Positions 1-64,000 of a stretch of 64,000 nucleotides of DNA are shown one piece after another; the first letter of the stretch is position 1, and the number at the start of each line of letters is the position of its first letter. Origin of the DNA: Halorubrum sodomense. Lineage in GTDB: Archaea > Halobacteriota > Halobacteria > Halobacteriales > Haloferacaceae. The notes beneath the pieces are model-generated. The model was not told where the DNA came from. It made no database searches and saw only the letters and a program-made list of their open reading frames with translations. Location of the stretch: NCBI RefSeq assembly GCF_900111935.1, contig NZ_FOYN01000003.1:186001-250000 (forward strand), written 5' to 3'. The position numbers were made by a program, and so were the translations under genes.

Positions 1-446
1 AGGTTGAAGTCCACCACCCACTCGCCGTCGACGCGGTCGCGGTCGGGCTCCAGATCGAGGTACCGCCCCGCGCCGTACGTGGCCTCGCCGCTGGTCGCGT
101 CGCGGAACGGCACCCAGAAGCGGTCGGCGCCGTCGGCCGGCCGATACGCCTGAAGGGTCACCGACTCCCCGCCGACCTCGAAGCGGAACTCGCCCCAGCG
201 GCGGTACGTCTGCTCGCCGTCGGCGGTCGTCTCGACGGTCACGGTCTCCTTTTCGTCGTGCTCGTGAAGCGGGAGGCGGAACCGGTACGCCGGGTCCGGG
301 TCGAAGTAGGCCAGCCCCGGGAACGCGTCGCCCCGCATCGAGACCGGCAGCGGCGACCGCGCCGACTCGCGGAACCGTTTCGTCTTCGCCTCCCGCTGTG
401 CCTCCACCTGCGCCGCCCAGTCCTCGTCGCCCTCGTCAGACTCCAT
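1..446 (-). CDS. DUF1684 family protein, partial (C-terminus outside window)
   Basis: Translation from the ATG at 446 gives an acidic soluble protein. Its later part (FRDATSGEATYGAGRYLDLE, then a VVDF stretch) is the conserved core of the DUF1684 family, whose biochemical role is unknown. About 148 codons are present and the C-terminal end runs off the left edge. A TATA-like TTATTGCG on the minus strand (about 471-478) lies about 28 nt upstream of the ATG, which supports a leaderless transcript and this start. It is divergent from the next gene. Confidence 0.8.
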   Translation of the reverse strand, partial: MESDEGDEDWAAQVEAQREAKTKRFRESARSPLPVSMRGDAFPGLAYFDPDPAYRFRLPLHEHDEKETVTVETTADGEQTYRRWGEFRFEVGGESVTLQAYRPADGADRFWVPFRDATSGEATYGAGRYLDLEPDRDRVDGEWVVDFN

Positions 447-598
447 GTCTACCGCAATCTTGTCCCCTGGGCGCAATAACAGTTCCGCGGCGGGACCGGG
501 CGCACACACGGCCGCGCGCCCAGTCGCTGACGGGAGTGTGGACGGGCGCCGCGGTCGCGACGCCACAGATTCAAGAGCGTCCCGGCCCAACCGGACGT

Positions 599-1195
599 AT
601 GAAAATCCGGCAGAACATCCGCCACTGGGCCGCCAAGAAGGCGTTGACCACGCCGGTCGTCGGCGACGTCGCCAACGACAAGCTCGTCGACCTCCACACG
701 AGCATCTTCCTCAACAAGGCCGACGAAGACCGGCGGGAAGAGCGCCGCGACCACCTCGACAGCTTCTTCGACGCGACGATGGACGCGTACGTCGCCGCCT
801 TGGAGGCCGGGTTCCCGGAGGCCGAGGCCCGCGAGATCACCCACGTCCAGGCGAACTTCGACTTCTTCAACCACGGCTGGACGGAGATGATGGAGATCCC
901 GGGCGACGAGTTAGAGGCCCACTACCGCCGGTACGAGTCGTTCTTCTCGGAGTACGGGATCACCATCGACGACCCGCTGGGCGAGTTCCGGCCGCCCGGC
1001 GGCGTCGTCGAGGCGCCGGCGACCCCGGCGAGGCTCGACGAGCCCGAGTACGAGAACGCGCTGGCCGGCTTCGCGGACGACGTGTACGTCGAGACCGACG
1101 ACGGGGAGACGGTCGTCGGGGGCGACACGGAGGAGCCGGACGAGGTCGACGCCGCGACCGCGCCCGGTCTCGACGAGGACGAGGCGAGCGCCTGA
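599..1195 (+). CDS. Conserved haloarchaeal protein (DUF6149-like)
   Basis: This is a 198-residue acidic soluble protein with no membrane segment. It starts MKIRQNIRHWAAKKALT and has a well-ordered N-terminal two thirds (ITHVQANFDFFNHGWTEMME around residues 80-100), followed by a low-complexity acidic tail. I recognise the pattern from haloarchaeal genomes under the label DUF6149, but no function is known. The ATG at 599 is chosen because the upstream in-frame extension is Arg/Pro-rich and looks non-coding. Confidence 0.75.
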   Translation: MKIRQNIRHWAAKKALTTPVVGDVANDKLVDLHTSIFLNKADEDRREERRDHLDSFFDATMDAYVAALEAGFPEAEAREITHVQANFDFFNHGWTEMMEIPGDELEAHYRRYESFFSEYGITIDDPLGEFRPPGGVVEAPATPARLDEPEYENALAGFADDVYVETDDGETVVGGDTEEPDEVDAATAPGLDEDEASA

Positions 1196-1216
1196 GCGCG
1201 GTCGCCCTCCGGGCAC

Positions 1217-1224
1217 GTTTATAT
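1217..1224 (+). promoter_or_regulatory. TATA box for the AI-2E-type permease
   Basis: TTTATATC is centred about 27 nt before the ATG at 1247. The spacing fits a leaderless haloarchaeal transcript and favours ATG 1247 over the in-frame GTG at 1226, which would sit upstream of the predicted transcript start. Confidence 0.6.
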
Positions 1225-1246
1225 CGTGTCGGAGACACGGTGGTCC

Positions 1247-2263
1247 ATGAACCGCGGGCAATCGTTCCTGCTCCTCCTCATGGGGTCGGTCGCGCTGTTG
1301 ACCCTCTTCGTCATCCTCCCGTTCGTCGAGTACGTGATCGCCTCGGCGATCCTCGCGTTCGTCCTCTACCCGTTCCACCGGCGGCTCACCCGCTGGCTCC
1401 GGACGCGGGTCTCGGAGCGGTTCGGAGAGATGCTGTCGGCGCTGACCCTCATCCTCTCCGCCATCGTCGCCGTAATCTTACCGCTCGCGTACATCTCGTG
1501 GGTGTTCGTCCGGGACCTCACCGCCATCGCCGCGGGGGAGACCGCGATAGACGTCGCGGCGATCGAGGCGGAGATCGCCGCGCTCACCGGGCAGGACCCG
1601 GAGATCGGTGAGCTCCTTCAGACCGTCGGCGAACTGCTCGTCCAGACGCTGTTCGGCGGGTTCAGCGGGGTGTTGAACACGGCGATCCGCGCGTCCGTGG
1701 GGCTGTCGCTCGCGCTGTTCCTGGTGTACTACACCCTTATCGACGGCCCGGCGTTCGTCAAGTGGATCCGTGACTCGAGCCCGCTGCCGCCCGACGTCAC
1801 CGCCGACCTCGTCGACCGCACCCACGTGATGACCCGGGGCGTCGTCATCGGCCACATCTCGGTGGCGCTCCTCCAGGCGTTGGTCGCCGGGCTCGGCCTC
1901 TGGGCGGCGGGCATCCCGAACGTGGTGTTCTGGACGTTCGTGATGGCGGTGCTGGCGCTGTTGCCCCTCATCGGCGCCTTCTTCGTGTGGGGGCCGGCGG
2001 CCGCGTACCTCGTGATCGTCGACCAGGTGACGGCCGGGATCTTCCTCGCGGCGTACGGCGTCGCGGTGATCGCGATGGTCGACAACTACGCTCGGCCGCT
2101 CGTCATCGACCAGCAGGCCCACCTGAACCCGGCCATCATCCTGCTCGGCGTGTTCGGCGGCATCTACTCCGTCGGGTTCACCGGCCTCTTCGTCGGCCCG
2201 ATCGTGATCGGCGTGCTCGCGGCCACGCTGGAGACGTTCCGCGAGGACTACGACGCGATCTGA
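1247..2263 (+). CDS. AI-2E family (PF01594) membrane transporter
   Basis: This 338-residue polytopic membrane protein has two N-terminal hydrophobic segments, a hydrophilic central domain (about residues 85-135), and a C-terminal block of helices. The C-terminal block contains the family-typical IGHISVALLQALVAGLGLW, LLPLIGAFFVWGPAA and LNPAIILLGVFGGIYSVGFTG stretches. The family is named after autoinducer-2 export, but its members transport varied substrates, including Na+/H+ exchange in some bacteria, so the substrate here is unknown. It is followed 36 bp later by tspO on the same strand. Confidence 0.85.
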   Translation: MNRGQSFLLLLMGSVALLTLFVILPFVEYVIASAILAFVLYPFHRRLTRWLRTRVSERFGEMLSALTLILSAIVAVILPLAYISWVFVRDLTAIAAGETAIDVAAIEAEIAALTGQDPEIGELLQTVGELLVQTLFGGFSGVLNTAIRASVGLSLALFLVYYTLIDGPAFVKWIRDSSPLPPDVTADLVDRTHVMTRGVVIGHISVALLQALVAGLGLWAAGIPNVVFWTFVMAVLALLPLIGAFFVWGPAAAYLVIVDQVTAGIFLAAYGVAVIAMVDNYARPLVIDQQAHLNPAIILLGVFGGIYSVGFTGLFVGPIVIGVLAATLETFREDYDAI

Positions 2264-2298
2264 GCGGGATTTAAGCCCGTGCGCGGTCGAGAGCGCCC

Positions 2299-2811
2299 AT
2301 GGCGACGACCGCGACCTCCCGACTCCCGGACCGACGCGACGCCCTCCGCATCGCCGCCGCGGCGGTCGCGGTCAACCTGATCGGCGTGCTCGGCGTCCCC
2401 TTCACGACAACCCAGAGCGCCTGGTTCGCGGCGCTGGAACTCCCGGCCTTCTACCCGCCGGGCTGGGCGTTCGGTGTCGTCTGGCCGGTGCTGTACGCGC
2501 TGTGCGGCGCCGCGGCCGCGCTCGTCTACCTCGCCGGGCGCGACGGCGCGGCGACGGCGGGACGCGTCCGGACCGCGCTCGCGCTGTTCGGCGTCCAACT
2601 CGCCGTCAACGTCGCGTGGTCGCCGGTGTTCTGGGGGCTCGAACGCCCCGACCTCGGACTCGCCGTCCTCGTCGTCCTCCTCCCGTTGGTCGTCGCGACG
2701 ATCCGGGCCTTCGACCGCGTCGACCGCCGCGCGGCGGCGCTACTGCTCCCCTACCTCGTGTGGGTCTGCTTCGCGACCGCGCTCAACTACGCCATCTGGA
2801 CGCTCAATTAG
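2299..2811 (+). CDS. tspO: TspO/MBR family tryptophan-rich sensory protein
   Basis: The 170-residue protein has five hydrophobic helices. TspO signatures are visible: LPAFYPPGWAFGVVWPVLY in the second helix region, then NVAWSPVFWG and LLPYLVWVCFATALNYAIW at the end. TspO proteins bind porphyrins and tetrapyrroles and modulate stress and pigment responses; a role in haloarchaea has not been settled. A TATA-like ATTTAAG (about 2269-2275) lies some 27 nt upstream of the ATG. Its stop codon overlaps that of the convergent acetyltransferase by 4 nt. Confidence 0.88.
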   Translation: MATTATSRLPDRRDALRIAAAAVAVNLIGVLGVPFTTTQSAWFAALELPAFYPPGWAFGVVWPVLYALCGAAAALVYLAGRDGAATAGRVRTALALFGVQLAVNVAWSPVFWGLERPDLGLAVLVVLLPLVVATIRAFDRVDRRAAALLLPYLVWVCFATALNYAIWTLN

Positions 2812-3437
2812 CGCCCGTCGGGCGGGGTTCGGTCGAGTTCGGGGGGCCCGCGCTCCAGTCGCTCGGCGACGAACCGGCGCTCCGCCGGCGTCAGTTCCCC
2901 GTCGGTCTCGCGGAACGCCGACAGCCCCTCGCGGTACCGCTCGGGGTCGACCTCCGCGGGCGCCGCGGCCGGTCGCTCCAGCTCCAGTTCGGCGATTCCC
3001 GTGCGTTCACCGGTGTACGCGAAGCCGCACTTGTGGCACGCCTCGTACGCGAACGGGTTGTTCACGGCGATCTTCACGCGTTCGAAGCCGGCGACCGCCA
3101 GGTCGGCGACGGTCTCGCCGATCAGCCGCGGGCCGATCCCCTCGCCGCGCCGCGCGGCGTGGACCGTGACGTACCGCAGCCGACAGCAGGCGGCGTCGGT
3201 GCGGTCGGGCGAGAAGGAGACGGCCGCGACCACGTCGTCGTCGAACGCATCGGGGTCGACCGTGTCCGGCAGCGGCTCGTCCGGCTCCCAGTCGGGCGCG
3301 GCCGGGCGCCCGTCCGGCGTCCGGATCACCGACTTCCCCGGCGCGCCGACGACAAACTTCCCGGCGTACGCGAACGCCCGGTAGTCGAGGCGGAGGGTCT
3401 CCCCCTCGTCGGGCGGACACACGAGCGCGTACTCCAT
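2808..3437 (-). CDS. GNAT family N-acetyltransferase
   Basis: This is a 209-residue protein. The acetyl-CoA binding motif A is visible as RYVTVHAARRGEGIGPRLI (about residues 90-108). It is followed by the beta-alpha segment FERVKIAVNNPFAYEACHKCGF, where YEACHKCGF matches the usual YxxxGF end of the fold. The substrate is unknown. It is convergent with tspO, sharing 4 nt at the stops. The ATG at 3437 is the first start that avoids an Arg/Pro-rich extension. Confidence 0.82.
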   Translation of the reverse strand: MEYALVCPPDEGETLRLDYRAFAYAGKFVVGAPGKSVIRTPDGRPAAPDWEPDEPLPDTVDPDAFDDDVVAAVSFSPDRTDAACCRLRYVTVHAARRGEGIGPRLIGETVADLAVAGFERVKIAVNNPFAYEACHKCGFAYTGERTGIAELELERPAAAPAEVDPERYREGLSAFRETDGELTPAERRFVAERLERGPPELDRTPPDGR

Positions 3438-3507
3438 GGGCGCCGTACGGCGGCGAGAAGGTAAATAGGGCGGTGGCTCTTTGTCCCCCGCGGCGCTCGT
3501 CTCGCCC

Positions 3508-4083
3508 ATGTACGGAGTCGGTGACGTGGACTTCTTCGACCGGGTAGCGCCGCTGTACGACCTCGCGATGCCGCCGGCGGACGGCGAGGCGCTGGCGGCC
3601 GGCCTCGACCACGCCGCGCGGCCGATCGAACGGCTCCTCGACGTCGGCGGCGGCTCGGGGCGCGCGGCGGCCGCGCTCACCGGCCCGGACATCACGGTCG
3701 TCGACGCTTCGGTCGAGATGCTCTCGCGTGCGCGTCGCGGCCGCGGGCTCGCGGGACTCGCGGCCGACGCGGGACGGCTCCCGTTCCGGGACGCGAGCGT
3801 CGACGCGGTGACGATCGTCGACGCGCTCCACCACCTGCCCGACCAGGACGCCGCGCTCGCGGAGGCGGCGCGCGTGCTCGCCCCCGGCGGCGCGCTCGTC
3901 GTCCGCGAGTTCGACCCCGACCACCCGATCGGCCGGCTGCTCGTCGCCGGCGAACACGCGATCGGGATGGACTCGCGGTTCCGGACGCCGTCGGACCTCG
4001 CGGCCGCGATGGGCGACGCCGGCCTCGACCCGCGGACCGTCGACCGCGGCTTCGGCTACACGGTCGTGGGCGTTCGGCGCTGA
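3508..4083 (+). CDS. Class I SAM-dependent methyltransferase
   Basis: This is a 191-residue protein of the UbiE/COQ5-like methyltransferase fold. Motif I LLDVGGGSGR is at about residues 43-52, an acidic VVDAS follows at the end of strand 2, and motif IV is VTIVDALHHLPD. RVLAPGGALVVREF is the usual post-motif segment. The N-terminal FFDRVAPLYDLAMPP resembles quinone methyltransferases, but the short length and lack of context leave the substrate open. Confidence 0.85.
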   Translation: MYGVGDVDFFDRVAPLYDLAMPPADGEALAAGLDHAARPIERLLDVGGGSGRAAAALTGPDITVVDASVEMLSRARRGRGLAGLAADAGRLPFRDASVDAVTIVDALHHLPDQDAALAEAARVLAPGGALVVREFDPDHPIGRLLVAGEHAIGMDSRFRTPSDLAAAMGDAGLDPRTVDRGFGYTVVGVRR

Positions 4084-4143
4084 GCCGTCGCGAGAAGGTC
4101 GGTCCGGGTCGCTCGGTCGCCGCGCGATCCTCGTCGTCCCGGC

Positions 4144-5559
4144 TCAGTCGTGCGAGGCGCCGTGCGCGGCGTGGTCGTGGTCGTGCGACCCCTCCCCGTC
4201 GCCGGACTCGTCGCGGGTGTGCTCCTGTTCGCCGGAGCTCGTCTCGCCGAGCACCTCGGCTCCCTCCCCGTCGATCATGTCCATGTTCTTGAGGTTATCT
4301 CGCTCCTCGAAGTCCTCGACCGCCGACATCACGTCCGCCTGCGTGATCGTCATCCGGTCTTCGGTGAGCGCGCCGAGGACGGCCTCGCGGAGCACCATCC
4401 GGAGGTCGGAACCGGTGAGCCCGCCGGTCCGGTCGGCCACCTCCTCGGGGTCGAAGTCGGCGATCTTCATCTCCTTGGTCACCACGCGGAGGATGTCCGC
4501 GCGCATGTCGCGGTCCGGCTTGGGGAAGTTGACGATCTCGTCGAACCGGCGCCACGCGGCGGCGTCGAGCTGGTCCGGATGGTTCGTCGCGCCGATGAGG
4601 AGCACCTCGTCGCGAACCAGCGACACCTCGTCGATCGATTTCAGGAGCGTGTTGACGGCGCGCTTCAGGGCGGCGTGCTCGTCTGAGCGGCGGGTCTTCG
4701 CGACCGAGTCGAACTCGTCGATGAAGAGGATGCACGGCGAGAGCCGCTTGGCGACCTCGAAGCTCTTCTCGACGTTCTTCGACGTCTCGCCGAGGTACTG
4801 GCTCGTGATCATCGAGAGCTTCACCTCCACGAACGGGAGCCCGAGCTCGTGGGCGAGCGCGCGCGAGACGGTCGTCTTTCCGGTGCCCGGCGGGCCGACG
4901 AACAGCAGCTTGCCGATCTCGCGGAGGCCGATCTCCGCGAGGTACTCGCGGTGTTCGATCGCCTTGACGATCTTCTGGATCTCGCCCTCCTGGTCGCCGG
5001 TCAACACGAGGTCGGCCAGCGTCGTCTCGATCTCCTCGGGGGCGCGGACGTTGACGAGGTCGAGCATCTCTCCGTCCTCGTCCTCGTCGAAGTACTCCGC
5101 GAGCAGCGCGTCGATCCAGACGCGGTCGGCCTGGACCGGCCGCACGTCGTCCCTGGCTTCCTCGCGGGTCACCGGCGCGTCGAGGTCCTCGGCGGCCTCC
5201 ATCGCGGCGACGATCGTCGGGTTCCCGGCGACGCGCTCGTCGTCCGCGCGGTCGCGGTACCACTCCAGCCCCATCGCCGGCTGCGTCAGCGAGATCTCGC
5301 CGGAGAACTCCGTCCGTTGGGTGAAAAGGAGGTCGGAGACCGCCTCCCACGGCCGCTCGACGCCGGTGGCGGTGCGGGTGGTCTCGTCCGTCGCCTTCAG
5401 CGGTCGCTCCACGCCGCCGGGGGCGTCGTCGGCGGCGTCGGCCGACCAGAACACCTGCCGAAAGCGGGGGGGCAGGTCGTTCTCGTCGAGGTCGCGGTCC
5501 TGCGTGTAGAAGTGCGTCGTCAACACGAACTCGACGACGTCGAGCGCCGGGTCACTCAT
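4144..5559 (-). CDS. AAA+ ATPase with His-rich C-terminal tail
   Basis: The 471-residue protein has an N-terminal domain of about 190 residues with no recognised family, then a classical AAA domain. Walker A GPPGTGKT is at about residue 220 and Walker B LFIDEFD follows. GATNHPDQLD is sensor 1 and WRRFDEIVNFPKPDRDMR contains the arginine finger and second-region motif. GGLTGSDLRMVLREA is sensor 2. The closest general type is a Cdc48/proteasome-like AAA protein, which would remodel or unfold a protein partner. The C-terminus carries HDHDHAAHGASHD, a possible metal-binding tail. No partner gene is adjacent. Confidence 0.88.
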   Translation of the reverse strand: MSDPALDVVEFVLTTHFYTQDRDLDENDLPPRFRQVFWSADAADDAPGGVERPLKATDETTRTATGVERPWEAVSDLLFTQRTEFSGEISLTQPAMGLEWYRDRADDERVAGNPTIVAAMEAAEDLDAPVTREEARDDVRPVQADRVWIDALLAEYFDEDEDGEMLDLVNVRAPEEIETTLADLVLTGDQEGEIQKIVKAIEHREYLAEIGLREIGKLLFVGPPGTGKTTVSRALAHELGLPFVEVKLSMITSQYLGETSKNVEKSFEVAKRLSPCILFIDEFDSVAKTRRSDEHAALKRAVNTLLKSIDEVSLVRDEVLLIGATNHPDQLDAAAWRRFDEIVNFPKPDRDMRADILRVVTKEMKIADFDPEEVADRTGGLTGSDLRMVLREAVLGALTEDRMTITQADVMSAVEDFEERDNLKNMDMIDGEGAEVLGETSSGEQEHTRDESGDGEGSHDHDHAAHGASHD

Positions 5560-5596
5560 CCGCGGCTAGTAGCGCCGGGACGCGGTTAAGAGCGTC

Positions 5597-5656
5597 GAAG
5601 CGCCGGCGGGAAACGGTCGAAGCGCCGGCGGGAGACGGGCGGAAGCGCCGGCGGGA
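5597..5656. repeat. Three tandem copies of a 22-23 bp unit
   Basis: The 15-bp core GAAGCGCCGGCGGGA occurs at 5597-5611, 5619-5633 and 5642-5656. The array lies in the 214-bp intergenic region between the divergent AAA ATPase and idi genes. Each core contains the palindromic CGCCGGCG, so regular 22-bp phasing (about two helical turns) could create a multi-site operator. It could equally be slipped-strand expansion. Confidence 0.75.
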
Positions 5657-5742
5657 GAGGGATCTGCCGGAGCGTACGGGCGGTGGGCGAACCAGAGCGG
5701 AGGCGGACGGCGGGTGCGGGGGACCGGACGCCGTATCGAACC

Positions 5743-5750
5743 CTTATTAG
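5743..5750 (+). promoter_or_regulatory. TATA box for idi
   Basis: CTTATTAG lies about 28 nt upstream of the ATG at 5774. That spacing predicts a leaderless transcript beginning at or next to the start codon, and fixes the start against an upstream in-frame ATG at 5714. Confidence 0.55.
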
Positions 5751-5773
5751 CCCTGGTCTGTGACGTACCGCGC

Positions 5774-6388
5774 ATGAGTTCCGACGACGCGACCACGCCG
5801 GGGGACCCCGCCGGCGACGACGCGAGCGAGACCGGCGGCGCGAGCGAGACCGACCACGAGAACGCGCTTCAGGACGTCATCGCGGTCGACCCCGACGACG
5901 CGGCGCAGGGCACGGTGAACCGACTCGACGCGCACACCGGCGACGGGATCCGTCACCGCGCGTTCACCTGCCTCGTCTTCGATCGGGACGGGCGGATCCT
6001 GCTGGCCCAGCGCGCGCCGACCAAGCGCCTGTGGGACGGTCACTGGGACGGTACGGTCGCCTCTCACCCCGTGGAGGGACAGTCGCAGGAGGCGGCTACC
6101 GAACAGCGACTGGCGGAGGAGCTCGGCATCTCGCCCGACCAGTACGACGACCTCCGGGTGACGGACAAGTTCGAGTACAAGCGCTACTACCCCAACGAGG
6201 GCGTCGAGTGGGAGGTGTGCGCGGTGCTGAAGGTCACGCTCAACGACACCGCGCTCGACCCGGACGACGACGAGATAGGCGGCATGCTGTGGGCCGACTA
6301 CGAACACCTTCACGAGAACCCCGCGCTGTACCGGCAGCTCCGCCTCTGCCCGTGGTTCGAGATCGCGATGCGGCGCGACTTCTCCTGA
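5774..6388 (+). CDS. idi: Type I isopentenyl-diphosphate delta-isomerase (Nudix fold), catalytic Cys missing
   Basis: This 204-residue protein would interconvert isopentenyl and dimethylallyl diphosphate for archaeal lipids and carotenoids. After an acidic N-terminal extension come AHTGDGIRHRAF (the two metal-ligand histidines, aligning with E. coli His25 and His32), the Nudix-like helix EAATEQRLAEELG, and VEWEVCAVL (E. coli Glu114/Glu116). The segment WDGTVASHPVEG aligns with E. coli WTNSVCGHP. The metal-ligand His is kept, but the position of catalytic Cys67 is Ala (residue 96, codon GCC at 6059-6061). It may therefore be a divergent isomerase or a related Nudix hydrolase. Confidence 0.8.
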   Translation: MSSDDATTPGDPAGDDASETGGASETDHENALQDVIAVDPDDAAQGTVNRLDAHTGDGIRHRAFTCLVFDRDGRILLAQRAPTKRLWDGHWDGTVASHPVEGQSQEAATEQRLAEELGISPDQYDDLRVTDKFEYKRYYPNEGVEWEVCAVLKVTLNDTALDPDDDEIGGMLWADYEHLHENPALYRQLRLCPWFEIAMRRDFS

Positions 6389-6490
6389 TCGGCCGGGTCC
6401 GCGCGTCACGGCCGAAGGGATCCGCTCCCCCGACGCTCCCCGCTCGGACCGAAACGGCGACTTGAAGGCGCTCCCGCGCCGCGGTCCGAT

Positions 6491-7246
6491 ATGACCGTCG
6501 TCGCCCTGCTGGCGAACCCGCCCCGCGAGGGGCTCGTCGGAACCGCGATCGCAGAGTCGACGCCGCTGTCGCCCGCCGAGGCGGCCGACCTCTACGAGGC
6601 GGGGTTCCGCGACGCCGTCCTCGCGGTCGACCGCTCGGGCGGCGAGCTCCTCGTCAACTACCCCGACGAGGACGACCTCCCCGCGGAGCACCGGACCGAG
6701 ACGAGCCCGGAGGCGGAGCTTCGAACGCTCGTCGCGGACACCCTCGGCGGCACCGACGAGGTCCGCTTCGAGCGGCAGGTCGGCTCCTCGTTCGGCGCGC
6801 GCGCCGGGAACACCGTCACGCACCTGCTGCGCGAGGAGGGCGCCGACTCCGTCGCGGTCGTCACCCCGACCGCGCCGCTGCTCTCGCGGACCGTCGTCGA
6901 CTCGGCTGCGATGAAGCTGCGGACGACCGAGGTCGTCCTCGGGCCCTCGTCGAACGGCCGGGCGTACTACGCGGGCTTCACCGAACCGATCGACTTCGAC
7001 GGCGCGTTCGCGGCGCCGGCGCTGCCGACGCTCGCGGAGCGCGGCCGCGACGCGGACCGCTCCGTCGACTTCGTGGAGCCGTCGCCCTCGCTGGAGACCG
7101 GCGAGGACCTGTTCGACGTGGTGCCGAACCTCCGGGCGCGGTTCGCCGCGGAGCGCGTGGTGCCCGACTACACGGCCGCGTTCGTCCACGAACACGGGCT
7201 CGACGTGGTCGTCGAAGACGGCGAGCAGCGATTGGTCCGGGACTGA
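6491..7246 (+). CDS. DUF2064/TIGR04282-like protein (nucleotidyl/glycosyltransferase-A-like fold)
   Basis: The 251-residue protein begins MTVVALLANPPREGL and has VAVVTPTAPLLSRTVVDSAAMKLRTTEVVLGPSSNGRAYYAGF. This resembles the GDDCPxL and VLGPAxDGGYYLLG signatures of DUF2064 glycosyltransferase-like proteins, but the acidic metal-binding residues are not preserved. No catalytic role can be assigned. It stands alone between idi and the protease gene, on the same strand. Confidence 0.65.
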   Translation: MTVVALLANPPREGLVGTAIAESTPLSPAEAADLYEAGFRDAVLAVDRSGGELLVNYPDEDDLPAEHRTETSPEAELRTLVADTLGGTDEVRFERQVGSSFGARAGNTVTHLLREEGADSVAVVTPTAPLLSRTVVDSAAMKLRTTEVVLGPSSNGRAYYAGFTEPIDFDGAFAAPALPTLAERGRDADRSVDFVEPSPSLETGEDLFDVVPNLRARFAAERVVPDYTAAFVHEHGLDVVVEDGEQRLVRD

Positions 7247-7280
7247 CGACCCCGGGCCGCGTCCGGGGTCGGACCCCCGA

Positions 7281-7290
7281 ACTTTATTTC
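7281..7290 (+). promoter_or_regulatory. TATA box for the CPBP protease gene
   Basis: ACTTTATTTC is centred about 31 nt upstream of the ATG at 7317, consistent with a short-leader or leaderless haloarchaeal promoter. Confidence 0.5.
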
Positions 7291-7316
7291 CGCACACGCC
7301 TAAATCGGCTGTCACG

Positions 7317-8285
7317 ATGGCCCTCTCCCCGACCGACGCGCTCCGACGGGTGCTGTGGGGTCGCGAGCGGGACCGGCTCCGAGCGACGTGGCGGATCCTG
7401 CTCGGGTTCGTCGTGGTTCTCGGCGTGCTGCTCGGCGGCGGCCGCCTCCTCGGACGAGTCGACGTCCCGAGCGTGCTGGTCAACGGCCCGGTGGCGCTGC
7501 TCGTCGCCGCCGCCGTCGGGGCGTACGCGCTGGTGACCTCGCTCGTCCCCGGCGAGCGCCCCGTCGGCGGGTACGGCCTCGCGCTCGACCGCCGCTGGGC
7601 GCGCGACTTCCTCGCGGCGGTCGTCGTCGGATGCGTCGCCCAGGGAGTGTTCACGGCCCTGCTGCTCGCGACCGGCACCGGCCGCGTCGTCGAGACGCTC
7701 TCGGCCGGCGTCGCGAGCGGTGGCGGAGCTCCGGCGGTCGCCGTCGCGGTCGCGGCGACGGCGGTCGCGTTCGCCGCCGTCGGGCTCTGGGAGGAGCTGC
7801 TCTTCCGCGGGGTGTTCGTCCTCAACGCGAGCGAGGGGCTGGCCGCCCGAGGGTTGTCGCCGGGACGGGCGGTCTGGGCCGCCGGCGCGGCGAGCGTGCT
7901 CGCGTTCGGGCCGGCGCACGCTGTCGTCGCCGCGCAGGGCGCGACTCCGCTGTTCGCCGCCGGACAGGCGATAGCCGCGGCGGTGTACTTCGCGGTCGCG
8001 TACGTTCTCACCGGGAGTCTCGCGTTCCCCGTCGGGATCCACTTCGCGACGAACTTCTGGGTCGCGTCGGTGGCCGGACAGGCCGGCAGCGGGTTTCCGG
8101 CGCTCGTCCGACTCGAACGGGACCTCGGGGCGGGGGCGGTCGAGCTGCTGTTGGTCGTCCTGCCGACGGCGGTGCTGCTCGGCCTGATCCTCGCCTGGGT
8201 CCGCGTGACGCGAGGGGCGGTCTCGCCCGACGAGTCGCTGTCGGCGTCGGTCCGACGCCGACACGGGTCGGCCGCCGGCGAGTAG
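7317..8285 (+). CDS. CPBP family intramembrane glutamic endopeptidase (CAAX/Abi type)
   Basis: This 322-residue protein has about eight hydrophobic segments. The ABI/CPBP motifs appear in order: WEELLFRGVF (EExxxR, about residues 159-168), FGPAHAV (FxxxH) and GIHFATNFWV (HxxxN/B). The family includes the prenyl-protein protease Rce1 and bacteriocin-immunity proteins. The protein acts within the membrane. Its substrate is unknown and no bacteriocin-like peptide gene was seen beside it. Confidence 0.87.
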   Translation: MALSPTDALRRVLWGRERDRLRATWRILLGFVVVLGVLLGGGRLLGRVDVPSVLVNGPVALLVAAAVGAYALVTSLVPGERPVGGYGLALDRRWARDFLAAVVVGCVAQGVFTALLLATGTGRVVETLSAGVASGGGAPAVAVAVAATAVAFAAVGLWEELLFRGVFVLNASEGLAARGLSPGRAVWAAGAASVLAFGPAHAVVAAQGATPLFAAGQAIAAAVYFAVAYVLTGSLAFPVGIHFATNFWVASVAGQAGSGFPALVRLERDLGAGAVELLLVVLPTAVLLGLILAWVRVTRGAVSPDESLSASVRRRHGSAAGE

Positions 8286-8499
8286 ACCGCGACCCCTCGT
8301 CCGGCGCGCTCCCTGAGACACCTCGTCGCGGTCGTCAGGCGAGAAGCCGCGAGAGCGATAGCTTCAAACTCCTCGGGAGCGATCCTTCGACAACGCCTCG
8401 TCGCGGCGGAATTCGGCGGTTTCGGTGACGGTCGCGCGGCCGCAACGCCGACGGGCGGCCGGCCCCCGGACCGGACGACGGCGTCGAGACGGTCGAGTT

Positions 8500-8583
8500 G
8501 GTGGGATGGCAGAGCGGCCCATTGCGCCTGCCTTGAAAGCAGGTAGCCTCACGGCTTCCTGGGTTCGAATCCCAGTCCCACCG
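8500..8583 (+). tRNA. tRNA-Ser (anticodon UGA)
   Basis: A full class II cloverleaf can be drawn. The acceptor GGTGGGA (8500-8506) pairs perfectly with TCCCACC (8576-8582) and the discriminator is G8583. The anticodon stem CCTGC/GCAGG encloses loop CTTGAAA with UGA. A long variable arm with GCC/GGC stem follows, then the T-arm CTGGG-TTCGAAT-CCCAG. The large variable arm and G73 discriminator fit serine. No intron is present and CCA is not encoded. Confidence 0.96.
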
Positions 8584-8589
8584 TGTCGA

Positions 8590-8613
8590 GCGCGGCGCAC
8601 TTTCGCGCCGCGC
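8590..8613 (+). terminator. Strong stem-loop just downstream of tRNA-Ser
   Basis: A perfect 9-bp GC-only stem (GCGCGGCGC and its complement) encloses the loop ACTTTC and starts 6 nt after the tRNA. It has no T-run after it, so it may be a 3' processing or stabilising element rather than a classical terminator. The remaining 8614-8867 holds no convincing gene. Confidence 0.4.
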
Positions 8614-8867
8614 GAGAACCGTGCGAGATTCGAATCAGAGAGCGGCGCGGGCTTCACTCCGTCTTGAAACCGGAAGTGGTTACGGTTCGCTTCGTCCGTC
8701 GATTTCCGCTCGGCGCCGCGCGTCGTCGGTGCTGACGCCCCGAACCGCAACACTACCGGTACCGGTCGCGGCCGCCGGATAACACCCGAGTCCGGTGACC
8801 CGTGGTAGCGCGTGCCGCATTATCTTTAACAGCGTTCCGACACATGTTCGTGGTAGGTGATACAGAC

Positions 8868-9467
8868 ATGAGCTACGAACTCGATCCGCTGCCGTACGAT
8901 TACGACGCGCTGGAACCGCACATCTCCGAGCAGGTGCTCGAATGGCATCACGACACCCACCATCAGGGGTACGTCAACGGCTGGAACTCGGCCGAAGAGA
9001 CGCTCGAAGAGAACCGTGAGAACCACGACTTCTCTTCGTCGGCCGGCGCCATCCGGAACGTGACCCACAACTCCTCGGGGCACATCCTCCACGACCTGTT
9101 CTGGCAGAACATGTCGCCGGAGGGCGGCGACGAGCCCGAGGGCGCGCTCGCGGACCGCATCGCAGAGGACTTCGGCTCGTACGAGGCCTGGAAGGGCGAG
9201 TTCGAAGCCGCTGCGGGCAACGCGAGCGGCTGGGCGCTGCTGGTGTACGACACGTTCTCGAACCAGCTCCGCAACGTCGTGGTCGACAAGCACGACCAGG
9301 GCGCGGTCTGGGGCGGTCATCCCATCCTCGCGCTGGACGTCTGGGAGCACTCCTACTACCACGACTACGGGCCGGCTCGCGGCGAGTTCGTCGACAACTT
9401 CTTCGAGGTCGTCGACTGGGAGGAGCCGTCGTCCCGCTACGAGCAGGCCGTCGAGCTGTTCGAGTAA
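8868..9467 (+). CDS. sod: Superoxide dismutase, Mn/Fe family
   Basis: The 199-residue protein dismutates superoxide in the cytoplasm. Metal ligands are recognisable: His in EWHHDTHHQGYVNGWN, His in NSSGHILHDLFWQNM, and Asp and His in LDVWEHSYYHDY. The length is typical of haloarchaeal Mn enzymes, and the Gln/Gly pattern around GGHP suggests Mn use. The start MSYELDPLPYDYDALEP matches the family N-terminus. An AT-rich ATTATCTTTAAC (about 8819-8830) is a possible TATA region, leaving a short leader. Confidence 0.95.
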   Translation: MSYELDPLPYDYDALEPHISEQVLEWHHDTHHQGYVNGWNSAEETLEENRENHDFSSSAGAIRNVTHNSSGHILHDLFWQNMSPEGGDEPEGALADRIAEDFGSYEAWKGEFEAAAGNASGWALLVYDTFSNQLRNVVVDKHDQGAVWGGHPILALDVWEHSYYHDYGPARGEFVDNFFEVVDWEEPSSRYEQAVELFE

Positions 9468-9469
9468 GC

Positions 9470-9513
9470 GCGTCCCTCGGGACGCGTTACGCGCGTCGAG
9501 ATCCGCGTTTTTT
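9470..9513 (+). terminator. Putative terminator of sod
   Basis: An inverted repeat GCGTCCC/GGGACGC (9470-9485) begins directly after the sod stop codon. A run of six T follows at 9508-9513. Archaeal termination relies mainly on the T-run, so this is a plausible termination site. Confidence 0.55.
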
Positions 9514-9586
9514 CACAGGACGTTGCCCGGTTAGTAGCCGGTTCGTTCGGGCAGAGTGGTTGACACTTGGTTATCGATGGGACGGC

Positions 9587-9904
9587 GGTGAACACCTCCA
9601 AAGCCCCGGCCGCGAGGACTCGCGCGACTCGCTGCGGTCCTCGGTCGGTCGCTTCGCTCCCTCCCTGCGGTCCTTCCGTCGTCGTGCTTCGCCCTCGCGG
9701 CAGCGTGGCGCGACGCGCCACGGGCAGCCGGCGGCGAAGCCGCCGGCGACTGCCCCTCTGAGTCCCGCCCCGCACAGCACCGCCCCGCGCCTCACGCCTC
9801 CCCAGCCTCGTCGGCCGGTCTCCGCTTCGCTCCGACCGGCCGACTCCCTCGCACGGGCTCCTCGCAGCCGCCTTCGGCGGCCGCTCGGAGGCACGCGCCA
9901 CCGC
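9587..9904. repeat. Dispersed palindrome-rich intergenic element, copy 1
   Basis: This fills most of the gene-free 9468-9978 stretch. It shares ordered conserved blocks with 30995-31350: GGTGAAC(A/G)CCTCCAAAGCCCC at the start, ACTGCCCC(T/C)TTGAGT-like and CCCGCCCCGCACAGC in the middle, CTCACGCCTCCCCAGCCTCG, TCCGCTTCGCTCC, and GGCACGCGCCACCGC at the end. The sequence between blocks differs but is rich in perfect palindromes. No open frame here looks coding. It may be a non-autonomous mobile element or a structured RNA gene. Confidence 0.75.
9702..9750. repeat. Composite double-hairpin module (copy 1 element)
   Basis: The layout is AGC, a hairpin with arms GTGGCGCG (single A between arms), a GGGCAG spacer, a hairpin with 9-bp arms GCCGGCGGC and loop GAA, then CGAC. 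The same layout with different but still perfectly complementary arms recurs twice at 31198-31289. Two further variable-arm hairpins lie in this element: 10-bp arms TCGGCCGGTC around TCCGCTTCGCTCC (9811-9843) and arms GCCGCC around TTC (9867-9881). Confidence 0.75.
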
Positions 9905-9978
9905 ATCGGATCGGGTGGTGTCGGATCGATTCGAACCGTATCGGCAGCGTTTACGGACGCGGTCGCGTATCTCCGCGC

Positions 9979-10293
9979 ATGCCCGAACCGAAGTCGGCGT
10001 TCGACGCCACCTACCCGTGCGACTTCTACGAGCCCGCGGAGCTGTTCGAGCCGGACCAGATGTACACTATCCCGGAGATCGGTCGCCTGCTCCAGGGACT
10101 GGAGCCGGACGCCGAGGTCGACCCCGACACCGAGGCGGTGCTCGTCGACTGGGCGGTCCCGTGGGTGATGGTCCACGCGGCGGACATGGTGATCGCCGAG
10201 CCGCTGAGCGAGGACGGCCCGGGGTACTACGGGCTCGCGGATCACGCCGCTCCGGACGACAGCGAGGCGACCAACGTCGACGAGTCCGCGTGA
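9979..10293 (+). CDS. Small conserved haloarchaeal protein (DUF5827-like)
   Basis: This 104-residue acidic soluble protein has a compact conserved core (YPCDFYEPAELFEP, TIPEIGRLLQGLEP, VLVDWAVPWVMVHAADMV). I recognise it as a haloarchaeal family, probably DUF5827, with no known function. Its TGA overlaps the GTG start of the next gene by 4 nt, so the two are very likely translated from one mRNA and may work together. Confidence 0.72.
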   Translation: MPEPKSAFDATYPCDFYEPAELFEPDQMYTIPEIGRLLQGLEPDAEVDPDTEAVLVDWAVPWVMVHAADMVIAEPLSEDGPGYYGLADHAAPDDSEATNVDESA

Positions 10294-11204
10294 CCGGGGA
10301 CGCCTCCGATCCGCCGGTCTACCTCGTCGCCGGTGGCGCGCGCGTCGACGCCGGCAAGACCACCTTCTCGGCGGGGCTGGTCGCGCACCTCGCGGAGCGA
10401 GCCGGCGACGCGGTCGGCGTCAAGCCCCGCGCGGGCAACGACTACTGGTTCGACCACGACGACTACCGGGTCGCGACCGACGCGGGCCGACTCTACGGGA
10501 AGGACGCGCGCACCCTCGCGGCCGCGAACACCCGCGCGCCGGCGACCGTCGACGACGCCTCGCCGTCGCCCTCGGCCGTCACGCCCGAATCTATCAACCC
10601 CGTCCACCGGCTCTGGAAGCCGACGCCGGGCCGGACCGGGATGCTCGGCGACGCCGACCGCACCTCCCTCTGCGACCGGGTGACGACGGAGTCCGGGACG
10701 CGCTTCGTCGTCAACGGCGCGGCCGAAGACGCGGGGCTGCTCCCCGACGCCCTCACCGAGCGCCTCCCGCTCGCGGACGCGACCCGGGTGCGCGACGTGC
10801 CCGAGTTCAACGAGGCGATGGCCGAGGCCCACCTCCCCGCGATCGAACGCCTCGCCGAGCGCGTCGCGCGGACCCCGGTCCCGGTCGTCGTCGAGTCCTA
10901 CGCCGACGTGGCCGGGGCCCTCCCTCGAGACGGACCGGTCGCGCCCGACGCCGTCGCCGTCGTCGACCCCGGCCGCGCACGGATCTACGCGGGCGACCGC
11001 TACGCGAAGGCCCGCGCGGTCGCCGCCGGGAGCCCTCGCGAGGGGACCCGCGAGGAACACGTCGGCGCGGTGACGGAGATGATCGAACCGCTCGCGACCG
11101 TCTCGCTCCCGGCGCTTTCCGGCGACGTCCGAGGCGATCCCGACCGCGTCGCGACGGCGTACGAGTCGGCGTACGCGGCGCTCACCGGTACCGTTGAGTC
11201 GTGA
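10290..11204 (+). CDS. P-loop ATPase, dethiobiotin-synthetase-like
   Basis: The 304-residue protein begins at GTG 10290 in a GTGA overlap with the preceding gene. The N-terminus has the modified Walker A GGARVDAGKTTFSAGL (about residues 12-27), like the GTDTxxGKT loop of dethiobiotin synthetase and related SIMIBI ATPases. It then has GVKPRAGNDYWFDHDDYRVA, which resembles the substrate-lid region. VVVESYADVAG and AVAVVDPGRARIYAGDRY are later strands. The substrate is not known. It is probably an ATP-dependent ligase or kinase acting on a small molecule. Confidence 0.7.
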   Translation: MTGDASDPPVYLVAGGARVDAGKTTFSAGLVAHLAERAGDAVGVKPRAGNDYWFDHDDYRVATDAGRLYGKDARTLAAANTRAPATVDDASPSPSAVTPESINPVHRLWKPTPGRTGMLGDADRTSLCDRVTTESGTRFVVNGAAEDAGLLPDALTERLPLADATRVRDVPEFNEAMAEAHLPAIERLAERVARTPVPVVVESYADVAGALPRDGPVAPDAVAVVDPGRARIYAGDRYAKARAVAAGSPREGTREEHVGAVTEMIEPLATVSLPALSGDVRGDPDRVATAYESAYAALTGTVES

Positions 11205-11229
11205 GAAGTCACCCCCGCGCGGCCCGCGC

Positions 11230-11712
11230 TCAGGCGTTCCGCTTCGTGTAGTGTTCCAGCGCGGACTCGATCGACGAGAGGTCCGCGTTGACCCGGCCGT
11301 CCGCGACGCGCATGAACCCGGGCGTGTACGACGACGAGTAGTCGAATATCCGGTTGACGGCTCGCTTGGGCGCTGAGACGGCGTTGAACTCGGTGACGGT
11401 GTACACTCGGGTAGTCGGGAACGCGGTCCAGAACGTGCCGCTCGCCCAGCGGTCGTCGTCCGCGAACGCCTCGCCGACGCGGCCGGTCCCGACGTACTCG
11501 TCGTCGGCATAGAACAGGAGCAGGTCGCCCTCGCTCATCTTCTCGAACGTCGAGCCGTTGCCGCTGTCGTCGTCGACGGCCCACAGGCGGACCTCGTCGA
11601 GGTCTGCGAGGGGCTCTGGGCGATCCGGGTAGTCGGTGAGATCGACCGGGGACCGGACCGTTCGGTCGAAGTTCTCCGGGTCTATCGGGACCAGGAAGAC
11701 GTTCTCGCTCAT
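11230..11712 (-). CDS. EVE/PUA-like domain protein
   Basis: The 160-residue protein has the layout of an EVE domain: an N-terminal strand NVFLVPIDPENF, the middle KMSEGDLLLFYADDEYVGTGRVGEAF, and FWTAFPTTRVYTVTEF. These small beta-barrels bind modified bases in DNA or RNA and are often linked to defence. Here no restriction or nuclease gene is adjacent, so the role is open. It is convergent with the P-loop ATPase gene. Confidence 0.55.
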   Translation of the reverse strand: MSENVFLVPIDPENFDRTVRSPVDLTDYPDRPEPLADLDEVRLWAVDDDSGNGSTFEKMSEGDLLLFYADDEYVGTGRVGEAFADDDRWASGTFWTAFPTTRVYTVTEFNAVSAPKRAVNRIFDYSSSYTPGFMRVADGRVNADLSSIESALEHYTKRNA

Positions 11713-11778
11713 TACCCGTCATTTCGCCGGCAGGGGTTTAAATCCGTTCGTTGATGCGTCAGGTCGAGCCCCGTCGGG

Positions 11779-12126
11779 TCACTCCTCGTCGTCGGCGTAC
11801 AGCCGGTCCATCCGCGCCGCCATCACGAAGTCGGCGCGCGTCAGGCCCCCGACCTCGTGGCTCCACAGCTCGATCCCGACCTCGCCCCACGACAGCGCGA
11901 TGTCGGGGTGGTGCCACTCCCGTTCGGCGAGCTCGCCCACGTCGTTCGTGAACGCCAGCGCCGTCTCGAAGTCGGGGAACTCGTAGCTCGCCTCCAGGTG
12001 GTGGTCGTCGACGACCTCCCACGCGTCGCCGAGTTCGTCGACGTAGTCGGCGCACTCGTCGGCGTCGAGCGGCTCCGCGTCGTCGCCGGCCGGTTCGACC
12101 GGTTCGTCCGCGAGCGGTGTGGACAT
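11779..12126 (-). CDS. 4a-hydroxytetrahydrobiopterin dehydratase (pterin carbinolamine dehydratase)
   Basis: This 115-residue protein of the PCD/DCoH family dehydrates 4a-hydroxytetrahydropterin during pterin cofactor recycling. The catalytic segment [28 protein letters not shown] carries the conserved histidine pair and the second His. The acidic N-terminal 20 residues are a haloarchaeal extension. No aromatic hydroxylase gene is in the window. Confidence 0.9.
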
Positions 12127-12205
12127 ACCTTACGTTGGGCGACGAACGGTTTGTACCTTCCGCGGGCGAGCGGAGGGGAGAGGTCGGCGGGCGCGGACCG
12201 GAGGG

Positions 12206-12676
12206 TCACCGGAACCGCGAGAGGGCGTCACGGACCGCCCCGCGGAGTCGGGCGAAGCGTCCGTCGCCGCGTCCGTCGGCCGTTCCTCCTCCGTCCGCAC
12301 CCGGATCCGAGAGCTCCCAGCCGGCCTTCTCGGCGGCCTCGACGACCCGCAGGTACTCGTAGCCGGTCTCGGTCGCGACGCGCTCGTCCGCGCGGGTGGT
12401 GCCGACGAACACGCACCGCGGGGCGGCGCTCTCCTCGCGGATCTCCGCCAGCGTTCCCCACTTGTCCCAGTTCGTGAGCTCGTAGTCGTTGTCGAGGCCG
12501 TGGTCGCGGGCGAACGACGCGACCGCGTCCGCCTCGTTCGCGACGATGCCGACGTGGCGGCTCCACCGTCGCGCGTCGGCGAACGCCGCGGCCGGGTCCG
12601 CGAGCGAGCGCGCGGCGCCGAGCGAGAAGACGAGCGTCACCTCGCCGTCTCCGGGGGTCGTCGCGTCGATTCCCAT
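12206..12676 (-). CDS. Conserved haloarchaeal protein, DUF7124-like, function unknown
   Basis: This 156-residue soluble protein starts MGIDATTPGDGEVTLVFSLG and contains WSRHVGIVANEADAVASFARDHGLDNDYELTNWDKWGTLAEIR and a late EYLRVVEAAEKAGWEL. The pattern of strands and helices looks like a small alpha/beta sensor domain, and I associate it with the haloarchaeal DUF7124 label. No catalytic residues can be pointed to. Confidence 0.65.
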   Translation of the reverse strand: MGIDATTPGDGEVTLVFSLGAARSLADPAAAFADARRWSRHVGIVANEADAVASFARDHGLDNDYELTNWDKWGTLAEIREESAAPRCVFVGTTRADERVATETGYEYLRVVEAAEKAGWELSDPGADGGGTADGRGDGRFARLRGAVRDALSRFR

Positions 12677-12751
12677 CCCGACCGGACCCTGACGGCGCGC
12701 GGACTAAACGCTGTGGGGAGGCTTATGTCCGGGCGCCTCCTCGCCCCGACG

Positions 12752-13579
12752 ATGGAGTTCGAATCCACCTTCGGCACGGCCGCGCCGCTCCTGGGCATGG
12801 TCCACCTCCCGCCGCTGCCCGGGGCCCCCCGAGCGCCAGACGACGGCCGCGAGGCGATGCGCGCGGCGGTCGACCGGGCGGCGAGCGACGCGAGAGCCCT
12901 CGACCGCGGCGGCGTCGACGGGATCGTGATCGAGAACTTCGGCGACGCGCCCTTCTACGCCGACGAGGTCCCGCCGCACGTCGTCGCCGCCGTGACCCGC
13001 GCCGCGACCGCGGTCGCCGCGGAGACCGATCTCCCGCTCGGGATCAACGTCCTTCGGAACGACGCCGAGGCGGCGCTGTCGGTCGCTGCCGCGGTCGGCG
13101 CCGACTTCGTCCGCGTGAACGTCCACACCGGCGCCCGCGTGACCGACCAGGGGATCGTCCAGGGACGCGCCCACCAGACGCTCCGCTTACGCGACCGTCT
13201 CGGCGTCGACGTCGGCGTCTTCGCGGACACCGACGTGAAACACTCCGCGCCGCTGACGCCCGAGGGGCACACCGCGGAGTCGTTCGCGGACACCGCCGAG
13301 CGCGGCCTCGCGGACGCCGTCATCGCCTCCGGCGCCGGGACCGGCGAGGCGGTCGACACGGAGGCGCTGGAAGCGGTCGTCGCGGAGCGCGAACGACACG
13401 GCCTCGACACGCCGGTCCTCGTCGGCAGCGGCGTCACGCCGGAGACGGTCGCCGACCTGCTCGGCGTCGCGGACGGCGCCGTCGTCGGCACCGCGCTCAA
13501 GGAAAACGGTGAGACGACGGCCCCGGTCGACGCCGACCGCGTCGCGCGGCTCGTCGCGGCGGCCGACGCCGTGCGCTAA
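12752..13579 (+). CDS. BtpA/SgcQ family TIM-barrel protein
   Basis: The 275-residue protein has the BtpA pattern LLGMVHLPPLPGAP at the start, GVDGIVIENFGDAPFY, GINVLRNDAEAAL, DFVRVNVHTGARVTDQGIVQG, and a C-terminal VGSGVTPETVADLL with VVGTALKENG (phosphate-binding end of a barrel). BtpA was linked to photosystem I stability in cyanobacteria. In heterotrophs, homologues sit in sugar or nucleoside gene clusters. TATA-like GCTTATGT (12721-12728) favours ATG 12752 over ATG 12725. Confidence 0.85.
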   Translation: MEFESTFGTAAPLLGMVHLPPLPGAPRAPDDGREAMRAAVDRAASDARALDRGGVDGIVIENFGDAPFYADEVPPHVVAAVTRAATAVAAETDLPLGINVLRNDAEAALSVAAAVGADFVRVNVHTGARVTDQGIVQGRAHQTLRLRDRLGVDVGVFADTDVKHSAPLTPEGHTAESFADTAERGLADAVIASGAGTGEAVDTEALEAVVAERERHGLDTPVLVGSGVTPETVADLLGVADGAVVGTALKENGETTAPVDADRVARLVAAADAVR

Positions 13580-13593
13580 GCCCGTTCCGCCGC

Positions 13594-13665
13594 CACCCGA
13601 CCGCTCGCTACCGGCTTCCGTCGGGGCCGCACCCGACCGCTCGCTACCGGCTTCCGTCGGGGCCG
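13594..13665. repeat. 36-bp tandem duplication across the pfkB-like stop codon
   Basis: Two head-to-tail copies of a 36-bp unit beginning CACCCGACCGCTCGC (13594-13629 and 13630-13665) appear identical over their length. The inner copy contains the last codons and stop of the PfkB gene (GPDGSR, stop). The outer copy repeats the same tail and stop in the 3' untranslated side. Confidence 0.8.
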
Positions 13666-14807
13666 AGTCCCCGCTCCGCGAGGAACGACTCGACCTCGCT
13701 CCGCGTCGGGAGTCCGGGCTGCGTGAACCGGCTCGTGCAGTTGATCGCGGCGACCGCGGCCGCGAACCTGACGCCGGGGACGACGCCGCCGCGGTCCCCG
13801 TGCGACTCCGCGGCCGCCTCCGCCGACGGTCCCGCGATCCACCGGTCGATCAGCCCCGCGGTGAACGCGTCGCCGGCGCCGGTCGCGTCGACCGTCTCGA
13901 CGTCGAACGCGTCGACCTCGGCCACCTCGCCTCCGGCGATCGCCGTCATGCCGTCGGCGCCGCGCGTGAGGACGGCGCGGGGCCACGTCTGGCCGCGTCG
14001 CGACCGCGACTCCGAGCCGGGTTCGGACGCGACCGCTCGGCGCTGCGCGGCCGCGATCCGTTCCACCGCCGCCTCCGCCGAGCCGAAGAACGCGGGCGCG
14101 GCGACGCCGCCCGCGACGAACAGGTCGGAGCGGTGGAGGAACCGATGGACCGTCGCCGGTTCCGTCCCGCGCCCGACCAGCTCCTCGACCGGCCCGGAGA
14201 GGTCGAAGACGAGCGTCGGCGGCTCGCTCGCGGTTTCCCCGTCCGCCCCGCTGGCCCCCTCGGCAGAACGCTCCCGAAGCGACTCGATCCGGTCGAGCAC
14301 TCGCCGCGCCGCGGGGTCCGGGGCGTAGGCGGTGAGGAAGACGGCGTCGGCGTCGCCCATCGCCGCGAGCGCGTCGTCGTCCGGCCGGAGTCCGCGGAAG
14401 CTCTCGCCCGCCGTGACGATCGCGCGCTCGCCGTCCGGATCGCGGAGGATCAGCGACCGGGTGTGTGAGTCGTCACAGACGGCGACGTGGCTCGCGTCGA
14501 CGCCGGTCTCGTCGAGGTACTCCAGCGCGCGCCGCCCGTACTCGTCGTCGCCGACGCGGCTGACGAGCCCCGCATCGCGTTCGAGACGGTCGAGCGCGAC
14601 CGCGACGTTCGCGCCGACGCCGCCGAACGCGGACGTGACCTCGCGGGCGAACGCGCCGCCGTCGGGCTCGGGGAGGTTGCTGACGGCGTACCACTCGTCT
14701 ATCGCCGCGGCGCCGATCGAGAGGACGGCGGGCGTACCGCCGTCGGGTCCTCCCGCGTCGCCGTCGTCTGGTCCTCCCGCGTCGCCCGGGTCCGATCCCG
14801 TCGTCAC
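13644..14807 (-). CDS. PfkB (ribokinase) family carbohydrate/nucleoside kinase
   Basis: This 387-residue kinase has AFGGVGANVAVALDRL and SRVGDDEYGRRALEYLDETGVDASHV as the first PfkB signature region. AVLTRGADGM leads to the second signature, VDATGAGDAFTAGLID, with the anion hole and catalytic Asp. An acidic linker of about 25 residues precedes the domain. The substrate cannot be read from sequence; ribose 1-phosphate, nucleoside or 2-keto-sugar are possible. It starts at GTG 14807 in a GTGA overlap with the upstream deaminase, so the two genes are coupled. Confidence 0.85.
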   Translation of the reverse strand: MTTGSDPGDAGGPDDGDAGGPDGGTPAVLSIGAAAIDEWYAVSNLPEPDGGAFAREVTSAFGGVGANVAVALDRLERDAGLVSRVGDDEYGRRALEYLDETGVDASHVAVCDDSHTRSLILRDPDGERAIVTAGESFRGLRPDDDALAAMGDADAVFLTAYAPDPAARRVLDRIESLRERSAEGASGADGETASEPPTLVFDLSGPVEELVGRGTEPATVHRFLHRSDLFVAGGVAAPAFFGSAEAAVERIAAAQRRAVASEPGSESRSRRGQTWPRAVLTRGADGMTAIAGGEVAEVDAFDVETVDATGAGDAFTAGLIDRWIAGPSAEAAAESHGDRGGVVPGVRFAAAVAAINCTSRFTQPGLPTRSEVESFLAERGLGPDGSR

Positions 14808-15325
14808 GAGTCGTCGAAGAAGGACTCGTGGACGGTCATCACGGCGTCGACGGCGATCGGTCCCTCGACCGTCGTCTCGCCGTCGGCGCGCCGGATCACC
14901 TCTTCGAGGGGGATCGGCACCACGTCGGCCGACAGTCCGCCGAGCGTCTCGCCGTCGACGCCGAAGACGACCCGCCCGATCCCCGCGTAGTGGATCGCGG
15001 TCGCGCACATCGGACACGGCTCCGTGCTGGCGTACATGGTACAGTCCGCGAGTTCGTCGGCGCCGAGCTCGCGCGCGGCCCACCGCGCGAGCGTCAGTTC
15101 CGGGTGCGCCGCCACGTCGCCTTCGCTGATCGTCTCGTTGCGCGCCTCGCGGACGACCTCGCCGTCGACGACGAGCAGCGCGCCGAACGGCGTGTCGCCG
15201 GCCTCGACCGCCTCCTCGGCCAGCCTGATCGTTCGCTCCACGTACTCCCGGTCGGTCGGATCCTCGGGCAGATCGTCGAGGTCGTGGTACTCGCCGAGGT
15301 CGCCGGGCTCGTCCGCGTCTGTCAT
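14804..15325 (-). CDS. Nucleoside/guanine deaminase-like zinc enzyme
   Basis: The 173-residue protein belongs to the cytidine/deoxycytidylate deaminase superfamily. The zinc motif is AAHPELTLARWA (H-P-E in place of the usual H-A-E) plus STEPCPMCATAIHYAGIGRVVFG (PCxxC). TPFGALLVVDGEVV is the preceding strand. Such proteins deaminate guanine, cytosine or tRNA adenosine; the long acidic N-terminus and PfkB partner suggest free base or nucleoside catabolism. The start MTDADEPGDLGE at 15325 is preferred to an upstream ATG at 15349. Confidence 0.82.
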   Translation of the reverse strand: MTDADEPGDLGEYHDLDDLPEDPTDREYVERTIRLAEEAVEAGDTPFGALLVVDGEVVREARNETISEGDVAAHPELTLARWAARELGADELADCTMYASTEPCPMCATAIHYAGIGRVVFGVDGETLGGLSADVVPIPLEEVIRRADGETTVEGPIAVDAVMTVHESFFDDS

Positions 15326-15349
15326 ACCACCCCGTTCGCCTCGGGGCAC

Positions 15350-15682
15350 CTAACGGTTGGTACCGTCGTCGTCCGACGGGCTCGTGCGGTCGGCGCGCGG
15401 CGACCCTCCGTCCGCCTCGTCTGGGGCTGTCGCGGGGTCTTCCGCGCTCGTCCCCTGCGATTCCCGCACGTCGCGCAGGGCGTCGACCGCGTCGTCGGTG
15501 GCGGTCGCTGTTCGCGTTTCGGTCGCGGCCTCGGGGTCGAGGCCGTCAGGCTCGTCGCCGCCGTCAGCGTCGTCGGAGTCAGCGTCGGTCGCGTCGTCTC
15601 GACCGCTCGATCCGTCCGGATCGTCGGCGTCGTCGTCGTCCGCGCCGAAGAGCCACGCGCGGACCGCGTCGATGAATCCCAT
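15350..15682 (-). CDS. Small highly acidic protein of unknown function
   Basis: The 110-residue protein has a short amphipathic N-terminus (MGFIDAVRAWLFGA) followed by a nearly uninterrupted Asp/Glu/Ser/Thr-rich region with one possible helix (AVDALRDVRES). It has no recognisable domain. The gene sits 18 bp downstream of the next acidic repeat-containing gene on the same strand, so the two probably form an operon. Composition alone makes the reading less certain than for its neighbours. Confidence 0.5.
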   Translation of the reverse strand: MGFIDAVRAWLFGADDDDADDPDGSSGRDDATDADSDDADGGDEPDGLDPEAATETRTATATDDAVDALRDVRESQGTSAEDPATAPDEADGGSPRADRTSPSDDDGTNR

Positions 15683-15700
15683 GAGTCGGTGTGGTCCTCG

Positions 15701-16561
15701 TCAGTAGTTCTTGAAAAGCAGCGCGCGCACGTCGTCTTTCGTCCGCGCCGTCTCGACGCTCCCGTCAGGGAGGTCGACCTCGTACCGCGCGTCGCCGTCC
15801 GCCTCCCGCCACTTGTCGCCGTGTGTGTCGAGGAGGCTCATCATCGCGTCCAGTTGGCCGGCGCCGCCGTCGTCGCTGTCGTCGGCCGCGTCGTCTTCGG
15901 TCGCGTCGTCTCCGGTCGCGTCGCCCTCGACCGCGTCATCTCCGGTCGCGTCGTCTTCGGTCGCGTCGTCTTCGGTCGCGTCGTCTCCGGTCGCGTCGCC
16001 CTCGACCGCGTCATCTCCGGTCGCGTCGTCTTCGGTCGCGTCGTCTTCGGTCGCGTCGTCTCCGGTCGCGTCGCCCTCGACCGCGTCGTCTTCCTCCGCG
16101 GAGTTCTCTCCGTCACCGGCGGGTTCAGCCGCGTCGAGGCCGATATCGACGCGCGCGAAGGGGTCGGCGGCGAGGCGTTCGGCCGCGTCCAGGATCGCGT
16201 CGATCAGGTCGTCCTTCGTCATCTCGCTGCGTCCCGCGACGTCGAAGGCGGTCGCGATGTCGGAGAGGTCCATCGGGTCCTCCGGATCGGGGTCGCTGCG
16301 CCGCCGGTTCCGCGCCGCGAGGAGTTCGCGGGCGCGGTCGCGGTCGAAGGGATCGGCGTCGGGCGTCTCGTCGCCGCCACCGTCGCGCGTCGGCTCCGCG
16401 ACGCGGTCGGCGTCGTCGACGGCGTCCGCGAGGTCGAGCAGGTACGCGAGCGCGTCCTCGCGGTCGACGGAGGCGTACGGGCCGGCGTGGGCCGCTGCCA
16501 GCTCCTCGCGGAGCGCTTCGATCCGGTCCGCGTGATCGTCGGTGATGTCGAGCGTGGGCAT
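15701..16561 (-). CDS. Acidic protein with 5-residue repeat tract
   Basis: The 286-residue protein has three parts. The N-terminal region (MPTLDITDDHADRIEALREELAA...) is predicted helical with a SAP/HeH-like DLSDIATAFDVAGRSEMTKDDLIDAILDAAE at about residues 97-127. The central acidic linker (about residues 156-225) is made of 5-residue units such as DDATE, DDATG and DDAVE. The C-terminal domain of about 60 residues (LDAMMSLLDTHGDKWREADGDARYEVDLPDGSVETART...) ends in FKNY. A nucleic-acid-associated role is possible from the SAP-like segment, but that is inference. Confidence 0.65.
   Translation of the reverse strand: MPTLDITDDHADRIEALREELAAAHAGPYASVDREDALAYLLDLADAVDDADRVAEPTRDGGGDETPDADPFDRDRARELLAARNRRRSDPDPEDPMDLSDIATAFDVAGRSEMTKDDLIDAILDAAERLAADPFARVDIGLDAAEPAGDGENSAEEDDAVEGDATGDDATEDDATEDDATGDDAVEGDATGDDATEDDATEDDATGDDAVEGDATGDDATEDDAADDSDDGGAGQLDAMMSLLDTHGDKWREADGDARYEVDLPDGSVETARTKDDVRALLFKNY
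15886..16095. repeat. 15-bp minisatellite with 75-bp higher-order unit
   Basis: Fourteen consecutive 15-bp units of the type TCGCGTCGTCTTCGG run through the coding sequence. A 75-bp superunit of five variants is repeated (15901-15975 and 15976-16050) with a partial third copy from 16051. The period is a multiple of three, so length changes keep the frame and only lengthen the acidic linker. Confidence 0.9.
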
Positions 16562-16575
16562 GGGTGGGGTAGGCG

Positions 16576-16752
16576 TTACCGGTCCTCCTGAAAGCGCGCG
16601 AGCGCGTCCGCCCAGCTCTCGGCGAACTCCGGCTCGCCGGAGTGATCGGCCTCGACGTCGGCGTAGCCGCAGTCGTCGCAGGCGACGGCGGTGGCGCCGC
16701 CGAGCGACAGCTCCGACAGGTCGCCGCCGCAGCGGGGGCACTCGTGCGACAC
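16576..16752 (-). CDS. Small zinc-ribbon protein
   Basis: This is a 58-residue protein starting at GTG 16752 (VSHECPRCGGDL). Four cysteines form a zinc ribbon: CPRC near the start and CDDC about 17 residues later (ACDDCGYADVEADH). The C-terminal tail is FAESWADALARFQED. Proteins of this kind act as small nucleic-acid or protein adaptors, but the target is unknown. It lies 14 bp upstream of the acidic repeat gene on the same strand and may head that operon. Confidence 0.75.
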   Translation of the reverse strand: MSHECPRCGGDLSELSLGGATAVACDDCGYADVEADHSGEPEFAESWADALARFQEDR

Positions 16753-16807
16753 GGACTCTCGCGTGGGACCTCGTCGCCCGCGGTGAAAAACGCACGGGTC
16801 GGGGGTC

Positions 16808-16890
16808 GCCGGATGTTGATGGAGGCCGCCGGATGTTGATGGAGGCCGCCGGATGTCGATGGGAGTCCCCAGATCTCGATGGGAGCCGCC
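16808..16890. repeat. Four tandem 20-21 bp units
   Basis: The unit GCCGGATGTTGATGGAGGCC is repeated exactly twice (16808-16827, 16828-16847), followed by two diverged copies with CGATGGGAG. It lies between the divergent zinc-ribbon and CdpA-like genes. No function is evident; an operator array or slippage are both possible. Confidence 0.75.
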
Positions 16891-16983
16891 GGAGCCCGAC
16901 GGACGCTCGGGACTCGGGCGAACGGGGCCCCGATCGGAGCGGTCGGGGGTAACAGTCTTTACACTCGGCGGAAACGTTCGAAC

Positions 16984-17916
16984 ATGAGCGAAGCGGACGC
17001 CGAGAACGTCCTCATGGAGTACTACCGGCGATACGTCGGGGACCCTGACCGGACGATCGACGTGTACGCCGGGTTCGGGCTGTTCTTCACCGGTATCGCG
17101 CTCGGGGTGATCGGGGTCGTCGTGTTCCTCTACAGCGCGACGCTCGACCCGACCGCGCTCTCGACGTACGGGGTCCGCGAGGTCGCCGCCGTCGCGGCCG
17201 CGGTCGGTCTCCCGACGCTGCTTTTCGGCATCGTCGTCCTCCTGCCGGTCGACCGCCGGATGCTGTACCTCGCGGGCGCCGGGATCGCGGTCACCCTCGC
17301 CGGGACCGGCGCGTTCACCTGGGCGTACCCGTACAGCTGGAACGTCGTCTCCGGCCCCGAGTACAGCGCGCAGGTCGTGGCCGTCTACAGCGTCGGGCTC
17401 GTGGCGGTCATCGGCGCCACGGGCGGCGCGCTCGTGGCCCATCGGGTCGAACGCGCGACGGGCGGCGCGGGCGCTCCCGGAACTGGCGCCGAGGCGGACG
17501 CCGGCGGCGGGTCGGGCGCGGAAGCGACCGGGACCGGGGACGAAGCGGTCACCGAGGAGTCGGTCCGCGCCGACATCGAGCGCGAACTGGAGGACGCGGA
17601 GCTGACGTGGGGCGGCGTCGAGCGCTCCGAGACGCGCCGGCTGGAGCTGAACACGAGCGCGGTCGACGAGGCGGACGTTGACACCGAGAAGCTGGCGGGC
17701 TCCGCGACCGAGACGCGGACGACCTCCGGCACGGTCAACGACGCGGTTTCGGAGCTGAAGGGCCTCCAGGGCGGGGACGTGAAGACCGACAGCGGCCAGG
17801 GCACCGACGACCAGGCCGCGAAGCTCCGCGAACTGCGCGAACAGCAGCGGAAGGAGGCCGAGGCGGACGACGAGGAGGGCTCGGTCGTCGACAGGATCAA
17901 GGGACTGTTCGGCTGA
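16984..17916 (+). CDS. Four-helix membrane protein with disordered tail, CdpA-like (DUF7139)
   Basis: The 310-residue protein has a cytoplasmic N-terminus (MSEADAENVLMEYYRRYVGDPDRTIDVYAGFG), then four hydrophobic segments at about residues 25-48, 58-82, 85-105 and 120-145. A long acidic, Gly/Ala-rich disordered region follows, with a predicted helix near the C-terminus ending VVDRIKGLFG. This layout fits the haloarchaeal division protein CdpA, which anchors FtsZ1 at midcell through its tail. The assignment rests on architecture remembered from that family and needs a search. TATA-like TCTTTACA is at about 16954. Confidence 0.6.
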   Translation: MSEADAENVLMEYYRRYVGDPDRTIDVYAGFGLFFTGIALGVIGVVVFLYSATLDPTALSTYGVREVAAVAAAVGLPTLLFGIVVLLPVDRRMLYLAGAGIAVTLAGTGAFTWAYPYSWNVVSGPEYSAQVVAVYSVGLVAVIGATGGALVAHRVERATGGAGAPGTGAEADAGGGSGAEATGTGDEAVTEESVRADIERELEDAELTWGGVERSETRRLELNTSAVDEADVDTEKLAGSATETRTTSGTVNDAVSELKGLQGGDVKTDSGQGTDDQAAKLRELREQQRKEAEADDEEGSVVDRIKGLFG

Positions 17917-18049
17917 GGGGGCGCGTCGCGCTCGATACCGCCGACCGTCTCGACGGGGACGGCGGCTTCCCGGAGGCGGCCGGCGCTCGGGCTCCGTCGC
18001 CTGCGACCTCGTCGCACCGGCCTCGGACCGCCGCCGGCCTCCCGCTTCG

Positions 18050-18229
18050 TCATCCGGAGTTCGCGTACCCGAGCGCCGACGCCGCGACGAGCGCGGTCGG
18101 GAAGAGCGCGAAGACGAAAAATCGGAGGCCGACGCGCGGACTCAACGCGAGGTACGTCAGCGCGACGCCGAGCAGTGCGGAACAGAGGAGGATCAGAACG
18201 TCCAGCCGCCGACGGACACCGGCACTCAT
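18050..18229 (-). CDS. Small two-helix membrane protein
   Basis: This 59-residue protein starts MSAGVRRRLDVLILLCSALL. It has one hydrophobic segment at about residues 10-28, a short turn with SPRVGLRF, and a second at about 36-55, ending YANSG. The basic N-terminus before the first helix suggests an N-in orientation. It has a clean ATG and stop and strong third-position GC. No function is known. Confidence 0.6.
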   Translation of the reverse strand: MSAGVRRRLDVLILLCSALLGVALTYLALSPRVGLRFFVFALFPTALVAASALGYANSG

Positions 18230-18312
18230 GCCTCCGTGCTACCGCGCACGGGGTGAAAACGGGATCGGTGAGCGACCCGCTTCGCGGACGCCGGCGGCCG
18301 CCGTCTTCCCCC

Positions 18313-18322
18313 ATTTATATAC
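18313..18322 (+). promoter_or_regulatory. TATA box for the PHP gene
   Basis: ATTTATATAC is a near-consensus haloarchaeal TATA element centred about 27 nt before the GTG at 18344. It supports leaderless translation from GTG. Confidence 0.7.
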
Positions 18323-18343
18323 CTCCCGCCGCGTAGTTCGGGC

Positions 18344-19264
18344 GTGTCTCGCGTCACCGTCAGCATCGACCCGCACGTCCACTCCGAGGGCAGCTACGAC
18401 GGCCACGAGCCGGTCGAGCTGATTCTCGAACACGCGGCCGAGATCGGGCTCGACGCCGTCGTCATCACCGACCACGACGTGATCCGCGAGTCGAAACGCG
18501 CCGCGGAGATCGCTTCGGAGTACGGACTCATCGGGATCCCCGGCGTGGAGGTGTCGACCGCGCACGGCCACCTGCTCGCGATTGGCGTCGATCGGATGCC
18601 GCCGCGCGGGCGCTCGTACGCCGAGACGGTCCGCTGGATCCGCGACCGCGGCGGCGTCGCCGTCGTCCCCCACCCGTTCCAGCGCTCGCGCCACGGCGTC
18701 CGCCAGCGCAACATTCCGACGCCCGGCCCGGACGACGGCGACGCCGCCGCGGGCGACGCTCCGGCGTCGGGGAGCGATCCGGCGGACGACGCGGACCCGG
18801 AGCCGAAGCCAGCCGCGGCGGTCGCGGAGGTCGACGCCGTCGAGGTGTTCAACGCCTGGCTGTTCACGGGGTACCGAAACCGACGCGCGCGCCGGTTCGC
18901 GGCCGAACAGGGCTACCCCGGCGTCGCCGCGAGCGACGCGCACCACCTCCGGTACGTCGGCCGGGCGTTCACGGAGCTGGACGTCGAGGGGCGGGAGTCG
19001 GCGGCCGAGGTCACCGCGGACGACGTGCTGGCGGCGATCCGCCGCGGTACGACGACCGTCGAGGGGCGGCGGGCGCCCATCCGGATGGCGGCGAAACACT
19101 ACGTCGGCGCGGCCGGGCGCCGGTCGGCGTACTACGCTCGGACCGGCGCGGCCCGAGGCGCTCGGGCCACCGAGCGGACGACCCGCGACGCGTTCACGGC
19201 CGCGAAGGTCGCTGCCCTCCAGTCGATCCACCGCACCCGGCGGCTCCTGTCCTGGTTCGCCTGA
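18344..19264 (+). CDS. PHP domain phosphoesterase
   Basis: This 306-residue PHP-fold metal hydrolase has DPHVHSEGSYDGHEP (H-x-H motif), VVITDHDVI (D-H), GIPGVEVSTAHGHLLAIG, VVPHPFQ and a late AASDAHH. Together these can build the trinuclear metal site. An acidic insert of about 35 residues (near 125-160) interrupts the domain. Related proteins hydrolyse phosphoesters such as histidinol phosphate, 3',5'-bisphosphonucleotides or polymerase by-products. The exact substrate is unknown. The C-terminal 60 residues are basic and may bind nucleic acid. Confidence 0.85.
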   Translation: MSRVTVSIDPHVHSEGSYDGHEPVELILEHAAEIGLDAVVITDHDVIRESKRAAEIASEYGLIGIPGVEVSTAHGHLLAIGVDRMPPRGRSYAETVRWIRDRGGVAVVPHPFQRSRHGVRQRNIPTPGPDDGDAAAGDAPASGSDPADDADPEPKPAAAVAEVDAVEVFNAWLFTGYRNRRARRFAAEQGYPGVAASDAHHLRYVGRAFTELDVEGRESAAEVTADDVLAAIRRGTTTVEGRRAPIRMAAKHYVGAAGRRSAYYARTGAARGARATERTTRDAFTAAKVAALQSIHRTRRLLSWFA

Positions 19265-19354
19265 CGGGGCGCGGCACGGCCGCCGCCGGGAGGGGAGCCG
19301 GTGCCGGCGCCCGCGGAGAACGGGGTTTTTGCCCGCGGCCGCGAATGTATTCCC

Positions 19355-20629
19355 ATGAGCCACGACAGACGCGAGTCCGGGTTCAAGCGGCGGACCCGGG
19401 TCGCGGACGCGAGGGCGACGCTGCTCGACGCCGCCTCTCCCCACGACCGGACGGAGTCGGTCCCCGTCGAGTCGGCCGACGGCCGAGTCGTCGCCGAACC
19501 GATCGACGCCCCGGCACCGGTGCCGGGGTACGACCGCGCCGCGATGGACGGGTACGCGGTCCGCGCGAGCGACACCTTCGCCGCGGGCGACCGCTCGCCG
19601 GCGGTCCTCGCGGCCAAGCCCGCCGAGGCCGACGCGGTCGCCCCCGGCGAGGCCGCGCGCGTCCACACCGGCAGCGCGGTGCCCGAGGGCGCGGACGCGG
19701 TCGTGATGATCGAACAGGTGGAGGCGGTCGGCGACGAGGTGGAGGTGTTCGACGCGGTCGCGACCGGCGAGAACGTCGGCGAGGCCGGCGAGGACGTCGC
19801 CGACGGCCAGCGCCTCTACGAGTCCGGCCACGTCCTGCGTCCCTCCGATCTGGGCCTCCTGCGCTCGGTCGGTCTCGACCGGATCCGCGTCAGGGAGCCG
19901 CCCGAGGTCGCCGTCATTCCGACCGGCGAGGAGCTAGTCGAGTCCGACCCCGGCCCGGGCGAGGTGATCGAGACGAACGGGCTCACCGTCTCGCGGCTGG
20001 TCGAGCGGTGGGGCGGCGAGGCGCGCTACCGCGACGTCGTCACCGACGACCCGGACGCGCTCCGCGAGGCGGTCGCGGCCGACCTCGACGCCGACGTGGT
20101 CGTCACCACCGGCGGCTCCTCGGTGGGCGAGCGAGACCTGATCCCCGAGGTCGTCGACGGGCTCGGCGAGGTGCTGGTCCACGGCGTCGCCCTGAAGCCC
20201 GGCCACCCCGTGTGTCTCGGGCGCGCGGAGGGGACCCCGGTCGTGTCGCTGCCCGGCTACCCGGTCGCGTGCATCGTCAACGCCGCGCAGTTCCTCCGTC
20301 CCGCGATGAAGCGGGCCGGCGGGACCGACGCCGAACCGTTTCCGACTCGGCGGGCGACGCTCTCACGGAAGGTCGCGAGCGAGCCCGGCGTGCGGACGTT
20401 CGCGCGAGTGAGCCTCTCGGAATCGGACGAAGGCGGGAATTCGACTGAAACCGGCGACGGCGACGCGGACGACGACGCGCTCCCGACCGCGACGCCGACG
20501 CGCGCGAGCGGCTCCGGCATCCTCTCCAGCGTCGCGCTCGCGGACGGATGGGTCGTCGTGCCCGAACCGCGAGAGGGGCTCGACGCGGGCGACCCCGTCG
20601 ACGTCGAGCTGTGGGAGGTGACGCCGTGA
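19355..20629 (+). CDS. moeA: Molybdopterin molybdotransferase MoeA
   Basis: The 424-residue protein has all MoeA hallmarks: PVPGYDRAAMDGYAVRASDT, GSAVPEGADAVVMIEQVE, PPEVAVIPTGEEL, the MoCF-biosynthesis loop VVVTTGGSSVGERDLIPEVV, ALKPGHPVCLGR and SLPGYPVACIVN. It inserts molybdenum (or tungsten) into molybdopterin-AMP. A TATA-like GTTTTTGC (about 19324-19331) precedes the ATG. It is translationally coupled by a GTGA overlap to a second, longer moeA-type gene. Confidence 0.93.
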   Translation: MSHDRRESGFKRRTRVADARATLLDAASPHDRTESVPVESADGRVVAEPIDAPAPVPGYDRAAMDGYAVRASDTFAAGDRSPAVLAAKPAEADAVAPGEAARVHTGSAVPEGADAVVMIEQVEAVGDEVEVFDAVATGENVGEAGEDVADGQRLYESGHVLRPSDLGLLRSVGLDRIRVREPPEVAVIPTGEELVESDPGPGEVIETNGLTVSRLVERWGGEARYRDVVTDDPDALREAVAADLDADVVVTTGGSSVGERDLIPEVVDGLGEVLVHGVALKPGHPVCLGRAEGTPVVSLPGYPVACIVNAAQFLRPAMKRAGGTDAEPFPTRRATLSRKVASEPGVRTFARVSLSESDEGGNSTETGDGDADDDALPTATPTRASGSGILSSVALADGWVVVPEPREGLDAGDPVDVELWEVTP

Positions 20630-22662
20630 GCGACCGCAAGGAGTTCCGCGACCTCGCGACGCCGGCGGCCGCCCGCGAGGCGATCGCGTCGCTCGACCTC
20701 TCGCCGTCGCCGGAGACGGTCCCGCTGCGGGAGGCCCGCGGGCGCGTCCTCGCCGATCGCGTCGACGCCGCCGTCGACGTCCCCGGCTTCGACCGCGCCT
20801 CGATGGACGGCTACGCGGTGCGGGCGCGCGACACCTTCGGCGCCGACGAGGCCGACCCCGCCGAACTCGACTTAGTCGGCGCGGTCCACGCGGGCGCGGC
20901 GCCCGACGTGACCGTCGACCCGGGCGCCTGCGCGGAGGTGTCGACGGGCGCGGTGATGCCCGACGGCGCCGACGCGGTCGTGATGGTGGAGCGGACGGAC
21001 GAGGTCGACGCGGGCGACGACGGCGGGTCGGGCGAGGGCGACGCCGCGACCGACGACGCCTCGCGGATCGCGGTCCGCACGTCGGTCGCGCCCGGCGACC
21101 ACGTGATGACCGCGGGGACCGACATCGCCGCCGGCGCCCGCGCGCTCGGCCCGGGCACGCGGCTGACGCCCCGCGAGATCGGCCTGCTGTCGGCGCTCGG
21201 CCTCGACGAGGTCCCGGTGAAGGGGCGCCCGCGCGTCGGGATCGTTTCCACCGGCGACGAACTCGTGCGGCCGGGCGACGAGCTCGACCCGGACCGCGGC
21301 GAGATCTACGACGTGAACTCGACGACGATCGCCGCCGGCGTCGAGGAGGCGGGCGGCGAGCCGGTGCTGTACCCGCACGCCGGCGACGACTACGACGAGA
21401 TGGAGCGGCTGCTCCGCCGGGCGGCCGACGAGTGCGACCTCGTTCTCTCCTCGGGGTCGACCTCGGCGAGCGCGGTCGACGTGATCTACCGCGTGATCGA
21501 GGCGCGCGGCGAACTGCTCCTCCACGGCGTCGCCGTCAAGCCCGGCAAGCCGATGCTCGTCGGACGGCTGGACCGTACCGACGAGGCGGACGACTCCCGG
21601 GGGAGCGAGTCCGCGTACATCGGCCTCCCCGGCTACCCGGTGTCCGCGCTCACGATCTTCCGGACGTTCGTCGCGCCCGCGATCCGCGAGGCGGCCGGCC
21701 AGCCCGAGCCCGCGACGGCGACCGTCGAGGGCCGGATGGGGGTCGAAGAGCGGTACGCCGAGGGCCGCCTGCGGCTGATGCCGGTCGGCCTGCTCGACCT
21801 CGACGAGGCCGCGACGGCGGCGGCCGACGACCGCCCGCTCGTCTACCCGGTCGACAAGGGCTCTGGCGCGACGACGAGCCTCGTCGAGGCGGACGGCGTC
21901 GTCGCGGTCGACCCGGACACCGAGTATCTCGACGTTGGCGAGACGGTCTCCGTCGACCTGTTCTCGCCCGACGTGCGCCCGCCGACGCTGCTCGGCGTCG
22001 GCGAGGACGACCCCGCGCTCAACCGCCTGCTCGACCGGCTCGACAACCCCCGGTACCTCGCCGTCGGCTCGCGCGAGGGACTCCGCCGCCTCCGCGACGG
22101 CGTCCCCGACGTGGCGGTGACCGCGGGACCGACCGACCGCGACGTCGACGCCGAGGTCATCGGCGGGTGGGCCCGCGAGTGGGGGCTCGTCGTCCCCGAG
22201 GGGAACCCAGAGGCTGTTTCGGGGCCCGCCGACCTCGTCGACGGCGACCTCCGCTTCCGGAACCGACAGACCGTCTCGGGCCTCCGGAGCAGCCTCGACG
22301 CCGCCCTCGACGACCTCGCGAGCGAGCGCGACGCCGACCGCCGCGCGCTCGCCGAGCGGATCGACGGCTACGAGCGCACCGCGAAGGCGTTCGAGAGCCC
22401 GGTCCGCGCGGTCGCCGCCGGCGACGCGGACGCCGGCCTCGGCCTCCGCGAGACGGCCGAGCGGCTCGGCTGCGGGTTCGTCTCGTTGGGCGAGCAGTCG
22501 GTCGTCGTCCGGGCGGCCGCCGACCGCGTCGAGCGCGAGCCGGTCGCGGCGCTGGCGGCGGCACTGGACGGTCGAGACGGGGTCGGCGACGACGAGGCCG
22601 CCCTCGACGCGATCCTGGCCGACCTCCCGGGCTACTCGCGGAACAGCCGGAACGACCCCTGA
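20626..22662 (+). CDS. MoeA fused to a periplasmic-binding-protein-like domain
   Basis: In this 678-residue protein, residues 1 to about 430 are a complete MoeA (DVPGFDRASMDGYAVRARDT, GAVMPDGADAVVMVERTD, GIVSTGDELVRPGDEL, LSSGSTSASAVDVIY, GLPGYPVSALTIF). Residues about 450-678 match a PBP-like (LysR-substrate/ModA-like) domain, with LAVGSREGLRRLRDGVPDVAV and a long alpha/beta remainder. The fused domain is thought to sense molybdate/tungstate or a ligand, but that is unproven. The serine-rich LSSGSTSASAVD differs from TTGGSSVGERD in its neighbour, so the two MoeA copies may handle different metals or precursors. Confidence 0.9.
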   Translation: MSDRKEFRDLATPAAAREAIASLDLSPSPETVPLREARGRVLADRVDAAVDVPGFDRASMDGYAVRARDTFGADEADPAELDLVGAVHAGAAPDVTVDPGACAEVSTGAVMPDGADAVVMVERTDEVDAGDDGGSGEGDAATDDASRIAVRTSVAPGDHVMTAGTDIAAGARALGPGTRLTPREIGLLSALGLDEVPVKGRPRVGIVSTGDELVRPGDELDPDRGEIYDVNSTTIAAGVEEAGGEPVLYPHAGDDYDEMERLLRRAADECDLVLSSGSTSASAVDVIYRVIEARGELLLHGVAVKPGKPMLVGRLDRTDEADDSRGSESAYIGLPGYPVSALTIFRTFVAPAIREAAGQPEPATATVEGRMGVEERYAEGRLRLMPVGLLDLDEAATAAADDRPLVYPVDKGSGATTSLVEADGVVAVDPDTEYLDVGETVSVDLFSPDVRPPTLLGVGEDDPALNRLLDRLDNPRYLAVGSREGLRRLRDGVPDVAVTAGPTDRDVDAEVIGGWAREWGLVVPEGNPEAVSGPADLVDGDLRFRNRQTVSGLRSSLDAALDDLASERDADRRALAERIDGYERTAKAFESPVRAVAAGDADAGLGLRETAERLGCGFVSLGEQSVVVRAAADRVEREPVAALAAALDGRDGVGDDEAALDAILADLPGYSRNSRNDP

Positions 22663-23114
22663 CCGACGACGACCTCCGAGCGGTCGCCGTCGGCCCCGTC
22701 ATCTTCACTCCCCCCGCCGGCGGTGACGGTCATCTCGCTGACGCCGATCGACCCCCCGGCCCTGACCACCTCGGCCTCCGCGCGGAGGTCGCCGTCGGCG
22801 GGGCGGAGGTAGTTCGCGTTGAGGTTCACCGTCGCGACGCCGCCGTCGAGCGGGTCCTCGAACGTCGTGCGCTGAGCGACGCCGCCGGCCGTGTCGATCA
22901 GCGTCGCCGCCACGCCGCCGTGGATCGTCCGCCCGTCGGCGTTGGTGAGCTTCTCGTCGAAGGGGATCGAGAGCACGACCCGCCCGCGCTCGATCGCCTC
23001 GACCGACGTGTTCAGCCACGAGAGGTAGCCGTGATCGTCCTCCAGCTTCCGCTCGACGAACGCCGTCGCCCCGTCCGGCAGCGGATCCATCGCCGCGATC
23101 TCCGTGCGGTCCAT
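22632..23114 (-). CDS. PaaI-type hotdog thioesterase
   Basis: The 160-residue hotdog-fold protein has GYLSWLNTSVEAIERGRVVLSIPF and LTNADGRTIHGGVAATLIDTAGGVA, the PaaI motif with catalytic Asp in the long helix. ATVNLNANYLRPADGDLRAEAEVVRAGGSIGVSEMTV follows. It should hydrolyse acyl- or aryl-CoA thioesters. The 3' end overlaps the convergent moeA-PBP gene by 31 bp, which is long for two authentic genes. Both frames keep conserved features nearly to their ends. Confidence 0.85.
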   Translation of the reverse strand: MDRTEIAAMDPLPDGATAFVERKLEDDHGYLSWLNTSVEAIERGRVVLSIPFDEKLTNADGRTIHGGVAATLIDTAGGVAQRTTFEDPLDGGVATVNLNANYLRPADGDLRAEAEVVRAGGSIGVSEMTVTAGGGSEDDGADGDRSEVVVGQGSFRLFRE

Positions 23115-23188
23115 GTTCCGTGGGACACGCCGGGAGGGCTTGTACCCCCCGGAAACGCGCGACAACCGGCGATCGATTTCCGCCCCTT

Positions 23189-24172
23189 TCACCCGACGCC
23201 GAGGCGGATCGGGTCGTCGCTCGGGACGACGTCGAGCGTCACCGACTCGCCGATCTCGAACGTGCGGTTCGGACAGACCACCTTGACGCCGAACCGGTCG
23301 CCGCGCGCCGCGAACAGCGACAGCCCGGTCACGCGCTCGCCGTTCGCGCGGACGTCGACGGAGCCCCAGTCGACGCCGGGCGCGCGGGCATCGGCGCCGT
23401 CGGTCCGGACCGTTCCGATCTCAGTTCCGAAGAGCGACAGCGTCGTCCCCTCCGGCGCGGACGCACCTTCGTCCGCCTCGAACGTTCCACCGCCCGCGTA
23501 GTGCGTCACCCCGCCGTCCAGGGGGACGCCCTCGTCGCTCGCGAGCGCCGCGAACGGCGGGCCAGGGTCCGAGCGTCGCGGCCCGTCGAGGACGACGTGC
23601 GTCGGGCCCCGCTCGACGACGGCGCCGGTCCCGTCCCACGCGACCGGTTCGACGGGAACGTCGACGGCGACCGGGAGCGACCCGCTGGCTCGGCGGGGAT
23701 TCGCGTCCGGCGGGCGGAACCCGAGGTGAACGTGGTCGTCGACCCACTGCCCGAAGAAGCCGGAGCGCGTCGTCGGACCGAGCGCGTCGCCGGCGGCGAC
23801 CCGATCGCCCGGCGACACCTCCGGGACGACGTGGAGGATCCGCGCGACCGTGCCGGGAGAAGCGTCGGCGCGAGCACACCACCCGTCCGCGAGGTCGACG
23901 ACGATCAGGTGGTCCTCGTCGGCCGCGTACGGGCGATCCGGACAGCCGACGGTCCGGACGTCGCGAACGGTTCCGGCGACCGGAGAACGCCCCACGCCGT
24001 CGCGCGGATACAGGTCGACCGCGCGGCCGCGGTCGTGGGCGGAGTACGGGGAGTTAACCCGCGAGAACTTCTCGTATCGCCCGACGACGGCGGCGGACAG
24101 CGAGACCGTCGCCTCCGGCGGGTCGCCGTCGGCAGCGTCGCCGTCGGCCTCGTTCGGTGGGGTCCCCGTCAC
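23189..24172 (-). CDS. M23 (LytM)-like metallopeptidase-fold protein
   Basis: The 327-residue protein starts at GTG 24172 in a GTGA overlap with the sensor kinase. NSPYSAHDRGRAVDLYP (about residues 41-57) has the H-x(n)-D pattern of LytM peptidases. GFFGQWVDDHVHLGFRPPD (about 137-155) supplies the HxH motif. SPVAGTVRDVRTV and GDRVAAGDALGPT resemble the lysostaphin/lipoyl-like beta core between them. The C-terminal 150 residues form a separate beta-rich region. No signal peptide is seen, and archaea lack murein, so the substrate is unclear; it may bind rather than cut. Confidence 0.6.
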   Translation of the reverse strand: MTGTPPNEADGDAADGDPPEATVSLSAAVVGRYEKFSRVNSPYSAHDRGRAVDLYPRDGVGRSPVAGTVRDVRTVGCPDRPYAADEDHLIVVDLADGWCARADASPGTVARILHVVPEVSPGDRVAAGDALGPTTRSGFFGQWVDDHVHLGFRPPDANPRRASGSLPVAVDVPVEPVAWDGTGAVVERGPTHVVLDGPRRSDPGPPFAALASDEGVPLDGGVTHYAGGGTFEADEGASAPEGTTLSLFGTEIGTVRTDGADARAPGVDWGSVDVRANGERVTGLSLFAARGDRFGVKVVCPNRTFEIGESVTLDVVPSDDPIRLGVG

Positions 24173-25845
24173 CCGTCCGCCGCCTCCACGCCATCGATCA
24201 CGAACCGCGCGCCGCCGGCGTCGGACTCCGCGACCGAGAGCGTCCAGCCGTGGGCCTCGGCGATGTCCCCGACGATCGCCAGTCCCAGGCCCGTGCCGCC
24301 GCCGAGCGACACGCCGCGCTCCGTCACGCGCTCGCGCGCTTCCGACGGGATCCCCGGGCCGTCGTCCTCGACGGCCAGCGCGACCCCGTCGCCGCGGGCC
24401 GCGACGGAGACCGTGACGGCGACGTCCTCGCCCGCGTGCTCGATCGCGTTGCGGAACAGGTTCGAGACCAGCTGTTCGAGGCGGTCGCGGTCGGCCAGCG
24501 CGGTCGCGTCGCCCTCGACGGTCAGCGTCGCGTCCGCGGTCTCCAGCCGTGACCAGACGCGCCTGACCGTCGCGTCCAGCGAGACGCGGTCGAGGTCGTC
24601 GACCGTCTCGCCCGCCGTCGCCAGCGCGAGCAGCCCCTCGATCATGTCGTCCATCCGCTCATGGGCGTTCGCCGCCCGCTCTAAGGCCCCGTCCGGGTCG
24701 TCGGCGCGCTGGCGGGCCAGTTCGACGGCCGCGGACGCGGCGGCGAGCGGGTTCCGCAGGTCGTGCGAGACGACGCCGGCGAACTCCTCGAGCCGCTCGT
24801 TCTGGCGTTCGAGCTCGGCCTCCCGGCGTTCGAGCTCCGTCTGTCGCCGCTCCCGCTCGGTCACGTCGCGGAGCAGGAACACGTGGCCGCGATCGGTTCC
24901 GCGGGGGTCCGTTATCGGGTCCTCCTGGATGTCGAACTGGCGGTCCCCGACGGTGACCGGATGTTCGTCGCCGTCCTCCAGCCGCGGGAACGCCTCCGAC
25001 AGCGACAAGCCGACCGCCTCGGGCGGGAGGATCGCCTCGGCGGCCGGGTTGAGATCGCGGATCCGCCCGTCCGAGCCGGAGACGATCACGGGGTCTTGCA
25101 TCACTTCGACGGCGGTGTCGCGAGCGACGACGGCGGCGTCGAGCGTGCCGAGCCAGAAGACGGTGCCGTACAGGAACACGCCGTGAATCACGAACGCCGT
25201 CGGCAGCCACGAGAGGTGCGCGTAGCTCCCGACGTCGACGAACGTCGCGACGCCCGCCAGAAACGGGAACAGCGTGCCGAGCAGCACGACGAACGTCTGG
25301 AGCCGGTACCGGTTCCCGGTCCGCTCGTAGAGGTCGACGACGAGGAGCGCGCCGGCGATACACAGCCCGTACGCGAGGAGGACGAACGCGCCCCCGACGG
25401 GGCCGAGCCCGTACCCGAGCAGCGTGAACGGGCCGTCGACGACGGGCGCGATCGAGCGCCGCGCCAGCCCGTGAGTCCCGCTCGACCACGCGAGCAGCAC
25501 CCAGGCGAACGCGGGGGTCGCGAGCGCGACGATCCGGTTCTCCGTCCGCCAGCGGTCGTGGCCGGTGAACGCCAAGGCGAAGAGGATCCAGAGGACGGGG
25601 AGCGCTCCCAAGAGGGGGGTCGCGAGGTTAAGCGCGACTCGCATCGCGGTCTCGCCGGGCGCGACGACACGGAGGGCGTACAGCAGCGAGACCCCGCCGC
25701 CACAGAGCAGGTAGAGCGCGACCTCGAGCCCCCCGGGCTCGTCGCGCTCTCGCCACGCGACTCGACCGAGCCAGAGCCCGATACCCCCCGCCAGTAGGCA
25801 GGCGGTCAGGTAGGCTTGGACCGGCAGGGCGCCGAGGTCGCTCAT
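24169..25845 (-). CDS. Sensor histidine kinase (7TM N-terminus, PAS, HisKA, HATPase)
   Basis: In this 558-residue membrane kinase, residues 1 to about 220 contain seven hydrophobic segments (histidine-kinase N-terminal 7TM domain type). A PAS domain of about 100 residues follows ([20 protein letters not shown], ending [10 protein letters not shown]), then a short coiled coil. The HisKA box is [18 protein letters not shown] with the phosphorylated His. The HATPase has [14 protein letters not shown] (N box), VEDDGPGIP (G1) and [11 protein letters not shown] (G2). No response regulator is adjacent, which is common in haloarchaea. Confidence 0.92.
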
Positions 25846-25984
25846 CGATACCCGTACCACTCTCAGGGCGGACAAAACTGTTGTGTCACGCGGCGGCGAG
25901 ACCTCTCGATGTCGGGTCCGCCTCGGACGCGAGTCCGTCGCTCGCGCCGCAAGGGATTTGTACCCCCCCGGCGTCGCCTTCCCC

Positions 25985-26713
25985 ATGCGCGTGTACAGGG
26001 GCGAGTTCGCGACCCCGACGGCGGACCGCGGACCCGCGGCGGACCTGCTCGATTCCGCGGCCGAGGGGGTCCCGGCCGTCCGCGTCACCGCGCCGCCGCG
26101 ACAGGTGGCCTTCGGCCGCCGCGACGCCCGCGAGTCCGGGTTCGACCGGGCGAAGCGGGCGGCCCGCGACGCGGGATTTTCGCCCGTCGAGCGCGACGTT
26201 GGCGGCCGCGCGGTCGCGTACACCGGGTCGACGCTCTCGTTCGGCGTCGCGGTGCCGACGGGGGAGGGCCGCGGGTCGATCGACTCGCGGTACGAGACCG
26301 CGACCGAGACGCTCCGCGACGCGCTCCGAGAGCTCGGCGCCGACGCGGTTCGAGGGGAGCCGCCGGCCGCGTTCTGTCCCGGCGACCACTCGCTGCGGGT
26401 CGCGGGCGGAACTGATGCCTCTGCCGGCGGGAAGGTCGCCGGCCTCGCGCAGCGCGTCCGCGCCGACGCGGCGCTCGTCGCGGGCGTCCTGGTCGCCTCG
26501 GCCGCGGATCCCGACCCGATCGCGTCGGTTACCGAGTCCGTCTACGACGCGCTCGACGTGCCGTTCGACCCGGAGTCGGTCGGGAGCGTGGCCGGCGCCG
26601 GCGGTCCCGACGACCCGGACGCCGTCGCCCGCGCGGTCGAGGACGCGTTCGTCGAGGGGCCGTGGGGCGACGGCGAGCGCCGAATCGTGCGTCTCGACGG
26701 TTCGGACGCCTGA
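25985..26713 (+). CDS. Lipoate-protein ligase A family protein
   Basis: The 242-residue protein belongs to the BPL/LplA/LipB fold. [51 protein letters not shown] corresponds to the substrate-binding stretch with the RRxGGxxVxH-like motif. [13 protein letters not shown] and [20 protein letters not shown] match the lysine-containing IxG(K)VAGxAQR motif. It would attach lipoate or octanoate to E2 or GcvH proteins. Haloarchaea carry 2-oxoacid dehydrogenase genes that need lipoate. No lipoyl-carrier gene is adjacent. Confidence 0.85.
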
Positions 26714-26739
26714 GCGCGGCGCGGCTCTCGGTTTCGACG

Positions 26740-26750
26740 TGCTTTTTATG
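26740..26750 (+). promoter_or_regulatory. TATA box for rps6e
   Basis: The T-rich GCTTTTTATG is centred about 27 nt before the ATG at 26772, a typical strong haloarchaeal promoter spacing. Confidence 0.6.
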
Positions 26751-26771
26751 CGCGGGAGTCTGCGTTCGGGC

Positions 26772-27170
26772 ATGGCCGAATTCAAAGTCGTCGTCGCCGA
26801 CCCCGAGACCGGCGAGACGTTCCAGCGAGAGGTCGACGGACAGGACGCCAACCGATTCCTCGGTCGCGAACTCGGCGACGAGATCGGCGGCGACGCCGTG
26901 GGGCTCTCCGACCACACGATCGAACTCACCGGCGGCTCCGACGAGACCGGGCGCCCGATGCGCGAGGACGTCTCCGGCACCCGGCTGAAGGAGCTCCTCT
27001 TGGAGGGCGGCGTCGGCTTCGAGCCGTCCCGCGACGGCGAGCGCAAGCGTATCACCGTTCGCGGCCGCGAGATCGACGACGACGTCGCGCAGATCAACGC
27101 GAGCGTCGTCGACGGCGACGGCGACGTGGCGGCCGCGTTCGGCGAGGGCGACGCCGAAGCCGACGAGTAG
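26772..27170 (+). CDS. rps6e: 30S ribosomal protein S6e
   Basis: The 132-residue archaeal/eukaryotic S6e protein begins [19 protein letters not shown] and contains [39 protein letters not shown] and [21 protein letters not shown], which are the conserved S6e segments. It is a structural component of the small subunit. It carries a short acidic tail typical of halophiles. The next gene follows after 10 bp and may be cotranscribed. Confidence 0.96.
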
Positions 27171-27180
27171 CGACGGCCCG

Positions 27181-27657
27181 ATGCCTCGCGTTCCCTCCGA
27201 CGGCGAGGACGTTTCCTCGATCCGCGTCTCGCTCGCCCGGAGCGGCGGCACTCGCCGCCCCTGCGTCAGGCTCCCGGACGACGACGCGCTCGACGGGCGC
27301 GTCGAGTCCGGCGCGGACCGCCTCGACGACGGGCTCGGCGTGAGCGCGGGCGATCTCGTCCGGATCGCGTTCGACCGCGAGGAGTACCACGCGCGGGTCG
27401 CGGCCGACTCGCGGGGGCGACTCCTCCGCGGCGCGTTCGACAACCGGCGACTCGCGCGCGACGCCGGCGAGGGCGCGAACCGGCTGGTCGAATGGCTCGA
27501 CGCGAACGACCGGGAACCGGGTGACAGTGTCGTCCTCGACGTCGTGGTGTCCGGCGAGCTGTACGGCCTCCGGATCCCGGGCGATCGGACCGTGTACGAC
27601 GCGAACCGCGGGCCGCGGTCGTCGCTCGCGGACATCGCCCGCGACGTCGACGAGTGA
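27181..27657 (+). CDS. Conserved haloarchaeal protein (DUF7112-like)
   Basis: This 158-residue soluble alpha/beta protein contains VSLARSGGTRRPCVRLPDDDAL, GVSAGDLVRIAFDREEYHARVAADSRGRLLRGAFDNRRLAR and SVVLDVVVSGELYGLRIPG. The strand-rich pattern looks like a small beta-barrel followed by a helix. I associate it with the DUF7112 label. Position directly after rps6e suggests, but does not show, a link to translation. Confidence 0.7.
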   Translation: MPRVPSDGEDVSSIRVSLARSGGTRRPCVRLPDDDALDGRVESGADRLDDGLGVSAGDLVRIAFDREEYHARVAADSRGRLLRGAFDNRRLARDAGEGANRLVEWLDANDREPGDSVVLDVVVSGELYGLRIPGDRTVYDANRGPRSSLADIARDVDE

Positions 27658-27724
27658 CTGCGACGGGACGACGGGGCGCCGTCCGGAGGCGGCGCGGTAC
27701 GGGCCCGCCGGCGCAGGCCGAATC

Positions 27725-27732
27725 GCTTATTC
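27725..27732 (+). promoter_or_regulatory. TATA box for the heme-biosynthesis operon
   Basis: GCTTATTC is centred about 28 nt before the ATG at 27756, consistent with a leaderless first gene. Confidence 0.55.
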
Positions 27733-27755
27733 TCGCTCGGGCCCGAGGTCGCTCC

Positions 27756-28841
27756 ATGCAGGAGGTCGACGCGGATCTGACGACGCTCGACCGCGCGATC
27801 ATCAACGCGTTCCAGGGCGGCTTCCCGGTCGCGGAGCGTCCGTTCGACGCCGCGGCGGCCGCGCTCCGCGAGCGCGGCGTCGACGTCACGGGGACGGAAC
27901 TGTGCGAGCGCGTCCGCGAGCTCGACGAGGCGGGAACCCTCTCGCGGTTCGGCGCGCTCGTCAACGCCGAGGAGATCGGCGGGGCGGCGTCGCTCGTGGC
28001 GATGCACGCGCCCGAGGACCGCTACGAGGCGATCGCGGACATCGTCAACGAGTTCACCGCGGTCGCGCACAACTACGAGCGCGAACACCCCCATCTCAAC
28101 ATGTGGTTCGTCGTGAGCGTCGCGGACCATCCGGACCCGGACAAGGACGGGAGCGATCGGGTCGAGGAGGTGCTCGAAGAGATCGAGGCGGCGACGGGTC
28201 AGGAGACGTACAACCTCCCGAAACTGCGCGAGTTCCACGTCGGCGCGAGGTTCCTCGTCGACGGGCCGGTCTCCGACGGCGACATCGATCTCTCGGATCT
28301 CGGCGCCGAAGCCGCCCCGAGCGACCGCGGGACGCTCACCCCCGACGAGCGCGACCTCATCGTCGAGATCCAGGGCGGCCTCCCGGTCACGGAGACGCCG
28401 TACGCCGACGTGGCGGCCGCCATAGACGCCGACGTCGACTGGGTGGTCGAGACGATCAAGCGGTTCGAGCGGGAGGGGAAGGTGCGCCGCGTCGGCGTCA
28501 TCCCGAACCACTACGCGCTCGGCTACACGGAGAACGGGATGACGGTCTGGAACGTCCCCGAGGACGCCTTAGACGAGGTCGGCCCCGCCGTCGCTGACTT
28601 GGACTTCGTCACGCACTGCTACGAGCGCCCGCGCCACGCGGGCGTCTGGGAGTACAACTTCTTCGCGATGACGCACGGCCGCACCGAGGCGGAGAGCGAG
28701 CGTCGGATCGCGGAGGTGCGAGAGCTGATGGACGAGCACTGGGACGTCGGCGCCGACGACTGGGACACGCTGTTCTCGACGCGCATCCTGAAGAAGACCG
28801 GCATCCGCATCGCGGACCGGGCGGACAGCAACACGGCGTGA
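27756..28841 (+). CDS. ahbAB: Siroheme decarboxylase, AhbA-AhbB fused in one chain
   Basis: The 361-residue protein is two Lrp/AsnC-like halves. Residues 1 to about 175 have LDRAIINAFQGGFPVAERPF, RFGALVNAEEIGG and HNYEREHPHLNMWFVV. Residues about 190-361 have DERDLIVEIQGGLPVTETPY, RRVGVIPNHYALGY and HCYERPRHAGVWEYNFF. Separate AhbA and AhbB form a heterodimer that decarboxylates siroheme to didecarboxysiroheme in the archaeal heme route. Here both are in one reading frame. Neighbouring precorrin-2 dehydrogenase and hemA genes support this over a transcription-factor role. Confidence 0.87.
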   Translation: MQEVDADLTTLDRAIINAFQGGFPVAERPFDAAAAALRERGVDVTGTELCERVRELDEAGTLSRFGALVNAEEIGGAASLVAMHAPEDRYEAIADIVNEFTAVAHNYEREHPHLNMWFVVSVADHPDPDKDGSDRVEEVLEEIEAATGQETYNLPKLREFHVGARFLVDGPVSDGDIDLSDLGAEAAPSDRGTLTPDERDLIVEIQGGLPVTETPYADVAAAIDADVDWVVETIKRFEREGKVRRVGVIPNHYALGYTENGMTVWNVPEDALDEVGPAVADLDFVTHCYERPRHAGVWEYNFFAMTHGRTEAESERRIAEVRELMDEHWDVGADDWDTLFSTRILKKTGIRIADRADSNTA

Positions 28842-28872
28842 CCCGCCGAACTGCGGGGCCCGGGGGCCGAGC

Positions 28873-29571
28873 GTGACGCCGCTGTACCACGACCTCTCGG
28901 GCGAGACGGTGGTCGTCTTCGGCGGCGGCGCCGTCGGCTCGCGGAAGGCGAAGGGGTTCGACGAGGCGGCGCAGGTCGTCGTCGTCAGCCCCGAGTTCGA
29001 CGAGCGGCTGCGCTCGCCCGCGGACGAGCGCGAGGCAGACGAGCGCGAGGCGGCCGACGCCGCGGACGGGCCGGCCGTCGAACTGGTCCGCGCCGCCCCG
29101 GACGCGGACGCCGTCACAGACTGGATCGATCGGTTCGACCCGGCGCTCGCGGTCGCCGCGACCGACGACGCCGCGGTCAACGCCGCCGTGGAGGCGGCCG
29201 CGCTCGACCGGGGGATCTTGGTCAACCGGACCGACGTCTCGGGCGGCCGCGACCCCGGGAGCGTCGTGGTGCCCGCGACGATCGAGGACGATCCGGTGAC
29301 CGTGGCGCTCTCGACGGGGGGAACGAGCCCCGCGCTCGCCAAGGCGCTGCGCGAGCGGATCGAGGCCGAGATCGAGGGAGCCGGCGCGATGGCGGCGCTC
29401 TCGGGGGAGATCCGCGAGGAGCTGAAAGACGAGGGCGTCGCCCCCGAAACGCGTCGGGAAGCGGTCCGGCGCGTTGTCAGGTCGCGGGGGGTTTGGAAGG
29501 GTTTACAAAAGGGGAGATCCAACGGACGGCAAGAGGCCGACACCGTGATCGAGGAGGTACTCAACCGATGA
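28873..29571 (+). CDS. Precorrin-2 dehydrogenase/sirohydrochlorin ferrochelatase
   Basis: This 232-residue NAD-dependent enzyme is similar to the N-terminal part of CysG and to Met8p. TPLYHDLSGETVVVFGGGAVGSRKAKGF is the Rossmann start. AVAATDDAAVNAAVEAAA and LVNRTDVSGGRDPGSVVVPATIEDDPVTVALSTGGTSPALAKALRERIE follow. It oxidises precorrin-2 to sirohydrochlorin and may insert iron. The start is GTG 28873. It overlaps hemA by an ATGA and sits 31 bp after ahbAB, so all three are probably one operon. Confidence 0.9.
   Translation: MTPLYHDLSGETVVVFGGGAVGSRKAKGFDEAAQVVVVSPEFDERLRSPADEREADEREAADAADGPAVELVRAAPDADAVTDWIDRFDPALAVAATDDAAVNAAVEAAALDRGILVNRTDVSGGRDPGSVVVPATIEDDPVTVALSTGGTSPALAKALRERIEAEIEGAGAMAALSGEIREELKDEGVAPETRREAVRRVVRSRGVWKGLQKGRSNGRQEADTVIEEVLNR
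29553..29558 (+). promoter_or_regulatory. Shine-Dalgarno site for hemA
   Basis: GGAGGT lies 9 nt before the hemA ATG, inside the end of the upstream coding sequence. It stands out because most genes in this window are leaderless, and it marks hemA as an internal operon gene. Confidence 0.6.
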
Positions 29572-30908
29572 GAGAGACGGGTGCGATCGCCGGCGTGAGC
29601 GTCGCCCACGCCGACGCGACCGTCGACGAGATCGAGGCCGCCGGCGGCGACGGCGTCCGCGCGACCGTCTCCGACCTGCTCGCTCGCGAAGGGGTCGAAG
29701 AGGCGTTCGCGGTGCAGACGTGTAACCGCTCGGAGGCGTACGTCGTCACCGATCGGACGGTCGACGGCACGACGGCGCTCTCGACGTTCGCGCCGGACGT
29801 CCGCGGCGGCGCAGTCCGCCGCCTCGACCACGAGGAGAGCCTGGAACACCTGATGCGCGTCGCCTCCGGGCTGGAGTCGCTCGTGCTCGGCGAGGACCAG
29901 ATCATCGGCCAGCTGCGCGAGGCCTACGAGGAGTCGAAGTCCGCGGGCGGCATCGGCCCCGTCCTCAAGGACGCCGTGACGAAGGCGCTCCACGTCGGCG
30001 AGCGCGCGCGGACGGAGACCGAGATCAACGAGGGCGTCGTCTCGCTCGGCTCCGCCGCCGTCCGACTGGCGGCCGGCGAGATCGACCTCACCGACGGGAC
30101 GGCCGTCGTCGTGGGCGCCGGCGAGATGGGGACGCTCGCGGCCCGCACGCTCGACGACACCGCCGTCTCGGGGATCGTCGTCGCGAACCGCACCGTCCCG
30201 CACGCGGAGTTCGTCGTCGAGGAGGTCAACACCCCCGCGGAGGCGGTGTCGCTGGCGGACCTCCCCGCGGTCATCCCGGACGCCGACCTCGTCGTCACCG
30301 CGACCGGGAGCCCCGACCTGATCGTTCACCCCTCGTACGTCGACGACGCCGGCCGGCTCGTCTGTATCGACATCGCGCAGCCCCGCGACGTCGACCCCGC
30401 GGCCGGCGCCCGCGAGGGCGTCACCGTTTACGACATCGACGACCTCGAAGACGTCACCCGCCGGACGAGGGAGAGCCGTGCGGAGGAGGCCCGAAGGGTC
30501 GAGTCTCTCATCGACGAGGAGCTCGACCGGGTTCTGGAGGCGTACAAGCGCAAGCGCGCCGACGACGCCATCTCGGCGATGTACGCCGGCGCGGACCGCG
30601 TGAAGGCGCGCGAGCTCGACCGCGCGATGTCGAAGCTGGAGGCCCAGGGCGAGCTGACCGACGAGCAGCGCGAGACGGTCGCGGACATGGCCGACGCCCT
30701 CGTCGGCCAGCTGCTCGCGGCGCCGACGCGCTCGCTTCGGGACGCCGCCGGCGAGGACGACTGGGAGACGATCCGCACGGCGCTTCAGCTGTTCGACCCC
30801 GAGTTCACGTCCCAGGCCGACGGGCCGGAAGAGGCGGACATCACCGACGCCGCGGCCGGCGGCCCCGACGCGATCCCCGACTCCGTCGTCGAGGAACTGG
30901 ACGACTAA
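29568..30908 (+). CDS. hemA: Glutamyl-tRNA reductase
   Basis: The 446-residue enzyme catalyses the first step of C5 tetrapyrrole synthesis, glutamyl-tRNA to glutamate-1-semialdehyde. The catalytic Cys is in FAVQTCNRSEAYVV. Also visible are ASGLESLVLGEDQIIGQLREAY, EINEGVVSLGSAAVRLA, the NADPH Rossmann motif VVVGAGEMGTLAARTL, and VVTATGSPD. The C-terminal dimerisation helix and an acidic tail end the protein. It is last in the ahbAB operon. Confidence 0.96.
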   Translation: MRETGAIAGVSVAHADATVDEIEAAGGDGVRATVSDLLAREGVEEAFAVQTCNRSEAYVVTDRTVDGTTALSTFAPDVRGGAVRRLDHEESLEHLMRVASGLESLVLGEDQIIGQLREAYEESKSAGGIGPVLKDAVTKALHVGERARTETEINEGVVSLGSAAVRLAAGEIDLTDGTAVVVGAGEMGTLAARTLDDTAVSGIVVANRTVPHAEFVVEEVNTPAEAVSLADLPAVIPDADLVVTATGSPDLIVHPSYVDDAGRLVCIDIAQPRDVDPAAGAREGVTVYDIDDLEDVTRRTRESRAEEARRVESLIDEELDRVLEAYKRKRADDAISAMYAGADRVKARELDRAMSKLEAQGELTDEQRETVADMADALVGQLLAAPTRSLRDAAGEDDWETIRTALQLFDPEFTSQADGPEEADITDAAAGGPDAIPDSVVEELDD

Positions 30909-30994
30909 GTCGTTTACTTGTAACAGACTGATAGCGGAGCGACGTTGAACGGCTCCGCAGTTCCGGTCGATCGCTTATAAGTCGCTGCCCGCAC

Positions 30995-31350
30995 GGTGAA
31001 CGCCTCCAAAGCCCCAGCCGCGAGGCGGGCGCACGCTCGCTGCGGTCCTCGTCGCTCACTCCGTTCGCTCCTGCGGTCCTTGCTTCGCCTGCGCCCGCCT
31101 CGCGACTGCCCCTTTGAGTCCCGCCCCGCACAGCGACCGCAGCCTCACGGCTCCCCAGCCTCGCGGCTCCCTCCGCTTCGCTCCGGTCGCCGCGTCCAGC
31201 GAGAATCGAAGATTCTCTGGCAGCCGGCGCGTCGCGCCGGCGACAGCGAGGCGCGACGCGCCTCTGGCAGTCGGGCGAAGCCCGACGACCTCGCGCGTGC
31301 GACTCGCGGCCTCCGCTTCGCTCCGGCCGCTCGCAGGCACGCGCCACCGC
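30995..31350. repeat. Dispersed palindrome-rich intergenic element, copy 2
   Basis: This occupies most of the gene-free 30909-31461 stretch. It shares the block order of 9587-9904: start block at 30995-31015, CCCCGCACAGC block ending about 31134, CTCACGGCTCCCCAGCCTCG at about 31144-31163, two TCCGCTTCGCTCC motifs (31172 and 31312), and end block GGCACGCGCCACCGC. A TATA-like CTTATAAG (30973-30980) precedes the start block by about 20 nt. The end CGTGTTCAC is the inverse of the start GTGAAC. Direct repeats ACTTGTAA flank it at 30916-30923 and 31358-31365. Confidence 0.78.
31198..31289. repeat. Two tandem double-hairpin modules in element copy 2
   Basis: Unit A (31198-31244) is AGC, arms GAGAATC with GAA loop, TGGCAG, arms GCCGGCGCG with T between, CGAC. 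Unit B (31245-31289) is AGC, arms GAGGCGCG with A between, TGGCAG, arms TCGGGC with GAA loop, CGAC. The spacers match the module at 9702-9750, while the arms differ and remain perfectly complementary. The module position within the element also differs between the two copies. Confidence 0.8.
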
Positions 31351-31430
31351 CGTGTTCACTTGTAAACGGCCATCTGTGAAGTTCGAGATCACCAGGACTG
31401 CGACCCGCCTCCTTTCCGACGGACCGCCGC

Positions 31431-31440
31431 GCTTTATTCC
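31431..31440 (+). promoter_or_regulatory. TATA box for the Nif3-like gene
   Basis: GCTTTATTCC is centred about 27 nt before the ATG at 31462. Confidence 0.55.
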
Positions 31441-31461
31441 CCGGCCGGTCCACGGGTCGGT

Positions 31462-32238
31462 ATGAAGCTCTCCGAGTACGTCGACCGGCTCGACGACCGG
31501 CTCGACACGGCCGCGTACGCCGACGTCGACGCGAGCGCGAACGGGTTACAGGTGGGGCCGGACGACGCCGAGGTCGAGCGCGTCGCGTTCGCGGTCGACG
31601 CCGCGCGGGCGACGATCGAAGCCGCCGCGGACGCCGACGCGGACGTCCTCGTCGTCCACCACGGGCTCTCGTGGGGCGGCATCGAGCGCGTCACGGGCCG
31701 AACCCACGACCGGATCGCCGCGCTCGTCGAGCACGATATCGCGCTGTACGTCTCGCACCTCCCGCTCGACGGGCACCAGGAGCTGGGCAACGCGGCGGGT
31801 GTCGCCGAGGAGATCGGCCTGAGCGAGCGGGAGCCGTTCGGCGAGATGGGCCCGGCCACGGTCGGGACGATCGGCGAGACGACCGAGCCGCGGTCGGCGG
31901 CCGAGATCCGCGAGACGCTCGACGGGTTCGAGGGCCAGCCCGACGGCGAAGCGTCGCCGACCCGAGTGCTCGACTTCGGTCCCGACGAGATCGAGCGCGT
32001 CGCGGTCGTCACCGGCTCCGGGGTCGACTGGCTCGACGAGGCGGTCGCGGGCGACGCGGACGCGCTGGTCACCGGCGAGGGGAAACAGCAGGTCTACCAC
32101 GACGCGCGGGAAGCCGGAATCACGGTGTTCCTCGCCGGCCACTACGCCACGGAGACGTTCGGCGTCCGCGCGCTGGAGTCGCTGACCGCCGACTGGGGCG
32201 TCGAGACGACGTACCTCCCGCACCCGACCGGACTGTAG
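31462..32238 (+). CDS. Nif3-like dinuclear metal centre protein (GTP cyclohydrolase 1 type 2 family)
   Basis: This 258-residue member of the NIF3/DUF34 family has the metal-binding VLVVHHGLSWGG, ALYVSHLPLDGHQELGNA, and the late VTGEGKQQVYHDAREAGITVFLAGHYATETFGVRAL. The last contains a second His-rich site (GHxxTE). The family forms hexamers with two metals per subunit. Its activity is still uncertain, and names such as GTP cyclohydrolase are not proven here. It is followed by tgtA on the same strand after about 80 bp. Confidence 0.9.
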   Translation: MKLSEYVDRLDDRLDTAAYADVDASANGLQVGPDDAEVERVAFAVDAARATIEAAADADADVLVVHHGLSWGGIERVTGRTHDRIAALVEHDIALYVSHLPLDGHQELGNAAGVAEEIGLSEREPFGEMGPATVGTIGETTEPRSAAEIRETLDGFEGQPDGEASPTRVLDFGPDEIERVAVVTGSGVDWLDEAVAGDADALVTGEGKQQVYHDAREAGITVFLAGHYATETFGVRALESLTADWGVETTYLPHPTGL

Positions 32239-32319
32239 GTCGACCGTCGAGGCGACCGCGCCGGCGGCGCGCTCGCCGCCGAACGCAACCCTTACCGCTC
32301 GCGTCCGCGCAGTCGGGGT

Positions 32320-33798
32320 ATGCGCGATCACTTCGAGATCCGGGACCACGACGCGGCCGGGCGGATCGGCCGGCTGGAGGTCCCGCGCGCCGACGTCACG
32401 GTCGAGACGCCGGCGCTCCTGCCCGTGGTCAACCCCAACGTGCTCACGGTAGAGCCCGAGCGGCTCCGCGGGGAGTTCGGCGCGGAGATGCTTATTACCA
32501 ACTCCTACATCATCCGCAGCACGGACCGCATCCGCGACCGGGTGCTCGATCGGGGGCTCCACGAGTTCCTCGGCTTCGACGGCGCGATCATGACCGACTC
32601 CGGCTCATTCCAGCTGGCCGAGTACGGCGACATCGACGTGACGACCGAAGAGATCATCGAGTTCCAGCGGAAGATCGGCAGCGACGTCGCGACGCCCGTC
32701 GACGTGCCCACGCCGCCCGACGCCGACCGCGAGCGAGCGGAGCGGGAGCTGGCGACGACGAAGCAGGCGCTCGCGGACGCGGAGTCCGCGGAGACCGGCG
32801 AGATGCTCGTCAACGCGCCTGTTCAGGGTGCGACGTACGCCGACCTCCGCGAGGAGGCGGGGCGGCACGCGGCCGCGACCGACCTCGACGTGTTCCCCGT
32901 CGGCGCGATGGTCCCCCTCCTGAACTCCTACCGCTACGCCGAGGTGGTCGAGGCCGTGCGCGCGGCCAAGCGCGGTCTCGGCCCGGGAGTTCCGGTCCAT
33001 CTGTTCGGCGCCGGCCACCCGATGATGCTCGCGCTCGCCGTGGCGGCCGGCTGCGACCTGTTCGACTCGGCCGCCTACGCGCTGATGGCGCGCGACGGCC
33101 GCTACCTCACCGTCTCGGGGACGGAGCACCTCGAAGCCCTGGACTACCTCCCCTGCTCGTGTCCGGTGTGTACGGATCACACGCCGGCCGACCTCCGCGG
33201 GTTCGACGACGGCGAGACGGAGCGGCTGCTCGCGGAGCACAACCTCCACGTCACCTTCGAGGAGCTGCGCCGCGTGAAGCAGGCGATCCGGTCCGGAACC
33301 CTGCTCGAACTGGTCGACCGCCGCGCCCGCGGCCACCCGGCGATGCTCGACGGCTACCGCGCGCTGCTCGACCACGCCGACGAACTGGAGCGCACCGACC
33401 CCGGGTCGAAGGACACGTTCTTCTACACCTCACACGAGGCGGCCCGTCGGCCCGAAGTGGCGCGACACCGGGACCGACTCGCCCGGTTGGCGGCGCCCGA
33501 GCGCCTCCTCCTCACCGAGTCGAAGGCGCCATCGGACCACGACTACGACGCGGTGTGGCGCGTGAAACCGCCGTTCGGCCCGTACCCGCCCGCCCTCTCG
33601 GAGACGTACCCGCTCACCGCCGAGGTACCCGAGCGGACCGACGACGCGGCCCAGGTCGCGGCCGCGGCGGGCGTCGGCGCGCTGGCGGCGGCCAACCCCG
33701 AGACGGCGCTTACGCTCGGTCACGACGCGTGGTGCGAGCGCGCGCTCGACCGGATCCCGGACCGCGTCGAGACGGAGAACCTTCGGACGCTCGGCTGA
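32320..33798 (+). CDS. tgtA: Archaeosine tRNA-guanine transglycosylase
   Basis: The 492-residue enzyme exchanges guanine-15 of tRNA for preQ0 in archaeosine synthesis. Family features are [22 protein letters not shown] (catalytic Asp region), PVDVPTPPD, the [19 protein letters not shown] substrate region, and a zinc site [14 protein letters not shown] with a following AEHNLHVTF His. The length matches the haloarchaeal form that lacks the PUA tail, which resides in a separate ArcS-type protein not found in this window. Confidence 0.95.
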
Positions 33799-33840
33799 CG
33801 GAGACGCCGCTCCCCGGTCGGACGGTGCGTCGCGTGCCGC

Positions 33841-33846
33841 AAAAAA
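33841..33846 (-). terminator. T-run terminator for the uS10-like gene
   Basis: Read on the minus strand, a TTTTTT run lies about 45 nt after the stop of the uS10-like gene, in the short gap to the convergent tgtA. A T-run of this kind is the main archaeal termination signal. Confidence 0.4.
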
Positions 33847-33889
33847 CCGTAGCCGTGACCCGGTCGACCTCGCTTCGGAGGAGACCGCG

Positions 33890-34222
33890 TCAGTCGCGTC
33901 GGTGCCCGAGCGGCTTCTTCTGGTCGACCTCGACCTCGACGTGGATCGAGTCGGGGAAGTCGCGCCCGACGACGTCGCGCGCGATGTCGTCGGCGCCGTG
34001 GATCTCCATCGAACGTCGGTACACGTCGTAGCGCCACGGCGAGAACTCGTCGCCGGGCGCGAGGTTCTTGTACAGCGGGACGGTGACGTTCTCCGAGGGG
34101 CTCGCGTGGGGGCCCTTACACTCGGCGCCCTTGCGTTCGAGGGTCTCCTTGAGTTCCTGAACGGTCTCGGCGAGCACGTCGCGGTCGCCGGACGCGAAGT
34201 CGAGTTTCGTGACGAAGGTCAT
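33890..34222 (-). CDS. uS10/mL48 family protein (S10-like)
   Basis: The 110-residue protein starts MTFVTKLDFASGDRDVLAETVQELKETLERKGAECKGPHASP and continues VTVPLYKNLAPGDEFSPWRYDVYRRSMEIHG, ending SIHVEVEVDQKK. This is the S10 ferredoxin-like fold with the loop shortened. Haloarchaea carry a standard S10 next to elongation factor 1-alpha. This divergent paralogue is widespread in them and may be a ribosome-associated or specialised S10; that role is inference. Confidence 0.85.
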   Translation of the reverse strand: MTFVTKLDFASGDRDVLAETVQELKETLERKGAECKGPHASPSENVTVPLYKNLAPGDEFSPWRYDVYRRSMEIHGADDIARDVVGRDFPDSIHVEVEVDQKKPLGHRRD

Positions 34223-34364
34223 GGCTGGGGGTCGTGCGCCAATGGCCGCCCGAGCGGTAAAAACGCATCTACCCGTCGTCGGGGTGGCCGCCCGCTCCCC
34301 GAATCCCCCTCGGAGACCGGTCGACGCAGCCGAGTCGCTCGTCTCTGTTCGGAAGTCCGACACG

Positions 34365-34374
34365 CTCTTTAGGG
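34365..34374 (+). promoter_or_regulatory. TATA box for the Nudix gene
   Basis: CTCTTTAGGG is centred about 26 nt before the ATG at 34396. Confidence 0.45.
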
Positions 34375-34395
34375 GTGATCGCTTACCTGCGGCCA

Positions 34396-34842
34396 ATGAC
34401 GGTCGAAGCGACCAGTGCCGGAGCCATCCTCTTCCGCGATACCCGCGGCGAACGGGAGTACTTGCTCCTGAAGAGCCGACCGGGGGACTGGGAGTTCCCC
34501 AAAGGCGGGGTCGAGGGGGACGAGGAGCTCCAGCAGACGGCGATACGAGAAGTCGGCGAGGAGGCCGGGATCGAGGATTTCCGGCTGATCGACGGGTTCC
34601 GCAGGGAGTACGACTACGTGTTCGAGGCGAACGGGAAGACCATCCACAAGACGGTCCACCTGTTCATCGCCCGCTCGTTCGAGGCGAGCGCCGAGCTCTC
34701 GAAGGAACACCGCGACCTCCAGTGGCGCGACTACGACCAGGCGCTCAACACGATCACCCAGGACGGGCCGCGAGACATCTTAGAGGAGGCCCACGACTAC
34801 CTCGACGAGCGGAAAGACGAGGAGGAGGGGAAGTACGTGTAA
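34396..34842 (+). CDS. Nudix hydrolase, diadenosine-tetraphosphatase-like
   Basis: This 148-residue protein has a full Nudix box starting at GGVEGDEELQQTAIREV and continuing GEEAGI (GX5EX7REUXEEXGU). AGAILFRDTRGEREYLLLKSRPGDWEFPKG precedes it, and KTIHKTVHLFIARS and the acidic LQWRDYDQAL follow, as in asymmetrical Ap4A hydrolases. It would remove alarmone-type dinucleotides. The stop is only 11 bp from the end of the convergent tnpB, so the IS element has inserted essentially at the gene's 3' end. Confidence 0.87.
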   Translation: MTVEATSAGAILFRDTRGEREYLLLKSRPGDWEFPKGGVEGDEELQQTAIREVGEEAGIEDFRLIDGFRREYDYVFEANGKTIHKTVHLFIARSFEASAELSKEHRDLQWRDYDQALNTITQDGPRDILEEAHDYLDERKDEEEGKYV

Positions 34843-34940
34843 ACTACCCTACCCTACTCGCTCACGGCGCTGCCGTTCGTGGTTCGAGACGGGTCCGCCG
34901 TCTCGTCATCACGAGAGACGCGGCGCGTCTCTCGAACGAC
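34843..34940 (-). ncRNA. Candidate omega/re-RNA scaffold overlapping the 3' end of tnpB-1
   Basis: Three consecutive perfect hairpins occupy the last part of the tnpB-1 transcript: 11-bp arms CGAGAGACGCG (34912-34934), 8-bp arms CGAGACGG (34885-34905) and 4-bp arms CGGC (34865-34875). TnpB guide RNAs in IS200/IS605 elements are processed from exactly this 3' region, with the guide reading into flanking DNA. The boundary near 34843 and the guide (reading into the Nudix 3' end) are inferred. Confidence 0.5.
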
Positions 34941-36188
34941 TTCGTTGAGGGTAGGCCTTTCGCGTGGACTCCCGTTCTGGCCATCGCTGGCAGGCTCGTA
35001 ATCGCCGTTCACGTTCAACGTCCCGCGATTCAAGCGCACGTTTACGGGTGCGCCTCCGCCCGACGACGTTTGCGCCGAGCGGAGATGCTTCAGACCGATA
35101 TTCTTCGCCGCGTTGTAGTCGGCGTTCACTTCGTAACCGCACTTCTGGCAGCAGAACCGCGCTTGTGTCTCGCGGTTCTCTCGGAGTGTCGTCCCGCACT
35201 TGGAACATCGCTGGCTCGTGTACGCAGGACTCACCTGTTCAACCGAGATGCCGACCACCTCGGCTTTATACTCGACGTACTCGAACAGGCGTCGGAACGC
35301 CCACGCGTGGAACTTCTTGGCGTTCGCCATCCGCTCACGAATTCCGGTCAGGTTCTCGAACGCGATCACGTCACAGTCGTATTCGAGGGCTTCCGCGACG
35401 AGTTCTTTCGAGACAGTGTGTAAGAAGTGGTCGTAGCGTCCGGTCTCGGTGCGTCCAACTGACTGGATGGTCTCGTGAGCGGCCCGCGTCCCGAGCTGTT
35501 GAAGCGACCCGCGTCGCTTCTCGAACTCGCGGCGCCAATGGTTCAGCTCTGCCCCGTTCCAGAACGTGCCCGTGGAGGTGACGGCGACGTTTTCGATGCC
35601 GAGGTCAACGCCGAGGACTGTGTTGTGCCCGTCGTTGCCGTCGTCGGCAGTCTCGAACTCCGCGTCCGCCTTTGTGCGGACGTGAAGGTAGAACTCGCCG
35701 TCGCGGTAGTGTAGTTCTGCGCCCGTCACGTCGTAGTCGTCGTTGAACAGATACTCCGAATGAGGCGTCTCGCGATCCTCGTCGGGGAGAACATATCTGG
35801 CGGTGATACGTCCCTCGACGGTCGAAAGCGTCGCGTGGTCGTCGTTGAACGTCGCACATCGCATGTCGTAGACGAGCGTCGGGGCGGAGAAGCGCGGCTT
35901 TCCCGCGTAGTCACCCTGTTTCCAGCGTGCGACAACGCTCTGGACGGCGTCGGCGGCCTTGTTGCGAGCGTTCTGGACGAGATTCGCTTGGAGCCTCGTT
36001 TCGGCCCGCACGTCGTCGTAGGTTTCACGCTGGAGTTGGGCTTTGCTCGTCGTCTTGTACTCACCTCGCCAGGCGTGGTCAACGACGTAGTTGGCGGCCC
36101 ACAGGAACTCGGAGATGGTTTCGTGGAGGAGGGCGGCGTCGCCGTCGGCCACGTCGAGTTTGACGGGGACCGTGCGACGTACCTCCAT
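34854..36188 (-). CDS. tnpB: RNA-guided endonuclease TnpB (IS200/IS605, IS1341-type), no TnpA
   Basis: The 444-residue protein has an intact RuvC site: Asp in [13 protein letters not shown] (about residue 194), Glu in [13 protein letters not shown] (about 277), and Asp in [13 protein letters not shown] (about 355). The zinc finger has CSKCG and CCQKCG between the last two. [21 protein letters not shown] helices and the Ser/Arg-rich C-terminal tail ([14 protein letters not shown]) are as in haloarchaeal relatives. No tnpA transposase lies nearby. TnpB cuts DNA guided by RNA from the element's right end. It appears intact and possibly active. Confidence 0.92.
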
Positions 36189-36210
36189 CCGTAATTCAGA
36201 TGTTACGCTA

Positions 36211-36223
36211 AGTATTTATTATA
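36211..36223 (-). promoter_or_regulatory. TATA box for tnpB-1
   Basis: On the minus strand TATAATAAATACT is centred about 28 nt before the ATG at 36188. This AT-rich patch contrasts sharply with the surrounding GC-rich DNA. Confidence 0.6.
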
Positions 36224-36247
36224 GTACTGTTTTTGGAGGAGAGTTAG

Positions 36248-36264
36248 CCACGTGTAGAACGTGG
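36248..36264. mobile_element. Possible left-end hairpin of the tnpB-1 element
   Basis: CCACG and CGTGG pair around a 7-nt loop, some 60 bp upstream of tnpB. Subterminal hairpins are how IS200/IS605 ends are recognised. The exact left boundary is not visible. Confidence 0.4.
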
Positions 36265-36284
36265 TAATGACGGTATCATGTCGG

Positions 36285-36400
36285 TTTCCTCCCCGACCTA
36301 CTCGCTCCCTTCGGTCGCTCTCTCCTCACGGGCCGCAGGCCCGTTCGGATGGTCAGCGGGACCTACGGTCCCGCACGACTCGAGGTCGGGGGCTCCACCT
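36285..36400 (-). mobile_element. Orphan IS605-type right-end structure with expanded loop
   Basis: On the minus strand GGTGGAGCCCCCGACCT pairs (9 bp, CCCCGACCT/AGGTCGGGG at 36291-36299 and 36383-36391) with sequence followed by GGAGGAAACCGACA. This is the pattern of an IS605 right end (compare the end at 46358-46408). The usual short loop is replaced by about 83 bp containing two perfect hairpins: 7-bp arms ACGGGCC with loop GCA (36328-36344) and 8-bp arms GCGGGACC with loop TAC (36356-36374). No tnpB remains on its 5' side. The rest of the gap 36401-36498 holds a T-rich TATA-like patch for the next gene. Confidence 0.5.
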
Positions 36401-36498
36401 TGAATTACGCTGATCGGGACGCGGGGGCGCACCGCGACCGATCGACGCCCGCGCCCCGAGCGATTTCCTTTTGTCCGTACCCGCCGACCGTTCGACCA

Positions 36499-37494
36499 GT
36501 GACGCCCGACGCCGAGTTCGGCTACGAACTGCTGGTCTGCCGGTACGCCGAGCTGGCGTGGCACCCGAGCGAGGGGCCGCGGCCGGCGATCGTCGCCCGC
36601 CAGCTCGGCACCGAGGCGCGCCGCTGGGACACGGTCGTGATCGAGGTCGACCCGGCGGCGTTCGCGCGGCGCCGCGAGTTCGGCGATCGGACTCTCGACT
36701 CGGACCTCCTCCACGTCGTCCGGGGGGCACCAGCCGAGTGGGCGTTCTACCGCGACGCGCTGCCCGATCCCGGCTATCCGTGGCGCTACGTCCGGCAGGC
36801 GGTCCACCGCGCCGCGGGCCGGGACCTGATAGCGAAGCGCCGCGACGGGAATCGGATCCAGATCCGCCGGAAGCGACCGTACCCGGACTGGGTCGAGCGG
36901 ATCGTCGCGGTCGAGAACAAGCCGGACCTGGACCGCTCGGCGGCCGACAGGCTCGTCGACCAGCTCGCCCACGACGTGGAGACCGCGCTCGCCGACGAGG
37001 CGTGGCTGGCGACCGAGACGACCGGTGAGCGCGTCGAACCCGCCCTCCTCCGCGAGCTGCCGGTCGAGGCCGGGATCCTCGCGACCGACTTCTCCGCGGG
37101 CGTCGACGCCGACGCGGCCGACGTGGCGTGGCATCCGAGCGACCTGGCGCCCGCGGAAGGCGAGGCCCGGAGTCCCGAGACCGAGACGCTGCGGCTGGAG
37201 ATCGCCGAGCGCGCCTACGGGAAGGGGTGGCGCTCGTACCACGACACGATGCGCCCCGACTGCCGGCATTTCGAACTCCGGCGCGAGGGGGGCGCGCTCG
37301 TCCCGCACTGCGCGGCGAAGGGGACGCTCCCGACCGCCCGTGAGTGTTCGGGATCCTGTCCGGAGTTCTCACCGGAGCCGCCGGGGTGGCGGACGAACGG
37401 GTGGCCGATCGAGGGCGGCCCCGGGAAGGGGTTCACACGCGTGTTGGCCCGGCGGCGGGACCGCGAACGCGATCGGGTCGAAACCGTTGAGTGA
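36499..37494 (+). CDS. Conserved haloarchaeal protein (DUF5787-like)
   Basis: The 331-residue protein starts at GTG 36499. The order of features is FGYELLVCRYAELAWHPSEG, IVARQLGTEARRWDTVVIEVDP, a winged-helix-like YPWRYVRQAVHRAAGRDLIAKRR, then VERIVAVENKPDLDRSAADRLVDQLAHDVETAL. The C-terminal part has a four-Cys/His stretch (CRHFELR, HCAAKG, CSGSC). The V-E-N-K-P-D core suggests a nuclease-like PD-(D/E)xK fold with E-x-K, but this is inference. I recall the family as DUF5787. Confidence 0.7.
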   Translation: MTPDAEFGYELLVCRYAELAWHPSEGPRPAIVARQLGTEARRWDTVVIEVDPAAFARRREFGDRTLDSDLLHVVRGAPAEWAFYRDALPDPGYPWRYVRQAVHRAAGRDLIAKRRDGNRIQIRRKRPYPDWVERIVAVENKPDLDRSAADRLVDQLAHDVETALADEAWLATETTGERVEPALLRELPVEAGILATDFSAGVDADAADVAWHPSDLAPAEGEARSPETETLRLEIAERAYGKGWRSYHDTMRPDCRHFELRREGGALVPHCAAKGTLPTARECSGSCPEFSPEPPGWRTNGWPIEGGPGKGFTRVLARRRDRERDRVETVE

Positions 37495-37515
37495 GCGGCG
37501 GTACCAGCCGGTCGT

Positions 37516-37725
37516 ATGCGGTTCCCCACCCCCCCGCTCTCCGAGTACGCGATCAACACGGCGTTCGTGGTCCTCACGCTGGCCGTCCTCCAGTACACCG
37601 GCTGGCTCTCCGACGACCCCGCCGGGCTCGAACCGGCGTTCCTCGCCGTGGTCGCGGTGACGTTCCCGGCCTTCTCGTACCTGATCGCCCTCGTCGGAGC
37701 GAACGTTCGGTCGAACGCGGAGTGA
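37516..37725 (+). CDS. Small two-helix membrane protein
   Basis: This 69-residue protein has two hydrophobic segments (about residues 11-28 and 40-62) separated by a short loop with DDPAGLEP. The ATG follows 21 bp after the DUF5787-like gene, probably in the same transcript. No recognised family. Confidence 0.6.
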   Translation: MRFPTPPLSEYAINTAFVVLTLAVLQYTGWLSDDPAGLEPAFLAVVAVTFPAFSYLIALVGANVRSNAE

Positions 37726-37795
37726 GGCTCGGCGGCGTCGACCGAGCCGTCCGCGGCCGCCCCGTAACCACCCCCGACGCCAGCGCGGTCGCCCC

Positions 37796-40700
37796 CTACG
37801 CCAGCGCGGCCGCCAGCTTCTCGATCGGGTGCGTGGGCTCCGGCACCTCGCCCGGCCCCTCCTCCAGCTGCGTCCGGCAGGAGGTGCCGGGCGCGACGAG
37901 TTCGTCGCCGTCGCTGGCCAGGACCTGTTCGAACAGGGTCTCCCCGATGGCCTTGCTCATCGAGTAGTGTTCGGCCTCGTATCCGAACGAGCCGGCCATC
38001 CCGCAACACGAGGAGTCGAGCGGGTCGACGCCGTAGCCGGCGCGCCGAAGGACACCGACGGCGTGGTGGTCCTTCTTCGTCGCCTTCTGGTGGCAGTGGC
38101 CGTGGTAGGTGAGCGACTCCGTGGGCGCGTCGAGGTCGATATCCTCGTCGAGCCGACGGGCGTCGACGTACTCCATGACGCCGTAGGCGCTCTCGGAGAC
38201 GGCGGCCACGTCGGCGTCGGGCACGTCGCTGGCGCCGCCGTCGAGCAGGTCGTGGTAGTCCGACTGAAGCATGACGGCGTCAGAGGGCTCGACGACCACC
38301 ACGTCCCAGCCGTCGCGGACGTCCGGCGCGAGCGTCTCGACGGCGGACTCGGCGGTCGCGCGTGAGACGTCGAGCATCCCCTTCGAGTGCGGTGGGCGCC
38401 CGCTGCCGTCCACGTCCGGAATTTCCACGTGGCAGTTCGCGGCCTCCAGCACGCGCACGGCGGCCTTCCCCGCGCCGGGGTTGGTGTAGGTGGTGTACAC
38501 GTCGGGGAACAGGAGGACGTCGCGGTCGGCCTCCTCGCGCGGGACGCCCGCGCCGCCGCGCGCCTCGAACCAGTCGACGAGCGTCTCCGAGCGGAAGGCG
38601 GGGAGGTCTCGCTCCCTCGCGATACCGAGCGCCTTCTCCGCGATGAGCCCGCTCCCGGGGAGTTTGTTCGGGAGGTTCGAGAGCGGGGCGAACTTCGAGG
38701 CGAGCGGCGCGAGCGACTCGAAGCGGCCGAGCAGTCGCGTTCGAAGGTCGACACCGTGTTCCTCGTGGTGGGCGTGTTCGACCTCGGCCTTCAGCTTCGC
38801 CATGTCGACGCCGCTCGGGCAGTCGACCTTACAGCCCTTGCAGCCGACACAGAGGTCCATCACCTCGGTGACGAACTCGTCGTCGGTCGGATCGGCGGGG
38901 AGTTCGCCGCTCATGGCGCCGCGGAGGGCGTTCGCCCGGCCGCGCGTCGACTGGATCTCCTCGTCGGCGGCGCGGTAGGTCGGACACATCACGCCCCCGG
39001 TCGTCTCTTGGGGTCCTCGACAGCCGCCGCAGCCATGGCAGAGTTCGACCATCCCCTGCATTCCGTTGTCGACGGCCCACTCCATCGCCGGATCGAAGCC
39101 GGCGTCGTGCTCGTAGTCGGCGTCGAACCGGAGGTTCTCGCGCATGTCGAACTCCCCGCAGACGTTGCCGGGGTTGAGCAGCCAGTCTGGGTCGAACGCG
39201 GTCTTCAACTCGCGGAACGCCTCCCAGAGGTCGTCGCCGTACAGCTTGCGGTTCCACTGGGTGCGCGCGCGGCCGTCGCCGTGTTCGCCCGAGACCGACC
39301 CGCCGAGCCGGACCACCGCGTCGGTGACGCGGTCCGCGATGTCGAGCATCGCCTCGACGTCGTCGACGTCCTTCGTGTTGATCAGCGGGCGGACGTGGAG
39401 GACGCCTGGTCCGGCGTGCGCGTAGAAGGTGGCGAAGGTGTCGTTGTCGTCGAGGATCTCCTGGAACTCGCGGGTGTACTCGGGGAGGTGTTCCGGCGGG
39501 ATGGCGCAGTCCTCGATGAAGGAGATGTGCTTCTCGTCGGTGGTCCGCGAGAGGAGGATCGGCAGGCCCGCCTTGCGCATCTTCCAGAACCGGTCGCGCT
39601 TCTCGGGGTCGTGCGCCTCCATCGCGTGGACCGCCCGACGGGGGTGGCTCGTCGTCTCCGCGGCGCCCGCGCTCGGGTCGACCGCGGTGTCGACGGCGCC
39701 CGCCTCCCCGTCGAGGGCGCCCGCCTCCCCGTCCGCCTCCTCGTCGACAGCGCCAACTCGATCCGCGATCAGGTCCGCGACCTTCCGTTTCCCCTCGGCG
39801 TCGCTGTCGGCGTAGAACTCGACGAGGAGGACGGAGTCGGTGCCGTCGGGGAGCGTCCCGACGACGTCTTCGAACTCCGGCGTGTCGGCCGCCAGGCCCA
39901 GCAGCACGTCGTCCATCACCTCGACGGCGGCGGGGTCGTGCTCGAGGCACGCCGCCACGTCCTCCATCGCGTCGAGCAGGTCGTCGTAGGTGAGCAGCGC
40001 GACCGCCTTCGTCTCGGGGATCTCGACGAGCGAGACGGTCGCCTCGGTGACGGTCGCGAGCGTCCCCTCGCTGCCGGCCATGAGGCGGGCGAGGTTGACG
40101 ACGCCTTCCTCGCCGTGCTCGCCGCGATGCTCGGCGAGCAGGCGGTCGAGGTTGTAGCCGGAGACGTTCCGCTTCAGTTCCGGGAACCGCTCGTCGATCC
40201 GGTCGGCCTCCTCGTCGAGGATTCGGACGACCTCGGCGTGGATTCGGGGCAGCAGGTCGTCGGCGTCGGGGTCCGCCGACTCACGCAGATCCTCGACCGC
40301 GACCTCGCCGAACGTCGCCACGGTGCCGTCCGCGAGGACGACCTCCAGTTCCTCGACGTAGTGGTCGGTCTTCCCGTACTTCAGCGAGTGCGAGCCGGTG
40401 GAGTTGTTCCCGATCGCGCCGCCGACCGCGGACTTGTCGCGCCACGCCGGGTCGGGCGCGAACTTCAGCCCGTCGCCCTCGACTGCGGCGTTGAGGTCGC
40501 CCACGTACGCGCCGGCCTGGACGCGGGCCGTCTTCGTGCCGGGATCGGCCGACACCACCTCGTCCATCTCGCCGGTCAGATCCAGGACGACCGCCTCGTT
40601 GACGGTCTGTCCCGCGAGCGAGGTCCCGCCGCCTCGCGGCAGGACGGGGATCCCCTCGGCGAAGCAGTACTCGTGGACGGCCGCGACGTCCGCGGCCGAC

Positions 40701-40903
40701 TCCGGGATCACGACGCCGATCGGCGTCACCTCGTACGCGGAGGCGTCGGTCGCGTACAGCCGCTTCGAGTAGTCGTCGAACCGCACGTCCCCGTCGACGC
40801 GGCGGTCGAGCGCGTCGACGAGGTCCGGTCGCTCCACCTCGCCGCCGGTGTAGTCGAAGTCCCCGCCGTCCGTCGGGTCCGGGCTCGGGGTGTTGGTCGC
40901 CAT
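37796..40903 (-). CDS. FAD-linked oxidase fused to Fe-S/CCG subunit (D-lactate/glycolate dehydrogenase type)
   Basis: The 1035-residue fusion enzyme has three parts. Residues about 60-290 are the FAD-binding (PCMH) domain, with GIPVLPRGGGTSLAGQTV and SAVGGAIGNNSTGSHSLKYG. Residues about 295-590 are the FAD-oxidase C domain (GEHGDGRARTQWNRKLYG). Residues about 630-760 are the 4Fe-4S region, with CHGCGGCRGPQE and CVGCKGCKVDCPSG. The last 250 residues contain CCG domains (SCCGMAGSFGYEAEHYSMSKA). Such fusions oxidise D-lactate or a similar 2-hydroxyacid to the quinone pool. The divergent lutC-lutB genes support lactate. Confidence 0.88.
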   Translation of the reverse strand: MATNTPSPDPTDGGDFDYTGGEVERPDLVDALDRRVDGDVRFDDYSKRLYATDASAYEVTPIGVVIPESAADVAAVHEYCFAEGIPVLPRGGGTSLAGQTVNEAVVLDLTGEMDEVVSADPGTKTARVQAGAYVGDLNAAVEGDGLKFAPDPAWRDKSAVGGAIGNNSTGSHSLKYGKTDHYVEELEVVLADGTVATFGEVAVEDLRESADPDADDLLPRIHAEVVRILDEEADRIDERFPELKRNVSGYNLDRLLAEHRGEHGEEGVVNLARLMAGSEGTLATVTEATVSLVEIPETKAVALLTYDDLLDAMEDVAACLEHDPAAVEVMDDVLLGLAADTPEFEDVVGTLPDGTDSVLLVEFYADSDAEGKRKVADLIADRVGAVDEEADGEAGALDGEAGAVDTAVDPSAGAAETTSHPRRAVHAMEAHDPEKRDRFWKMRKAGLPILLSRTTDEKHISFIEDCAIPPEHLPEYTREFQEILDDNDTFATFYAHAGPGVLHVRPLINTKDVDDVEAMLDIADRVTDAVVRLGGSVSGEHGDGRARTQWNRKLYGDDLWEAFRELKTAFDPDWLLNPGNVCGEFDMRENLRFDADYEHDAGFDPAMEWAVDNGMQGMVELCHGCGGCRGPQETTGGVMCPTYRAADEEIQSTRGRANALRGAMSGELPADPTDDEFVTEVMDLCVGCKGCKVDCPSGVDMAKLKAEVEHAHHEEHGVDLRTRLLGRFESLAPLASKFAPLSNLPNKLPGSGLIAEKALGIARERDLPAFRSETLVDWFEARGGAGVPREEADRDVLLFPDVYTTYTNPGAGKAAVRVLEAANCHVEIPDVDGSGRPPHSKGMLDVSRATAESAVETLAPDVRDGWDVVVVEPSDAVMLQSDYHDLLDGGASDVPDADVAAVSESAYGVMEYVDARRLDEDIDLDAPTESLTYHGHCHQKATKKDHHAVGVLRRAGYGVDPLDSSCCGMAGSFGYEAEHYSMSKAIGETLFEQVLASDGDELVAPGTSCRTQLEEGPGEVPEPTHPIEKLAAALA

Positions 40904-41063
40904 GCGACTCCCTCGCGGTCGAGCGATGAAAAAGCTCCTGCCGCTCGCCCCTCGCGGGAATCCGATCGCCCGAGCGGGGCCGAACCGGAACCGTCACACC
41001 GCCACGGTTCTGCGCGCCGAGAACGGCCCCAACACCCATATGCCGGCCGTCGAAGGAACGATC

Positions 41064-41642
41064 ATGACGCTCGCAGACGCGTCGACGTTCACCCGTCGAC
41101 TCGACGACCTCGGCGTCTCGGTCTCCGCGGGACCGCCGTCGGAGTGCGCGGCCATGATCGACGCGGCCGCGGGCGAGCCGGCGGTCGGGGTACCGCTGAA
41201 CCGTTCCGGCCCGGACGCGTTCGCGGACTCGCCGGCCGGCCTTCCGGACCGGATCGAGACCGACCCCACGACGGCCGACTTACGCGGGGCCCACACCGGC
41301 GTCACCGCGGCCTCGCTCGGCGTCGCCGCGTACGGGAGCGTCGCGCTGGAGGCGGACCCGGACGGGACGGAGCCGGTGGGCCTCTTCGTCGACCGCCACG
41401 TCGTCGTGCTCCGCGAGGCCGACCTCGTCCCGGACATGCCCGACGCCTTCGACTGGCTCGGCCCGCGGGCGCGAGACGAGTCGGTCGACGTGGTGTTCGC
41501 GACCGGCCCGAGCGCGACCGCGGACATGGGCGGGCTGGTCCACGGCGCCCACGGCCCGAAGGAGGTCCACGTGGTGCTGTTGCGGGACGAGGACGCGGCG
41601 GACGGCTCGGACGCCGCTGTCGACGCGGAGGACGGCCAATGA
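41064..41642 (+). CDS. lutC: LutC-type LUD domain protein
   Basis: This 192-residue LUD (lactate utilisation) domain protein has GAHTGVTAASLGVAAYGSVAL, GLFVDRHVVVLREADLVPDMPDAFDWL and ATGPSATADMGGLVHGAHGPKEVHVVLL, the last being the conserved GPSxTADIExxxVxGxHGP motif. It is a subunit of the L-lactate oxidising complex. ATG 41064 is chosen because a TATA-like CCATATG (about 41036) sits about 27 nt before it; an in-frame ATG at 41040 is possible. It overlaps lutB by ATGA. Confidence 0.88.
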   Translation: MTLADASTFTRRLDDLGVSVSAGPPSECAAMIDAAAGEPAVGVPLNRSGPDAFADSPAGLPDRIETDPTTADLRGAHTGVTAASLGVAAYGSVALEADPDGTEPVGLFVDRHVVVLREADLVPDMPDAFDWLGPRARDESVDVVFATGPSATADMGGLVHGAHGPKEVHVVLLRDEDAADGSDAAVDAEDGQ

Positions 41643-43936
41643 GTAGCGACGCCGAGACCGGCGCCGAGGAGGCGGCGGCGACCGAACCGGCGGGCAATCC
41701 CGACCGCGAGACGAAGGCCGAGCGGATCCGCGAGCTGCTGGCGACCGAGGGCGACGCGGTCGCAGAGAACACCCGCGGCTTCAACGAGGGGCGCTACGAG
41801 TCGACGGGGCGCCTCGACGGCTACGAGGCGCTGAAAGCCGAGGCGCGCGCCATCAAGGAGGACGCGATCGAGCGGCTCCCGGAGCTCATCGACGAGGTGA
41901 CGGAGGCGGTCGAGGCGAACGGCGGGACCGTCTACCTCGCGGACGACGCGGCCGACGCGAACCGGTACGTCCGCGAGGTCGCGGCCGAGCGCGGCGCCGA
42001 GCGCGCGGTGAAATCGAAGTCGATGACCTCCGAGGAGATCGAGGTGAACGACGCGCTCGAAGCGGACGGCGTCGAGGTCGTCGAGACCGACCTCGGCGAG
42101 TGGGTGCTCCAGCTGGCCGACGAGGAGCCCTCCCACATCGTCGCGCCGGCGATCCACAAGTCGCGTGAGGGGATCGCGGAGCTGTTCGCGGAGCGGTTCG
42201 ACCCGGAGGACCCGCCAGAGACCGCCGAGGAGCTCACCATGTTCGCCCGCGAGCGGCTCGGCGAGCTGATCGAGGGCGCCGACCTCGGGATGACCGGCGC
42301 GAACTTCGTCGCGGCCGATTCGGGGACGATGTTACTGGTCACCAGCGAGGGGAACGCCCGCAAGACGGTGACCGCGACCGACACCCACGTCGCGGTCGCG
42401 GGCGTCGAGAAGCTCGTCCCGACGGTCGAGGAGTTCTCCCCGTTCGTCGAGCTGATCGGTCGCTCGGGGACGGGACAGGACGTGACCTCGTACATCTCGA
42501 CGCTCACGCCCCCGGTCGACTCGCCGGTGCCGGACTTCGCGGCCGACGAGACGCCCCTCGCCGTCGACCCCGACGGCCCCGGCGCCGACCGCGACTTCCA
42601 CCTCGTGCTTATCGACAACGGGCGCATGGCGATGCGCGACGACGAGACGCTGCGGGAGACGCTGTACTGCATCCGGTGTTCGGCCTGCTCGAACGCCTGC
42701 GGGAACTTCCAGAGCGTCGGCGGCCACGCGTTCGGCGGCGAGACGTACTCCGGCGGCATCGCCACGGGCTGGGAGGCGGGGATCGAGGGACTCGACACGG
42801 CCGCCGAGTTCAACGACCTCTGTACCGGCTGCTCGCGCTGCGTGCCGGCCTGCCCGGTCGGCATCGACATCCCGTGGATCAACACCGCGGTCCGCGACCG
42901 GATCAACCGCGGCGAGGCCGACCCGAGCCAGCTCGACTGGGCGTTCGAGGAGTTGGTCCCCGACGAGGAGCCCGGCGGCCTCGACCTCGGCACGCGGCTC
43001 GTGGGCAACTACGCGACGCTCGCGAAGTGGGGGCACAGGACCGCGCCGGTCGCCAACCGCCTCGCGAACGCCGGGCCGGTGCGCGCGCTGGCCGAGCGGG
43101 TGGCCGGGATCGACCGCCGCCGCGACCTCCCCGAGTTCGCCCGCGAGTCGTTCGTCGAGTGGTTCGACGCCCGAGGCGGGCCCGCGGTCCCGGCCGACGA
43201 GGCGACGCGCGAGGCGGTCGTCTACCCCGACACCGCCACGAACTACGTCGACGTCGAGCGCGGGAAGGCGACCGTGCGCGCCCTGGAGGCGCTCGGCGTT
43301 CACGTTCGGGTTCCGGACCTCCCCGGTAGCGGGCGCCCGCCCCTCTCGCAGGGGATGATCGCGACCGCCGAATCGGCGGCCGAGGACCTCTACGCGGGAC
43401 TGGCGCCACACGTCGACGCCGGCCGCGACGTGGTCGCGATCGAACCGAGCGACCTCGCGACGTTCCGACGCGAGTACGAGCGGTTCCTCCCGGACGGATC
43501 TCACGAGCGGCTCGCCGACGCGAGCTACGACGCGATGGAGTACGTGTTCGGTCTGCTGGAAAGCGGCGGCGACCCGGCGGCGCTGCGCGCGCCGAGCGAG
43601 GGAACCGGACCGGTCGCGTCGGGAAAGCGGATCGCGTATCACCCGCACTGCCAGGCCCGCACGGTCGAGGTCGGCGAGTACGCGACCGCGGTCTTCGAGC
43701 GGCTCGGCTACGACGTTCGCGTCTCCGACACCGAGTGTTGCGGGATGGCGGGCTCGTTCGGCTACAAGACCGACTACTACGAGCTGAGCGTGGACGTCGG
43801 CGAGCCGCTCCGCGAGCAGTTCGGCGACACCGACCGCACCGTCGTCGCGCCCGGCACGTCCTGTACCGAGCAGATCGACGCCCTGCTGGACGCGTCCCCG
43901 ATGCACCCGATCGAAGTCGTCGCGCCGCGGGAATAG
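41639..43936 (+). CDS. lutB: LutB-LutA fusion: LUD domain, 4Fe-4S dicluster and CCG domains
   Basis: In this 765-residue protein the N-terminal half is LutB: the LUD core with SKSMTSEEIEVNDAL, GMTGANFVAADSGTMLLVTSEGN and VGVEK-like region. The ferredoxin dicluster LYCIRCSACSNACGNFQ and LCTGCSRCVPACPVGIDIP follows. The C-terminal 270 residues are LutA-like CCG domains (YHPHCQARTVE, ECCGMAGSFGYKTDYYELS). In bacteria LutA, LutB and LutC are separate; here A and B are one chain. It passes electrons from L-lactate oxidation to the respiratory chain. Confidence 0.9.
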   Translation: MSSDAETGAEEAAATEPAGNPDRETKAERIRELLATEGDAVAENTRGFNEGRYESTGRLDGYEALKAEARAIKEDAIERLPELIDEVTEAVEANGGTVYLADDAADANRYVREVAAERGAERAVKSKSMTSEEIEVNDALEADGVEVVETDLGEWVLQLADEEPSHIVAPAIHKSREGIAELFAERFDPEDPPETAEELTMFARERLGELIEGADLGMTGANFVAADSGTMLLVTSEGNARKTVTATDTHVAVAGVEKLVPTVEEFSPFVELIGRSGTGQDVTSYISTLTPPVDSPVPDFAADETPLAVDPDGPGADRDFHLVLIDNGRMAMRDDETLRETLYCIRCSACSNACGNFQSVGGHAFGGETYSGGIATGWEAGIEGLDTAAEFNDLCTGCSRCVPACPVGIDIPWINTAVRDRINRGEADPSQLDWAFEELVPDEEPGGLDLGTRLVGNYATLAKWGHRTAPVANRLANAGPVRALAERVAGIDRRRDLPEFARESFVEWFDARGGPAVPADEATREAVVYPDTATNYVDVERGKATVRALEALGVHVRVPDLPGSGRPPLSQGMIATAESAAEDLYAGLAPHVDAGRDVVAIEPSDLATFRREYERFLPDGSHERLADASYDAMEYVFGLLESGGDPAALRAPSEGTGPVASGKRIAYHPHCQARTVEVGEYATAVFERLGYDVRVSDTECCGMAGSFGYKTDYYELSVDVGEPLREQFGDTDRTVVAPGTSCTEQIDALLDASPMHPIEVVAPRE

Positions 43937-43952
43937 CCCGGCCCGCGGCGCG
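43921..43952 (+). terminator. Stable hairpin enclosing the lutB stop codon
   Basis: An 11-bp GC stem (CGCGCCGCGGG and its exact complement, 43921-43931/43942-43952) has a 10-nt loop that contains the TAG of lutB. No T-run follows, so it may stabilise the 3' end or pause transcription rather than terminate alone. Confidence 0.45.
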
Positions 43953-43979
43953 CGGGAGGGGGCGTCGGTCGCGGGGTCC

Positions 43980-44043
43980 GCCGGCGTCCGCCGCGCTGAC
44001 CCTCGCCGCGTTGACCCCCCGCCGGCGTCCGCCGCGCTGACCC
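43980..44043. repeat. 41-bp spaced direct repeat in the lutB-PRC gap
   Basis: GCCGGCGTCCGCCGCGCTGA followed by CCC occurs at 43980-44002 and 44021-44043. A third, degraded copy (GTCGGCGTCCGACGCGCG) starts at about 44046, just before the operator-like palindrome. No coding content was seen. Confidence 0.65.
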
Positions 44044-44064
44044 CCGTCGGCGTCCGACGCGCGT

Positions 44065-44089
44065 CGTTCGACAACGAACGCTTAATAGG
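44065..44089 (+). promoter_or_regulatory. Palindrome abutting the TATA box of the PRC-barrel gene
   Basis: CGTTCG, 4 nt, CGAACG (44065-44080) is a perfect inverted repeat directly against the TATA element CTTAATAGG (44081-44089). The TATA lies about 27 nt before the ATG at 44112. The palindrome covers the BRE position, so a bound regulator would compete with or recruit TFB. Confidence 0.55.
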
Positions 44090-44111
44090 CGCGCTCGTGA
44101 CCGTATCGTGT

Positions 44112-44426
44112 ATGAACGCAGCCCCCGAAGAGATCACGTCGCTCGTCGGTCGCGAGGTGTACTCGAGCAACGGCGTCTTCGTCGGCGAAGTCGAAGACAT
44201 CCAGCTCGATCTGGACGCCCGCGCCGTGACCGGACTCGCGCTGGCCGAACTCAACCGCGAGCTGTTCGCCGGACAGGTGGGCGGCTCGACCGGCGTCGTC
44301 GTCCCGTACCGCTGGGTCCGCGCCGTCGGGGACGTGGTCCTGATCAACGACGTCATCGAGCGGTACGACGCCGGCGAATCCGACGAGGAGGCGAACGAGA
44401 TCGAGGCCCGCTCCGAGTCGCGATAG
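44112..44426 (+). CDS. PRC-barrel protein, CdpB-like
   Basis: The 104-residue single PRC-barrel protein starts MNAAPEEITSLVGREVYSSNGVFVGEVEDIQLDLDARAVTGLALAELN and continues VVVPYRWVRAVGDVVLINDVIERY, with an acidic tail. In haloarchaea small PRC-barrel proteins CdpB1/CdpB2 join the FtsZ2-SepF division machinery. This sequence looks like that group, but which paralogue, or another PRC protein, cannot be settled here. Confidence 0.75.
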   Translation: MNAAPEEITSLVGREVYSSNGVFVGEVEDIQLDLDARAVTGLALAELNRELFAGQVGGSTGVVVPYRWVRAVGDVVLINDVIERYDAGESDEEANEIEARSESR

Positions 44427-44464
44427 CGGGGTTCCGCCCGCCGACGCCGCGACGCGGTACCGGC

Positions 44465-44791
44465 TCAGAAGGGTAACGCGTCCCGGAGGCTCGCGATCAC
44501 GCCCCGTTCCTCGCGGCGCGCCTCGTCGAACACCGGATAGAGGGCGTTGAGAAACGCCGTCTCGTTTTCGAACTCCCGCTGCGGCACGCGGTCGAGAGCG
44601 TCCGAGAGCGCGAGCGAGCGCCCCTGCGCGTCGTAGGGGATCTCCGGGTCACCGAGCGCGTCGCGTATCTCCGCGGCCGTCGCGGGAAACGACACGTCCG
44701 CCTCGTCGAGCCGGGCGTCGAGCGCCGCGATGCCGAATTCGATCGCCTCGGGCTCGGCGGTATCACCGCCGCCGGGTGGCCGTGCTGCCAT
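44465..44791 (-). CDS. Small conserved haloarchaeal protein, function unknown
   Basis: This 108-residue acidic protein is helical throughout (IEFGIAALDARLDEADVSFPATAAEIRDALGDPEIPYDAQG then LALSDALDRVPQREFENETAFLNALYPVFDEARREERG). It loosely resembles haloarchaeal DUF5789-type small proteins. No cysteines or catalytic motif are seen. The gene stops 38 bp from the convergent PRC-barrel gene. Confidence 0.65.
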   Translation of the reverse strand: MAARPPGGGDTAEPEAIEFGIAALDARLDEADVSFPATAAEIRDALGDPEIPYDAQGRSLALSDALDRVPQREFENETAFLNALYPVFDEARREERGVIASLRDALPF

Positions 44792-44837
44792 TGCGACCGG
44801 ATATTTCCTCCGACGGCTTGAAACCCCTGCTCTCGGC

Positions 44838-45254
44838 TCACTCGGGCACGGACTCCGTCGGCGGGGCCGCGTCGACGACGGCGAGCTCGACCCCGTCCCC
44901 GGACCGGTCGAAGGCGGCGACCGAGTCGGCGTCGTACGGCGGCACCGCGACGATCACCACGCCCGCGAGGTCGTCGGTGCGGGAAATCCCGAGGAAGCCG
45001 TCCGGATGCGAGACGAATCGCGCGCCGCCCTCGCCCGCCGGCGTGCCGAGGTCGACGCCGAACACGGAGCTGACCGAGCCGCCCACGGACGGGAGCGTGA
45101 AGTGGGTCACCACCGGCGTCGCCGGGTCGAGCCCGAGGTCCGTCTCGAACTCGCCGGCCGGCGTCGACGAGAGCCGGACGTTCACCTCGTCGGGGTCCTC
45201 GCTCGCCGCGCGCTCGCGGAGCACCGTCAACAGGTCGCGGGTGACGTAGATCAC
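44838..45254 (-). CDS. Conserved haloarchaeal protein, function unknown
   Basis: This 138-residue protein starts at GTG 45254 (VIYVTRDLLTVLRERA). It has a beta-rich centre (VVTHFTLPSVGGSVSSVFGVDLGTP, ARFVSHPDGFLGISRTDDLAGVVIVAVPPYDADSVAAFDR) that is reminiscent of JAB/MPN-like folds in order of strands. The EHxH metal motif of active members is absent. I cannot name the family. Confidence 0.65.
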   Translation of the reverse strand: MIYVTRDLLTVLRERAASEDPDEVNVRLSSTPAGEFETDLGLDPATPVVTHFTLPSVGGSVSSVFGVDLGTPAGEGGARFVSHPDGFLGISRTDDLAGVVIVAVPPYDADSVAAFDRSGDGVELAVVDAAPPTESVPE

Positions 45255-45355
45255 TGGTCGGCCGTCGGTACGGGACGCACTGGCAAAAGGTCACGCACGA
45301 TGCGGTCGACGCGTCCGGCGCCGCTCTCCGGCCGCCCTCCGGCCGCTCTCCGCGC

Positions 45356-46057
45356 TCAGAACGGCAGCGCCGACTTGAGGGTCTTCGCGTACAGGCCGGG
45401 GGCCTTCGACCGCGAGCCGGAGAGCGCGTCCTCGAGCGCGACGGCCGCGCGCTCGTGGACGCCGACGCCGTGGCCCACGAGGACGCGTTCGGGGTCGAGC
45501 CCGGAGAGGGGGGCCGTCGGCGGCGTGAGCCGGAGCATCGGGTGGACGCCGAGCCGCTCGCGGTCGCCGCGGAAGTACGACCCCGTGCCGAGCGACTCGG
45601 GGACGATCAGCGTCTCCCCGTCGAAGAGCCCGACCTCCTGCCACGGCGGCAGCGAGGAGTCGCGGATCCGGATCGCCTCGAAGCCGGTGTCCGCGAGCCG
45701 CGAGCCGAACCGCTCGATTTCGACGTCCGGACCGAGCTCCTCTGCGACGCCCGTCATCCGCTCGGGGGCGTACACGGGAGCGTCGTGGCGCGCGGCGAGT
45801 TCGCCGCTGTCGCGCACGTGGCGGTCAAGCCCGACCACGACGCCGGCCACGTCGCCGAGCTCGTCGAGGAGCTCGTCGACCCCGGGCGCGTCGACCGGGT
45901 CGACCACCCACACGTCGTCCGCGCCCGTCTCGTCGTTGTGGACCGCGAACGCGTGGCTCGCGCGCTCCATCGTCTCGTCGGGGTACGCGATCCAGCCGAC
46001 GCCGCCGTCGTAGCGATCGATCTCGTGGAGGTCCGGCTCGCCGCCTTTCATTCCCAT
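45356..46057 (-). CDS. Degenerate metallo-beta-lactamase-fold protein
   Basis: The 233-residue protein is laid out like an MBL hydrolase: AFAVHNDETGADDVWVVDPVDAPGVDELLDEL, then GVVVGLDRHVRDSGELAARHDAPVYAPERM where the HxHxDH motif should be, FDGETLIVPESLGTGSYF, and LVGHGVGVHERAAVALEDAL as the last MBL strand. The metal motif is reduced to LDRHVRDSG, so hydrolytic activity is doubtful. It may be a pseudoenzyme. Confidence 0.65.
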   Translation of the reverse strand: MGMKGGEPDLHEIDRYDGGVGWIAYPDETMERASHAFAVHNDETGADDVWVVDPVDAPGVDELLDELGDVAGVVVGLDRHVRDSGELAARHDAPVYAPERMTGVAEELGPDVEIERFGSRLADTGFEAIRIRDSSLPPWQEVGLFDGETLIVPESLGTGSYFRGDRERLGVHPMLRLTPPTAPLSGLDPERVLVGHGVGVHERAAVALEDALSGSRSKAPGLYAKTLKSALPF

Positions 46058-46141
46058 ACTACCCGTTCGGCCCGGACGCTTGTTAAGTCGTCTCCGGCGG
46101 AACGCCGATCCGGTGTTACCGGTGATCGCAGCGGGGGCGAC

Positions 46142-46357
46142 TCAGGCCTCCGGCCATTTGATCGAACAGCCCCGGGAGGGCCGGTCCGGAATTTCGACGT
46201 CCTCGCCCGCGAGGACGGCGTCGACCGCGTCGCGAATGTAGAACTCCGTCGGCTCGTCGTCTGGGTTGAGCGCGTCGTCGAGCCGGCCGTGATACTGGAG
46301 TCGCCACGTCCCGGCCTCACGGCCGAAGAGGAACGAGTCGGGGGTACACACTGCGTC
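46142..46357 (-). pseudogene. C-terminal remnant of a thioredoxin-fold (AhpC/redoxin-like) gene
   Basis: The surviving frame reads AVCTPDSFLFGREAGTWRLQYHGRLDD, then FYIRDAVDAVLAGEDVEI and ends RPSRGCSIKWPEA. This is the C-terminal half of a haloarchaeal thioredoxin-family protein (cis-Pro TP motif and terminal GCSIKW). The N-terminal half with the CxxC site is missing: upstream the frame runs into the tnpB-2 right end. No matching N-terminal part was found on the far side of the element, so the gene was truncated by insertion with loss of its 5' part. Confidence 0.7.
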
Positions 46358-46408
46358 TTGACATCTTCCCACGACTGAAGCCGTGGGATTCCTCCCGTGG
46401 GATATTGG
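46358..46408 (-). mobile_element. Right end of the tnpB-2 element (hairpin, likely omega-RNA 3' part)
   Basis: A perfect hairpin CCCACG/CGTGGG with loop ACTGAAGC (46368-46387) is followed on the minus strand by GGGAAGATGTCAAGAC. It is preceded by GGGAGGAATCCCACGG. This is the standard IS605-type right end. It lies between the tnpB-2 stop and the broken thioredoxin-like gene. The guide part of the RNA would read into 46354 and below. Confidence 0.7.
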
Positions 46409-47752
<1,344 letters not shown>

Positions 47753-47794
47753 GACGATGATTTATTATACTTTTAGTCTTAAAGTCTTTTTGTC
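47753..47794. promoter_or_regulatory. Overlapping divergent promoters of tnpB-2 and the RHH-like gene
   Basis: Only 42 bp separate the two starts. TTTATTATAC (47761-47770) lies about 29 nt before the ATG at 47795. On the other strand CTTTAAGA (about 47779-47786) lies about 29 nt before the GTG of tnpB-2. A direct repeat AGTCTT (47775-47780, 47783-47788) between them could be a repressor half-site pair. Confidence 0.5.
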
Positions 47795-47926
47795 ATGCGC
47801 CCGAACGTAGATATTTCACACACGCTTGGTGGCCGAATCAAAGACTACGCTGAAGCGAACAATCTGGGACTCTCGGAGGCATACACCGAAGTGCTAGAGG
47901 CAGGATTGGATGAATTGGAAAATTGA
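47795..47926 (+). CDS. Small ribbon-helix-helix-like protein divergent from tnpB-2
   Basis: This 43-residue protein starts MRPNVDISHTLGGRIKDYAE and ends LEAGLDELEN. A short beta strand (NVDISHTL) followed by two helices (GRIKDYAEANN and SEAYTEVLEAGLDEL) is the CopG/MetJ-type RHH pattern. It has an independent TATA box at leaderless spacing. Its position suggests autoregulation and repression of tnpB-2. The gap 47927-48150 is AT-rich IS flank and holds no gene I can support. Confidence 0.65.
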   Translation: MRPNVDISHTLGGRIKDYAEANNLGLSEAYTEVLEAGLDELEN

Positions 47927-48150
47927 GTATCCAGTAGTGTCTTAGTGTTTATATATTAACAGTTATTGGATTTACTCACAGCTGAACTCACAAGTCCTAT
48001 TATTACTGATATTTAGGGCCACAAACCTCGGTAGCCTCGTTGCTGAAGAACATGTTACGAGCCAGCAAAATCCGACTCATGCGGTCGCACCCGTCCTTAA
48101 TCTCCACATACCGGCAAAGACTAAAGGCAAATACGCCGGTAGCTGCCGGT

Positions 48151-48456
48151 ATGTCGAGGCAGATGAACACCGTCGTCGCAGGTGACGAGTCGGGGATCCA
48201 CGACGAGCCGCACATTCGGGACCGACGAATCACCGTGCGCCACGTCCACGCGCTGGTGGAAGAGCGCGGGCTCGACGCACAGACGGTTGCGGATCGGTTC
48301 GACCTCACTGCCGCGGAGGTCTACCACGCGCTGGCATACTATCACGATCACCCAGAAGAGATGCGGGATGTCGAGGAACGTAGTCAAGATCTCCACGACG
48401 CCGCAGCAAACGATCCGGACATCGTCACCGGTCCCGAGGATCTGTCGGACCCGTGA
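48151..48456 (+). CDS. DUF433 domain protein (antitoxin-like), partner absent
   Basis: This 101-residue protein has the DUF433 winged-helix pattern: PHIRDRRITVRHVHALVEERGLDAQTVADRFDLTAAEVYHALAYYHDHPEEMRDVEER. DUF433 proteins are usually antitoxins paired with a downstream DUF5615 PIN-like toxin. Here the 60 bp downstream hold no toxin start and the next gene is the convergent DUF368 gene. ATG 48151 is used because upstream in-frame sequence lacks conservation. It is probably an orphan after IS-related rearrangement. Confidence 0.75.
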   Translation: MSRQMNTVVAGDESGIHDEPHIRDRRITVRHVHALVEERGLDAQTVADRFDLTAAEVYHALAYYHDHPEEMRDVEERSQDLHDAAANDPDIVTGPEDLSDP

Positions 48457-48517
48457 CTTGGACACCTCGGTATGACTGTTCTAAAGTCCTCCTTGCGTTC
48501 CCGTGACTGTACTCCAG

Positions 48518-49462
<945 letters not shown>

Positions 49463-49530
49463 CTGGTCTGGAGGAACAGAGCCGCGGTAATGAAGGGTCG
49501 GGTAACGCGTGGCCGCGTCGGTCGCGGGCG

Positions 49531-52500
49531 CTAGGCCGTGGCCGCGTCGGCCGCGGTCGCGGTCGTCGCCGTCGTCGCGGCGGGGTCGACGCCGGTCAGC
49601 GAGCCCGCGTCGGTCGAGTTCGTCGAGTCGCCGCCGTCGCTGCTACCGCCGCCGACGGGACACGCGGGGTCGCCGCTCGGACAGTCGACGATCCGCTCTT
49701 CGAGTTCGACCGTCGCGGCCGAATCGTCGACGCCGACGACCTGTGCCTCGGTGACCTCGACCTGCCCGAACCGCTCGGTGGTGTACAGGTCGTCGCCGGT
49801 CGTCTGTGCGGTGGTGATGTTGTACGGCCCGGTGGCGCGGACGCTCGTGTTCGTGTACCCGTTCTCCGGCCCGAACTCGTCGTAGCCCGTCGTCGAGTAC
49901 GGGAGCGTGAACTCGAAGTTCCCGTTCTCGTCGGCGGTCGCGTACTGCGTGTACTCGAACGTCTGCCCGTCCGGCTTCCGGAGTTCGACGGTCGCTTTGA
50001 CCTCCTGGCCGGGCGCCGCGCCCGACCCGTCGACGGTCGCGCCCGGCACGCGTTCGAACGTCTTGACGAAGTCGTCGGTGAACGCCCCGAACAGCGACTC
50101 GCCGAACGTCGCCCGGAGGTCGACGCCGAACCGCTGGGCGAGGATCTGTGCCTGCTGCGCGTACGGCGACCGCCCCGGAGCCCGCGTGGCGTGAACTAAC
50201 CGGTAGTGCTCGAGCGCGTCGAGCCGCTCGGACGGAACGCCCATCACGCCGCCGACCTGCGCCGATCCGTCCGCCTCCACGTACGACCGCGCCGCGGAGA
50301 GGTTATCGAACCGACGGACCACCTGCCCCTCGCTCGGGAGGACCTTGATCTGGACCCGCTCGCCAGACGTCGTCTGCGCGGTCTGCGACTCCCAGTCCAG
50401 CACGACCGGCCGCGGCTCGACCGCGCTCCCGTAGTGTTGGTAGAGCCGGATCATCTGGCTCTCGTGGTAGCGCTGGGTCCGCGTCTGGAGTGCGGGGCGA
50501 AGGCCGCCCTGCTGGCCGTTCTGTCCCTGAACGCGCTGGTAGAGCAGCTCGTTGAAGTCGCGCACCGTCTCGTTGCCGCTGTAGAAGGTGACCGGCGCGT
50601 TGAACTTGGAGTTCGGCGAGGCCATCTGCCAGTCGACCATCACGTAGCGGGTCCGGTTGCCCTCGGTGCTCTGGCTCGCGAGCACCTCGGCCGCTTCCGC
50701 CTCGCTCGGTGCGAGGAGGTAGTCCGCCGCCGCGCCCGCGTTCTGCTGGAACGGGTTCGCGTTCGGGATGCGCTCGGCGCGCGTGGTGATCCAGTGGCCG
50801 TAGTCCCACCATGACATGACGCCATAGGCGCCCTCCGGATACTCGAAGTCGCCGTCGGCCGGTCGCTCGTAGGTACCGTACAGCTCCATCGGGTTGTCCG
50901 CGCCCTCGAGCTCGCCCGGTTCCGGGGTGTTGTCGTTCATCCACTGGAGGCTCTCGTCCCACTGGACGACGCTGCCCGGCTGGCTGGAGTTGCCCGCCTG
51001 CCAGACCGGGGTCGCGACGCCGACGAGCGGGACGAGGAGGACGGCGAGCACCGCGACCACCGTCAGCACCTGCCAGCCCTCGATGTCGCGGACCGCGTCG
51101 AGCGAGGTGAGATCCAGGGCGTCGAGCGCGACCTGGAGGAAGTACGCCGTTCCGACCGCGACGACGACGGCGAGGTAGTAGTTGAAGCGGACCTGCGTGA
51201 ACGCCGCGCTACCGATGAACGCCGCCCACACGACGAAGTACAGCTCTTGGCTGTCGTACTCGACGAGCAGCGTCGCGCCGACGAGGAAGGCGGCGGCGAT
51301 GAGCAGGCCGATCACCTGCCAGTCGACGCCGACGACGCCGCCGATAGCGTTGTACGCTTGCGGGACCGCGTAGACGGAGCCGACGACCGCGAGCGCGGCC
51401 GGAACGTAGAGGGTGTGGTTGGCGTCGTCGGAGCGGTAGAGGGGACGTGCGAGGATGTAAAGGACCGCGGCGAGCGCGAGGAAGAAGGCGAACCCGTACT
51501 GCGAGAGGACGAAGTTGGAGAACGAGGCGCCTTGGAGGGGGGGTTGCGCCTCGCCGATGGTGCGGGCGCCGGCGCTCGCGGAGAAGGCGACGGTGTTGAG
51601 CAGGCTGTTGACGATCGTCGACCACAGCGACGGGAGCGCGAGCCAGACGACGCCCACCGACGCGAAGATGAGCCCGCCGACGGCCGCCGGGTAGGTGTCC
51701 GTGCCGAGGTCTCGCGCCTCCCACTGCCGGGCGAGCCACGCGAGGAAGACGGCGCCGAGCGCGACGCCGAGCGGCGCGACGATCTGAAGGAAGGAGTACT
51801 CGCTCACGGCGAACCGGAAGGTGTCGAGCGGGATCACCTGCATCAGGCCTGCGACGCTCATCGTGATCGCGCCGGCGAACGCGACCGGCTCGGGACTCTT
51901 CCCGTGGTAGGTGTCGCTCGTGAGCGTGATCGCGAGGAAGATGCCGGTAAAGCCGACCATCAGGGCACCGGGCTGCCACGTCCACATGTAAAGTCCGAGT
52001 GCGACGCCCGCTGCGGCGGCGTACGCGACGGGGCGGCGAAGCGCGTCCCAGTCGCGGTCGACGACGAGCTCCCACACCGGCTTCTCGCGTTCCGCCACGC
52101 CGAGCGCGACGAGGAACGCGAGGACGGCGGTACTCTGGAAGAACACCTCGGCCGCGCTGTGATCGGGAAAGCCGACGAGCGAGTAGCGGAGGAAGGTCCC
52201 CGAGAACAGCGCGAGAGTCGCCGCACCGGCGAGCGCGGGAAGTCGGTCGGTGAACCGCCGCGCGATGAAGTACGTCGGAATCGCGACGAGCGCGCCGGTG
52301 ATCGGCGCCATCACGAGCAGGACTTCTTCCGTACTCCCCATGATCGGGCGGGCGATCCAGACCCCGACGGCCATGATGTAATCCCAGAGGGTGCCGAACT
52401 GGCCGGCGTTCGTTCCGAACGGGAAGCCGGTCCAGACGTCGTACGGGAGGGTGTTCGGCCAGTTTTTGAGGAGGTAGCTCGTCGTGCGGAAGTGATACCA

Positions 52501-52677
52501 CGCGTCGTTGCCGCGGAAGTACACCTCGCCGTTCACGATGAAGTTCCCGTACGAGCGCAGCCGCGTCCACAGCATGAACGCGAACACCCCGAGGAGGACG
52601 GGAACGTGGTACCACCGCGCGAGGAGATCGGACGGGGACGAGTCCGATTCGTCCGGCGGATCGTTCGAATCGCTCAT
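49531..52677 (-). CDS. aglB: Oligosaccharyltransferase AglB
   Basis: This 1048-residue STT3-family enzyme transfers the lipid-linked glycan to Asn in N-glycosylation sequons outside the cell. The first acidic motif is in YFRGNDAWYHFRTTSYLLKN (about residues 53-72). The second is around RYSLVGFPDHSAAEVFF. About 13 hydrophobic segments reach to roughly residue 560. The soluble domain has the signature SWWDYGHWITTRAERIPNAN (about 618-637). The C-terminal beta domain ends in a Thr/Ala low-complexity tail. TATA-like GCCTTATGCG lies about 28 nt before the ATG. Confidence 0.96.
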   Translation of the reverse strand: MSDSNDPPDESDSSPSDLLARWYHVPVLLGVFAFMLWTRLRSYGNFIVNGEVYFRGNDAWYHFRTTSYLLKNWPNTLPYDVWTGFPFGTNAGQFGTLWDYIMAVGVWIARPIMGSTEEVLLVMAPITGALVAIPTYFIARRFTDRLPALAGAATLALFSGTFLRYSLVGFPDHSAAEVFFQSTAVLAFLVALGVAEREKPVWELVVDRDWDALRRPVAYAAAAGVALGLYMWTWQPGALMVGFTGIFLAITLTSDTYHGKSPEPVAFAGAITMSVAGLMQVIPLDTFRFAVSEYSFLQIVAPLGVALGAVFLAWLARQWEARDLGTDTYPAAVGGLIFASVGVVWLALPSLWSTIVNSLLNTVAFSASAGARTIGEAQPPLQGASFSNFVLSQYGFAFFLALAAVLYILARPLYRSDDANHTLYVPAALAVVGSVYAVPQAYNAIGGVVGVDWQVIGLLIAAAFLVGATLLVEYDSQELYFVVWAAFIGSAAFTQVRFNYYLAVVVAVGTAYFLQVALDALDLTSLDAVRDIEGWQVLTVVAVLAVLLVPLVGVATPVWQAGNSSQPGSVVQWDESLQWMNDNTPEPGELEGADNPMELYGTYERPADGDFEYPEGAYGVMSWWDYGHWITTRAERIPNANPFQQNAGAAADYLLAPSEAEAAEVLASQSTEGNRTRYVMVDWQMASPNSKFNAPVTFYSGNETVRDFNELLYQRVQGQNGQQGGLRPALQTRTQRYHESQMIRLYQHYGSAVEPRPVVLDWESQTAQTTSGERVQIKVLPSEGQVVRRFDNLSAARSYVEADGSAQVGGVMGVPSERLDALEHYRLVHATRAPGRSPYAQQAQILAQRFGVDLRATFGESLFGAFTDDFVKTFERVPGATVDGSGAAPGQEVKATVELRKPDGQTFEYTQYATADENGNFEFTLPYSTTGYDEFGPENGYTNTSVRATGPYNITTAQTTGDDLYTTERFGQVEVTEAQVVGVDDSAATVELEERIVDCPSGDPACPVGGGSSDGGDSTNSTDAGSLTGVDPAATTATTATAADAATA

Positions 52678-52752
52678 TACCGCAAGGGACTGTCAAAACG
52701 CGCATAAGGCTTGTCATATACCCGCGGCCGTCCCGCGTGTGGAGGTATTCGA

Positions 52753-52769
52753 CTGTGAATCAGTCACAG
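52753..52769. promoter_or_regulatory. Palindrome between aglB and aglG
   Basis: CTGTGA, 5 nt, TCACAG is a perfect inverted repeat in the 143-bp divergent intergenic region. It lies about 22 nt upstream of the aglG TATA-like CCTAAGC (52791-52797) and about 45 nt from the aglB promoter. It is a candidate operator for coordinate control. Confidence 0.5.
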
Positions 52770-52820
52770 CGTTGAGACCGAGGCGGAAACCCTAAGCGCA
52801 CGGGTCGAAAGCGTCTCGGT

Positions 52821-53744
52821 GTGAAGGTCTCGGTCGTCGTCTGTACGTACACGCTGGACATGTACGAACACTTCCAGGAGGCAGCCGACAGCGTCCTTGC
52901 GCAGACGTACGACGACGTCGAACTTGTTGTTGTCGTCGACGGGACGCCTGAGGTGTACGAGCGCGTCGTTGAGGACTACGGCGACCGTGGGGACACGGTG
53001 ATCGCGTGTAACGACGAGAACGTGGGACTGCTGGCCAGCCGGAACCGCGGCGCGGAGCTGGCCTCCGGCGATGTGGTGGCGTTCATTGACGACGACGCGG
53101 TAGCAGACGAGACGTGGGCCGAGCGGTTGGTCCGTGCCTACGAGGAGGAGGACGCGATTGCGGCCGGCGGGAAGATGACACCCGAGTGGATCGCTGGGAA
53201 GCCCTCGTTTCTCCCCGAGGAGTTTTACTGGCTGGTCGGCGTAACTCATCGCGGATTCGCGCACGGCCCGGGTGAGGTGCGGAACACCTTCGGCTCGAAC
53301 ATCTCGTTTCGAGCGGACGTGTTCGAGGAGTTGGGTGGGTTCGACATCGACATCGGCGGACGGAAGGGCGACAAAAATCTCCAGGGCGGGGAGACGGAGC
53401 TGTGTGCCCGGATGCGGGAAGAGTACGGGCAAGGGGTGTGGTACGATCCAGAGGCCGAGGTGGCTCACAAGGTGTTCGAGTACCGGACCGAGTTCCGGTG
53501 GCTGGTCGATCGGGCGTTCTGGCAGGGATACTCGAAGCGAGCAATGGAGTCGTTCGTTGAAAATGAGGGTAAAGAGGAAAGCGGGTTCCTCTGGATGCTT
53601 TTGCTGGAATCTGCTCCAAAACGTCTCAACAGAGCGGTTAGGTCATTCCAAGTGAATTACTTGTTACAATTTTTCGTGTTGTGTATATTGACTATATCTG
53701 TGGGGACAGGGTACGTCTTCGCAATGTTTCGCTATCAGTCGTAA
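52821..53744 (+). CDS. aglG: GT2 glycosyltransferase, AglG-like
   Basis: The 307-residue protein starts at GTG 52821. The GT-A domain has SVVVCTYTLDMYEHFQEA, DDVELVVVVDGTPE, NVGLLASRNRGAELASGDVVAFIDDDAVAD (DxD) and NTFGSNISFRADVFEELGGFD. It ends with one hydrophobic helix (LLQFFVLCILTISVGTGYVF). AglG of Haloferax volcanii adds a hexuronic acid to the dolichol-linked glycan next to aglB, and order and similarity suggest the same job. The last 60 codons are visibly AT-rich, unlike the first 245. Confidence 0.85.
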   Translation: MKVSVVVCTYTLDMYEHFQEAADSVLAQTYDDVELVVVVDGTPEVYERVVEDYGDRGDTVIACNDENVGLLASRNRGAELASGDVVAFIDDDAVADETWAERLVRAYEEEDAIAAGGKMTPEWIAGKPSFLPEEFYWLVGVTHRGFAHGPGEVRNTFGSNISFRADVFEELGGFDIDIGGRKGDKNLQGGETELCARMREEYGQGVWYDPEAEVAHKVFEYRTEFRWLVDRAFWQGYSKRAMESFVENEGKEESGFLWMLLLESAPKRLNRAVRSFQVNYLLQFFVLCILTISVGTGYVFAMFRYQS

Positions 53745-53856
53745 TTGACAGTTAACAAACCAACCAATTTTACTGATGTTATAGTTTAATAGTTGATATT
53801 TACTGAATCGATACTCTGTAGTACTTCAGGTTAATCTGGTGCCGGCCCCGGAATTA

Positions 53857-55671
53857 CTAGCGTGATTTGGATACTAGCGTTTCCACAAGTCTGGCAACAC
53901 GATTAGCTGCGCCGCCATCCTCGTTTAATGCGTATTCTCTCCCAAATCCGGGTTGTTTCTCAACATAACGTCTTATACAATTTGGATCGTTTTTCATCTT
54001 CTCAATACACTGACGAGCCTCAATTTGATTCGTGACTTCAGTGAAACCATTCTCTTCTGAAAACTCGTTGATTGGGGGCTTTTCAGAGGAGATGTCGAGA
54101 ATAATAACCGGACGGCTCAGTAAACTTGCCTCAAGTACTACTGTAGACCGGAGTGCCAGAAGCACATCCGACGCAAACAGCAAATCGTGGATATCGTCGC
54201 TTTCGGAAACATGAACGTTCGACATGTCTGTAGCGGCTTCCTTGTGGAGTTCAGTGTCTTCTCTCGGATGCGGTCGAAGAATAAGCTCTACATCTGGCAG
54301 CTCATTAACCGCATCCATAGCCGTTTGGATGAGATCCGAACGTATCGTATCATCGAAAGGTTGTGAAGCGAGTAACACAGTAAACGCTTGACGATCAACA
54401 GGGATAGAAAGTCGCTCACGCACCTGTGATCGATCCTTTGCGGAATAACGGGCTAGGTGATCGAACTGTGGCGCACCGGTGACCTCAGTTCTTTCGGGTT
54501 CCACCCCCTTCGCTTGCATAACCTTTTGCCACCGTTCACCCCAAACCGCAATTTGGTCGGAAACAGGAACGTACCTCCGAGATGGAAGATCGACACCATG
54601 TTGGATTAATAGTGATGGAATTCCCTCATCCGCCGCAACCGTTGCTACTGCTCGTGTTGGTAGCGGACCATCATTTTTCAGCAAAACCATTGCTGGTTGC
54701 TCTGTTCTGAACATATTTTGCATCATATGGACATACCGGACAACCCTTGGATATTGAAGAGTACTATACAACCACCCGCGGGATTGAAGCGCAGGTGTGA
54801 GGTCGACCTCACAAAGTTTGTGCTCTCTCTGATTAGAGAATGGCTGATCAGAGTTGGGGGCTTTCGCTAATTGTGTCAATGTATTTATCTCATTTTTATA
54901 CGACGCGAACGAGGCATACTGCTCAAGCGAAACAACTGGAACATCTGAATTTGACAAAACTGTTGAAATCTTTTTTCCGGTGTTCAAAAACCCATGTGAA
55001 TGTGTGACTACGGTGAGATCTACACAATCGTCAAGTGCTTCGACAACAGGCCCAACAACATTAATATTATTTTTTGTGAATATAAATAAAACAACATCCG
55101 AGTCATGCGGGATCTCGTCACCTCGTGTTCGTGAAATTATTTCGGACCCCCAGTCAAGTGGTCGCAGAATACCTGGACCTACTAATCTGAAGAGTTTATT
55201 TTTGATGTGGCGCTTCGTGATCTGTTTTGTATAAACATCGAGCTGTATGTTCTCCGTAGTAGCTACTGCTTCTGGGATTCCAGGGATGATCTGTCCGGAC
55301 CCAAGCGGCAACCAGTGATACACGGGTTCCGGGTCGGTGAATACCTCAACCTCTGATGGCTGCTCTGCTCGGAGAATGTTCTTGATTGTTTTGGTTTGCC
55401 TGAGAAGTTCGTGCCCAAATAGATCAATAAACGTATTTTGAACAAGCGGACCGATGTCAATCCCAGCGTAAAAAAACTGGCCTGTAAGCCAGCCTCGAAG
55501 CGTATCAAAATCTTCGTCTGTCGCAATTTCATCGGACTGATAGTCCGAATCCATTACTACGTCCTTTGTATCAACGTTGTTGTACGCTTCCTCGTTAAAC
55601 GTGACAACCTGTGACGCCTCTTTCAACCGCGTCAGTGGAATATCGGGATGATCAGCTAAAATGAGTTTCAT
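53857..55671 (-). CDS. Large GT-B-like surface-glycan transferase (CDP-glycerol/NulO-transferase type)
   Basis: The 604-residue soluble protein has an N-terminal half with no recognised motif. The C-terminal half resembles GT-B enzymes of the CDP-glycerol glycerophosphotransferase/sialyltransferase-like kind: EGIPSLLIQHGVDLPSRRYVPVSDQIAVWGERW, VTGAPQFDHLARY, VLLASQPFDDTI, LRPHPREDTEL, DDIHDLLFASDVLLALRSTVVLEASLLSRPVIILD. The adjacent divergent neuCAB genes make a CMP-nonulosonate transferase an attractive reading, but that is inference. Confidence 0.65.
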   Translation of the reverse strand: MKLILADHPDIPLTRLKEASQVVTFNEEAYNNVDTKDVVMDSDYQSDEIATDEDFDTLRGWLTGQFFYAGIDIGPLVQNTFIDLFGHELLRQTKTIKNILRAEQPSEVEVFTDPEPVYHWLPLGSGQIIPGIPEAVATTENIQLDVYTKQITKRHIKNKLFRLVGPGILRPLDWGSEIISRTRGDEIPHDSDVVLFIFTKNNINVVGPVVEALDDCVDLTVVTHSHGFLNTGKKISTVLSNSDVPVVSLEQYASFASYKNEINTLTQLAKAPNSDQPFSNQREHKLCEVDLTPALQSRGWLYSTLQYPRVVRYVHMMQNMFRTEQPAMVLLKNDGPLPTRAVATVAADEGIPSLLIQHGVDLPSRRYVPVSDQIAVWGERWQKVMQAKGVEPERTEVTGAPQFDHLARYSAKDRSQVRERLSIPVDRQAFTVLLASQPFDDTIRSDLIQTAMDAVNELPDVELILRPHPREDTELHKEAATDMSNVHVSESDDIHDLLFASDVLLALRSTVVLEASLLSRPVIILDISSEKPPINEFSEENGFTEVTNQIEARQCIEKMKNDPNCIRRYVEKQPGFGREYALNEDGGAANRVARLVETLVSKSR

Positions 55672-55723
55672 TCTGAGAGAACACTAGTGTCGTACCGAGC
55701 TGATGTGTACAGAGGTTCGAAGC

Positions 55724-55731
55724 GTATTTAG
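55724..55731 (+). promoter_or_regulatory. TATA box of the neuCAB operon
   Basis: GTATTTAG is centred about 28 nt before ATG 55755. It favours this start over the in-frame ATG at 55734. Confidence 0.5.
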
Positions 55732-55754
55732 GGATGACGGTGCTGTCCAGCGGT

Positions 55755-56924
55755 ATGTCAACTCAAGTTGCGATTTGTCTGACTAGCAGAGGAAATTATG
55801 CCCGAACAGGTACGCTTCTTCATGCGTTGGATGATGATCCAGACACCGAATTAGACATCATCGTTGCCGGCGCATCGATGATCAGAAAATATGGTACTCT
55901 ATCTGAATTATTGCGTGAGGATGGGCTAGAGATAGAACGTGAGCTATACAACGTGTTGGAGGGGGGTACACCTGTTGCTTCTGCAAAAACAACGGGTCTT
56001 GGAATGATCGAATTTACTTCCGTGCTTAATGAACTTGACCCGGATGGAGTAATTACCATTGCGGATCGATATGAAACGATGTCTGTTACTCTCGCTGCGT
56101 CGTATTTGAACATTCCAGTTATTCATACACAAGGTGGCGAAATCACTGGTTCCATTGATGAAAAGGTACGCCACGCGACGACGAAGATGGCAGACTACCA
56201 TTTTGTATCTACAGAAAAAAGTCTAGATGTTGTCAAAGGGCTGGGTGAAGAGGGTGATCGCGTGTTCCTCACTGGTTGTCCCTCAATCGACCTTGTCGAA
56301 GACATCGATCAAAACGGGAATGATCAATACGATCCACAGGAGGACTACGCAGGCGTAGGGGCCCAGATCGACATTGATGAAGATTATCTCGTTGTCCAGT
56401 ACCATCCAGTCGCAACAGAGTATATGAGCGAATATGACCGAACGTGGGAACTAATCAACGCTGTGGATGATCTCAACGTACAAGCATTTTGGTTCTGGCC
56501 CAACATGGATGCTGGTACGAACCAGGTCTCAAAAGCGATTCGTGAATACCGAGATCAGCGCTCACCAGACGACGTCCGGTTCTATATCAATATGCACCCA
56601 GATGATTACTTGACGCTCGTGAGCAATTCAGCATGTATGGTAGGGAACTCAAGCGTTGGGATCAGGGAATGCTCATATTTGGGTAAGCCGACGGTGAATA
56701 TTGGAAACCGCCAGCAGATGCGCGAGCGCGGACCCAATGTACTTGACGTTAAATGTGAAACAGAGGACATTAAAGACGGAATAAATCAACAACTCTCTGC
56801 GGGGTCGTTTGAACGATCTACCCTTTATGGAAACGGAAACGCAGGCGAAAAGATGAAACAAATCATTCGCCAAACCGATTTAACGATGAAACAGCCGATG
56901 AAACCAGAACAGTTGGATCTGTAG
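55755..56924 (+). CDS. neuC: UDP-N-acetylglucosamine 2-epimerase, hydrolysing (NeuC/LegG type)
   Basis: The 389-residue GT-B-fold enzyme starts MSTQVAICLTSRGNYARTG. LDPDGVITIADRYETMSVTLAASYLNIPVIHTQGGEITGSIDEKVRHATTKMADYHFVST is the NeuC core (R-x-E and GGE). NMHPDDYLTLVSNSACMVGNSSVGIRECSYLGKPTVNIGNRQ is the nucleotide-binding end. It would release ManNAc, or 2,4-diacetamido-hexose in the legionaminic route, from the UDP-sugar. It is the first gene of a tight neuC-neuA-neuB operon. Confidence 0.9.
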   Translation: MSTQVAICLTSRGNYARTGTLLHALDDDPDTELDIIVAGASMIRKYGTLSELLREDGLEIERELYNVLEGGTPVASAKTTGLGMIEFTSVLNELDPDGVITIADRYETMSVTLAASYLNIPVIHTQGGEITGSIDEKVRHATTKMADYHFVSTEKSLDVVKGLGEEGDRVFLTGCPSIDLVEDIDQNGNDQYDPQEDYAGVGAQIDIDEDYLVVQYHPVATEYMSEYDRTWELINAVDDLNVQAFWFWPNMDAGTNQVSKAIREYRDQRSPDDVRFYINMHPDDYLTLVSNSACMVGNSSVGIRECSYLGKPTVNIGNRQQMRERGPNVLDVKCETEDIKDGINQQLSAGSFERSTLYGNGNAGEKMKQIIRQTDLTMKQPMKPEQLDL

Positions 56925-56925
56925 A

Positions 56926-57621
56926 ATGAGTGATAGAACGTATGCAGCCCTTATTCCTGCGAGGGGAGGATCAAAAGGGATTAAAAAGAAAAATATTGTC
57001 GACGTTGCTGGAAAACCACTCATAGCACATTCCATTGAGGCGGCTCAACAGTCAGATACGATTGACGATGTTGTCGTCAGTACGGACAGTCAGGAGATCG
57101 CTGACGTTGCAGCGGAGTGGGGAGCTTCCGTCCCATATCTCCGTCCGGACAAACTTGCGACTGATGAAGCACCAACTGAACCTGTTATAACACATGCGTT
57201 AGAACATGAGTCTGCCGATGAGTGGACGCATGTTGTCCTGCTTCAGCCGACTTCACCACTCCGAACAGGGAATGATATTGAAAATGCAATTGCCACTTTC
57301 GAACAGTCTAGTGGCACCTCGTTAGTCTCTGTTTTCGAGGACCACAGTTATCGGTGGGAGGAGACTTCCAACGGAGCTATTCGAAAAAATTATCAGGGAG
57401 ATCGAAAGCGCCGGCAGGATAAATCTCCTGAGTATGTAGAAAATGGAGCTATATACATCACAAAGTGCTCAGAGTTCCTGAAAACAGGAGATATTCAAGC
57501 TGGAAAAACCATTTTATACACGATGCCCCAGAAGCGGTCTGTTGACGTTGATACCCACTTCGACCTGTGGCTGGTAAGGAAACTTATTCATCGCCTCAAC
57601 GGTCAAAATGACACAGGATGA
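56926..57621 (+). CDS. neuA: CMP-nonulosonate cytidylyltransferase (NeuA/LegF type)
   Basis: This 231-residue cytidylyltransferase has ALIPARGGSKGIKKKNIVDVAGKPLIAHSIEAA (CTP-binding P-loop-like start), VVVSTDSQEIADVAAEWGA, VVLLQPTSPLRTGNDIENAI and ENGAIYITKCSEFL. DVDTHFDLWLV carries the late metal-binding Asp pair. It activates a nonulosonic acid with CTP. It starts 1 nt after the neuC stop and overlaps neuB by ATGA. Confidence 0.93.
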   Translation: MSDRTYAALIPARGGSKGIKKKNIVDVAGKPLIAHSIEAAQQSDTIDDVVVSTDSQEIADVAAEWGASVPYLRPDKLATDEAPTEPVITHALEHESADEWTHVVLLQPTSPLRTGNDIENAIATFEQSSGTSLVSVFEDHSYRWEETSNGAIRKNYQGDRKRRQDKSPEYVENGAIYITKCSEFLKTGDIQAGKTILYTMPQKRSVDVDTHFDLWLVRKLIHRLNGQNDTG

Positions 57622-58640
57622 GTGACTCCAACTCAATCGAACGAATTTTTGCTGATTCAACTGACCCATATATTATCGCAGAGGCGGGAGTGAACTACCT
57701 CGGACGGATCGATCTTGCGAAAGTATTTATTGAGGAGGCAGCAGCAGCAGGTGCGGATGCGATCAAATTCCAGACTCACATCCCCGAAGCTGAGATGTCG
57801 GCTTCGGGAATGGAAAGTCTGGACATGGGAGACCTCTACGAGCGAATGTCTGAACAGGAATTGAGCATTGAAGATCATAGAACGTTACAGCAATATTGCC
57901 AAAGTAAGGGGATTGATTTTCTGTCAACCCCATTCTCAGCGGAGGCTGTAAAGCTCCTCAAGCAAATAGATGTGCCGGCTTATAAAATTGGATCCGGCGA
58001 AGTAACAAACTATCACATCCTTAGAACTGCGGCAGAAACCGGGAAACCGCTTCTTGTCTCGACAGGCATGCATCCCATGTCTGCCATTGAAGACGCGGCA
58101 GAGTTCATTAGTCAGTACACTGATCGTGTTGCGTTCTTCTATTGTGTATCTGAATATCCTACACCCGTAGAGAACGTTAATTTGGGAGCGTTACAGGAAA
58201 TGAAAGAAGCATTAGACGCACCAATCGGCTTTTCAGACCATACTCAGGGAATTGAGGCGTCAGTAATTGCCCTTGCCCAAGGGGCAGATCTTATTGAAAA
58301 ACACTTTACGATCGATCGCCGTTTGCCCGGCGGAGATCAAGAGGTGTCAATCGAACCAGATGAGTTGGAGGAACTTGTCGAATACGCCGATGTTGTAGCT
58401 AAGACACGTGGGGACCGCGTCCCACCGACCGAAACGGAAGTGGAGATCGCTGAATGGGCAAGACACAGTATTGTTTCAAAAACCGCTATTCCACAGGGCA
58501 CTGAACTAACGGAATCCAATATAACAACGAAGCGGCCAGGTACTGGGATCCCTTCTTCTGAATTTTATAACGTCCTTGGCGAGACAACTTCAACGCGGAT
58601 TGAAGCGGATTGCGTTATCGATTGGACTGATCTTGTATAA
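57618..58640 (+). CDS. neuB: N-acetylneuraminate/nonulosonate synthase (NeuB/LegI type)
   Basis: The 340-residue enzyme condenses phosphoenolpyruvate with an N-acylated hexose. The TIM barrel has YIIAEAGVNYLGRIDLAKVFI, ADAIKFQTHIPEAEMSA, DFLSTPFSAEAVKLL, YKIGSGEVTNYHIL, LLVSTGMHPMSAIEDA, IGFSDHTQGIEASVIA and IEKHFTIDRRLPGGDQEVSIEPDEL. The C-terminal SAF (antifreeze-like) domain from about residue 280 (SIVSKTAIPQGTELTESNITTKRPGTGI) completes the family architecture. Sequence alone does not tell neuraminic from legionaminic product. Confidence 0.94.
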   Translation: MSDSNSIERIFADSTDPYIIAEAGVNYLGRIDLAKVFIEEAAAAGADAIKFQTHIPEAEMSASGMESLDMGDLYERMSEQELSIEDHRTLQQYCQSKGIDFLSTPFSAEAVKLLKQIDVPAYKIGSGEVTNYHILRTAAETGKPLLVSTGMHPMSAIEDAAEFISQYTDRVAFFYCVSEYPTPVENVNLGALQEMKEALDAPIGFSDHTQGIEASVIALAQGADLIEKHFTIDRRLPGGDQEVSIEPDELEELVEYADVVAKTRGDRVPPTETEVEIAEWARHSIVSKTAIPQGTELTESNITTKRPGTGIPSSEFYNVLGETTSTRIEADCVIDWTDLV

Positions 58641-58663
58641 ATTAAGAACCAACAACATACACC

Positions 58664-59575
58664 TTATTTTTCACCGACGTAGCCAAGGTCAGCAAGGCGT
58701 TGTTCCACATCATCTGTAGACTGTTGTGTGTCCCATTTCTTGGGCGAGTATTCATTGGAATCATCACAGTGGTACACGTCCCACGGGACTCGACGGACCT
58801 CCGGAATTGGGGTGCCAACTGGATGGCCCCAGATGCCGTACTCTCCTAGCGCATTTCCGTGATCTGCTGTGATCGCAACTGTTCCATCAATATTCTCTAG
58901 TAGTAGTTCAACATAATCAAATACATATCGTAAATTGTTCCAATATGCTTTCCGAATTTTCTCTATATCCGTTATTTCGCCTAGTTTAATGTTTGTCCAG
59001 ATATCATCGTTCGTGTCTTGGTTCACTCCTCCAAAGGCTGAACGGTCGATATATCCGATGGTATCTTCTTCGGCGATAAACGGATAGTGCGGTTGCATGT
59101 AGTGAAGAATAATGCGATCATGTGCCTGTTCCCGGGCAACACTAATTCCACGGTCCGTAATTGGTTCCGCAGGCACTGTTCCTAACTCATTATCCCATCC
59201 GTATTGCCAAACTTCGTCGAGCAACGCAAACTCTGAAGCACGATATTCTCGAGAAAACGGATTCCCTGTAATATATGCTGTATCTGAATTATCCCTGGAC
59301 CTAAAAGTATTTGCGAGCCACTCAGGGGATGCTCCGCCAACAGACCAAATCGAATCACACTCGCCCACAACCTCTTGGTACATGTCGACCCGGCAAGCGT
59401 CTAAGACAACGAGAACGTCCCACTCTCGGTTGTACACGGACTCTCCGGAAGTGAACGGGGAGGCCGCTCTTGAAATAACGTTATGAGTAAGATCCAACCC
59501 GATTTGTGGGATTGCTCGAACACCAGCTCGAGTGTACCAATTCTGCGACTTCTTGACGAAATCGGATAAAGACAT
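58664..59575 (-). CDS. Sulfatase-like (alkaline phosphatase superfamily) protein
   Basis: In this 303-residue protein YNREWDVLVVLDACRVDMYQEV gives the metal Asp and the nucleophile region (Cys in the DACR context). HYMQPHYPF follows, and VAITADHGNALGEYGIWGHPVG is the late metal-binding DH-G and H site. No signal peptide or transmembrane anchor is clear. Members in haloarchaeal glycan loci may transfer or remove sulfate or phosphate on glycans; the direction here is unknown. It is convergent with neuB. Confidence 0.82.
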   Translation of the reverse strand: MSLSDFVKKSQNWYTRAGVRAIPQIGLDLTHNVISRAASPFTSGESVYNREWDVLVVLDACRVDMYQEVVGECDSIWSVGGASPEWLANTFRSRDNSDTAYITGNPFSREYRASEFALLDEVWQYGWDNELGTVPAEPITDRGISVAREQAHDRIILHYMQPHYPFIAEEDTIGYIDRSAFGGVNQDTNDDIWTNIKLGEITDIEKIRKAYWNNLRYVFDYVELLLENIDGTVAITADHGNALGEYGIWGHPVGTPIPEVRRVPWDVYHCDDSNEYSPKKWDTQQSTDDVEQRLADLGYVGEK

Positions 59576-59647
59576 TCGTAGCCGGAACTTGGTAGAACAC
59601 TCAGAGTTATAACCTCATGGTTAATATGACACACCACACATTGTAAA

Positions 59648-60625
59648 ATGCCAGAGATTAGTGTCATCCTTCCCACGTATAATGAAGCAGATGTTATACA
59701 GGATGCTTTAGATGGGCTTGTAGACCAGACCTTTTGTGACTTTGAAGTAGTGGTCGTGGACGATGGATCTACTGACGGTACTGTTGATATTGTTACTTCA
59801 GAAGATCGGCTTGATATCACATTAGTTGAAAGGAACAAATCTGGACTCCCGTCTGCTTTGAACCGTGGTATTCGTGAGGCAGACGGAGAGTATATTGCTC
59901 GTCAAGACGCAGATGATCGATCACATCCGAAGCGTTTCGAGCGACAAATTGAGTTCCTAAGGGAGAACAAATCTACAGCTCTTTTAGGTACGGGCGCAAT
60001 ATTGGAGTACGCTGATGGACGACGTTCTCGGCGCCACGTATTAGAGTCCGTAACTCGCGATCAATTACTGACCGGGAATCGGTTTATCCACGGTTCTGTC
60101 CTTATGCGACGACGTGTCGTAGAGCGTGTTGGTGGATATGATGAGGATTTTCAATATACTGAAGATTACGATCTCTGGTTACGAATTGTTGAGAATCATT
60201 CTACTAAGAATATCAATGAGCCACTTTACAGGCTCAGAATGAGAGATTCAAGTATCTATGGATCGGCTCTTAAGGAAGTGCTACTTTACGGTCAATTTGC
60301 CCGCTTACGCGCGACTGGGAAGGTAACTGAGCAACAACAATCTGGATTCAATGGTGGAGATATGGACCGGTTGTATCAACAGTTATCAAAACAACAGAAA
60401 CGTGACATTCACACGAGCTTATTACTTGAGCATATTAGATATGGTAACAACGGTGCCGCTCAGGCAGAAGCAAAGAAGGCAATAAAATTGGGTATTTCAG
60501 CAACAACACTGCTGCTATTGATTATAACATATACACCCAGATCTGCCCAACGGTTTGTACTGTTAATTGGCAGATTTATCAAGAACAGCTGGGTGATGTA
60601 TCAGAATTTCACGGGTACCGGATAA
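59648..60625 (+). CDS. GT2 glycosyltransferase
   Basis: This 325-residue family 2 enzyme has SVILPTYNEADVIQDALDGLVDQTFCDFEVVVVDDGSTDGT and SGLPSALNRGIREADGEYIARQDADDRSHPKRF (DxD as DADD). GTGAILEYADGRRSRR, RFIHGSVLMRRRVVERVGGYDEDFQYTEDYDLWLRI follows, the last containing the catalytic ED. The C-terminus has one hydrophobic segment (ISATTLLLLIITYTP) that may anchor it to the membrane. Donor and acceptor sugars are unknown. Confidence 0.9.
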   Translation: MPEISVILPTYNEADVIQDALDGLVDQTFCDFEVVVVDDGSTDGTVDIVTSEDRLDITLVERNKSGLPSALNRGIREADGEYIARQDADDRSHPKRFERQIEFLRENKSTALLGTGAILEYADGRRSRRHVLESVTRDQLLTGNRFIHGSVLMRRRVVERVGGYDEDFQYTEDYDLWLRIVENHSTKNINEPLYRLRMRDSSIYGSALKEVLLYGQFARLRATGKVTEQQQSGFNGGDMDRLYQQLSKQQKRDIHTSLLLEHIRYGNNGAAQAEAKKAIKLGISATTLLLLIITYTPRSAQRFVLLIGRFIKNSWVMYQNFTGTG

Positions 60626-60738
60626 CATATTCAAGTTGAGCGAATGTTTAGCTTGTTCTTTCACTAATACTTAATCACAAAATTCCTTCCACATCATCCG
60701 TTTCACTTTGTACGACGCTAAGACACCAATCTGAACCC

Positions 60739-61047
60739 ATGGGACTAAATGGACCGGTTAGAGCAGTTCCGTTGTATATGATTCTGAGTAAAATATCATA
60801 CGTGGCTTCCGAAATAGCAGAGAATTATGATCGGAGCATGTGGTGGAGAAATCGGTTCACTGCGCGGGTTATTGCTCCGATACATCAGAAATTCATTTCG
60901 GATTCTAACCGAGATCGAGGTATGGACAGGGAATGTGATAACCCCATTATCCCCAACGAGATGTCACGGACCATAGCAGTACCGAAATGTAGCATGAGGC
61001 GACAAAAAAAGTGGAAAACTCGCTGCTTGGGATATCGAGACGAATGA
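60739..61047 (+). pseudogene. Decayed N-terminal fragment of a sulfatase-like gene
   Basis: The frame starts MGLNGPVRAVPLYMILSKIS and continues IAENYDRSMWWRNRFTARVIAP, resembling the N-terminus of haloarchaeal sulfatase-like proteins. At MDRECDNPIIPNEMSR it corresponds to the REWDVLVVLDACR motif of the gene at 58664-59575, with the metal Asp and nucleophile replaced. The remainder is not conserved and the frame stops at 102 codons. It is probably a remnant of a second sulfatase gene. Confidence 0.4.
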
Positions 61048-61073
61048 CGAAGATTTGTCTACCGCGGGACTAT

Positions 61074-62504
61074 TTAGGATAGTCGAGGCGGAAGATTCGA
61101 CTGTATAACCCGTTGGAAATTTGTTGATATTGTGAACAGAGTGAGGAAGTATATCCCGGCTCCCACTGATATAATAAATAGAACTACTAGAATATTTTGC
61201 ACGCTAATAGTCGATGACTCGATTAGGTGTCGGAGCAAATACACGCAGATTCCCATAACACCGGCTGCGAAAATTTGTTCTCCGATTGCTTTCCATGGGG
61301 TGATGAAACTGAGTTGATTCTGAAGTGTTCGATACGCCAACACCACTCCAAGAGCGGTTGATATGACACTGGCAATTGCCGCACCGACCCATCCAATCCA
61401 GATGATAAGAATAAGATTACCCATTGTATTAGTGAGAATAAACACGAGATTGACCCGGAACGAGAGGTCAGGGCGGTCGATGGCACTCAGTCCACTAAGA
61501 AGTTGACGTTGATAGCCGTGGAGGAGACAGGCGAGGACTAAGAAGCCGAAAACAGAAACGCCTTGTACAAATTCTTGCCCGTAAACTTGTAAGATTCTGT
61601 CACCGAGGACAATGGCACCGACGAAACCTGGAATAATGAGTAGTCCACCAAACGAGAGCCCATCGGTAAGGTATGCTGTAACTTGCTGCCGATCTCCCTT
61701 CGCATCTGATCGGCTAATCTCTGGAAATAAGGCTGATCGAACAGCACCACCAAAGATTGTGAGAAATGTTGCTAAACTCCAAACGACTGAATAAATTCCA
61801 ACCAGCGTGGGAGGGGAAAACACCCCGAGGAGTAATATGTCTACATTACGAAAGGATCGAGATTCCAGTGCCCCAAGCCAAGAGTACTTTGCGTAGTCAT
61901 AGAGGCGTTCGAAATGGGAGCGGTTCGGCAGAGTGGGTGAAGTGGAAATATACAATACCCCTACGATACTGGCTAATATCCAACCGGCTGCTTGGCCGAT
62001 AAACATGCCTGACAGTTCGAAACCGACAATTACTAGTCCAATTTGGACAGCAGCCCGGGATCCGGCTTGAAATGGCTCAAGAATACCGGAGATATGAACC
62101 ATTTGGTTACCTTCAAGCAGAGATATGATCAATGAATTCAGGAGCTTAGCACACAAAAGTAGAACGACGAAGACTGTAACTGGGCGTCCAACGTATGATT
62201 CTACGAACCCATCAAGGAGAAGCACTGCTACTGAAATCACCACAGCAAACAGGATTATTGTAATCGTTCCCGCGGTGGCGTATTCTGAGATATCTTCACC
62301 TTCGCTAATCCGTTTTCTGACCGCGCTAGAGACGCCGAGATCGCCAGTGAGTTTGAGCCAGGAAACAAGAGCAATTGTAGTTGCAAAGTACCCGATGACC
62401 TCTGCCCCAAGTTCACGTGCAAAATACAACGTCGCGATGAACCCGAGTGCTGAACTCAGCAACTTCGATACGAAAACAATAATAGAGGTTTGTCCGATTC
62501 TCAT
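61074..62504 (-). CDS. Wzx-like oligosaccharide flippase (MATE/MVF superfamily)
   Basis: This 476-residue protein has about 14 hydrophobic segments in the pattern of the polysaccharide-biosynthesis flippase family. TLYFARELGAEVIGYFATTIALVSWLKLTGDLGVSSAVRKRISEGED lies near the start, YDYAKYSWLGALESRSFRNVDILLLGVF in the middle, and GDRILQVYGQEFVQGVSVF and TALGVVLAYRTLQNQLSFITPW later. It would flip the dolichol-linked glycan outward for AglB; AglR of Haloferax volcanii has a comparable role. Confidence 0.88.
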   Translation of the reverse strand: MRIGQTSIIVFVSKLLSSALGFIATLYFARELGAEVIGYFATTIALVSWLKLTGDLGVSSAVRKRISEGEDISEYATAGTITIILFAVVISVAVLLLDGFVESYVGRPVTVFVVLLLCAKLLNSLIISLLEGNQMVHISGILEPFQAGSRAAVQIGLVIVGFELSGMFIGQAAGWILASIVGVLYISTSPTLPNRSHFERLYDYAKYSWLGALESRSFRNVDILLLGVFSPPTLVGIYSVVWSLATFLTIFGGAVRSALFPEISRSDAKGDRQQVTAYLTDGLSFGGLLIIPGFVGAIVLGDRILQVYGQEFVQGVSVFGFLVLACLLHGYQRQLLSGLSAIDRPDLSFRVNLVFILTNTMGNLILIIWIGWVGAAIASVISTALGVVLAYRTLQNQLSFITPWKAIGEQIFAAGVMGICVYLLRHLIESSTISVQNILVVLFIISVGAGIYFLTLFTISTNFQRVIQSNLPPRLS

Positions 62505-62665
62505 ACCTGGGATAGATGTAGTGGGCGTTGTGTGATTATCTGGAATCCGTCAACATATAATTCCACTCACTACGATCGGTGTTTCCGGAAAGGCAACGCT
62601 AGAAAGGCGAAACTACAGATCTACTCATTCTAACACTATCCAACTTATGAGCTTAATGACTTTGA

Positions 62666-63688
62666 CTACTTGATGCTGTGGATTAGCAATTGCTGAACTG
62701 ACTTATCTATATTCTCCTGTGGAACCCAGTTTAATCGATTTGACGCCGTAGAAATATCAACCTCAAACTTTTCGACCATCGTCTCACCACCCCGCGGATT
62801 CTCTACCAACTCTACATCAACGTTGATGCCACGCTCCTTTGACGCCACTTCCCGTACAGAGTCTGCAACCTCCATCACGCTCATATCCTCGTCACTCGCA
62901 ATCTCGTACGTCTCCGTCCCAGTCTCTCCCCGCTCCAACTGCGCCACCAACCGCTCTGCGCTCCGCACGTACGCCCGCGCCACGTCTTTCACGTGGACGA
63001 AGTTGCGCGCCTGCGTTCCGGGCTCGTACACCGTCAGCGTCTCGCCAGCAAGCGCCCGGTTCACGAAGAAGTTGATCACGGTCGGCTTCCCCACCTCCGT
63101 CCCGTCGACGACGTGCTCACCGTAAAGATTCGACTTCAGGAAGAGATGCGCCGGGAACGCGCCGTCCGCGAACGCCTCGATCGACCGCTCGCCGAGCAGC
63201 TTCGTCCGTCCGTACCAGTTGAGCGGATCCCGCGGCTGGTCGGCTGTGATCGGGAACTCCTCTGGATCGCCCAACACAGCCATGCTGAACGGGAACGCGA
63301 GCGCGGCACCCGTCTTCCGACAGAACCACGCCACGTTGTTCGTCCCGGTGACGTTCACCTCGTACGCGAGGTCCGGATTCTCGTCGCAGTCGTCGACGCC
63401 GCTTATCGCCGCGAGGTGACACACCACGTCCGCGCCCGTAAGCGCGTCTTCCAGCCGGTCGCGGTTTCGGATGTCGACGTGCTTGATGTCGACGTCGCCG
63501 ATCGAATCCACCTGCCCGCGGTACTGGTTGTCGATCGCGATGAGCTCCCAGTCGGGATACGCCTCCTGGAACTCCACGACCACGCGACTGCCGATGTAGC
63601 CGGCCGCGCCCGTGACCGCGATCGTCGGCGTCTCAATCGCTTTGCCGTTGCTCTCTTCGTCTATCTCGGTGTCTGTCGTCTCGGTCAT
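62666..63688 (-). CDS. NAD-dependent sugar epimerase/dehydratase (extended SDR)
   Basis: The 340-residue protein has an acidic N-terminal stretch, then TIAVTGAAGYIGSRVVVEF (TGxxGxxG), VDIRNRDRLEDALTGADVVCHLAAISGVDD, FPFSMAVLGD (Ser), NWYGRTKLLGE (YxxxK) and QARNFVHVKDVARAYVRSAE. It would act on a nucleotide sugar (4-epimerase or 4,6-dehydratase type). The last 70 codons (62666 to about 62890) are AT-rich while the rest is GC-rich, marking one edge of the cassette. It overlaps the upstream epimerase gene by ATGA. Confidence 0.88.
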   Translation of the reverse strand: MTETTDTEIDEESNGKAIETPTIAVTGAAGYIGSRVVVEFQEAYPDWELIAIDNQYRGQVDSIGDVDIKHVDIRNRDRLEDALTGADVVCHLAAISGVDDCDENPDLAYEVNVTGTNNVAWFCRKTGAALAFPFSMAVLGDPEEFPITADQPRDPLNWYGRTKLLGERSIEAFADGAFPAHLFLKSNLYGEHVVDGTEVGKPTVINFFVNRALAGETLTVYEPGTQARNFVHVKDVARAYVRSAERLVAQLERGETGTETYEIASDEDMSVMEVADSVREVASKERGINVDVELVENPRGGETMVEKFEVDISTASNRLNWVPQENIDKSVQQLLIHSIK

Positions 63689-64000
63689 GCTTGGGTCGCC
63701 TCCGTGCCGGTCAGTTCGCTCGCGATGTCGCGGATCCCCTCGCGCAGCGTCCACTCCGTCTCGAAGCCCGTCTCGGCCAAGCGGTCGAAGTTCACGTGAT
63801 ACGAGGGGCCGGGCTGTTCGTCCTCCAGGTACGTCACGTCCAGATCCCGATCAAGCTCCTCGCGGACGATCTCCGCGATCTCCGCGATCCGGTAGTTCCC
63901 CTCGTTCGAGCCGACGTTGTACACGCGCCGGGGCCACGCCTCAGGATCCAACGCAGCGTTGAGATACGCCCGCGCCGCGTCGCGCACGTGGATGAACGGC
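63685..64000 (-). CDS. NAD-dependent sugar epimerase, C-terminal part (N-terminus outside window)
   Basis: The frame enters from the right edge as PFIHVRDAARAYLNAAL and continues YNVGSNEGNYRIAEIAEIVREEL, ending PGPSYHVNFDRLAETGFETEWTLREGIRDIA. This is the C-terminal end of an extended SDR sugar epimerase/dehydratase like its downstream partner. About 104 codons are in the window. Its TGA overlaps the partner's ATG, so two related SDR enzymes are translated together, perhaps acting in sequence on one nucleotide sugar. Confidence 0.85.
   Translation of the reverse strand, partial: PFIHVRDAARAYLNAALDPEAWPRRVYNVGSNEGNYRIAEIAEIVREELDRDLDVTYLEDEQPGPSYHVNFDRLAETGFETEWTLREGIRDIASELTGTEATQA

Follow-up and report, generated by a model that had tools for sequence, protein, structure and literature searches.

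Small palindromic repeats that reside in-frame in unrelated conserved genes, where they add a peptide, have been described as Rickettsia palindromic elements (RPEs; PMC10969869). RPEs appear to be the nearest functional parallel to the haloarchaeal units reported here, which are also palindromic and are found in-frame in protein genes as well as in intergenic regions; by description the two are set apart, as RPEs are bacterial and measure approximately 150 bp, while the units are archaeal, 45-55 bp long and consist of two adjacent hairpins (H1 and H2) with freely varying arms. The nearest haloarchaeal relatives, judged by likeness, would be the PATEs of Haloquadratum walsbyi. According to the available part of the source (PMC3119063), PATEs and SMRs share with the units a haloarchaeal host, the lack of target duplication, near-terminal palindromes, the absence of a transposase and nesting in other repeats, but differ from them in a tie to ends of the IS605 type (PATEs) or in terminal inverted repeats and a length of approximately 80-110 bp (SMRs). 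Neither a 45-bp double hairpin nor in-frame residence in essential genes is described for PATEs or SMRs in that part of the source (PMC3119063).

The CGTC-tagged REP/REPIN sequences resemble the units in the combination of a hairpin with a short unpaired tag (the GTC side of H2), in a CCA-like tail and in the occurrence of dimers, and no dedicated transposase is known for CGTC-type palindromes (PMC3733652). They are, however, bacterial, with one hairpin per REP and family-constant stems that start with A-T pairs, and the units are without a flanking RAYT. Double-hairpin elements of fungal and sponge mitochondria likewise consist of two adjacent hairpins, are apparently mobile and are in some cases located in genes, but belong to organelle DNA, and in the sponge elements the stems are conserved while the loops vary (PMC2800124), whereas in the haloarchaeal units the arms vary and the constant bases lie outside the stems. 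In the full-text literature searched, mostly non-subscription papers, no description of the unit family was found.

The stretch analysed, 64,000 nucleotides of the Halorubrum sodomense genome (contig NZ_FOYN01000003.1, positions 186,001 to 250,000; hereafter the window), contains three double-hairpin cassettes. They quite probably belong to a family of mobile DNA elements that is spread throughout the haloarchaea and whose members are very small and non-autonomous.

Three units in the window and their host repeat

The layout AGC-hairpin-(T/G)GGCA-hairpin-GAC can be read directly from the sequence at 9702-9750, 31198-31244 and 31245-31289, all on the forward strand, which at base level bears out the three instances of AGC, hairpin, (T/G)GGCAG, hairpin, CGAC proposed in a preliminary description of the window. 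Unit A (9702-9750, 49 bp, AGC-H1-GGGCA-H2-GAC) starts with AGC at 9702-9704, ends with GAC at 9748-9750 and lies directly before the TGCCCC core of its host repeat; its H1 (9705-9721, GTGGCGC-GAC-GCGCCAC, loop GAC) lengthens by one C-G pair to 9704-9722 and its H2 extends over 9727-9747 (GCCGGCGGC-GAA-GCCGCCGGC, loop GAA). Unit B (31198-31244, 47 bp) is composed of AGC (31198-31200), the GAGAATC hairpin H1 (31201-31217, GAGAATC-GAA-GATTCTC, loop GAA), TGGCA, the GCCGGCGC hairpin H2 (31223-31241, GCCGGCGC-GTC-GCGCCGGC, loop GTC) and GAC. Directly after it in tandem follows unit C (31245-31289, 45 bp), the minimal form that is found inside genes too, with AGC at 31245-31247, H1 at 31248-31264 (GAGGCGC-GAC-GCGCCTC, loop GAC), TGGCA, H2 at 31270-31286 (GTCGGGC-GAA-GCCCGAC, loop GAA) and GAC. 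All six hairpins are perfect and every loop is 3 nt long; the 'single-base loops' of the earlier characterization stem from a different parsing. A unit is therewith defined as 5'-AGC-H1-(N)NGCA-H2-GAC-3', with a minimum of 45 bp and two adjacent perfect hairpins with 3-nt loops.

A search for double perfect hairpins (perfect arms of at least 7, loop of 3, gap of at most 6) returned units A, B and C and the B/C junction in the window, and none in 60 dinucleotide shuffles. Upon folding as single-stranded DNA, units A, B and C each form both hairpins, with z-scores of -4.7, -2.9 and -3.3, respectively. Two covariance models were used, R1 for the longer form and R2 for the 45-bp form; unit B scores 62.0 bits with R1 and unit A 48.6 bits with R2, while the 72.9 bits of unit C with R2 are to be read in the light of R2 having been built from four 45-bp units, unit C itself and three others.

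The units of the window are carried by two copies of a Halorubrum multi-stem intergenic repeat of approximately 300 bp. Host repeat 1 (9587-9904, forward strand) is flanked, as identified by Pfam, by sod (8802-9467) and a DUF5827 gene (9979) and has the core motif CTGCCCCTYTGAGTCCCGCCCC at 9750-9771. Host repeat 2 (30995-31350, forward strand), which gave 70 matches in its own genome when used as query, has hemA (29493-30908) on one side and a NIF3-family gene (31462-32238) on the other, again by Pfam. The core CTGCCCCTTTGAGTCCCGCCCC is present in approximately 95 copies in the 3.03-Mb H. sodomense genome, where the reversed pattern is absent, and in all 34 sampled congeners with 1 to 178 copies each, and it is rare elsewhere in the order. 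The alignment of copies drew on 94 further stretches around host-repeat matches of the same genome. Copies possess a long terminal stem, the arms of which covary as well. A known RNA or transposon was considered as the identity of the repeat, but neither a database match nor a paper was found; with approximately 95 copies in its own genome and presence in every sampled congener, the repeat seems undescribed and was kept as such.

Several further features accompany the host repeat. Direct repeats of approximately 57 bp, one to four in number and each with a TTATAAAT box and CTCCAAAGCCCCAGCC, often stand before it. In one ortholog of host repeat 2 (L106; G027:C1:841482-845184) the inner part of the main stem-loop, approximately 70 nt, is inverted with respect to the other copies examined. 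In another genome (L319; G001) the repeat is interrupted by what is probably an unrelated MITE, with inverted repeats (TAGTGATTACTGCGAATAG...CGCAGTAATCACTA) at its borders. Elsewhere in the window, an array of a 15-nt tandem repeat in 14 registers is located at 15814-16128, probably in a coding region.

Presence and absence of units across Halobacteriales

In H. sodomense, double hairpins occupy at least eight positions of the host repeat in both orientations, while the majority of host-repeat copies is empty of units. Oriented alike, these units share the signature (C)AGC-H1-NNNCA-H2-GAC and differ in arms and lengths; some stand in tandem, as B and C in the window, and others are nested, with a second double hairpin providing the linker in which they lie (L010, L030 and, in a histidine kinase, L130). 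Paralogous host repeats with a unit at the site of unit A exist, and the left neighbour of insertions in host repeats is TCC, GGC or AGC with the same unit boundary.

At the locus of host repeat 1, the orthologous repeat is without a unit in five congeners (G030, G017, G013, G007 and G061), has units at other sites in another five (G028, G033, G016, G021 and G025) and contains three units in tandem plus other double hairpins in G027, while about a dozen congeners possess a short intergenic region without the host repeat. At the locus of host repeat 2, the two units of H. sodomense correspond to one unit each, with other arms at the same site, in G017 and G021, to a unit at another site only in G033 and to none in G061; the orthologous intergenic region of G023 and G007 is without the host repeat altogether. 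This comparison of orthologous intergenic regions, suggested beforehand, finds whole units present or absent at both loci, which points to movement, and the proposal that the cassettes move independently of their parent elements also gains from the many sites occupied in paralogous repeats and from the clean empty sites in merA and in a GH15 gene. Movement of defined units is shown by genome comparison, although some of the spread at the same site among paralogous repeats may have come about when the repeat itself was duplicated or underwent gene conversion.

The family extends far beyond the host repeat. Searches with R1 recovered units outside host repeats too, some of them inside genes, and R2 matched 164 of 195 Halobacteriales genomes and 54 of 66 genera at E <= 0.01 (best E approximately 1e-19), where E-values of both models are rough and one weak match does not make a genome a carrier. 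Outside the order, a phylum-wide sample gave five single matches only, with E from 6e-4 to 0.01, near chance level; in IMG/VR the exact unit pattern was not found among viruses, nor was there a convincing phage match. In total, 99 distinct units of 45-55 bp were collected with 22 H1 arms and 17 H2 arms, 77 of them with both hairpins perfect. The covariance search envisaged in the preliminary description uncovered an order-wide family, and the result that would have refuted that description, a lack of further units with independent perfect arms, did not come about. Neither the order-wide spread nor the entry into coding genes could be seen from the material on which that description was based.

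The best matches from 28 other genomes, together with several from the own genome, were translated in the frames that run through the unit, and 22 of 23 gene-located loci proved to be read in one common frame, giving variants of SEGRSPSGNRTQSGD, with the unit in the GH15 gene as the lone antisense case. Many units are exact 45-bp in-frame inserts in conserved proteins such as ribosomal protein uL2, formate dehydrogenase, aconitase, merA and histidine kinases. The hosts recognized by Pfam comprise a merA-type reductase, acetyl-CoA synthetase, histidine kinases, CobN, a CBS/MaoC protein, formate dehydrogenase, beta-CASP RNases, uL2 (two families), DUF7095, aldehyde dehydrogenase, aconitase, a leucyl-tRNA synthetase-like protein and a PIN/ATPase, and in several host proteins the Pfam domain match spans the unit. 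Public plasmid records contain units under merA, aconitase, CobN, P-type ATPase, histidine kinase, ppsA and other annotations. The sole gap between the uL2 with a unit (L238) and Haloarcula L2P (1s72) is the exact 15-residue insertion, and formate dehydrogenase likewise shows this 15-residue gap; in the beta-CASP protein, for which the homolog is distant, the gap at the unit position is less exact. A PDB search with the bare insert peptide gave no meaningful match. In two histidine kinases of H. sodomense (L207 and L210), 45-bp units follow one another in the N-box region of the ATPase (SVEHGST...SGDSVEHG), and one of the two kinases has an additional unit nested inside a linker.

Two genes allow filled and empty sites to be compared. 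The GH15 gene is filled in H. sodomense, H. californiense and H. laminariae, while approximately 55 orthologs are empty. At the DNA level exactly 45 bp are inserted, and GTC stands at either border. Both hairpins of this unit are perfect in H. californiense; the H. sodomense copy has one mismatch and therefore decay occurs. In the case of merA, the filled genes are those of H. sodomense, Natrinema zhouii and Salinigranum rubrum, and merA of Halorubrum trapanicum is empty at the insertion position of H. sodomense, between GTCGAC and GACACG. Another, partly decayed unit is located at a second merA site on the Halorubrum trapanicum plasmid pCBA1232-02 (L286). No clear target-site duplication is present at the GH15 and merA junctions, where the cut is ambiguous by three bases because GAC stands at both the unit end and the target. 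Insertion takes place after a C, often after GAC.

Variation of arms and loops and alternative origins

Among 36 ungapped units, 99.4% of pairs form, compared with 33-45% in slid controls, and departures from the commonest pair affect both sides in 70 cells but a single side in only one. The 99 units, for which up to two mismatches per hairpin were allowed, contain 1500 Watson-Crick pairs, 9 G·T, 9 A·C and 10 others. Models and finders favour paired sequences, so perfect pairing is inflated and the pairing figures are weakened, but this search bias does not explain the balance of G·T and A·C and the flips of the loops. Among same-arm copies in which all three loop bases differ, 29 of 85 comparisons, drawn from related copies and hence not independent, have reverse-complement loops as compared to a random expectation of 1 in 27; the flipped pairs among same-arm, same-flank copies are GAA/TTC, GGA/TCC and GTA/TAC. 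Template switching is described as leaving just such traces, namely inverted loops and changes on both sides at once (PMC8794818). The equality of G·T and A·C is expected for a process on double-stranded DNA and not for selection on a single RNA strand and, together with the loop flips, therefore favours arm copying at the DNA level over RNA selection. The structure-directed copying considered from the outset is thus strengthened by the double changes and the reverse-complemented loops, while the initial emphasis on RNA is not sustained by the equal counts of G·T and A·C, nor by an Rfam scan of the window, which gave one tRNA and no other RNA family.

That the hairpins arose by chance in GC-rich DNA has next to no probability and is already refuted: while the genome is GC-rich and single 7-bp hairpins are frequent by chance (12.6 per shuffled window, with 21 observed in the window), the shuffles contain no double hairpin, identical constant bases recur in 99 units and clean empty sites exist in merA and GH15. 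A reading of the units as parts of a structured non-coding RNA encoded by the host repeat, with arms that covary by selection on the fold, is highly improbable. Arm covariation in the units and in the host-repeat stem, as well as TATA-like boxes approximately 30 bp before many host repeats, would agree with such an RNA, but units are found outside the repeat, within coding genes and in both orientations, their loops flip, the entire inner stem-loop of the repeat is inverted in one ortholog (L106), Rfam recognizes nothing besides the tRNA in the window, and G·U, which RNA selection should enrich, is not prominent in the ratio of G·T to A·C, 9 to 9 in the units and 30 to 25 in the host stem.

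More serious, if still doubtful, is the explanation that the units are minimal PATEs, in which only the ends of IS605-type transposons are left and which an IS200-type TnpA mobilizes in trans. The haloarchaeal PATEs lack target duplication and have palindromes close to their ends, and one reported form consists of the termini only and measures 52 bp (PMC3119063). In the window, a double hairpin of a second type (34885-34934, reverse strand, GTT-H-TGATGA-H-AACCACG) is located at the 3' end of a tnpB open reading frame (34854-36188, reverse strand); the same type occurs at another site in many host repeats, and the flanks are shared with the host-repeat copies L032, L046 and L026. A match at 36317-36379 (27.6 bits) on the 5' side of this tnpB, with an 11-nt linker, was not counted as a unit. 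With double hairpins near both ends of tnpB, one of them of the host-repeat type, a link to IS605-type elements may be entertained. Against the PATE explanation stand the H. sodomense genome, which has no Y1 transposase (PF01797, IS200-type TnpA), as is the case in 7 of 39 genus-sample genomes with the own included, the 20 congener TnpA genes, none of which has a unit within about 1.2 kb, and the eight own tnpB loci, one with a weak R1 match and none with the 45-bp model R2. Nor was a RAYT (Y1) gene flanked by units found in the own genome, the genus sample or the 20 TnpA loci; GTC beside H2 is nearly constant, CGTC is present in some copies only and GTAG beside H1 in few. Unlikely, in turn, is an origin without any transposase, in which microhomology template switching at replication forks, with GAC at both ends, is combined with gene conversion between repeats. 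In-gene units often follow GAC and end in GAC (merA, uL2, formate dehydrogenase and, on the other strand, GH15), and the histidine kinases show tandem 45-bp expansion, yet the boundary is unchanged in host repeats where the left neighbour is TCC, GGC or AGC and not GAC, and the same constant ends in 54 genera suggest recognition.

A putative mobile element and its consequences

In the preferred reading, the units form a family of non-autonomous mobile elements, and their hairpin ends, the lack of target duplication and insertion beside a short motif resemble IS200/IS605-type and REP elements. The findings on Y1 transposase, on the 20 TnpA loci and on the tnpB loci, which link no mobilizing enzyme to the units, count against this reading as well. 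The units would move as DNA, with recognition of the paired hairpins and of the short constant ends, and with an intermediate that is probably single-stranded and hairpin-folded as in those elements. Template switching during replication across the palindrome could copy one arm onto the other and give perfect arms, whereby both sides would change together and loops invert at times. Purifying selection would retain the harmless insertions, those in intergenic repeats or in frames that give a hydrophilic loop such as SEGRSPSGNRTQSGD. The units probably behave as nearly neutral parasites and at times provide new protein loops.

The full form of this reading, a haloarchaea-wide 45-bp element recognized by its structure through a putative enzyme, with palindrome-copied arms and in-frame 15-residue loops in core proteins including uL2, is evenly poised between acceptance and doubt; if true, the element would be to archaea what RPEs are to Rickettsia and would rank among the smallest mobile elements known. 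The enzyme, if found, would recognize shape more than sequence. In dozens of short palindromes the copying of arms and the inversion of loops are directly readable, which makes them suitable for testing template-switch models of compensatory change, and haloarchaeal gene annotation and protein comparison should expect 15-residue inserts. If true, the family would constitute an order-wide natural record of how peptides enter essential proteins, in which filled orthologs can be set against empty ones, and make protein-loop tolerance and the fate of selfish DNA in genes testable in tractable archaea.

Follow-up and report, generated by a model that had tools for sequence, protein, structure and literature searches.

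The stretch of Halorubrum sodomense DNA analysed here (64,000 nucleotides; hereafter the window) holds, next to aglB, an AT-rich block of glycan genes whose two ends fall inside genes, aglG on the left and an SDR epimerase gene on the right. Why should a compositional block begin and end within coding sequence? The original prediction was that a variable glycan cassette is exchanged here by homologous recombination in conserved flanking genes. Our comparison supports this idea, through conserved flanks, different interiors and a conflict between the trees of the AglG tail and the flanks. We conclude that the locus is very probably a replacement island with multiple alleles, serving the distal portion of the N-linked glycan that AglB attaches.

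We compared the locus among nine Halorubrum species (G000, Hrr. salsamenti, Hrr. californiense, Hrr. ezzemoulense, Hrr. coriense, Hrr. distributum, Hrr. xinjiangense and two further species), with one genome per species. All nine share a left flank of polyprenyl-phosphate transporter, aglB and aglG core, and a right flank of two SDR genes, a sulfoquinovose synthase-like gene and TrmB; between these flanks lie roughly 9-16 kb of glycan genes that differ among the species. Thus the expected pattern of conserved flanks, unrelated interiors and breakpoints near 53,560 and 62,890 was found, and the same gene content with the same composition step in every genome was not. The interiors examined consist of glycan genes by family assignment, different in content and equivalent in surface-glycan function. 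Within a fixed scaffold (transporter, aglB and aglG core on one side; epimerase core, second SDR gene, sulfoquinovose synthase-like gene and TrmB on the other) sit alternative sets of genes for glycosyltransferases, sugar modification and flippases.

Table 1. Features of the aglB locus and its glycan cassette (window coordinates)
Feature	Coordinates	Strand	Evidence and remarks
Polyprenyl-phosphate transporter-like gene, left flank	48518..49462	-	PF04018, Pfam 201 bits; upstream of aglB, syntenic across species
aglB oligosaccharyltransferase, left flank	49531..52677	-	TIGR04154 908 bits; 79-90% nucleotide identity across species
aglG conserved core	52821..53549	+	Codons 1 to ~243; predicted GT-A catalytic domain ends at residue 238 (AF2 model)
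Left junction	53549..53593	.	Identity changepoint, all 31 different-cassette pairs; GC changepoint 53,528
aglG variable tail	53562..53744	+	Codons 248-307; helix 253-275 and membrane helix 278-306 (both predicted); moves with cassette
Glyphos_transf/TIGR04396-like protein, candidate nonulosonate transferase	53857..55671	-	PF04464 3.3e-12; TIGR04396 90 bits, below cut-off
NeuC-type hydrolysing UDP-GlcNAc 2-epimerase	55734..56924	+	TIGR03568 342 bits, over cut-off
NeuA/PseF-type CMP-nonulosonate cytidylyltransferase	56926..57621	+	PF02348; TIGR03584 160 bits, below cut-off
NeuB-type nonulosonate synthase with SAF domain	57618..58640	+	PF03102 257 bits; TIGR03569 340 bits, below cut-off
Sulfatase-superfamily protein	58664..59575	-	PF00884 27 bits; 11-member cluster, relatives recur in several cassettes
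Family 2 glycosyltransferase	59648..60625	+	PF00535 115 bits
Wzx/MurJ-type flippase of cassette	61074..62504	-	PF01943, PF03023
SDR epimerase, right flank	62666..63691	-	PF01370 141 bits; conserved core, divergent C-terminal part
Right junction, two tiers (62,736-62,756; 62,847-62,876)	62736..62876	.	Homology loss inside epimerase 3' end

The cassette in the window carries the nonulosonate pathway genes for NeuC, NeuB and NeuA contiguously, NeuC being assigned over its cut-off and NeuB and NeuA by Pfam domain, below their equivalog cut-offs; its outer sugar is probably a nonulosonic acid. Genes of the NeuA/B/C type also lie near aglB in the N-glycosylation and legionaminic acid cluster of Halorubrum sp. 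PV6 (PMC6137143). That cluster, however, has LegB, LegC and LegH, whereas in the genome of the window no LegB match exceeds the family cut-off (best 197 bits vs 475); we therefore rejected legionaminic acid, and the sugar may be another nonulosonic acid.

The left end of the block is the sharper of the two. The gene that it interrupts (52,821-53,744, + strand) matches NF041394 at full length (residues 1-304; 515.6 bits vs a cut-off of 440) and is the only gene of the genome over that cut-off; by this equivalog its product belongs to the AglG family (glucosyl-dolichyl-P glucuronosyltransferase), with glucuronic acid transfer to glucosyl-dolichyl phosphate as the predicted activity. GC falls abruptly from about 0.63 to 0.41, with the maximum-likelihood changepoint at 53,528 (0.646 to 0.455, dLL 64), and GC3 within aglG drops from 82% to 53% at codon ~240. 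DNA homology with seven other species stops at 53,551-53,570. In all 31 different-cassette pairs, aglG identity has a changepoint at 53,549-53,593 (each dLL at least 53), whereas the same-type pairs Hrr. distributum/Hrr. ezzemoulense and G025/Hrr. californiense show little or no break (dLL 4-6). The block does start inside aglG, and the predicted coordinate of 53,560 was exact to about 10-30 bp. An AF2 model places a linker (residues 239-251) at this same junction, joining the catalytic domain to the membrane helices of the C-terminus. Because the left homology boundary sits in this predicted interdomain linker, AglG of this lineage is a hybrid of a common catalytic core and a membrane anchor supplied by the cassette.

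The two parts of the gene behave accordingly. The aglG core is 85-90% identical at the nucleotide level between all nine species, whereas tails are 39-54% identical across cassettes and 60-89% within one cassette type, tracking that type (permutation p=0.0002); no dependence on cassette type was found in the identities of the aglG core, aglB, epimerase core or sulfoquinovose synthase (permutation p 0.21-0.93). Tail GC correlates with cassette GC (r=0.80, p=0.003) and not with core GC. In AU tests the tail rejects {G017,G028} (p-AU 6.7e-5) and groups {G000,G028}, a grouping rejected by aglB (p 1.9e-42), the aglG core (0.0065), the epimerase core (0.0027) and the sulfoquinovose synthase (0.00097). 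In identity, GC and tree alike the tail follows the cassette rather than the flanks, in line with the expectation that the AglG membrane tail is swapped along with it. Closer same-type pairs have tail dN/dS of 0.10-0.13, which indicates purifying selection. We also considered co-adaptation of tail and flippase, and found no support for it: 80% of the tail is common to G025 and Hrr. californiense, yet their flippases come from different clusters.

The right end is more diffuse. The GC step is abrupt here too (0.43 to 0.62), with the maximum-likelihood changepoint at 62,909 (0.463 to 0.675, dLL 93), close to the boundary predicted near 62,890 in the epimerase 3' end. That part of the prediction stood; the loss of homology lies elsewhere, in two tiers, DNA homology being regained at 62,744-62,751 in six of the seven other species and at 62,862 in the seventh. 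The epimerase core is 84-92% identical in nucleotides across species, but 76-78% for Hrr. coriense. The right edge also follows the left-end cassette type less cleanly (permutation p=0.07).

How old are the exchanges? Same-type cassettes equal or exceed the backbone in divergence (for G000 and G028, 47-69% identity at 4-fold sites against 61-65% in the backbone), so the exchange events are old or the donors are unsampled. In this between-species comparison we found no near-identical cassette in two divergent genomes. In a search for a recent donor, relatives of the Glyphos_transf-like protein at E<=1e-60 occurred in 1 of the 148 family genomes drawn, and all plasmid relatives of NeuB were below 60% identity.

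Such deep divergence would also be expected if the cassettes were ancient alleles that balancing selection has maintained through speciation, transfer from one species to another being rare and the flanks being homogenised by ordinary gene conversion. The tails fit this too, since their divergence between types resembles that of AglGs from different genera (mean 37.5%). We nevertheless regard this account as rather unlikely. The sister species G017 and G028 carry different cassette types, each common to another clade, which implies switching or a polymorphism that outlasted their split; and certain segments inside the cassettes point to later sharing among clades (G006.7/G017.7, 79% 4-fold identity against 56-62% in the backbone). 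The two accounts are in any case compatible, as trans-species polymorphism and cassette exchange both require recombination in the flanks.

Homologous recombination predicts that the ancestry signal decays towards the cassette, and such a decay was seen, from one species pair. We used shared diagnostic sites in place of a sliding clade signal, which was noisy alone. Between sister species the fraction of shared sites is 0.54 in aglB but 0/16 over the final 250 bp of aglG core sequence (p=7e-6). On the right side it is 0.35-0.53 in the sulfoquinovose synthase and TrmB and 0.18 in the epimerase segment closest to the cassette (near vs right backbone p=7e-5). Both gradients come from one pair and few sites; aglB is perhaps atypically divergent between these two species, and some distant segments are also low (PopT 0.23, R6 0.24).

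It might be objected that the AglG tail is simply a weakly constrained, fast-evolving membrane segment, and that the junction marks the end of constraint without any exchange. Indeed the tails keep only a sparse pattern (residues E253, P266, T291 and G297 are invariant), and those of G000 and G028 are 63% identical in nucleotides and 56% in amino acids despite their common cassette type. We find this very improbable, since tails of closer same-cassette species are 80-90% identical in amino acids, the GC content of tails agrees with that of their cassettes, and the tree of the tail is in significant conflict with the flank trees. Moreover, AglG is conserved almost uniformly in Natronomonas (core/tail 95/88), in Halovenus (94.7/93.5) and in a second lineage of Halorubrum aglG, which occupies the same aglB locus and is conserved as far as the gene end (tail 70-97% at core 90-98%). 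Uniform conservation through the C-terminus, absent from the lineage of the window, thus characterises these controls. In the second lineage core and tail stay together and the boundary falls just past the stop codon; its tails are about as GC-rich as its cores beside AT-richer cassettes, which rules out a simple composition bias of membrane tails. The two lineages form a natural experiment, with one locus and an exchange boundary either inside the gene or just after it. Insertion of a mobile element or site-specific island into aglG, suggested by the low GC, the sharp edge and a TnpB-like IS605 gene ~6 kb outside the left edge, is hardly credible given that there is no tRNA and no repeat at the two junctions, no integrase or transposase among the scanned cassette proteins and no relative of the neuC protein in IMG/VR, and that the sites hold alternative blocks rather than being empty.

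We therefore return to cassette exchange. On this reading homologous recombination would exchange the cassettes, its crossovers falling within conserved flanking sequence, chiefly in aglG, the epimerase gene and their neighbours. Homology ends at the fixed points 53,560 and ~62,870, and the crossover sites are expected farther out, where the flanks are homologous. The cassettes are internally mosaic, so not every event swaps a whole cassette. Each exchange would alter the outer sugars and retain the invariant early steps (AglG, AglB), and by analogy with O-antigen loci the selective advantage probably lies in evading viruses that need the surface glycan or use it for recognition.

A similar layout is familiar from bacterial O-antigen and capsule loci, in which conserved flanks enclose genes specific to the serotype, a flippase among them, and which are exchanged by recombination. 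Unlike them, the present locus is an archaeal N-glycan locus in which AglB is the transfer enzyme and the junction parts a catalytic domain from its anchor. Replacement flexible genomic islands (Lopez-Perez et al. 2014, PMC4033161), described within species, one archaeon included, from recent identical islands and peaks of synonymous SNPs, resemble it in their same position, conserved boundaries, unrelated surface-glycan interiors and, as proposed here, homologous recombination in the flanks; here too we find one position and conserved flanks across lineages, differing surface-glycan content and phylogenetic conflict between edge and flank. Our comparison differs in being between species, with no recent event seen, and in a left boundary inside a glycosyltransferase, at a domain junction. 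The Haloquadratum walsbyi island GI1 (PMC4535781) is another haloarchaeal surface island diversified through homologous recombination, but an S-layer/cell-wall island. Portions of the work on Haloferax aglB clusters (PMC5867893) describe variable, aglB-anchored N-glycosylation clusters bounded by aglB and aglJ, with cluster type discordant with the rpoB1 phylogeny and inheritance judged mostly vertical within lineages; these portions report neither a fixed intragenic junction nor AglG tail exchange. Replacement islands are thus already known; new is the intragenic, domain-boundary junction in an N-glycan locus.

These observations extend O-antigen-style surface switching to the archaeal AglB locus and describe a glycosyltransferase that has repeatedly received a different membrane anchor, joined on at the border between two domains. 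The locus offers Halorubrum a means of typing akin to serotypes, and it becomes testable whether virus host range and mating preference in haloarchaea can be predicted from the type of N-glycan cassette. More speculatively, and with considerable doubt, AglG of this lineage might be a modular enzyme whose membrane-anchor domain serves as an interchangeable adapter, fitted in every cassette to the transferases that act first; recombination in the linker would then dock one conserved catalytic core onto different downstream glycan pathways. In Hrr. xinjiangense we observed an AglG fused in frame to a GT4 domain; if the adapter reading is true, this fusion would be its extreme form.

Both edges of the window's AT-rich block lie within genes, as the original prediction had it: GC falls from ~0.63 to 0.41 within aglG and recovers within an SDR epimerase gene, from 0.43 to 0.62. 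In the seven species compared, homology to the window stops on the left within aglG, and the left breakpoint, which had been expected near 53560, appears as a pairwise aglG identity changepoint in 31 of 31 pairs of different cassette type (log-likelihood gain at least 53). This break is almost nil (gain 4-6) in the same-type pairs Halorubrum (Hrr.) distributum/ezzemoulense and G025 (a related genome)/Hrr. californiense. The right junction is two-tiered. We infer that the fixed junction is the end of homology, with crossovers expected beyond it, in the homologous DNA.

Coordinates of features, in the window (186,001-250,000 of one contig, in a genome of nine contigs) unless a locus is given
Feature	Coordinates	Strand
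GC changepoint, left	53,528
End of homology, left	53,551-53,570
aglG identity changepoint	53,549-53,593
Right junction, one tier	62,847-62,876
Right junction, other tier	62,736-62,756
GC changepoint, right	62,909
Segment ~5-7 kb left of cassette	46358-48517
IS605 OrfB/TnpB-like gene	46409-47752	-
Rieske protein gene, Hrr. salsamenti	L020:3542-5458
AglG-GT4 fusion, Hrr. xinjiangense	L023:1405-3378

Relatives retrieved with the window's AglG bear the name Halorubrum, which makes the assignment to this genus sound. Homologous loci were taken from genomes of the same genus. Nine species share a left flank (PopT-like transporter gene, aglB, aglG) and a right flank (epimerase, second SDR, sulfoquinovose (SQ) synthase-like gene, TrmB), single flank genes being missing in some where the fetched stretch or contig stops; Hrr. 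coriense is without the second SDR. The interiors, of about 9-16 kb, comprise type A (window and Hrr. salsamenti), type B (G025, Hrr. californiense and the related genome G017), type C (Hrr. ezzemoulense and distributum, with their first three genes in common), type D (Hrr. coriense) and type E (Hrr. xinjiangense); the type E genome G050, whose locus is split over two contigs, gives no interior length. Types A-D contain glycosyltransferases, sulfatase-superfamily or other sugar-modifying genes, and a flippase. Cassettes have a mosaic make-up: the tail and left genes are alike in G025 and Hrr. californiense, and the right parts are unlike. In the related genome G038 (L025/L026) the whole aglG is different (56% at the amino acid level) between conserved aglB and epimerase, and the left junction sits upstream, close to the intergenic region between aglB and aglG. 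The G022 locus (L028) is rearranged, with aglB and the epimerase on the same side of the glycan genes; one TGA was counted in its aglG in the search alignment.

The aglG tail (from codon 248) travels with the cassette. Nucleotide identity in the core (codons 1 to ~243) is 85-90% for all pairs; in the tail it is 39-54% between types and 89, 80, 63 and 60% within types. Permutation of cassette-type labels gave p=0.0002 for this tail, bearing out the proposal that the AglG membrane tail changes with the cassette, a weaker p=0.07 for the epimerase tail, and p=0.21-0.93 for the aglG core, aglB, epimerase core and SQ synthase. G017 and another related genome, G028, are sister species with 100% support in the aglB and SQ synthase trees; the tail tree splits them (p-AU 6.7e-5) and groups G028 with the window's species, a grouping rejected by all four flank data sets. 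The GC content of the tail is correlated with that of the cassette (r=0.80, p=0.003) but not with that of the core. Replacement flexible genomic islands swapped by homologous recombination are established, one archaeon included (PMC4033161, PMC4535781), and aglB clusters are variable in Haloferax (PMC5867893). What appears new is the intragenic junction exchanging the AglG membrane anchor; we found no report of such a fixed junction in the open literature searched.

A possible objection is that AglG tails are inherently hypervariable. This is ruled out by tail conservation in a second aglG lineage of other Halorubrum (core 90-98%, tail 70-97%), in a Natronomonas pair (95 and 88) and in a Halovenus pair (94.7 and 93.5). 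The second lineage lies mostly beside the same PopT-aglB pair; its homology stops in most comparisons between about +910 and +941 relative to the start of aglG, at the stop codon or shortly past it, with a few pairs homologous on to about +2,060, and its tails remain GC-rich next to AT-richer cassettes. Purifying selection acts on the tail in the closer pairs that share a cassette (dN/dS 0.10-0.13, versus 0.07-0.08 in the core). Haloparvum and Halopenitus aglG cores are 86-89% identical to those of Halorubrum, and the tails 23-37%. At these loci (L067, L068) PopT-aglB-aglG is kept, aglB is just 61-62% identical to Halorubrum, and the aglG tails are AT-rich and unrelated.

As a recombination footprint we took the sites at which G017 or G028 differs from the other clade, and measured the share common to both. 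In aglB this share is 0.53-0.54. Along the aglG core it is 0.28 and 0.33 over the first two thirds and 0/16 in the final 250 bp (p=7e-6 against aglB). To the right, the epimerase segment closest to the junction gives 0.18, and SQ synthase and TrmB give 0.35-0.53 (p=7e-5, near junction versus right backbone). This decay towards the cassette, in one sister pair, is suggestive of the trace that flank crossovers would leave; some segments distant from the junctions are also low. At 4-fold sites, same-type cassettes are no closer than the backbone (47-69 versus 61-65 for G028 and the window's genome), so that either the alleles are old or the donors unsampled; sharing across clades looks more recent in a few internal segments.

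An AlphaFold2 model of AglG (mean pLDDT 75.8, 19 sequences, five models uneven) predicts a GT-A-like catalytic domain up to residue 238, residues 239-251 as a low-confidence stretch, and tail helices at 253-275 and 278-306, the last holding the tail's most hydrophobic stretch. The junction codons (about 243-257) lie on and beside the predicted linker 239-251. The AglG of Hrr. xinjiangense carries a GT4 domain as an in-frame fusion (657 aa), possibly giving a two-step enzyme.

The window's cassette encodes a Glyphos_transf-like protein, NeuC-, NeuA- and NeuB-type nonulosonate proteins, a sulfatase-superfamily protein, a GT2 and a flippase. By family assignment it would make a nonulosonic acid, probably also attach it, and export the glycan via its own flippase. 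LegB had no match over the cut-off in the window's genome, so the cassette cannot be filed with the legionaminic pathway of PV6 (PMC6137143), from which it differs in this respect. The segment to the left of the cassette, with its IS605 OrfB/TnpB-like and DUF433 genes, is absent or different in most other Halorubrum species. Beside the epimerase, the type A cassette of Hrr. salsamenti has a gene, absent from that of the window, for a Rieske and metallo-beta-lactamase-fold protein (638 aa), which may be a CMP-sialic acid hydroxylase-like enzyme.
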